Source: a virus
IMG/VR virus record: IMGVR_UViG_3300035171_000019
Span: 1-21,617 of that record
Reading direction: 5' to 3' (one strand)
DNA length: 21,617 nt
Shown here: piece after piece, positions 1 through 21,617 of the stretch
Layout: each line of letters starts with the position of its first letter
Position numbering within the stretch: the first letter of the stretch is position 1
Notes under the pieces: model-generated
Seen by the model: only the letters and a program-made list of their open reading frames with translations
Database searches by the model: none
Told to the model about the DNA's origin: nothing
Program-made: the position numbers and the translations under genes

Positions 1-44
1 TACAGACAAGCTGGTAACTCTCGTAGTTTTCTCTGCTCAGACCC

Positions 45-73
45 TTGCGGTGTACGTACACCTCCTGTAGACT
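45..73 (+). promoter_or_regulatory. Sigma70-like promoter with embedded palindromic operator
   Basis: A -35 box TTGCGG (45-50) and a -10 box TAGACT (68-73) are separated by exactly 17 bp, which fits an actinobacterial housekeeping-sigma promoter. Between them, and overlapping the last two bases of the -35 box, is a perfect 14-bp palindrome GGTGTACGTACACC (49-62). Transcription should start near position 80 and read into the small gene at 110. A palindrome in the spacer is where a dimeric repressor would block polymerase; that it is an operator is inferred. Confidence 0.65.
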
Positions 74-109
74 ATATACATAAGGGAGAGCGAGACAGGG
101 GAGATGGAA

Positions 110-322
110 ATGACCACCACGAAGATCGAGAAGCGGATCGCCAAGGCGCAGGGCCTGACGGACGAGCAGCTGGAGATCATGGGCCAGGTCGACGAGAGCG
201 AGGGCATCCGGAACGCGCTCCGCGAGGCCGCCGTGGCGGACGTGCTGGCCGAGCTGCTGGAAAGCCTGAAGGCCGGCGAGAGCCTGGAGGACGCTATCGC
301 CACCATCCAGGAGAACTTCTGA
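110..322 (+). CDS. Small acidic helical protein of unknown function
   Basis: This encodes about 70 residues, predicted to be almost entirely alpha-helical. The N-terminus is basic (TKIEKRIAKAQ) and the rest acidic (EQLEIMGQVDESEG, ELLESLKAGESLEDAI). I see no cysteines, membrane segment or catalytic motif. Two start codons are possible, 104 and 110. I prefer 110 because the AGGGGAG at 97-103 lies 6 bases before it, while it directly abuts the ATG at 104 (which would add two residues). The gene is one of only two on the plus strand. It has its own promoter (45-73) and terminator (322-351) and converges on the lysis genes, so it is probably expressed separately from the late operon, for example in early or lysogenic conditions. 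A small regulator or host-interaction protein is possible, but I do not recognise the family. Confidence 0.75.
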   Translation: MTTTKIEKRIAKAQGLTDEQLEIMGQVDESEGIRNALREAAVADVLAELLESLKAGESLEDAIATIQENF

Positions 323-351
323 AGGGCCGGGGCTACGGCCCCTTCCCTTTT
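322..351 (+). terminator. Rho-independent terminator with TACG tetraloop
   Basis: Directly at the stop codon of the plus-strand gene is a GGGGC stem (329-333) closed by the loop TACG and its partner GCCCC (338-342). A 2x2 internal loop leads to an outer stem of AAGGG (322-326) with CCCTT (345-349), and the T-run follows. C(UACG)G is an unusually stable RNA tetraloop. On the minus strand the hairpin lacks a good T-run, so it mainly serves the plus-strand gene. Confidence 0.75.
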
Positions 352-374
352 AGATCCTTTTGATACGTTTCATG

Positions 375-683
375 TCACTCCGGGCAGCCGAACTCCCGCC
401 GCAGCTTGTCGATCTCCGCCGCGAACCGGATGCCCGACTCAGTCTTCGGCGGCACCGCCCGCTGCGAGTTACCGATGTCGACCAGCAGTGAGCACCAGCG
501 CCGGTCGGACTCGATCCGGACCAGCTCGGCGCGCCGCTCAGACTCGATCCGCGCCGCCTCCGACCGCCGCTCGGCCTGCTTCTGCACATGGTTGGTGTAG
601 GCCACCCCGGATAGCGAGATCGCCACCACGGCGATGAACGCCAAGGCGATCGCGTACCAGAACGGCACGTACGGCTTGGTCAC
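375..683 (-). CDS. Single-pass membrane protein of the lysis cassette
   Basis: This encodes 102 residues. A hydrophobic segment at about residues 8-29 is a membrane anchor or uncleaved signal. It is followed by a charged helical stretch at about 34-62 with a repeated R-I-E-S-[E/D]-R-R motif, likely a coiled coil, and a C-terminal domain with Cys64 and Cys100. The start is GTG at 683, sharing GTGA with the holin stop, so translation is probably coupled. It is the last gene of the minus-strand late operon, behind endolysin and holin. From memory, actinophages often carry such a membrane protein here. A role in the last step of lysis, analogous to spanins, is plausible from position and topology, but no sequence feature proves it. 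Confidence 0.8.
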   Translation of the reverse strand: MTKPYVPFWYAIALAFIAVVAISLSGVAYTNHVQKQAERRSEAARIESERRAELVRIESDRRWCSLLVDIGNSQRAVPPKTESGIRFAAEIDKLRREFGCPE

Positions 684-946
684 GGCTCACCGTCCGCTGA
701 GGAGGAGGACGACCGCGAGTGCGATCCCGACGAGTGCGACGGCGACGACCGCCCGCGACCAGCCGAGTTCGAACCGGGCCGCAGCTGCCACACCCGGATC
801 CCTCCCGCGATGCCCAGCAGGCCCATGCAGGTGGTGAGCAGCTGCCCGTTCACGTTCCCGGAGACGATCTGATACGTGATCCCGCCCAGTCCCACCAGCA
901 CGCACCCCGCGTCCCGGATGTAGCCGATCAGCTTCTCGGGGCTCAC
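680..946 (-). CDS. Holin-like small membrane protein
   Basis: This encodes 88 residues. Two hydrophobic segments are visible, roughly residues 13-28 (around CVLVGLGGITYQIV) and 36-53 (around LLTTCMGLLGIAGGI), with a short polar turn between them. A hydrophilic Ser/Arg-rich tail fills the last 33 residues. Two helices plus a polar tail, directly after an endolysin, is the layout of class II-type holins, which permeabilise the membrane to release or activate the endolysin. The start is GTG at 946, 5 bases after the endolysin stop, with no strong Shine-Dalgarno sequence. The low-complexity tail coincides with a second ORF in another frame (687-791), which may explain its odd composition. Holin is called from topology and position, not from recognised similarity. 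Confidence 0.7.
   Translation of the reverse strand: MSPEKLIGYIRDAGCVLVGLGGITYQIVSGNVNGQLLTTCMGLLGIAGGIRVWQLRPGSNSAGRGRSSPSHSSGSHSRSSSSSADGEP
687..791 (-). CDS. Nested 34-residue single-TM ORF inside the holin gene
   Basis: In a different minus-strand frame, inside the 3' part of the holin-like gene, a GTG at 791 is preceded by GGGAGGG with 8 bases spacing. It opens a 34-residue frame ending at the TGA at 687. The peptide starts VAAAARFELGWSRAV and continues into a strongly hydrophobic helix, VVAVALVGIALAVVLLL, ending in SGR. A hydrophobic helix preceded by a short charged segment, together with a good ribosome site, is better than a chance shadow frame. It could be an extra holin, an antiholin or another small lysis protein. 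Short nested frames are hard to prove, so confidence is moderate. Confidence 0.5.
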   Translation of the reverse strand: MAAAARFELGWSRAVVAVALVGIALAVVLLLSGR

Positions 947-951
947 TCACG

Positions 952-1788
952 TCACGCGGTGGCTTCGACGGTGAGCTGGCCGCCGAGCACGGTCACGGTG
1001 CCGGCGAACTCGCCGCCCTGGCCCGGGTCGCCTTTCGGCCCCGGGTCACCCTTCGGGCCTGGATCTCCCTTGGGACCCGGGTCACCCTTCGGTCCGGGCT
1101 TGCTGCCGACGTTCTCGATGGCCAGGTCGCACTGCATCTTGAACGCGTGCCAGCCGGTGATCATCGTGTGCGGGCCCTCGCCGTACGACGCGCGGGACGC
1201 GTTGACCGCGGCCTCGGTCTTCGGCCCGTACTCGCCGTCGACCGTGCCGACCGGGAAGCCGAGGTCGCCCAGCACGTACTGCCAGAACTTGACCGGCTCG
1301 CCGGAGTCACCCTTCTTGGGCAGGAACATGTCGTCTCCCGTCAGCTCGCTCAGCCGGTAGTCGAAGGTCGTGTCGTTGTCGGCAGCCTGGCTGTAGGCAC
1401 CGGAGAAGTGGACGTGCTCGGTGTGTGCCGACGGGCCGGTGTAGTCCTCGGCTCCCCAGCCGTTCGACGCCTTGTAGATCTTCCGGTTGTAGATCATGTA
1501 GCGCAGGACCGAGGCGACGTCCGGCAGCGCACGGATGTGGTCGACGACCAGCTGCGCGTTCCCGCCGGGCCAGCTCAGGTCCGAGTCCATGTCCCAGGCG
1601 CGAACCTCGTCGAGCGAATCGCCATCCTTGTACTCGGCGTTCCCGGTCAGGTCCGGGTTGTGGCCGGAGGTACCCGACGCGTGGACCTGGTCGCCGATCG
1701 TGCCGTCCGAGGTCTTGTCGCGGCCCGGGAACGCGTCGTCGACCTGGGCGCGCAGGTTCTGCAGGCCTTTGGTGAGTGCCCAGCCCAT
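952..1788 (-). CDS. Endolysin: LAS-type peptidase + PG-binding + collagen-like segment
   Basis: This encodes 278 residues. The frame stays open further upstream, but ATG 1788 has AGGAGG 4 bases before it and lies just after the stop of the preceding gene. Residues 1-140 form a hedgehog/DD-peptidase (LAS/M15-like) zinc peptidase domain. Likely ligands are His43 in SGHNPD, Asp66 or Asp68 in AWDMD, and His125/His127 in HTEHVHF. Residues about 155-215 look like a PG_binding_1 domain (KFWQYVLGDLGFPVGTVDG). Residues 232-256 are a perfect run of Gly-Pro-Lys/Gly-Asp-Pro triplets, followed by a short beta-like tail. The protein should cut host peptidoglycan peptide cross-links or stems at the end of infection, and the holin gene follows directly. 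The collagen-like run is unusual for an endolysin. The alternative is a virion-attached lysin, but gene order favours the lysis role. Confidence 0.85.
   Translation of the reverse strand: MGWALTKGLQNLRAQVDDAFPGRDKTSDGTIGDQVHASGTSGHNPDLTGNAEYKDGDSLDEVRAWDMDSDLSWPGGNAQLVVDHIRALPDVASVLRYMIYNRKIYKASNGWGAEDYTGPSAHTEHVHFSGAYSQAADNDTTFDYRLSELTGDDMFLPKKGDSGEPVKFWQYVLGDLGFPVGTVDGEYGPKTEAAVNASRASYGEGPHTMITGWHAFKMQCDLAIENVGSKPGPKGDPGPKGDPGPKGDPGPKGDPGQGGEFAGTVTVLGGQLTVEATA
1021..1095 (-). repeat. Collagen-like Gly-X-Y repeat (18-bp DNA period)
   Basis: About four copies of an 18-bp unit encode GPKGDP, giving eight Gly-X-Y triplets plus a final Gly in the endolysin. Synonymous differences between copies (GGT/GGA/GGC for Gly, for example) show that the amino-acid repeat, rather than just the DNA, has been kept. 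Confidence 0.9.
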
Positions 1789-1796
1789 CGTGCCTC

Positions 1797-2060
1797 CTAG
1801 GTCGGGTCGGTCTGGTTGAGGATCCAGGCGGGCCATGGGCCGTCCAACGCGGCGTCGAGCCGGGTCAGCCACTCGGCGTCGGGGACGACGCCCTTGTCGT
1901 TGAGCGCCTTCATGATCACGCCGAGCATGACCAGGATCGTGAGATCGACCTTGTACAGCTCCGGGCCGACCAGCAGCAGCGATACCCCCAGCTGCCCGGT
2001 CGTGGTGGCCTGCTGCCGGCGCAGCAGCTCCTCGACGTACGTCTCGACGAACTGGGCCAT
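1797..2060 (-). CDS. Small hypothetical protein upstream of endolysin
   Basis: This encodes 87 residues. The N-terminus is a charged helix (QFVETYVEELLRRQQ), the middle is hydrophobic (LGVSLLLVGPELYKVDLTIL, then VMLGVIMKAL), and the C-terminus is Trp-rich (AEWLTRLDAALDGPWPAW). The middle could hold one or two membrane-associated helices. ATG 2060 has GGAGG four bases upstream. It lies 11 bases after the fibre-like gene and 8 bases before the endolysin start, in the same operon, so it could belong either to the distal tail or to lysis. I do not recognise the family. An additional holin-type protein is possible but unproven. Confidence 0.75.
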   Translation of the reverse strand: MAQFVETYVEELLRRQQATTTGQLGVSLLLVGPELYKVDLTILVMLGVIMKALNDKGVVPDAEWLTRLDAALDGPWPAWILNQTDPT

Positions 2061-2071
2061 GACGCCTCCGA

Positions 2072-2617
2072 TCAGAACGGAACGCAGTTGAGTCGCCGGG
2101 TCGCGAACGTGCCCGTGCCGCCGGAGACCCGGTAGGACATCGCGAACGTGTTAGTCCCCGCGGTCAGGCCCGTCTCGACGTAGGCCAGACCGTGGAACAG
2201 CTGCCCGGTCTGGTCGTACGAGATCGCCCAGCTGTCCGACGCTGCGATCGTGCTGGCGCCGGAAACTGCAACGCTCGTCCACACGTTGGTGCCCGCGACG
2301 CTGGTCGACTGGCGGCAGTGAAAGGAGAGCAGCGCCTTGGTCCCGGTGCCGATCGGGAACGACGGGCCGGCCGTGCCGCCGCCGCCGGAGAGCGTCGACG
2401 TGTACGTGGTCGACGTGGTTGTTTCGCCGCTGAGTTGGGCGAACTGGCCCGGTGCGCGCTGAACGATCGAGTTGCTGCCGTTGCCCGCGAAGATGCTGCT
2501 CACCTGGCTGGATAGTGCCGGGGCGGTCATCAGCAGGTTGTCGCGCACGGAGGCGTTCCACTGTGCGGCGGTCAACGCGGTGCTGGCCACAGCGGTGAGC
2601 GGCGTTGTCCAAGCCAA
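2072..2617 (-). CDS. Putative tail fibre / minor tail protein
   Basis: This encodes 181 residues. The N-terminus (MAWTTPLTAVASTALTAAQW, then NASVRDNLLMTAPA) is a recurrent leader that I associate with distal tail or fibre proteins of actinophages, where it probably anchors the protein to the tail. The remaining residues, about 50-181, are Ser/Thr/Gly-rich and beta-predicted, with the look of a compact jelly-roll that could bind the host surface. The start is a TTG at 2617, supported by GGAGGG 7 bases upstream and by its position just after the stop of the previous gene. It is the last clearly tail-type gene before lysis. The adsorption role is inferred. Confidence 0.7.
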   Translation of the reverse strand: MAWTTPLTAVASTALTAAQWNASVRDNLLMTAPALSSQVSSIFAGNGSNSIVQRAPGQFAQLSGETTTSTTYTSTLSGGGGTAGPSFPIGTGTKALLSFHCRQSTSVAGTNVWTSVAVSGASTIAASDSWAISYDQTGQLFHGLAYVETGLTAGTNTFAMSYRVSGGTGTFATRRLNCVPF

Positions 2618-2620
2618 GAA

Positions 2621-3160
2621 TCAGCCCTCCAGTTCGGGGTGCGGCGAAAACGAGAGGGTGCCGTCGGGCTCGACGAACGGCAGGTCGTGGTCGTGCGCGA
2701 GGGCACGCGCGGCGCGCAGCTGGCGGCGCGGGTCAGCGGCGGGCAGTACGTCCAGCAGGAGACCGTCCACGGCCACGCCCTCGACCTCGTGCAGGATCAG
2801 GGTCCGCTCGGTCAGCGCCTTCCACTCCGGTGGCAGGCAGTCGTGCGCGGCATTCTCGGCGAGCAGGTCTTCGAGGTGCTCGCCGGGCAGCCAGTTCTGG
2901 GTGCGCCGGACCGGGCGCATGCCGAGGATCGCTTCGATGGCCTGCGGGTCGGGCGGCCAGATCACGACGGTGCTGTAGCCGCAGGCGTCCGGCCCGCCGA
3001 GGCACAGGAACTCGACCTGCCCGGGTTCCAGCGCGATCGCATTGGTGCACCACGGGCGGACGCAACGGGCGACCCAGCGGCCCCAGTTCGCCTCGGCGTA
3101 CGCAACGCCCGCGATGGCCACCTCGGCGGGCGTCTCGATCACGAAGCTCGGACCAGACAT
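2621..3160 (-). CDS. Zinc-ribbon-like protein of the tail module
   Basis: This encodes 179 residues. Four cysteines at positions 33, 38, 53 and 60 (RCVRPWC, then FLC, then DACGY) form a C-x4-C...C-x6-C arrangement typical of a small zinc-binding ribbon. The rest is mixed alpha/beta without a recognised enzyme motif and ends Pro/Glu-rich. ATG 3160 is preceded by AAGGGG at 6 bases. It sits between the minor tail protein and the fibre-like gene and is probably a minor virion component or assembly factor, but the function is unknown to me. Confidence 0.75.
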   Translation of the reverse strand: MSGPSFVIETPAEVAIAGVAYAEANWGRWVARCVRPWCTNAIALEPGQVEFLCLGGPDACGYSTVVIWPPDPQAIEAILGMRPVRRTQNWLPGEHLEDLLAENAAHDCLPPEWKALTERTLILHEVEGVAVDGLLLDVLPAADPRRQLRAARALAHDHDLPFVEPDGTLSFSPHPELEG

Positions 3161-3172
3161 GCGACGCCCCTT

Positions 3173-4717
3173 TCAGTACGAGAACTGGGCATCGTTGAAG
3201 CCCTGGCCGCCAACGTCGAATCGGAACATGGTCGGCGGGTTATCGAGGCCGCCGCCCTGGAAGGCGCCCTGGTCGAAGCCCTGGCCGGACACGTCGAAGG
3301 TGAACGGGTTGGTCACCACGGCCGGGATCTTCTCCACGCCGAACGTGGTCACGTGCTCAGCGCCGCCCTGGCCGATCGTGTGCTGGATCTGCTCGATGTA
3401 GCAGTCCGCATCCAAGCCGGTCAGCGACTCGGTCAGATGCACCCGGTCCGACAGGTTCCGGCTGATGCACTCGGCCAGCCGCGCCGCGCTGCCGGCGCCG
3501 CGCATCGTCACCTGCAGCGTCGGCAGCCGCTCCGCGCGCTTCGCGACGATCAGCTGCAGGATCGCCTGCGAGTCGTAGATGCCCGCCCACACCGGCAGCC
3601 GGCCGTCCGCCAGGGACTTGCGGCCGTGCCGGTAGATGCTGACCGCGTCCTCGACGGTGACGGTGATGCTGGTCGCCTGGATCGCCTGCGCCCGCAGGGC
3701 GAGGTCCTGCACGATCGAGTCGCCCGTGGCGGTGATCGAGATGACCGTCGACTGGCCCGACGTGCGTGACAGGCTCATCGAGACGCTGCCGGAGACGAGG
3801 GTGTAGTCGGTGTCCTGCACGGGGGCGATCGCGTTGATGAACGGCTGTGACGCCCGCGCGGTGACGTTGAACGTGGTCCCGTTCGCGATGGTGATCTGAC
3901 CCTGGCTGGACCACACCTGCGACGCTGCCGCGTCGATGGTGCGTAGCGGCACCTCGGTGGAGATCGAGTTGACGACCTCTTTCCAGCCGGCGTTGTAGGT
4001 CACCGGGTCGGAGATGCAGGGCTCGGTGCCCGACGACCGCCAGGTCGTCTGCGAGGTCAGCGACGCTGCCCGGGTCAGCCGGTGGTGCCGGTCGCGGAAC
4101 ACGATCTGGCCCAGCGAGTTCACCGTGATCAGCGCCGACGGCCCGTCGGAGTCGACGAGTTCGAGCAGCGAGTCGAACGCGTCGGCCTCGCTCAGCCACC
4201 AGTACGGCAGGTAGGAGACGCCCGGGTCGATGTCGCGGGCGGTCGCCGACCAGCCGATCGCGTCGAGGATGTAGCCGATCGCGTCGCCGGTGCGGATGCC
4301 CTGGTAGAGCGGGGTGCTGATGGTGACGCCACGGAAGGAGCCGAGGGCGTCGATGCAGGTCGCCGGCACGGACTGGTCGTTGATGCCGGGCCGGATGTCG
4401 AGGTCGTCGAGGTAGCCGGAGTACAGCACCGTCGAGGTCGCGCCGACGGTCGCCTGCAGCTGCAGGTGCTTGCCGGGCGTGACGAACCCGGCGATCGGCG
4501 AGCTGGTGTTCTCCGGGCTGTAGTCCCGGCTCCGGTTGTCGAGCTCGAACTGTGCCTCGCCGGGGTCAATCGGCGAGAACTGGCGGGCCTGGTTCCGGCC
4601 GTACTTCACGACGACCGGGGTGCGCTGGTCGAGGGTCCGGGCGGTGACGTCGTCGTTCGTGACGTCGGAGAAGCCGTTGCCCTGCCAGTCGATCTGCAGC
4701 GTGTACCGGGCAGCCAT
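3173..4717 (-). CDS. Minor tail protein (tail hub / baseplate type)
   Basis: This encodes 514 residues. The N-terminus (YTLQIDWQGNGFSDVTND) and following beta-rich region with VKYGRNQARQFSPIDPGEAQ, ELDNRSRDYSPEN and LYSGYLDDLDI resemble the tail proteins that follow the tape measure in siphoviruses and form the distal tail or hub. The middle (around WLSEADAFDSLLELVDSDG) is also typical of the family. The start overlaps the tape measure stop by one base (TGATG), so translation is probably coupled. The last 43 residues carry two copies of a FxFDVxGQGF motif (472-487 and 498-512) that look like a small terminal duplication. The exact place of the protein in the tail tip is inferred from gene order. 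Confidence 0.85.
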   Translation of the reverse strand: MAARYTLQIDWQGNGFSDVTNDDVTARTLDQRTPVVVKYGRNQARQFSPIDPGEAQFELDNRSRDYSPENTSSPIAGFVTPGKHLQLQATVGATSTVLYSGYLDDLDIRPGINDQSVPATCIDALGSFRGVTISTPLYQGIRTGDAIGYILDAIGWSATARDIDPGVSYLPYWWLSEADAFDSLLELVDSDGPSALITVNSLGQIVFRDRHHRLTRAASLTSQTTWRSSGTEPCISDPVTYNAGWKEVVNSISTEVPLRTIDAAASQVWSSQGQITIANGTTFNVTARASQPFINAIAPVQDTDYTLVSGSVSMSLSRTSGQSTVISITATGDSIVQDLALRAQAIQATSITVTVEDAVSIYRHGRKSLADGRLPVWAGIYDSQAILQLIVAKRAERLPTLQVTMRGAGSAARLAECISRNLSDRVHLTESLTGLDADCYIEQIQHTIGQGGAEHVTTFGVEKIPAVVTNPFTFDVSGQGFDQGAFQGGGLDNPPTMFRFDVGGQGFNDAQFSY

Positions 4718-7700
4718 CAGATCTTCCCCTTGCGGCGGAGATCATCGATGGACGCGGCCAGCCAGCCCTGGACCTCCATGCGCGAGCCGATCACGCCGTG
4801 GTTCTCCAGCACCACGGTCACGCCACCCCCGCCGCTGCCCGCGTTCTGCCACATCGGGGTGACCCGTTCGGGCTGGTAGTTCTCGCCGAAGGAGTAGGTG
4901 CGACCGGACGCGCCGACACCGAAGATCGGCTCGGTGATCGTGCCGCCGTTCTTCATCGCCCAGTGGTCGTGGGCGTTGCCGCCAGCGAAGTTGTGCTGGT
5001 TCTCGATCAGCGCCGAGTAGCGGTGCCGGGAGCCGTTGTGGATGTTGAGCGACTGCCACGGGGTGATCAGTTCCTTCGTGGCGCGCATGAAGTGCAGGTT
5101 GATCCACTCCGCGAGCGGCTTCGACGGGGCGAAGTCGACGGCCCGGCCGAAGCCGTGGTAGCTCTTGTTCCCCGTCAGGGTGATCGCGCCGGGCCGGTAG
5201 TCCGAGTAGATCGGCATGCCCGGGAACGCCATACGAACTGCGGCTTCCATCCATTTGTAGCCCGGGCCGCCGCTACCGCCGGGAGCCGAGAAGAACGGCG
5301 ACGGCACCTTCGTCTTGCTCGCGTTCACCGGGTACGGCCAGACCATGCCGCCGCCGGCGTAACCGGGCCACTGGCCGGTCGCGTTCATGTAGTCCAGCGC
5401 GCCCGGCTTGGCGCTCTCCAGCGGAGCACGTGCGCTCTTGTTCACCACGAACTCGTCGGCGTGCACGACCCCGGCCGGCTGATACTTCGCGCCGGGTCCG
5501 GTCCAGCCGCCGCCGGCGAAACCCGGCCCGTCGCCGGCGCCGTTGAGCCGGCCGATGGTGTTGGCGCTCTTGAGCGCCTGCTGCATCGCCGACAGCTTCC
5601 GCAGCTCCGCCTCGACCTTGCCCTGCCCGGTGACGTTCAGGTTCGCCGCATACGGGCCCGCGAAGTGGTTCGCCGCGGTGTACGCGTCGTCGAGCTGCTT
5701 CTTCGCGGCCACCGCGCCCGGCGCCGTCGCCTTCGCCTCATACGTCCCGTCGTACTGGTCGGCCGCCTTCTTCGCCGACTTGAACTGGCCCTCGAGGTTC
5801 TTAATCTCGGTCTTGGACAGCCCGGCCGCGCGCAGCGTCGCGTACAGCGACGGCGTCATCTTTCCGTTGAACGTCTGCCCCAGCGACCCGACCGCGCCCT
5901 GCAGACCGATCGCCGCCACCGCCAGATCGCGGGTCGCCTGCTTGGCTTCCTTGCTGCTGGCGCCGTGCTCCTTGGTCGCCTTGGTCGCGGCCTTCTGCGC
6001 GTCGGCGAGACCCTCCTGGGCCTTAAGCAGCCCGAAGACTGGGTCGGTCTCCTGCTTCATCATGTCGCTGAGCTGGGACAGGGCGTCCCGCTGACCGTTC
6101 GTGGCCGCGGTCGCCGCCTCGGTGGCGGTCTTGTACTTCTTCTGATCCTGTGCGCCGGAGCTGAGCTGGCCGTTCAGGTCGCCAGTGGCTGTCGCGGCGG
6201 CCATCGTCGAGGCCTTCGACGTCTCGAGGGCTGCCGCGTAGGCGGGGAACTGCTTGCGGACCTCCTCGAGGCTGACGCCGTTGGTGGCCAACTCCTTGGA
6301 CAGCGCATCGAACGCGGCCTGCGCACCGGAGGCGTTGCCGCCGGACACCATCTGCGCCAGGGCGGTATCGACCGCCCCGATGCGCTCCTGCGTCTTCGCT
6401 AGCGACTCGTTCGTGCCCTTGAGTCCCGGGATGATCGCCTCGAGGCCGCCCTCGAGATTGCGGGCCCAGTCCTTGCGGTTGTTGCTCGTGTCGGCGACCA
6501 GGTCGAAGGTCTTTTTCAGGTCGCCCATGTTGTCGCCGAGGACCCGGGACGCCTCGCCGGCGGTCTTCCCGGATTTCGCGTATTGCTCCAGGCCGACACT
6601 GAGTGCGTCGAGCTGCGGATTCAGGTCCTTCTGGAAGTGGCTGACAACTTCGCCCGCGATCTGCAGGGCGGCGAAGACGAGACCGGTCTTGCCTGCTGCG
6701 GCCGAGAGCCGTCCCATTCCCGCTGCAGCGCTTGCAGTGGCCGGGCCCATCGCCTCCAACTCGAGGCGGACTGCGGCCGTCGTCTTGCGTAGCTTGATCC
6801 AGCCCGCGCCGAGCACCAGCGCCGCACCGCCGAGCGCGGCCATCACCGTGATGGTGCTGCCGATCCACGGGGGAAGTTCGGAGAACGCGTTGACTAGCCC
6901 GTTGACGGCCTTGACCAGCACCCGCAGGCCACCGTTCGCGCCGGAGCCCGCCTGGATCGCCAGGGTTTCGATTGAGCCTTTCAGGCGTTCTATGTCGCCG
7001 GCGAGGTTGTCGGTCTGGATCCGGGCGGTCTCGGCCGCGTAGCCCTGGTCGTTGACCTTGTCGATCCATGTCTGGATGCCGGCCGCGCCCTGCTGGTAGA
7101 GGACGTTCGCGGTACGGATCGCGTCGGAGCCGAAGATCTGTGCCAGCGCGGCGTCGCGCTGTGCCTGGGTCAGGCCGCCGAGCTTCGTCTTGAGCTGCTC
7201 GGCCAGGTTGGTGATGCCGACGAACTTGCCCCCAGCGTCGTACGCCGAGATGCCCAGGTCGTCCATCAAGGCCTTGGTCTTGTCCGCCGGGTTCGCCAGC
7301 GACAGCAGCATCTGCTTGAACGACGTACCCGCATCGGAGCCAGTAAGGCCCGCCGAGGCGAAGGCGGCGAGCGTGCCCGTGGTGTCCTCCACCGACAGGC
7401 CGAACTGGTGCGCGACCAGGCCGCTCTGATTGAGCGCGTAGCCCAGGTCGTGCACGGAACCCTGGGCCTTGCCGGCGCCGGCGGCCAGCAGATCCGCGAT
7501 GTGCGGGATGTCCTTGCCCGACAGCTTGAACTGCGTCATGGCGCTCGCCGCGGTCTCGGCGGCCTCGCCGACGGACAGCTGACCGGCCGCTGCGAGCGAC
7601 AGCGCGCCCTTCAGTCCTCCGTTGAGCACATCGGCGGTAGATACGCCCGCCTTGGACAGCTCGGTGATGGCGTCGGCGGCCTGGGTGGCCGAGTACTGGG

Positions 7701-8010
7701 TGTCCTTGCCCGCCTGTAGTGCCGCCTCGCGCAGCATGCTGATGTCTTTCGCGCCCGCGTGGGTGGCGGCCTGGACGCCGGACATGGCCTTGTCGAAGTC
7801 GGCGGCGGCTTTGATCGCGTAGCCTGCCATGCCCGCGAGGGAGAGGCCGACGACGCCCGCTCGGTCGGCCACCTTGTCCAGGTGCCCGGCCTTGGACGCC
7901 TTGTCTATTCCGGTGGCGAAGTCTTTGGTTGCCGCGCCGGCGCGGCCGATGGCAGACATGTACTGCGAGACGTCCGCGGTGAGCTTGACTCCGACTGTGC
8001 GCAGCGCCAC
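4717..8010 (-). CDS. Tape measure protein with C-terminal M15/LAS-type peptidase-like domain
   Basis: This encodes 1097 residues. Residues about 65-260 match the TP901-type tape measure core (FDKAMSGVQAATHAG, TQAADAITELSKAGVSTADV, FKQMLLSLANPADKTKALMD). A hydrophobic segment at about 382-404 (IGSTITVMAALGGAALVLGA) could insert into the host membrane. Ala/Lys-rich coiled helices follow. At about 915-1020 there is a peptidase-like domain with a complete SxHxxGxAxD motif (His952, Asp959) and a HDHW motif (His1014, His1016). This suggests local peptidoglycan digestion during DNA entry. The start is GTG 8010 with AGAGGTGA upstream, just past the GT stop. At about 0.15 nm per residue (general knowledge) the tail would be roughly 160 nm. 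Confidence 0.95.
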   Translation of the reverse strand: MALRTVGVKLTADVSQYMSAIGRAGAATKDFATGIDKASKAGHLDKVADRAGVVGLSLAGMAGYAIKAAADFDKAMSGVQAATHAGAKDISMLREAALQAGKDTQYSATQAADAITELSKAGVSTADVLNGGLKGALSLAAAGQLSVGEAAETAASAMTQFKLSGKDIPHIADLLAAGAGKAQGSVHDLGYALNQSGLVAHQFGLSVEDTTGTLAAFASAGLTGSDAGTSFKQMLLSLANPADKTKALMDDLGISAYDAGGKFVGITNLAEQLKTKLGGLTQAQRDAALAQIFGSDAIRTANVLYQQGAAGIQTWIDKVNDQGYAAETARIQTDNLAGDIERLKGSIETLAIQAGSGANGGLRVLVKAVNGLVNAFSELPPWIGSTITVMAALGGAALVLGAGWIKLRKTTAAVRLELEAMGPATASAAAGMGRLSAAAGKTGLVFAALQIAGEVVSHFQKDLNPQLDALSVGLEQYAKSGKTAGEASRVLGDNMGDLKKTFDLVADTSNNRKDWARNLEGGLEAIIPGLKGTNESLAKTQERIGAVDTALAQMVSGGNASGAQAAFDALSKELATNGVSLEEVRKQFPAYAAALETSKASTMAAATATGDLNGQLSSGAQDQKKYKTATEAATAATNGQRDALSQLSDMMKQETDPVFGLLKAQEGLADAQKAATKATKEHGASSKEAKQATRDLAVAAIGLQGAVGSLGQTFNGKMTPSLYATLRAAGLSKTEIKNLEGQFKSAKKAADQYDGTYEAKATAPGAVAAKKQLDDAYTAANHFAGPYAANLNVTGQGKVEAELRKLSAMQQALKSANTIGRLNGAGDGPGFAGGGWTGPGAKYQPAGVVHADEFVVNKSARAPLESAKPGALDYMNATGQWPGYAGGGMVWPYPVNASKTKVPSPFFSAPGGSGGPGYKWMEAAVRMAFPGMPIYSDYRPGAITLTGNKSYHGFGRAVDFAPSKPLAEWINLHFMRATKELITPWQSLNIHNGSRHRYSALIENQHNFAGGNAHDHWAMKNGGTITEPIFGVGASGRTYSFGENYQPERVTPMWQNAGSGGGGVTVVLENHGVIGSRMEVQGWLAASIDDLRRKGKI

Positions 8011-8014
8011 GGCG

Positions 8015-8440
8015 TCACCTCTTCCGGATCGTGGTGCCCCAGAGGCGGGCTTCGGCGTTGCGGAGCGGCTTCTTGCCGGCGTCGGTCAGGCCGCTGATGG
8101 TCTCGGCGATCGCCCGCGTGGCGCGGCACAGGGACTGGTTGACCTCGAACTGGGGCGCTCCGGGCTTGCCCTCGTCGGACGTGCAGACGTCGAGCGGCCG
8201 CCCACACTTCGGGCACAGGCCGTCGCGGTAGAGCGCCAGCGCGATCAGCTCGGCCCGGTCCCGCTCGGTCCAGAGCGGCTCCCGGGTCGTCACCGACCGG
8301 ACCAGGCGCCCGCGTTCGTACTCGTACTCGGTGACCTCGACCGGCTCCCGGCCATCGAACTGTGACGGCGGAATGCCGAGGCGTTCGGCCGCCTCTACTC
8401 GGCGGCGATACCCCGCTTCGCTTTCGAAGCGGCGAGCGAG
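8015..8440 (-). CDS. Tail assembly chaperone GT, -1 frameshift extension
   Basis: This frame is open from the slippery site at 8440-8446 to the TGA at 8015. It would be made as the second half of a fusion: 171 residues of G (from 8952), then 141 residues here, 312 in total. The extension begins LARRFESEAGYRRRVEAAER and contains LGIPPSQFDGREP, VRSVTTREPLW and a CPKCG zinc-ribbon-like motif, which are features I associate with actinophage GT proteins. The only internal start option (GTG 8293) has no ribosome site, and conserved-looking sequence extends upstream of it through the G stop, so expression by frameshift is much more likely. GT, in low amounts relative to G, would help load tail tube subunits onto the tape measure, which is the next gene. 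Confidence 0.85.
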   Translation of the reverse strand, partial: LARRFESEAGYRRRVEAAERLGIPPSQFDGREPVEVTEYEYERGRLVRSVTTREPLWTERDRAELIALALYRDGLCPKCGRPLDVCTSDEGKPGAPQFEVNQSLCRATRAIAETISGLTDAGKKPLRNAEARLWGTTIRKR

Positions 8441-8952
8441 AAAGGGATGTCGATATCCGCCCGGTTCAGCAGGAAGGCGCCCATGCCGAGCAGCTCGAAC
8501 TGCCGGTCGGTGATCGCGTCGAACAGGGCCGCCCAGTCCTCTTCGTCCAGCTCAGGATCTACGACGGATTGGCGGATGAGGCCCTCGTAGAAGGTGTCTA
8601 CGTTAAGCTGCATACCCCTGTCCCGCTCGACGATCTCGTCGTTGCCACCGCGGCGGGGCGGGTGACTAAGGGCCAGAGCCCGGTACTTCGGCTTGGACAA
8701 TGCGCGCAGGGTGAACGTCACCGTGCTCTCGCGCATCTCGGCCTCGAGGGCTTCAATCCGCTCGACGATCTCACCGACGCCGCTGCCCGCGAGGCTGTCG
8801 CCCTGCTTCTGCTGCGCCTGCTCAAGGTCGCGTTCGGCCTGCTCATGGTCGGCGACCAGGTCTCCGCGTAGGCAGATTTCGACGGTGCGCTCGGGCAGCT
8901 TCGCCTCGGCGAGCATCGCCTTGAAGTTCTTCAGGGTGGCCTTGCCGCTCAT
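8395..8952 (-). CDS. Tail assembly chaperone G
   Basis: This encodes 185 residues lying between the major tail protein and the tape measure, the usual place of the G gene. It is charged and helical, with a coiled stretch at about 36-80 (EQAERDLEQAQQKQGDS, EIVERIEALEAEMRES), then a globular part around VDTFYEGLIRQSVVDPELD and EEDWAALFDAI. ATG 8952 has GGGAGAA four bases upstream. Its last 15 codons hold the slippery heptamer and hairpin for the -1 shift into GT; without the shift, translation stops at the TAG at 8395. G coats the tape measure during tail assembly and is usually absent from the virion. Confidence 0.9.
   Translation of the reverse strand: MSGKATLKNFKAMLAEAKLPERTVEICLRGDLVADHEQAERDLEQAQQKQGDSLAGSGVGEIVERIEALEAEMRESTVTFTLRALSKPKYRALALSHPPRRGGNDEIVERDRGMQLNVDTFYEGLIRQSVVDPELDEEDWAALFDAITDRQFELLGMGAFLLNRADIDIPFSLAASKAKRGIAAE
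8413..8446 (-). promoter_or_regulatory. Programmed -1 ribosomal frameshift signal (CCCTTTC + hairpin)
   Basis: In the G frame the codons ATC CCT TTC contain the heptamer C CCT TTC (8446-8440), a perfect X XXY YYZ slippery site. After a 7-base spacer comes a perfect 8-bp stem, CCGCTTCG (8432-8425) with CGAAGCGG (8420-8413), and the loop AAAG. The -1 frame entered here is open for 141 codons. Heptamer, spacer and stem-loop all fit the standard -1 frameshift model. Confidence 0.88.
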
Positions 8953-8985
8953 GGTTCTCCCGCTCCCGATTCCTCCCGAGGAAGC

Positions 8986-9017
8986 GCCCGGCCAGCTCGG
9001 GAGGAGACTGGCCGGGC
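8986..9017 (-). other. 10-bp perfect inverted repeat between terminator and chaperone gene
   Basis: GCCCGGCCAG and CTGGCCGGGC pair perfectly over 10 bp with a 12-base loop. On the transcript it lies 3 bases after the T-run of the terminator and about 33 bases before the chaperone start. It has no T-run of its own. It may protect the 5' end of the readthrough or processed tail mRNA, or tune the terminator; this is inferred. Confidence 0.65.
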
Positions 9018-9020
9018 ACG

Positions 9021-9054
9021 AAAAAACCCCGCGAAACCATGGGGGCTTCCGGGG
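9021..9054 (-). terminator. Rho-independent terminator after the major tail protein gene
   Basis: On the minus strand CCCCG-GAAGCC pairs with GGTTTC-G-CGGGG (one G-U pair and one bulged G) around a CCCAT loop, followed by a run of six T. It lies 28 bases after the stop of the major tail protein gene. It should lower readthrough into the chaperone and tape measure genes, matching the large need for tail tube subunits relative to tape measure. Confidence 0.85.
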
Positions 9055-9081
9055 CGTCTTGTACTTACGAAGCAGGTAGAA

Positions 9082-9576
9082 CTAGGCGACAGCGGCGCGG
9101 AGCGACGGGCCGGTGCCCGCAGCGCCGGCGGTGATCTTCATCGGGATCTCGTACCGCTCGACCGAGTTCGGCTCCGGGTCCATGCGCGCGACCTCGCCGC
9201 ACAGCGCCGGGTAGACCTCGACGCCCTGCGTCGACGTCCACGCGGTCGCCTGGGCGACCGACCGGCGGATCACAATGAACCCGGCGGTATCGCGGATCAG
9301 CGTGGTGAAGATCGTGTCGCCCGACGCCTGCTTCTTCAGCCGCAGCCGGGTATTGGAGAAGGACGCCCGGCCATTGACGTTGGAGGTGAACACCGACGCC
9401 AGCGAGGACGTGTCGACGTCGGCGGTGTCCGGCTGGAACCCGGACAGGCCATCGGCGGTCAGCGTCGACGTCAGGTCGATGCCCGCGTTCAGTTCGGTCG
9501 TGGTCGGGGCGTTCTGGTTGCTGATGCTCGTGACCCAGTAGACCCTGGTCTTGCCATCAGCGGGGACGTCGGCCAT
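9082..9576 (-). CDS. Major tail protein
   Basis: This encodes 164 residues. Typical tube-protein features are an N-terminal VYWVTSISNQNAPTTTELNA segment and the ELNAGIDLTSTLTADGLSGF loop. A beta-rich body (RASFSNTRLRLKKQASGD, FIVIRRSVAQATAWTSTQGV) and a C-terminal ERYEIPMKITAGA strand follow. It fits the size and position of the siphovirus tube subunit, directly before the G/GT chaperone. ATG 9576 is preceded by AAGGAG at 8 bases, a strong ribosome site suited to an abundant protein. The terminator directly downstream isolates its expression. It should polymerise as rings around the tape measure to form the tail tube. Confidence 0.9.
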   Translation of the reverse strand: MADVPADGKTRVYWVTSISNQNAPTTTELNAGIDLTSTLTADGLSGFQPDTADVDTSSLASVFTSNVNGRASFSNTRLRLKKQASGDTIFTTLIRDTAGFIVIRRSVAQATAWTSTQGVEVYPALCGEVARMDPEPNSVERYEIPMKITAGAAGTGPSLRAAVA

Positions 9577-9588
9577 TCACCTACTCCT

Positions 9589-9897
9589 TTACTTGTCGCC
9601 GCTGGTGGCGGACTTGGCGGGAGAACTCTTGGGCGCCGGCCCGTCGACCGGCTCGTCGTAGCCGTCGGGTCCGGACGGGAACCAGCCGAGGCCCGCGTGC
9701 AGCAGGACGGCCTCGTGGTTCATGACGCCCTTGCCGCCGTGCACCTCGTGGCGGACCCACTGGAACTCCTGGCCGGTCGGCTCGGTCGTCTCCGACCAGC
9801 CGCGGACCTTCGTCCACTCGTCGCGCGCCTCGGCGCCGACGACGCGGGCCTTCACGCCCTCCACATCGGCGATCCAGTACTCGGTCTTGTCGGTCAT
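9589..9897 (-). CDS. Small hypothetical protein of the head-tail junction region
   Basis: This encodes 102 residues. The frame is open further upstream, but ATG 9897 is preferred: it has GAGGAG 9 bases upstream and the peptide then begins MTDKTEYWIADVEGVKARV. The first 70 residues look like a small compact domain (EYWIADVEG, PTGQEFQWVRHEVHGG, LLHAGLGWFPSGP). The last 30 residues are Pro/Ser/Lys-rich and probably disordered. It lies between a beta-rich structural protein and the major tail protein. Similar short proteins occur at this position in other actinophages, but I cannot name a function. Confidence 0.75.
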   Translation of the reverse strand: MTDKTEYWIADVEGVKARVVGAEARDEWTKVRGWSETTEPTGQEFQWVRHEVHGGKGVMNHEAVLLHAGLGWFPSGPDGYDEPVDGPAPKSSPAKSATSGDK

Positions 9898-9910
9898 CGC
9901 GAAGCGCTCC

Positions 9911-10243
9911 TCAGGCGGTGTAGAGCTCGTAGGTGACTCCGGTGAGCGCACCGGAGAAGGTCACGGTCGCGACGTTGGAGCTGTTGATCGCCCCCCGGGG
10001 GACGAGGATCATCCGCACGCCGGTGGCCGGCGCGGCTACGGCGGTGACCGTGCCCGGGTTGCTGATGCTCGTGAAGCCCGGATCCTGGATCGCGACGTTG
10101 GTGGCCGTGCCCGTGGTGATCACACGCAGGAACCAGCCGTTCGGGCCGGCAGTGCCGCCGGAGATCGTGTCCGACGCCGACGGCGTGATCGCCGAGGGGG
10201 TCGTGCCGGTCGTCACGACCGACTGAGGCGAAACGAGCGCCAT
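9911..10243 (-). CDS. Small beta-rich structural protein, unknown
   Basis: This encodes 110 residues from ATG 10243, which has AAGGAGG 6 bases upstream. The open frame extends to 10483, but that extension is the antisense shadow of the plus-strand membrane gene and has no similar ribosome site. The sequence is Thr/Ser/Gly/Val-rich and beta-predicted (SDTISGGTAGPNGWFLRVIT, GVRMILVPRGAINSSNVATV), resembling a single Ig-like or jelly-roll fold. It lies between the tail completion gene and the major tail protein, so a minor virion or tail component is likely. Family not recognised. Confidence 0.7.
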   Translation of the reverse strand: MALVSPQSVVTTGTTPSAITPSASDTISGGTAGPNGWFLRVITTGTATNVAIQDPGFTSISNPGTVTAVAAPATGVRMILVPRGAINSSNVATVTFSGALTGVTYELYTA

Positions 10244-10318
10244 TCGGCGCCTCCTTCGGGGAGAAATCGGACAGGGCATCCGCCGAACAGCGGACAGTGA
10301 TCTCGTGCATGCGGGCCG

Positions 10319-10324
10319 TACCCT
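10319..10324 (+). promoter_or_regulatory. Putative -10 box of a leaderless promoter
   Basis: TACCCT matches the TANNNT form of actinobacterial -10 boxes and ends 7 bases before the ATG at 10332, so transcription would start at or next to the start codon. No Shine-Dalgarno sequence with proper spacing is present. Leaderless mRNAs with exactly this geometry are common in actinobacteria. There is no clear -35 box. Confidence 0.5.
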
Positions 10325-10331
10325 GCGAGGC

Positions 10332-10508
10332 ATGGCATCGACGAGACCCGAATCCCGCTGGACGCTGAGCAGCGTCGGCAACCGAGTGATGTGGGCGGTC
10401 GTGGCCGCGTTCCTGACCTGGCTGGTCTTCCACGGCGCGGTCCTGCCGATCGCCGTCGGCCTCGTCGTGCTCGCGATCCTCACCGCCGTGGCGGCCTCAC
10501 GCCGTTAG
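10332..10508 (+). CDS. Opposite-strand 58-residue membrane protein (moron-like)
   Basis: This encodes 58 residues: a polar, basic N-terminus (MASTRPESRWTLSSVGNR), then two hydrophobic segments (about 20-33 and 36-53) and a terminal Arg-Arg. Third codon positions are strongly G/C, as in real genes here, and the minus-strand genes leave a matching gap (10244-10504). An upstream ATG at 10305 is less likely: it has no ribosome site, while ATG 10332 has a -10 box at leaderless distance. Its stop overlaps the stop of the convergent tail completion gene by 2 bases. A self-contained membrane gene opposite to the structural operon is the layout of a moron, which typically serves lysogenic conversion or superinfection exclusion. 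That function is inferred only. Confidence 0.7.
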   Translation: MASTRPESRWTLSSVGNRVMWAVVAAFLTWLVFHGAVLPIAVGLVVLAILTAVAASRR

Positions 10509-10945
10509 CCCGGAACGCTCCGCCAGCCGTACACGTCGGTCTGGTCATAGACCGTCGTCCCCGGGATCTCTTCGTTGCGCTGCGGCGGCTGGCCGTCGAT
10601 CCATTCGATGGGGAAACAGGACCGGCCAGAAATCAGGAGCACCTTGTCGAGCACCGCAGCACGCACCCGGCCGGACACCGCCCGGGCCGCGCGAGCGGCC
10701 TGCGGGTCGCCGCCGATGGAGTGCACAACCGCGACCGCGTCAATCGCCGCCGAGTCTCCGGCCAGCGAGATCGCGTCGGGGGCGACGAGTCCATTCGGTG
10801 TCTGGATGTAGAACTCGACCTTCGCGTATGGCGGTGCCGCGCCATCGTCGACCTTGCTGTCGTATGCGACGAGCGTCGGCGAGCCCGGCGCAGCGAGTAG
10901 GAGAGCCCAGAAGCCGTCGAAGAGATCCTGTACCGGCCAGCTCAT
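10505..10945 (-). CDS. Tail completion / tail terminator protein
   Basis: This encodes 146 residues. It starts MSWPVQDLFDGFWALLLAAP, a helix, followed by an alternating alpha/beta body (PYAKVEFYIQTPNGLVAPDA, then DAVAVVHSIGGDPQAARAAR, AAVLDKVLL) and ends with strands around RSCFPIEWIDGQPPQRNEEI. Length, composition and position directly after the gp10-like gene fit the family that caps the tail tube and joins it to the head connector. The start overlaps the previous stop as ATGA, so translation is probably coupled. Identification rests mainly on gene order and the overall pattern. Confidence 0.75.
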   Translation of the reverse strand: MSWPVQDLFDGFWALLLAAPGSPTLVAYDSKVDDGAAPPYAKVEFYIQTPNGLVAPDAISLAGDSAAIDAVAVVHSIGGDPQAARAARAVSGRVRAAVLDKVLLISGRSCFPIEWIDGQPPQRNEEIPGTTVYDQTDVYGWRSVPG

Positions 10946-11331
10946 CCCAGGCCCAGCGCTTTCACGGCTAGGTCCTCCATCGCCTTCTCGAACCGCGGCT
11001 GCTCGGCGTCGGCGGCCGGGCGCATGAACGGCATCGCCGCGTTCTTGATCGTCCCGAACTCGGCGATGTTGCCCAGCGGGCCCTGGGGCTTCGAGTGGTT
11101 GGGGCCAATTTCAGCGGCCGGGCCTTTGAGGCTGCGGTACATGTCGAAGTCGATCGAGGCGGGTAGCCGGCGCAGACGTGGGTGACCGGAAATCCGGCGG
11201 GCGCCGTCCTTTTTGATGTTCAGTGCGCCCTTGAAGACGACGGCCTCGGTGTCCTTCTCCGCCACGGCGGACGCCTTCGTGATCGCGTCTGCGAACGCGG
11301 TGACCTCATGCGCGTCGAAACCCCAGCTCAT
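10942..11331 (-). CDS. HK97 gp10-like tail component
   Basis: This encodes 129 residues from ATG 11331, which overlaps the previous stop as ATGA and has GGAGG about 10 bases upstream; the seven-residue longer version is less likely. The N-terminal helix contains VTAFADAITKASAVAEKDTE, then a basic patch VFKGALNIKKDGARRI, and a C-terminal segment with IAEFGTIKNAAMPFMRPAAD. The 'EFGT...PFMRPA' signature is characteristic of the HK97 gp10 family, which takes part in tail formation at the head-tail joint. Its neighbours, a DUF6093-like connector upstream and a tail completion protein downstream, fit. Confidence 0.85.
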   Translation of the reverse strand: MSWGFDAHEVTAFADAITKASAVAEKDTEAVVFKGALNIKKDGARRISGHPRLRRLPASIDFDMYRSLKGPAAEIGPNHSKPQGPLGNIAEFGTIKNAAMPFMRPAADAEQPRFEKAMEDLAVKALGLG

Positions 11332-11732
11332 GAGCCCGTCACCTCCGTGCAAGACACCCGGCGGGCCGTCGGCTCGCTCTTGTGAGCTAGGTCGTGCACC
11401 AGAAACGTGCGGCCGACGAGATCCTGATCGTTGACCGACGCCGTGATCAGCACCTGGTCGCCGACCTTCAGGCCCTCGGTCCCGGCGACGGGGAGCTGCA
11501 CGTCGATGCGCTGCTCGAGGATGTAGTCCTGACCGACGTCATGCGGGCGACCGATACCGGTGATCTGCTGCACCCGGCACTTCCCCGCGAACAGCTGGGT
11601 GTAGGACTGCGTCGGGTACCCGGTCACCGGGTCCGTTGTCCCGCCGACGTTCGCGCGCCGGATCGTGCACGCGTCGACCATGCCGGCTTCGGCGGCGGCC
11701 TGACCGCGGACGAGGACGGAGGCGCGGGACAT
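11328..11732 (-). CDS. Head-tail connector, DUF6093-like
   Basis: This encodes 134 residues. An N-terminal helix (SRASVLVRGQAAAEAGMVDA) leads into a beta-barrel-like body with CTIRRANVGGTTDPVTGYPT, LFAGKCRVQQITG, QRIDVQLPVAGTEGLKVGDQ and DLVGRTFLVHDLA. This pattern is that of small stopper or connector proteins of siphoviruses, and I recognise it as DUF6093-like. ATG 11732 has GAGGAGG seven bases upstream. It lies between the Arg/Pro repeat gene and the gp10-like gene. It should plug or extend the portal-connector channel. Confidence 0.8.
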   Translation of the reverse strand: MSRASVLVRGQAAAEAGMVDACTIRRANVGGTTDPVTGYPTQSYTQLFAGKCRVQQITGIGRPHDVGQDYILEQRIDVQLPVAGTEGLKVGDQVLITASVNDQDLVGRTFLVHDLAHKSEPTARRVSCTEVTGS

Positions 11733-11742
11733 CGGGGCCTCC

Positions 11743-13230
11743 TCAGTCGTTGCAGCTGCAGGGCCGGACGGTGGTACCGCTGCCCGGGCGGGCGGTCATC
11801 CCCGATCCGGACCGGGTCGTGGTGCCCAGGTTCGGGCGGTGTGTTGTGCAGTCGCAGACCTCGGCGGCGGGCGTGACAGCCTGGCCCCGGAACAGGCCGG
11901 CGATGCGACGTTTGAACCTGGCGAGGACCGGCACGTACGCCGGCGGCACGATGACCACCTGCGGCGGGACGGGCATCGCCGCGCGCGGGCGGGCCAGCCG
12001 CAGGCCCTTCAGACGCGAACGGACCGGACGCGGCGGGTAGGCAGGCGGCGTCACCACGATCTGCGGCGGCGCCGGCATTGCAGCCCGGCCGCGGCGTGGC
12101 GCCATCGGGTGGGGACGGAGGTGCGGCGCTGTCGGGACGGCGGCCTGACTGTTGACCGGCGCGGCGGTGCGGGGCCGGAACAGGCGCAGCCACTTCAGCC
12201 GCGGCCGTACAGATGCCGGGACGTACGCGGGCGGGGTGACCGCGACCTGGCCGGGCGCCGGCGTGGCCGTGCGGCCACGGAAGATCCGCAGGCCACGCAG
12301 CCGGGTACGGACCGGGCGCACCGGATACGCGGGAGCGTTGACCACTACCTGCGCCGGCACCGGGGTGAACATCTCACCGCGGCGAGCCAGCAGACCCCGC
12401 AGGCGTCGCGGCTGCTTGATGCCGGTGAACGGGAACGGCGGGTTGACCTGGGCGCGGACCGGCGTCGAGGCGCGCGCCCGGCGTGGTGGCGGCTGGGTCC
12501 GGCGGCGGGCCTGCTGCGACGGCGGATAGGTTGCCGCTGCGGCCGACGCCGCCTTGATGACGATCGCCGCGGCGGCATAGTTGAACAGCGAGCTGCCGCC
12601 GGGACGCAGGTCTACCCAGTCGACCGTGGTGGAGGTCGACCCGGTACGGATCTCCGATTCGAGCGAGCCCCAGTTGGTGTTGTTGAGGTCGTCGATCTCG
12701 GTGAACGCCGAGCCGGGGCTGATATTCGCCGTGACCTTGTCGGCGAAGACGAACCCGAACACCTCGTCGCCGGCTGCGGGGGCGGCCGACAATGTGACGG
12801 TCGCCGGGTCTGGCGGCCCGGTGAAGCCGCCGTTCTGACTGTTGCCGCCGGTGCCACCGACCGGTGTGCCGGTGTTGTAGCCGGTGTAGCAGACCACCGA
12901 CACGCCGTAGAGCCCAGCCGTGCGGCCCGACGTCGACAGCGTCACCGTCATCGACGAACCGGTCGTGACCGGCGCCGTCCAGATCTTCACCAGCGACGGA
13001 AACGCCGTCGGGGCGGCGACCGCGGTCGCCTGCTGCGTCCAGGTCAGGCCGCCGCCGGAGATCGTCAGTGCCGACGTCGGGTCGGTGGTGGTGCCGTTGT
13101 TCTCGACGTACGCGACGCCCACGACCAGCAGCGAGCTGCTGTTCGGGGTGAAGCTCGACGAGGTGAAGTTGCCGGTGCCGAAGTTCCCGGAGGTGATCTG
13201 GCCGAGAAGGTTGGTGCGCGACAGCGCCAT
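11743..13230 (-). CDS. Beta-sandwich protein with Arg/Pro-rich 34-residue repeats and Cys tail
   Basis: This encodes 495 residues in three parts. Residues 1-228 are a Ser/Thr/Gly-rich beta domain (SSLLVVGVAYVENNG, VKIWTAPVTTGSSMTVTLS, FNYAAAAIVIKAA), probably a jelly-roll. Residues 229-458 are very basic and Pro-rich, with units starting at 256, 289, 323, 357, 385, 419 and 453; most are exactly 34 residues long and follow P-x-x-Q-[VI]-x-V-x-P-P-A-Y-x-P then R-x-R-L-[KR]-x-L-R. Residues 459-495 hold CDC, three RPxxGTT-like repeats and CSC. ATG 13230 has GAGGAG upstream, but rather far. It sits among connector genes, so it is probably a virion protein. I have seen similar Arg/Pro repeats in other actinophages, but no function is known to me. 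Capsid decoration or nucleic acid contact are guesses. Confidence 0.85.
   Translation of the reverse strand: MALSRTNLLGQITSGNFGTGNFTSSSFTPNSSSLLVVGVAYVENNGTTTDPTSALTISGGGLTWTQQATAVAAPTAFPSLVKIWTAPVTTGSSMTVTLSTSGRTAGLYGVSVVCYTGYNTGTPVGGTGGNSQNGGFTGPPDPATVTLSAAPAAGDEVFGFVFADKVTANISPGSAFTEIDDLNNTNWGSLESEIRTGSTSTTVDWVDLRPGGSSLFNYAAAAIVIKAASAAAATYPPSQQARRRTQPPPRRARASTPVRAQVNPPFPFTGIKQPRRLRGLLARRGEMFTPVPAQVVVNAPAYPVRPVRTRLRGLRIFRGRTATPAPGQVAVTPPAYVPASVRPRLKWLRLFRPRTAAPVNSQAAVPTAPHLRPHPMAPRRGRAAMPAPPQIVVTPPAYPPRPVRSRLKGLRLARPRAAMPVPPQVVIVPPAYVPVLARFKRRIAGLFRGQAVTPAAEVCDCTTHRPNLGTTTRSGSGMTARPGSGTTVRPCSCND
11875..12465 (-). repeat. Tandem coding repeats with ~102-bp period (Arg/Pro 34-mers)
   Basis: Six diverged units lie at residues 256-288, 289-322, 323-356, 357-384, 385-418 and 419-452 of the host protein. 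Four units are 34 residues, one is 33 and one is 28. Each alternates a hydrophobic-Pro part (QVVVxPPAY) with a cationic helix-like part (VRxRLKGLRLxRPR). The period is kept while residues vary, consistent with old duplications under selection. Confidence 0.85.
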
Positions 13231-13274
13231 GCCGTGCCCCGCTCCTCAGCTACCGACCGACCGCGGGGGGCGAA

Positions 13275-13793
13275 TCAGACCTCGATCTCGACGTTGATCC
13301 GGATCTGGTGCGACGCCGGCAGCGTGTTTCCGATGTTCACGAACGCGATCCCGTTGGCCGTGCCGATGCCCACGACAAGCTCCTCGATGAACTCGTAAGG
13401 CAGGTCGAGGGTCGACTGGGTGTTCAGCGGGATCACGGCGATCGGGTTTGTCGCTAGCGTCGGGCCGGTCGTGCCGATCGTGGTCGCGGTGATCGCGAAC
13501 AGGCCCGCGGTCGGGTCGGTCTGCGGCGTCCACGTCTCGTACGGCTGGCCCGGGATGGCCGCGGCGATGCCGGTGCCCGACGGGGCGACGGTCTGCCGGT
13601 ACACGCCGACCGAGATCTGCTGCGACGTCGGCACCGACGCGCCGGCGATAACGCCGAGCTGAAGGCGCCGCATCCGGAAACCGGAAGTGGCCGAGCCGCC
13701 CCAGTAGCCCATGTAGCCGTTGACGGTCGTGGTCGCGTTGACGCCGCTCAGCTGCGCGGCCTGGGACAGGATCGAGGCGCCGTAGCGGGCCAT
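13275..13793 (-). CDS. Beta-rich accessory head protein
   Basis: This encodes 172 residues. After MARYGASILSQAAQLSGVNA the sequence is mostly short strands: GYMGYWGGSATSGFRMRRLQ, QISVGVYRQTVAPSG, TQSTLDLPYEFIEELVVGIG and HQIRINVEIEV. This looks like one compact beta-sandwich of the type used for decoration or fibre proteins. ATG 13793 has GAGAGGA 8 bases upstream. It lies between the head-tail connector and the Arg/Pro repeat protein. Head decoration is a reasonable inference; no enzyme motif is visible and the family is unnamed to me. Confidence 0.7.
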   Translation of the reverse strand: MARYGASILSQAAQLSGVNATTTVNGYMGYWGGSATSGFRMRRLQLGVIAGASVPTSQQISVGVYRQTVAPSGTGIAAAIPGQPYETWTPQTDPTAGLFAITATTIGTTGPTLATNPIAVIPLNTQSTLDLPYEFIEELVVGIGTANGIAFVNIGNTLPASHQIRINVEIEV

Positions 13794-13806
13794 GAATGTG
13801 TTCCTC

Positions 13807-14412
13807 TCAGAATGCTCGGACCATGCGGGCCTTGGGCCCGTACTGCTTGGCTATGGCGGCCTTCAGGCTCGGCCTGGCCTCGAGGGCGGCCTCCGCCTCG
13901 GCATAGGCGACGGCGTAGTCGTCGATCTGCTCCCGGATCACCGTGCCGTCCGGGTTCAGGAACAGGCCTTTGGCGATTGACAGCGAGACCCCGCGGCCAA
14001 GCTGCAACTCCTGCCGGCCGGCCGCGTATCCGTGGGTGTAGACGAAGTCGACGGTGGACGGCTCACCGCAGTAGGTCTGCCAGCCCGAACCCCGGTACAG
14101 CCGGTTCCCGACGAGCCGGTACGTGGATGCACCCGAGCCGGGAAGTCCGGCGGTCAGCGCCGCGCCGTCGAGGGTCACCGCTGAGACCGCGGAGACCGGC
14201 CACTGCGGCGGCCGGAGCCACTGCTCGGTCGTGCCGACCACCGTCGCGGTGTCGGCGACGACCTGAACGATGCGCTGGCCGTCCGCGGCCGACTGGACGA
14301 CGGCTGTGGAGATCTCGAGGGCCAGCGTTCCCGATGCGTTGTTGATCGGGTTGCCGGCGTCCCTGCCCAGCAGGGAGGCAAGGTCTTCGAGCGATGCCAG
14401 CATGTCAGCCAT
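13807..14412 (-). CDS. Head-tail connector (HK97 gp6-like)
   Basis: This encodes 201 residues. It begins MADMLASLEDLASLLGRDAG, the typical start of adaptor proteins that bind the portal. It continues with EQWLRPPQWPVSAVSAVTLD and QTYCGEPSTVDFVYTHGYAA (the Y-THGY segment is common in this family), and ends in helices with SIAKGLFLNP and YAEAEAALEARPSLKAAIAK. These features and the position fit the gp6/gp15-type adaptor that extends the portal channel. ATG 14412 has GGAGG 10 bases upstream; ATG 14403 lacks such a site. Confidence 0.85.
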   Translation of the reverse strand: MADMLASLEDLASLLGRDAGNPINNASGTLALEISTAVVQSAADGQRIVQVVADTATVVGTTEQWLRPPQWPVSAVSAVTLDGAALTAGLPGSGASTYRLVGNRLYRGSGWQTYCGEPSTVDFVYTHGYAAGRQELQLGRGVSLSIAKGLFLNPDGTVIREQIDDYAVAYAEAEAALEARPSLKAAIAKQYGPKARMVRAF

Positions 14413-14442
14413 CGCGGCCCCGCCTCCCTCGCACTGCGGTGA

Positions 14443-15030
14443 TCAGGTGAGGACGACGTACGGGACGAACTGCTTGACCGTCGGCGACGCCAGGGTGGCC
14501 GTCGCCGTGGCGGTCAGCGCCGAGCCCGAGGTGACCGACAGGTTGGGCTCGCCGGTCACGATCGGGGCGACCGCGCACGTGCCGAGCAGGGTCGGCGGGG
14601 TGGTAGCGGTGACGTTGATCGCCACCCAGTAGTAGCCGGGCACACTGATCGTCTGCGCGGCCGCCAGGGCGAGGGTCTTGGTCGTGTTCGCCGCCCAGGC
14701 CGTCGAGGTCTGGTCGGCCGACTGCGACAGCAGCGCCGGAGTGGCCGCGTTCGAGTAGAGCGCGAACCACCAGTTCGTCGGGGTGCCGGCCGCGGTCGCG
14801 CCGGACCGGAACGACACGTTCGTGATGACGTCGCCGGCGGCGAGCTTGATCCGCACGGCGGTCATCACGCCGGTCGCGAGGGCGACCTGACCGGTGTCAC
14901 CGGCCGAGTCGTACAGGCCGAACCGGGGCAGGTTGGCGCGGTAGAAGGTGCTGGGGCTGGACGGCAGGGCAGCGTCCCAGGCCGCCAGGGCGTCGCGGAC
15001 GTTGCCGCTGAACAGGCCGAGCTCGCTCAC
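14443..15030 (-). CDS. Beta-rich accessory head protein
   Basis: This encodes 195 residues. An N-terminal stretch (SELGLFSGNVRDALAAWDAA) precedes a Ser/Thr/Ala-rich domain with strands around VMTAVRIKLAAGDVITNVSF, NWWFALYSN, TKTLALAAAQTISVPGYYWV and KQFVPYVVLT, most like a jelly-roll. The start is GTG 15030 with AAGGAG 7 bases upstream, sharing GTGA with the previous stop. It lies between the SAP-like small protein and the connector, and is probably a head decoration or surface protein. Carbohydrate binding is possible from the fold type but not shown. Confidence 0.7.
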   Translation of the reverse strand: MSELGLFSGNVRDALAAWDAALPSSPSTFYRANLPRFGLYDSAGDTGQVALATGVMTAVRIKLAAGDVITNVSFRSGATAAGTPTNWWFALYSNAATPALLSQSADQTSTAWAANTTKTLALAAAQTISVPGYYWVAINVTATTPPTLLGTCAVAPIVTGEPNLSVTSGSALTATATATLASPTVKQFVPYVVLT

Positions 15031-15368
15031 GGCTGGTCTCCTTCAGTGCTGGTGGTGAACCGCTCGACGAGCTGGTCACGGGAAAGGGTCGCGGCCTCGT
15101 CGGCCTCCATGCCGCCGTGCTCGACGGCCCAGGTCCGCCACGCTTCGGTGCTGGCGGACTTCCTCGGCTGCTCGGCCGCGTCGGGCTGCTCGGGTTCCGG
15201 CTCGGCGGCAGCCTTGGGGTCCTCGACGGTGTAGCCGGCCGAACGGCAGTAGGCCAGCGTCGCTGCGTCGGTCTCGTCGTCGATCAGCGCGACACCATCG
15301 GTGAAGCGCACGGTGCCGACGTCGCCGGTGAAGCCGGGCACGATAGTGGTGACCAGATGCTGGGTCAT
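15027..15368 (-). CDS. Small head protein with SAP/HeH-like C-terminus
   Basis: This encodes 113 residues in two halves. Residues 1-50 form a small beta domain (LVTTIVPGFTGDVGTVRFTD, then GVALIDDETDAATLAYCRSA) seen next to capsid genes in actinophages. A Pro/Glu linker (residues 51-68) leads to a helix-extended-helix motif at about 69-105 (KSASTEAWRTWAVEHGG, then LSRDQLVERF), similar to SAP/HeH modules. ATG 15368 is one base after the capsid stop. A small capsid accessory protein that contacts other head proteins or DNA is plausible; the role is inferred. Confidence 0.75.
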   Translation of the reverse strand: MTQHLVTTIVPGFTGDVGTVRFTDGVALIDDETDAATLAYCRSAGYTVEDPKAAAEPEPEQPDAAEQPRKSASTEAWRTWAVEHGGMEADEAATLSRDQLVERFTTSTEGDQP

Positions 15369-15369
15369 G

Positions 15370-16389
15370 TCACTGCACCGTGATCGTCCGCAGGACGCCG
15401 GCCGCCTTGGTGTTCTTCAGGGTCATGGCCAGCGGGCCGATCTCGAGCTCGCCGGACTTGACGGCGCCGGCGTGGGCGAAGTCGGGCAGCCAGGTCTGGA
15501 CCATCGGGACGCCGGACGCCAGGACGCCGTGGAAGGCATCCATCCCGAACGCGACCGCGTACAGATCGGTGGTCGTGGAAGCGATCGGGATGATCGGCGC
15601 CGAACCGTCCTGCCGGTCACCGATGTCGACCAGCGTCCAGCCGGCGTACGACTCGACCTGGCGGCCGAGGTCGTCCTTGGTGTTGGTGTACGAGCCGGAG
15701 GTCCGGACGATCGACCGCAGGCGGGCGATCAGCTTCGTGTTGCCCAGGATCGCCTTGACGCCGGGCGGGATGGCGCCGGGCGCCGACATGTCGCCGGAGC
15801 CGACGTGCGACGGCACGATCAGCGACAGGAAGTCGTCCAGCTCGTCGAGGCGGGTGTTCGCGGTGGCCAGGTTGCCCGCGATCGTCGCGGCCTTCCAGTC
15901 CGCCGAACCGGCCACGTAGCCGGCGGTCTTCTCGGTGACCGTGCCGGTGAGGGCCTTGCTCAGGCCGTCGAAGCCGTTGGCGTCCACCGCGGTGTCGCCG
16001 AGGATCAGTTCCTGCTGGAACCGCACGATCGAGGAGATCGTGAGCTGGGTCAGCTGGAACGCGATCTCGTTGGTCTGCGCGGGGCCCAGGTTGGCCAGCA
16101 CCCGGTCGAGGGTGAAAGCGCCGCCCAGCGGCTTCAGGTCCACGGTGAACCGGTTCCGAACCGCCTGGCCGGGGGTGTACTCGCTGTTGAGCGCACGGAA
16201 GCCGGCCGCGGCCGGGGTCGTGAGCCGGGTGTAGCCGTAAGTCAGCGTGGCACCGCCGGTGCCCGGGTTGACCGAGTCGTCGAAGGGAACGTTGTCCCAC
16301 AGCCAGGAGTATCGACGGAGGTTGTCGATCACCTGGAAGTCGACATCGTTGAGGGTGTTCACCGCTGCCTGCGCGAGGGTGATCGGCAT
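15370..16389 (-). CDS. Major capsid protein (HK97 fold)
   Basis: This encodes 339 residues. Segments typical of HK97-fold capsid proteins are visible: an N-terminal helix (ITLAQAAVNTLNDVDFQVID), the E-loop region around YTRLTTPAAAGFRALNSEYT, the long spine helix with TNEIAFQLTQLTISSIVRFQ and the LGNTKLIARLRSIVRTSGSY segment. The C-terminal strands include YAVAFGMDAFHGVLASG. ATG 16389 has GGAG upstream. It follows the scaffold gene and precedes small head proteins, as in most siphoviruses. No N-terminal protease or delta domain is apparent; the separate scaffold gene should assist assembly. Confidence 0.92.
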   Translation of the reverse strand: MPITLAQAAVNTLNDVDFQVIDNLRRYSWLWDNVPFDDSVNPGTGGATLTYGYTRLTTPAAAGFRALNSEYTPGQAVRNRFTVDLKPLGGAFTLDRVLANLGPAQTNEIAFQLTQLTISSIVRFQQELILGDTAVDANGFDGLSKALTGTVTEKTAGYVAGSADWKAATIAGNLATANTRLDELDDFLSLIVPSHVGSGDMSAPGAIPPGVKAILGNTKLIARLRSIVRTSGSYTNTKDDLGRQVESYAGWTLVDIGDRQDGSAPIIPIASTTTDLYAVAFGMDAFHGVLASGVPMVQTWLPDFAHAGAVKSGELEIGPLAMTLKNTKAAGVLRTITVQ

Positions 16390-16408
16390 GTCCTACTCCA
16401 GTTGTGGC

Positions 16409-16915
16409 TCAGCCAGTCGCCGGCTTGCGAGCCGCTGCGATGGCCTCGGTGAGTGATTTCGCTCGGGTCCTGGTCTCGCCCTTGGGGCCCTGCGACGGGT
16501 CCGGCTTCGGGAGCTTCGGCCCTGTCGCCGCCGGGGTGACGGGGAAGTCCCGCAGGATCTCGTCGGCGTCCGCCTCGAGCTCTTCCTTGGTGGCACCCGC
16601 CAGGCGTTTGGCCTGGGCGGGCGTGAGGCCTTTCTCGTGGGCGACCTCGAGGCGCGTCGCGCGCAACTCGGCGGCCACGGCACGCTGCTCGGCGGCGGCA
16701 CGCTTCTCGGCCTCGGACTTGTCCGCCTCGGCCTTGTCCTGCTCGGCCTTGCGGTACTTCGCCAGCTCTTTCTCGGCGGCCTTACGAGCATCGCGCTCGG
16801 CGGCCAGAGCCTTCTTGCCGGCGTCGCCCAGCTCCTCGGTCTCCGGCTTCGGTACGGCCGGCGGCTCGACGGGCGGAGCAGTGGGTTCGGGCGGGGTTTC
16901 GACGGGTGCGGTCAT
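16409..16915 (-). CDS. Capsid scaffolding protein
   Basis: This encodes 168 residues. There is a Pro/Glu-rich N-terminus (1-26), a long Ala/Lys/Glu coiled coil (about 32-95, such as AAEKELAKYRKAEQDKAEAD), a short helix-turn segment (TPAQAKRLAGATKEELEADA) and a Lys/Pro-rich C-terminal tail that probably binds the capsid protein. This composition and the position just upstream of the capsid gene are standard for phage scaffolds, which guide procapsid assembly and then leave. ATG 16915 has AAGG 6 bases upstream. Confidence 0.9.
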   Translation of the reverse strand: MTAPVETPPEPTAPPVEPPAVPKPETEELGDAGKKALAAERDARKAAEKELAKYRKAEQDKAEADKSEAEKRAAAEQRAVAAELRATRLEVAHEKGLTPAQAKRLAGATKEELEADADEILRDFPVTPAATGPKLPKPDPSQGPKGETRTRAKSLTEAIAAARKPATG

Positions 16916-16955
16916 CGCGACCTTCTGTGCTGCGACCTGGGCATCGCGCCGCAGG

Positions 16956-18020
16956 TCAGAGGATGTATCCGAACCGCTTGAGCAAGCGGATGGCTTCGTC
17001 GCGGTCGCGGGCGGCGGCCAGGATGCTTTCCGGCATCAGCCGCGGCGTACGTGAGCGCCGGTAACGCTGACCCTTGACCTTCAGGCCGGTATCGCCGGCA
17101 CCGAGCCGCCGGCCGGCCACGCCGCGGGTGGTCGTGCCCTCGGTCGTCGTGAAGACCTGCTGGCCGAAGACGCTGGACGCCTGAAGTCGCCCGATGTCAC
17201 GGCCGCCGCGCAGCATCCGCGCCTCGGCGGCTGTGATCCGCGCACCTGCGGGTGTGAGTCCAGCGGCGCCGCGGCGGGCGTTGACGACCTGCGCCGGGTC
17301 CGCTCCGAGCCGGATCGCTTCCGCGCCCGACTTGGTGAACACCTTGTCCTGCTCGGCCGTCGACATCGCATCGAAGGTCTTGCGCGGGCTCAGCACCATG
17401 TCGCCGCCGACAGCCTCGCTGCTCGGGATGTGCACGCAGTCGCAGGACGGATGCCGCTCGAAACCGGCGTTGTAGCGGTACCACTTCCCGGCCAGGACGA
17501 TGCACCGCGAACAGGTCTTGCCGACCACCATGCGCACGTAGCCGTTCGCGTGCGGCCTCGCCGTCAGCGCAACCTGATCGGCTACTCGGCCCGCGTCGGC
17601 GACCTGCGTGCGGACGATCATGTCGAGGCTCGTATACCCCGTCGCCAGAGCTTCGGCCGTCGTCGCGCCGCCACCGATAGCGATCTTCGTAGCGATCACC
17701 GGCTGATCCAGCAACGTGCCTAACTCGCGGCCGTCCGAGGCGATCCCGGCAAGCTGGCGGCCAGCAGTCGCGCCGTCGGCCGCCGGGTCGATCTCCTGCG
17801 CCGCCAGCACCGCGTCGAGGTAGTCGTCGGCGCCCACCGCGGCGGCCAGCTGCGCGCCCGACAGCGCCAGCAGCAGCGTCGGCGACAGCATCGACCAGGA
17901 CCCGTCGAGGTCGGCGAGCGACAGCGTCCGCCACGCCTTTCGTGCCTGCTTCGAGACCGCCTCGATGAGCCTGCGCCGGGCCCGGTACCGCTCGAACGCG
18001 ATTGCTTCAGGCGACCGCAC
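16956..18020 (-). CDS. MuF-like capsid maturation / minor head protein
   Basis: This encodes 354 residues. The first 70 are helical (RYRARRRLIEAVSKQARKAW). The central part holds the MuF signature: Cys170 and Cys173 in KTCSRCIVLAGKWYRYN, then His190, Cys193, Cys195 and His197 in ERHPSCDCVHIP. These are potential metal ligands as in the VG15/MuF family. The C-terminal 150 residues are basic (RRLGAGDTGLKVKGQRYRRS). The start is GTG 18020 inside the end of the portal gene, with GGAG 7 bases upstream. MuF-type proteins are minor head components near the portal and sometimes carry toxin domains; no toxin motif is evident in the tail here. Confidence 0.88.
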   Translation of the reverse strand: MRSPEAIAFERYRARRRLIEAVSKQARKAWRTLSLADLDGSWSMLSPTLLLALSGAQLAAAVGADDYLDAVLAAQEIDPAADGATAGRQLAGIASDGRELGTLLDQPVIATKIAIGGGATTAEALATGYTSLDMIVRTQVADAGRVADQVALTARPHANGYVRMVVGKTCSRCIVLAGKWYRYNAGFERHPSCDCVHIPSSEAVGGDMVLSPRKTFDAMSTAEQDKVFTKSGAEAIRLGADPAQVVNARRGAAGLTPAGARITAAEARMLRGGRDIGRLQASSVFGQQVFTTTEGTTTRGVAGRRLGAGDTGLKVKGQRYRRSRTPRLMPESILAAARDRDEAIRLLKRFGYIL

Positions 18021-19425
18021 CGGCCGGCTCCGTCACCGGGCCGGGCTGCGGGGCGGCGAGCCCGCGGGCGATGTCGGCAAGCGGGTTGGCCGCGGCCGTC
18101 GCCTCGTCGTCGGCTTCCATCCGCTCGATCTGCGCCTGCGTATAGCCGAGGTCTTCGCGGGTCTGCGGCAGCGTCGTGATCCCGCCCGCGTACAGCTTCA
18201 CCGCCGCGTCCGCAGCCTCCGCCTTCGTCGGCGTAGACGCGTCGCGCCAGATCGTCTCGAGCTGCCGCCACTTCGGGTCGGCGTCGCCGAGGAACAGCCG
18301 GACGATCTGCATCGCCCGCTCGTAGGCGCCGCCGAATGCCCGCTGCTTACGCTCGGCCCGCTTCACCAGCCGGGCCTCGGACGAGCGGATCGCGTCCGCG
18401 CTGGGCGGGTTGTCGGTGGCCAGGCCGAGGAAGTGCGGCGGCAGGCCCGACAGCGAGGCGACCAGTCGCGCCATCTGGTTGATCGAGTCGTGGAAATTCG
18501 ACAGCTGAGCGCCCGCGAACTCGAACTGCCGCATCACCTTCTCGTCGTCGGGGACCGTCAGCAGCCGGCCCATCAGCGCCTGCATCGCGCTGATCGGGTT
18601 GCCGTCTTGGTCCTCGAACGAATTCGGGCTCGCACCGAAGATGCCCCGCAGCGGAACGGCGATGAACTCGGCGGCCACCATCATGTCGGTCGCCAGCTTG
18701 TTCGCCGCCCAGGCCAGCGGCAAGATCGCATCCAGCTCGGACCGGCCGCGCCAGTCGGCCAGCCGCGCGCGGTTGACCATCGGCACGATCGGCACCACGC
18801 CGAGGTTGTGCTCGTCGCGATCGAGCAGCTTCCAGTCCGCGGTCAGGTCGTAATAGCTGGTTCGGTCCGGCTCATACACCGTCGCGTACCGCTCGATCCG
18901 GCCCGTCACGACCTGCTGGGTAGCCATCAGGCTGTCCTGGTACGGATAGCCGGCGCCGTAGATCCGGATCGCCGACCGGACCAGCCGGGTACGCGGGTCG
19001 ATGTCCGCGTACACCTCGAGCGGCGACTCGAACGTCACCAGCGGCGTATCCGCGTCGTCCTCGTTCGTGCCGATCGCGATGTACGAACGGCGCATCGTCA
19101 GCGCGTCCACCGTCGCCATCTGCGACTGCTCGTCAGCGCAGTTCGCCTGCCAGATCCGCCACAGATCCGCGTCCGCGTCGTCGTCCGGCAGCCGGAACCC
19201 CTCGACGTCCAGGCGCTCCTCGATGGAGTCCACGACCAGCTGCGGCCACGCGATCACGACCTGCTGGACGCGTTCGCCGAGCTCCGCCTGGATCTCCGGG
19301 TGCATGTAGGCGCGCTGGCAGCGCATTTCGTACTCGTCGTTGTACGCCTTCAGCTGCGGCCGCTCGATGTTGTGCGCGTTGCTCAGCCGGGTGATCAGGT
19401 CCCGCTCGTCGTCGGCGAGGGCCAC
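18007..19425 (-). CDS. Portal protein
   Basis: This encodes 472 residues, typical for the SPP1 gp6/HK97-type portal family of actinophages. Familiar segments are an N-terminal helix with HNIERPQLKAYNDEYEM, the GVVPIVPMVNR strand (209-219), SELDAILPLAWAANKLATDM (229-248), SGLPPHFLGL (326-335) and the stem helices NPPSADAIRSSEARLVKRAE (339-358). It forms the dodecameric ring through which DNA enters and leaves. The start is GTG 19425 with GAGGGGG upstream, 12 bases after the terminase stop. It overlaps the MuF-like gene by 14 bases. Confidence 0.93.
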   Translation of the reverse strand: MALADDERDLITRLSNAHNIERPQLKAYNDEYEMRCQRAYMHPEIQAELGERVQQVVIAWPQLVVDSIEERLDVEGFRLPDDDADADLWRIWQANCADEQSQMATVDALTMRRSYIAIGTNEDDADTPLVTFESPLEVYADIDPRTRLVRSAIRIYGAGYPYQDSLMATQQVVTGRIERYATVYEPDRTSYYDLTADWKLLDRDEHNLGVVPIVPMVNRARLADWRGRSELDAILPLAWAANKLATDMMVAAEFIAVPLRGIFGASPNSFEDQDGNPISAMQALMGRLLTVPDDEKVMRQFEFAGAQLSNFHDSINQMARLVASLSGLPPHFLGLATDNPPSADAIRSSEARLVKRAERKQRAFGGAYERAMQIVRLFLGDADPKWRQLETIWRDASTPTKAEAADAAVKLYAGGITTLPQTREDLGYTQAQIERMEADDEATAAANPLADIARGLAAPQPGPVTEPAGAVA

Positions 19426-19437
19426 GCGCGCCCCCTC

Positions 19438-21090
19438 TCAACGGGTGAAGACGGTGATCTTTCGGCGGACCTTGCGTTGCCAGCCGCCCTTGGCCAGGGC
19501 GTCGAGGCGGGCGCGCCATGAAAGGCAGCCGGCCATGGACAGGTCGATGAAAAGGGGCGAGTCAGGCCGGGGCTTGTAGATAGTCCACAGCGGGGTCTCG
19601 TCGTCGTCGCGTTGGTTCAGGTCACCCTTGCGCGAGTTGGCGATGTGCCGGCCGTAGCGGGCGTCTCCGTTGTGCGTCAGCGCGCCCGAGGTTTGCGCGG
19701 TCTTGAACGCCCGCATGGCCTGGCCGATCTGGCGAGGCCGGTTCGTGTACCACTCGATGACCCGGTGCTCGCCGAAGCGTCCCGCCCATTTCGCGACGTT
19801 GGCTTCGAATCGCGGCGGGTCGGCGTAAGCCCTGAATACCTGGTACCTGTCCATGGCTTCGGCCAAGGCGCCGTCCACCTGCTCGTCGGTGACTTCCCAG
19901 TCCTCCGGCTTGACGTCCTCAGGCTTTTCCCACGCGGCGAGTGGCCACTGGAAGCCGGTCTCGATGTGGGTGGCAATGAACCCGCACGCATCCCGCCAGC
20001 GAGCACCGTCGAACCCGATCGTGATCGGCTCACCGTCTTCGATCCGGATATCGGGTCGGGCCAGTTCCCGCCAGCGAACCGCATCGAATGCCTGCCGCGA
20101 CGAGGAGACCCGGCGATTGAGCCAGACCCGTTCCCAGTAGGCCTTATCGGTGTCCGGCTGGTAGTACAGCGAGGCGATCGAGTCGATCTGGCCCTCGAAG
20201 TCCTGCCATTTCGCAAGCGCTGGGCCAGACGCGACGCGGATCGCCTCCCGGATCTGCTCCGGGTCAGTCAGGTCTTCTTCGTTGCTGGCTGGGGCCTCGC
20301 GGTGGAAGAAGAACAGGGTCGAATCTTTGATCTTGCCCTTGGCGACGTCCTCGGCGTACTCGTGGGTGTCCTGCGCGCAGGAGCCCTCACCCTCGGCGTA
20401 CGTCGTGGTCGTTTCCAGCTCCCACGGATCTGCGATGGTCCGTTTCGGCAGGTTGTTCCGCATCGTCTGCCGCGCGTCCTTCAGCCGCGGCAACACCATT
20501 CGGTGCGTTTCGTCGAAGTGCTGGCAGGTCGTACGCGCTCCGTCGACCGAGTTCGGTGACGACGCCATCGCCTCGGCCTTGCCGTCGCCGTAGGCGCGGG
20601 TGATCCGCTCCTTGCCGGCGTCGAACAGGTCAGCATCCGGGCCCTCCTGGCACATGCACAGCAGCGCCCCGTAGGCCAGTTCCTCGGTCTGTTCCTCCGT
20701 GTACGCGACCATAGGGATGTACGGGTCGACGACCGGCCGGCCGACCGGCTGCCACACGCCGTCGACCTGCCTCCACCCATCGGTGCGGACTGGCCCTTCA
20801 GGGTGGAGCTCGGCGAACATCACCCAGGCGGCCAACTCGGTCTTCGCCGAGCCCTTTCGCAGGCTGATCGCGCATCGCTTGAACCGCCGGCGCCCGGCCC
20901 GGGGGTGATCGCGCGGATAGACCTGGTACATCCGATCGATCAGCGCCGCCTTCTCGACGTCGATGATCGGGTCTTGGCCGCGAAGGTCCCCTGGGCCATG
21001 GATCGCCCGCTCCTGAATCAACTGCCGCACTAGCGGGCCCAGCGTCGGCCAACGCTGTTCATCCAAGGAGGGGACGACAAAGACGCTCAC
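19438..21090 (-). CDS. Terminase large subunit
   Basis: This encodes 550 residues. The ATPase domain shows a Walker A-like loop LRKGSAKTE (77-85, Lys83) and a Walker B HFDETH (191-196, Asp193 and Glu194). The C-terminal nuclease domain has likely metal-binding acids at Asp361 (ITIGFDGARW), Asp424 (AYADPPR) and around Asp476 (THNGDARYGRHIANSR). It packages DNA into procapsids and cuts the concatemer. The start is GTG 21090, sharing GTGA with the small terminase stop, so the two subunits are translationally coupled. Length and motif order are complete. Confidence 0.93.
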   Translation of the reverse strand: MSVFVVPSLDEQRWPTLGPLVRQLIQERAIHGPGDLRGQDPIIDVEKAALIDRMYQVYPRDHPRAGRRRFKRCAISLRKGSAKTELAAWVMFAELHPEGPVRTDGWRQVDGVWQPVGRPVVDPYIPMVAYTEEQTEELAYGALLCMCQEGPDADLFDAGKERITRAYGDGKAEAMASSPNSVDGARTTCQHFDETHRMVLPRLKDARQTMRNNLPKRTIADPWELETTTTYAEGEGSCAQDTHEYAEDVAKGKIKDSTLFFFHREAPASNEEDLTDPEQIREAIRVASGPALAKWQDFEGQIDSIASLYYQPDTDKAYWERVWLNRRVSSSRQAFDAVRWRELARPDIRIEDGEPITIGFDGARWRDACGFIATHIETGFQWPLAAWEKPEDVKPEDWEVTDEQVDGALAEAMDRYQVFRAYADPPRFEANVAKWAGRFGEHRVIEWYTNRPRQIGQAMRAFKTAQTSGALTHNGDARYGRHIANSRKGDLNQRDDDETPLWTIYKPRPDSPLFIDLSMAGCLSWRARLDALAKGGWQRKVRRKITVFTR

Positions 21091-21527
21091 ACCGCGCGCA
21101 GGGCGGCGAAGGGGTCGCCCTGCTGGTCGTCGGCCTGAGGCGCGGCCGCGCGGCGGCGTTCGCCGCGGTCCTGGGCCTCATCGACCCGCTCGATCTCCCA
21201 CTGCAGACGCCGGCGGTCGATCGGGGTCAGGCCGAAGCACTGACGCTGCTGCCGAATCTCGGCGGCGATCTCCTTGCGAAGCTTCGCGTCCTCGCTGCGC
21301 CAGAAGTCATCGACGAGCACGGCCAGGGCGAAGAGCCCATGGCGGTCTGAACCGTCGTACTCGGGCGCCATGGGTGACGCCCAGACGTCCGCCCACCATT
21401 CCCGGGTCTGCTCATGCCAGAGCCGAGTCGGAAGGTTCGGGGCGTCGACCGCATGATTGGCAATCAGGGTCGCCCGGGTTGTACTGCGGTTCCGTCGAGC
21501 CGGATTGCGCTTCGGCAGAGCGGGCAT
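21087..21527 (-). CDS. Terminase small subunit
   Basis: This encodes 146 residues from ATG 21527, which has GGAGG 5 bases upstream; an 8-residue longer form from ATG 21551 (GAGG 5 bases upstream) is possible. The N-terminus is basic (MPALPKRNPARRNRSTTRAT), as expected for DNA contact. The middle contains LWHEQTREWWADVWASPMAP, typical of actinophage small terminases, then LFALAVLVDDFWRSEDAKLR and GLTPIDRRRLQWEIERVDEA, where 'GLTP..RRRLQWE' is a family signature. It recognises the packaging site and recruits the large subunit. It is the first gene of the minus-strand block inside the window. Confidence 0.88.
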   Translation of the reverse strand: MPALPKRNPARRNRSTTRATLIANHAVDAPNLPTRLWHEQTREWWADVWASPMAPEYDGSDRHGLFALAVLVDDFWRSEDAKLRKEIAAEIRQQRQCFGLTPIDRRRLQWEIERVDEAQDRGERRRAAAPQADDQQGDPFAALRAV

Positions 21528-21566
21528 CGCGCCCTCCACTGCTACTCGCATGAAGGCCTCGCGCCA

Positions 21567-21590
21567 TCACGCTACGTGACAAAATTTGTC
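21567..21590. repeat. Two adjoining inverted repeats upstream of the small terminase
   Basis: TCACG-CTA-CGTGA (21567-21579) is followed, with two shared bases, by GACAAA-A-TTTGTC (21578-21590). Both are perfect. They lie 16-39 bases upstream of the longer small terminase start and 40-63 bases upstream of the preferred one, in a stretch without coding sequence. A terminase-recognition or packaging site, or an operator for the late operon, would fit. A matching -35/-10 pair is not evident. Confidence 0.55.
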
Positions 21591-21617
21591 CGGGATCCGT
21601 ACGCAGGAAAGTCCACC

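Follow-up and report, generated by a model that had tools for sequence, protein, structure and literature searches.

Near the left end of a virus fragment, a perfect 14-bp palindrome lies between two putative promoter boxes, and the question is which protein, if any, binds it. The stretch that we analysed (the window) is an entire virus record, a linear fragment of 21,617 bases whose left end lies 48 bp before the palindrome. An earlier, sequence-only reading took the palindrome to be the site of a repressor dimer in a well-formed promoter, and suggested that the small plus-strand gene behind it was under phage (immunity-type) or host control, separate from the late operon. With a probability of about 0.82, we believe that GGTGTACGTACACC is the operator of a phage-encoded, Arc-like ribbon-helix-helix (RHH) protein of the HRSVR class, that it serves the local repression of the small gene, and that the promoter is a recombinant with exchangeable operator specificity. 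What is new here is the likely repressor family, the pairing of recognition strands with operators, and the hybrid promoter.

The palindrome and its promoter

The letters of the window and a palindrome scan both put the palindrome at exactly 49–62. It overlaps the end of the -35 box TTGCGG by 2 bp and occupies part of the 17-bp spacer between TTGCGG and TAGACT, as the sequence-only reading had described. The features at this end of the window are as follows.

1–4: TACA, possibly the truncated end of the operator copy on the repressor side (the third)
45–50, plus strand: -35 box TTGCGG
49–62: putative operator GGTGTACGTACACC, a perfect 14-bp palindrome
66–67: probable mosaic junction
68–73, plus strand: -10 box TAGACT
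77–103, plus strand: conserved 5' leader TACATAAGGGAGAGCGAGACAGGGGAG, including a Shine-Dalgarno-like GGGGAG at 98–103
110–322, plus strand: gene for a small acidic protein of 70 aa with a net charge of -8
324–341, plus strand: terminator-like hairpin whose tail is T-rich, separating the small gene from the convergent late operon
375–1872, minus strand: left end of the convergent late operon, with the endolysin at 952–1872

The small gene most likely starts at the ATG at 110 instead of the one at 104, because a related viral contig (G001) has ACG at the position of the window's first ATG.

The description of the promoter as well-formed holds in part. TTGCGG matches the E. coli consensus at 3/6 positions and TAGACT at 4/6, and a sigma-70 scanner that uses this consensus found no promoter in bases 1–3000. 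By that measure the promoter is weak. However, comparative data lend support to both boxes, as 18 of 20 relatives have TTGNGG directly against the operator and the same TAGACT hexamer stands before a common leader in three other loci (L012, L015 and L070).

We considered whether the palindrome arose by chance, or is a feature of DNA structure without a binding protein. The whole window has 6 perfect palindromes that are 14 bp or longer, where shuffles average 3.68, and the mere existence of one is unremarkable and weak evidence alone. For bases 1–110, 0.72% of 5,000 shuffles contain such a palindrome (probability 0.0072). GGTGTACGTACACC is single-copy in the 21.6-kb record when up to 3 mismatches are allowed. 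A 21-mer from upstream in the window was found in no other contig among the viral contigs searched, and the matches that blastn of bases 1–400 gave among GenBank phages, in 21 records, were all short and weak (best E 0.03). A search of the open-licence literature found the exact 12-mer in one unrelated aptamer paper.

The site in other viruses

A scan of viral contigs found the exact 14-mer in at least 119 stretches. Among the matches listed, 14 are arrays, with a second site nearby, and 105 are singles. An RHH protein, recognised by HRSVR-like and WYLRR-like patterns in a small protein, is encoded within 400 bp of 12 of the 14 listed arrays (L162 and L218 are the two without) and of 0 of the 105 listed singles. 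The singles elsewhere look unrelated, which favours chance, and 43 of the 105 among the matches listed carry TTGNGG by codon coincidence. These 43 are all in low-GC contigs (for example L119, L161 and L225), where TTGNGGTGTACGTACACC lies inside the frame MAGVRTPQRQFSSC, which we take to be ribonucleotide-reductase-like. A bare 18-mer match is therefore no evidence by itself.

Searching from the protein side, with 9 RHH proteins as queries, gave 35 viral loci. The operator (palindrome GTGTACGTACAC) lies upstream in all 20 loci whose protein has (Q/K)HRS(V/I)R, in L239 just as a 1-mismatch copy. With up to 3 mismatches allowed, it is upstream in 0 of the 15 relatives whose strand motif differs. 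The operator scan had already turned up 11 of the 20 contigs, so the independent part of this result is 9/9 protein-only loci versus 0/15. In every one of the 20 the site stands beside a divergent Arc-like RHH gene, and this supports the proposal of a repressor-dimer site. The phasing on the -35 box is also supported, with the palindrome abutting TTGNGG in the window's phase in 18 of the 20. That the same site recurs in the same promoter phase, and that a string with 17 specified bases has a crude probability of about 2.5e-6 in the window (uniform bases), makes chance a very improbable explanation.

In the relatives the operator copies are spaced 23–25 bp apart. Site 1 abuts TTGNGG, site 2 overlaps the -10 box and site 3 precedes the divergent gene. 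Counting copies with up to 3 mismatches, 19 of the 20 relatives have at least 2 and the window has one, with no second copy over its -10 box. Because this second site is missing, repression in the window may be weaker than in the relatives. The TACA at 1–4 falls at the position that the third copy has in the relatives' arrays and could be its cut end, a weak suggestion from four bases.

The RHH family and its probable operators

The RHH proteins of the HRSVR-type loci are about 60 aa long, Arc-like and divergently encoded, with the strand motif HRSVR or HRSIR. All three that were scanned match PHROG phrog_6506, "Arc-like repressor" (E 2e-8 to 1e-5), and for the same three proteins no Pfam RHH model reached E 1. 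The monomer model has helices at 16–25 and 31–42 and no strand, with a mean pLDDT of 76. It had no Foldseek match in the PDB, and a profile search found no PDB relative of note. Neither tblastn of one RHH protein against phages and plasmids (none at E 1e-3) nor blastn of one array against phages (one short unrelated match, E 1) added relatives. We found no paper on the family by title or abstract in the open-licence literature, and it is not described in the excerpts of PMC6550527, PMC11065993 and PMC10023795. The 20 viral loci have 65–74% GC and the genomic members of this type are in genomes of the class Actinomycetes; the viral contigs probably infect actinobacteria.

Those genomic members come from 394 genomes of the class Actinomycetes, in which 8 RHH matches passed 1e-8. 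Three are HRSVR-type, and all three have the window's site array in the same TTGNGG phase. The other five are of other types and have other repeated sites: GGTGTAGCTACACC with the ARQIR type (2 loci), imperfect TAGCTACACC repeats in L332 (PRQIR, identified by eye), two copies of GGTGTGGCCACACC in L333 (KHGVR), and two GGTGGC..GCCACC-type repeats in L334 (KQRVVR, identified by eye). A further 19 weaker genome matches were kept outside every count. Seven of these have a clear RHH signature (L272, L275, L276, L277, L278, L281 and, less clearly, L285), and the other 12 had none where our scripts looked. The TRPIR-type proteins of L278 and L281 go with GTGTAGCTACAC.

A different perfect palindrome, at least 12 bp long, lies upstream in 12 of the 15 viral loci with other motifs. 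It is TGTGCATATGCACA-type with NRVVR in 11 of them, some of these loci being close copies, and TCTGTGTACACAGA in L257. The NRVVR-type RHH genes of L258–L267 and L270 have (T)GTGCATATGCAC(A) palindromes upstream, in a similar divergent layout.

RHH regulators such as AmrZ place a pair of antiparallel strands in the major groove (PMC3325190, in part), so the strand residues would set specificity. AmrZ is a chromosomal Pseudomonas regulator, and the likeness to our proteins that we draw on is in the RHH strand mode. We propose the following pairs of strand and operator centre: HRSVR with TACGTA, RQIR or RPIR with TAGCTA, NRVVR with GCATATGC, and KHGVR with GTGGCCAC. This recognition code is just a proposal because several of the pairs rest on 1–3 loci. 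A wider reading would be that a large RHH repressor family of actinobacterial mobile elements has a readable strand/operator code, that recombination within core promoters swaps specificity, and that the window is one such hybrid, with the leader and a possibly anti-defence small gene retained through the swaps. We hold this wider reading tentatively, with the odds somewhat against it. In the RHH set, recognition strands come naturally paired with operators, a potential basis for a tested RHH DNA-recognition code, and the set could help locate small phage genes under such tight control.

A probable hybrid promoter

We found the small protein in one other viral contig, G001 (39,974 bases; L002 is its locus). 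The two proteins are identical at 70/70 residues, and their genes have 2 synonymous differences. BLAST similarity to G001 begins at base 67 of the window. Bases 1–66 align best with HRSVR-type promoters, with 23 identical nucleotides in a row (CCCTTGCGGTGTACGTACACCTC), and their alignment with G001 is poor. To the left of the junction G001 has a different operator, the inverted repeat TTTACTGTACCACAG...CTGTGGTACAGTAAA, with one arm over the -10 box and the other before a divergent 68-aa ORF. This ORF has a sub-threshold Pfam match to Rv0623-like transcription factors (E 0.0015), and we judge it to be RHH-like from its residue pattern. G001's RHH family has 12 viral loci, G001 counted, and 10 of them have a G001-type site upstream (up to 4/15 mismatches; shuffled mean 0.33/12). 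From base 67 on the window matches G001, and bases 1–66 resemble HRSVR-type promoters. Most simply read, the window promoter looks like a recombinant, with an HRSVR-type -35 box and operator joined to a conserved -10 box, leader and gene.

The leader, TACATAAGG(G/A)(A/C)GA(G/A)CGAGA, is in 7 records (the window, G001, L012, L015, L070, L298 and L307), gathered by pattern scans plus later loci. The L012 locus is also present in Paractinoplanes atraurantiacus (L101). The perfect palindromes in front of the leader differ, being GTAGACTAGTCTAC in L012 and GGCTTGCAGATCTGCAAGCC in L015, and the leader promoter of L070 has repeats of GTAGACTGGCTAC. L015 and L070 form a second pair with the same leader and different operators, and their small proteins are identical at 54/58 residues. 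Leader matches at L014, L100, L102, L103 and L320 were dropped as chance by context. In 354 Micromonosporaceae genomes, the leader at up to 2 mismatches was found in 12, little above the 7 with the reversed control, and the exact leader in one (G009).

Small minus-strand ORFs adjoin GTAGAC-type operators in L070 at about 880–680 (MTELTLIELG...) and in L101 at about 4560–4372 (VTKNETTLAELG...). They are candidate cognate regulators of a second class, with HTH indicated by PHROG in L070 alone.

If the promoter is recombinant, the operator may have come in without its repressor, which would leave the promoter constitutive or ruled by the host or another prophage. There is no repressor gene in the 48 bp to the left of the site, and the window has just one site of the usual array. 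Even so we think an orphan site quite improbable, as the relatives have a likely regulator ORF directly upstream. In the 20 HRSVR loci this ORF is an RHH gene; in L015 (HTH_17) and L070 (phrog_2311) it has a significant HTH match, and in G001 a sub-threshold Pfam match; the upstream ORF of L101 has no significant Pfam or PHROG match. The window's own RHH gene would lie to the left of base 1. As for a possible host, TTGYGGTGTACGTACACC at full match is absent in the 354 genomes searched of Micromonosporaceae, a family with members that have the leader; 3 genomes match at 1 mismatch. Between the phage and host control that had been offered as alternatives, the comparison with the RHH loci favours phage-encoded control.

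The small gene and its neighbours

The small protein has no Pfam match, its best PHROG match has E 0.038, and tblastn against GenBank phages gave no match. Its predicted structure is a helical model, and fold searches gave no usable match. Those genes to the right that were scanned against Pfam and PHROG form part of a convergent late operon on the minus strand, which encodes an endolysin and a tape-measure protein. The ORFs at 375–1872 other than the endolysin look membrane-protein-like, in our judgement from the sequence. The idea that the small gene is controlled apart from this operon is supported by comparison with the relatives.

A small acidic gene without a significant family or fold match, with its own promoter, an inverted repeat inside the core and a small repressor in the relatives, might also be an aca-acr-like unit. 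The acidic protein would then be an anti-defence protein whose synthesis is limited to an early burst, until a small autorepressor shuts it off. Aca sites are inverted repeats inside the core promoter, bound by a cognate small repressor in local autoregulation (PMC9410906, in part), so the likeness extends from the position of the repeat before a small-gene unit to the small repressor and the local circuit. However, the Pfam, PHROG and fold searches of the small protein showed no anti-CRISPR homology and there is no known Acr here. In the Aca families described in the abstract of PMC9410906, the proteins are of the HTH type and their genes follow acr within one operon, whereas here the repressor is RHH and divergent. 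The small gene is followed by the terminator-like hairpin and the convergent operon, with no aca gene. We consider such a unit unlikely.

Two observations concern the late genes of related viruses. The homology to G001 has a gap at window positions 971–1351. It falls in the 3' part of the endolysin gene, and the sequence affected includes a Gly-X-Y stretch that is collagen-like. Another phage (L006/G005, a 44-kb record) is about 97% identical to the window across 3.6 kb of late genes; it has no TAYATAAGG leader anywhere and has other DNA at the expected place of the small gene.

Proposed control and known systems

In the reading that we favour, with an HRSVR-class RHH protein as the repressor, RHH dimers probably bind GGTGTACGTACACC, between the -35 and -10 boxes, with their N-terminal strand placed in the major groove. 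The bound protein would block RNA polymerase at the small-gene promoter, and the gene at 110–322 would be off unless the repressor is scarce, as it may be soon after infection or on induction. In the relatives, the repressor gene is divergent and on the far side of the site. Because it carries its own copy of the site, the circuit would be local and self-limiting. Related viruses would keep the promoter, leader and gene and vary the pair of repressor and landing site in front. Exchange of repressor and operator is how temperate phages alter control or immunity specificity. Few cases are known in which the cut falls so cleanly within a single promoter and the protein encoded downstream is identical.

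Phage P22 has Arc, an autorepressor of the RHH class with its operator between -35 and -10 of Pant, where it blocks polymerase in the way proposed here. The excerpts of PMC2629481 describe the "ant moron" of P22 immI as an independently expressed unit in the late region, guarded by small repressors and varying in content between phages, and the kinship of Arc with RHH proteins is given in part of PMC3325190. The likeness to P22, with its Arc and Mnt repressors, is in a small repressor guarding an independently expressed unit set among late genes. Here the RHH gene is divergent, the arrays are spaced 23–25 bp, no antirepressor was seen, and the sequence kinship with Arc is through phrog_6506 alone. 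We regard the P22 moron as the closest published analogue in layout and Aca autorepression as the closest in logic.

An alternative is that the site belongs to a superinfection-immunity switch, in which the RHH protein is the main lysogeny repressor and the site defines the immunity group. Exchangeable pairs of repressor and operator at a fixed place are as in heteroimmune phages, and the earlier "immunity-type" label fits the architecture in this respect. Some of the relatives are temperate or integrated, as G312 (which has an array) and G001 (which shares the leader) encode a phage integrase (Pfam PF00589), and L101 lies within a 545-kb bacterial contig. In G315 and G317 the genes beyond the forward side reach terminase, and likewise in G318, where the terminase was read from the translation and has no Pfam match. 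However, G312 also has a separate DUF5753/HTH regulator gene nearby, and a small single-domain RHH protein is more like accessory repressors than CI. Each contig has one array, and dispersed sites at early promoters or of the stoperator kind are absent. Across the full length of the 20 contigs, matches to the site (up to 1 mismatch) form a single local array of 1–3 copies within about 70 bp. G318 alone has two further 1-mismatch matches, which equal its reversed-pattern control; the control is zero in the other 19. We see the immunity switch as possible but doubtful.

Cluster A mycobacteriophages have diverged repressors with matching operator motifs, at 20–30 sites genome-wide (PMC6550527, in part). 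They resemble the present case in that related phages have diverged repressors and matching operators, and differ in that the 20–30 sites are dispersed there, where we see one local array. The locality of the sites argues for a local, self-limiting circuit over a genome-wide repressor. The sequence-only reading had suggested a search for more copies of the site in the genome. The fragment holds none, which does not refute an operator, because the copies in the relatives are also local and sit in one array of about 70 bp per contig.

A genome-wide CI-type regulon was set aside since the sites are local, with G004 as an exception that has another palindrome. This contig (locus L071) has 8 dispersed GTAGACTGGTCTAC-like palindromes at up to 2 mismatches (1569, 7407, 31985, 32661, 34354, 58838, 59146 and 59454). 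Four of them sit immediately upstream of an ATG, where leaderless promoters would place them, and the eight together suggest a dispersed regulon of another kind.
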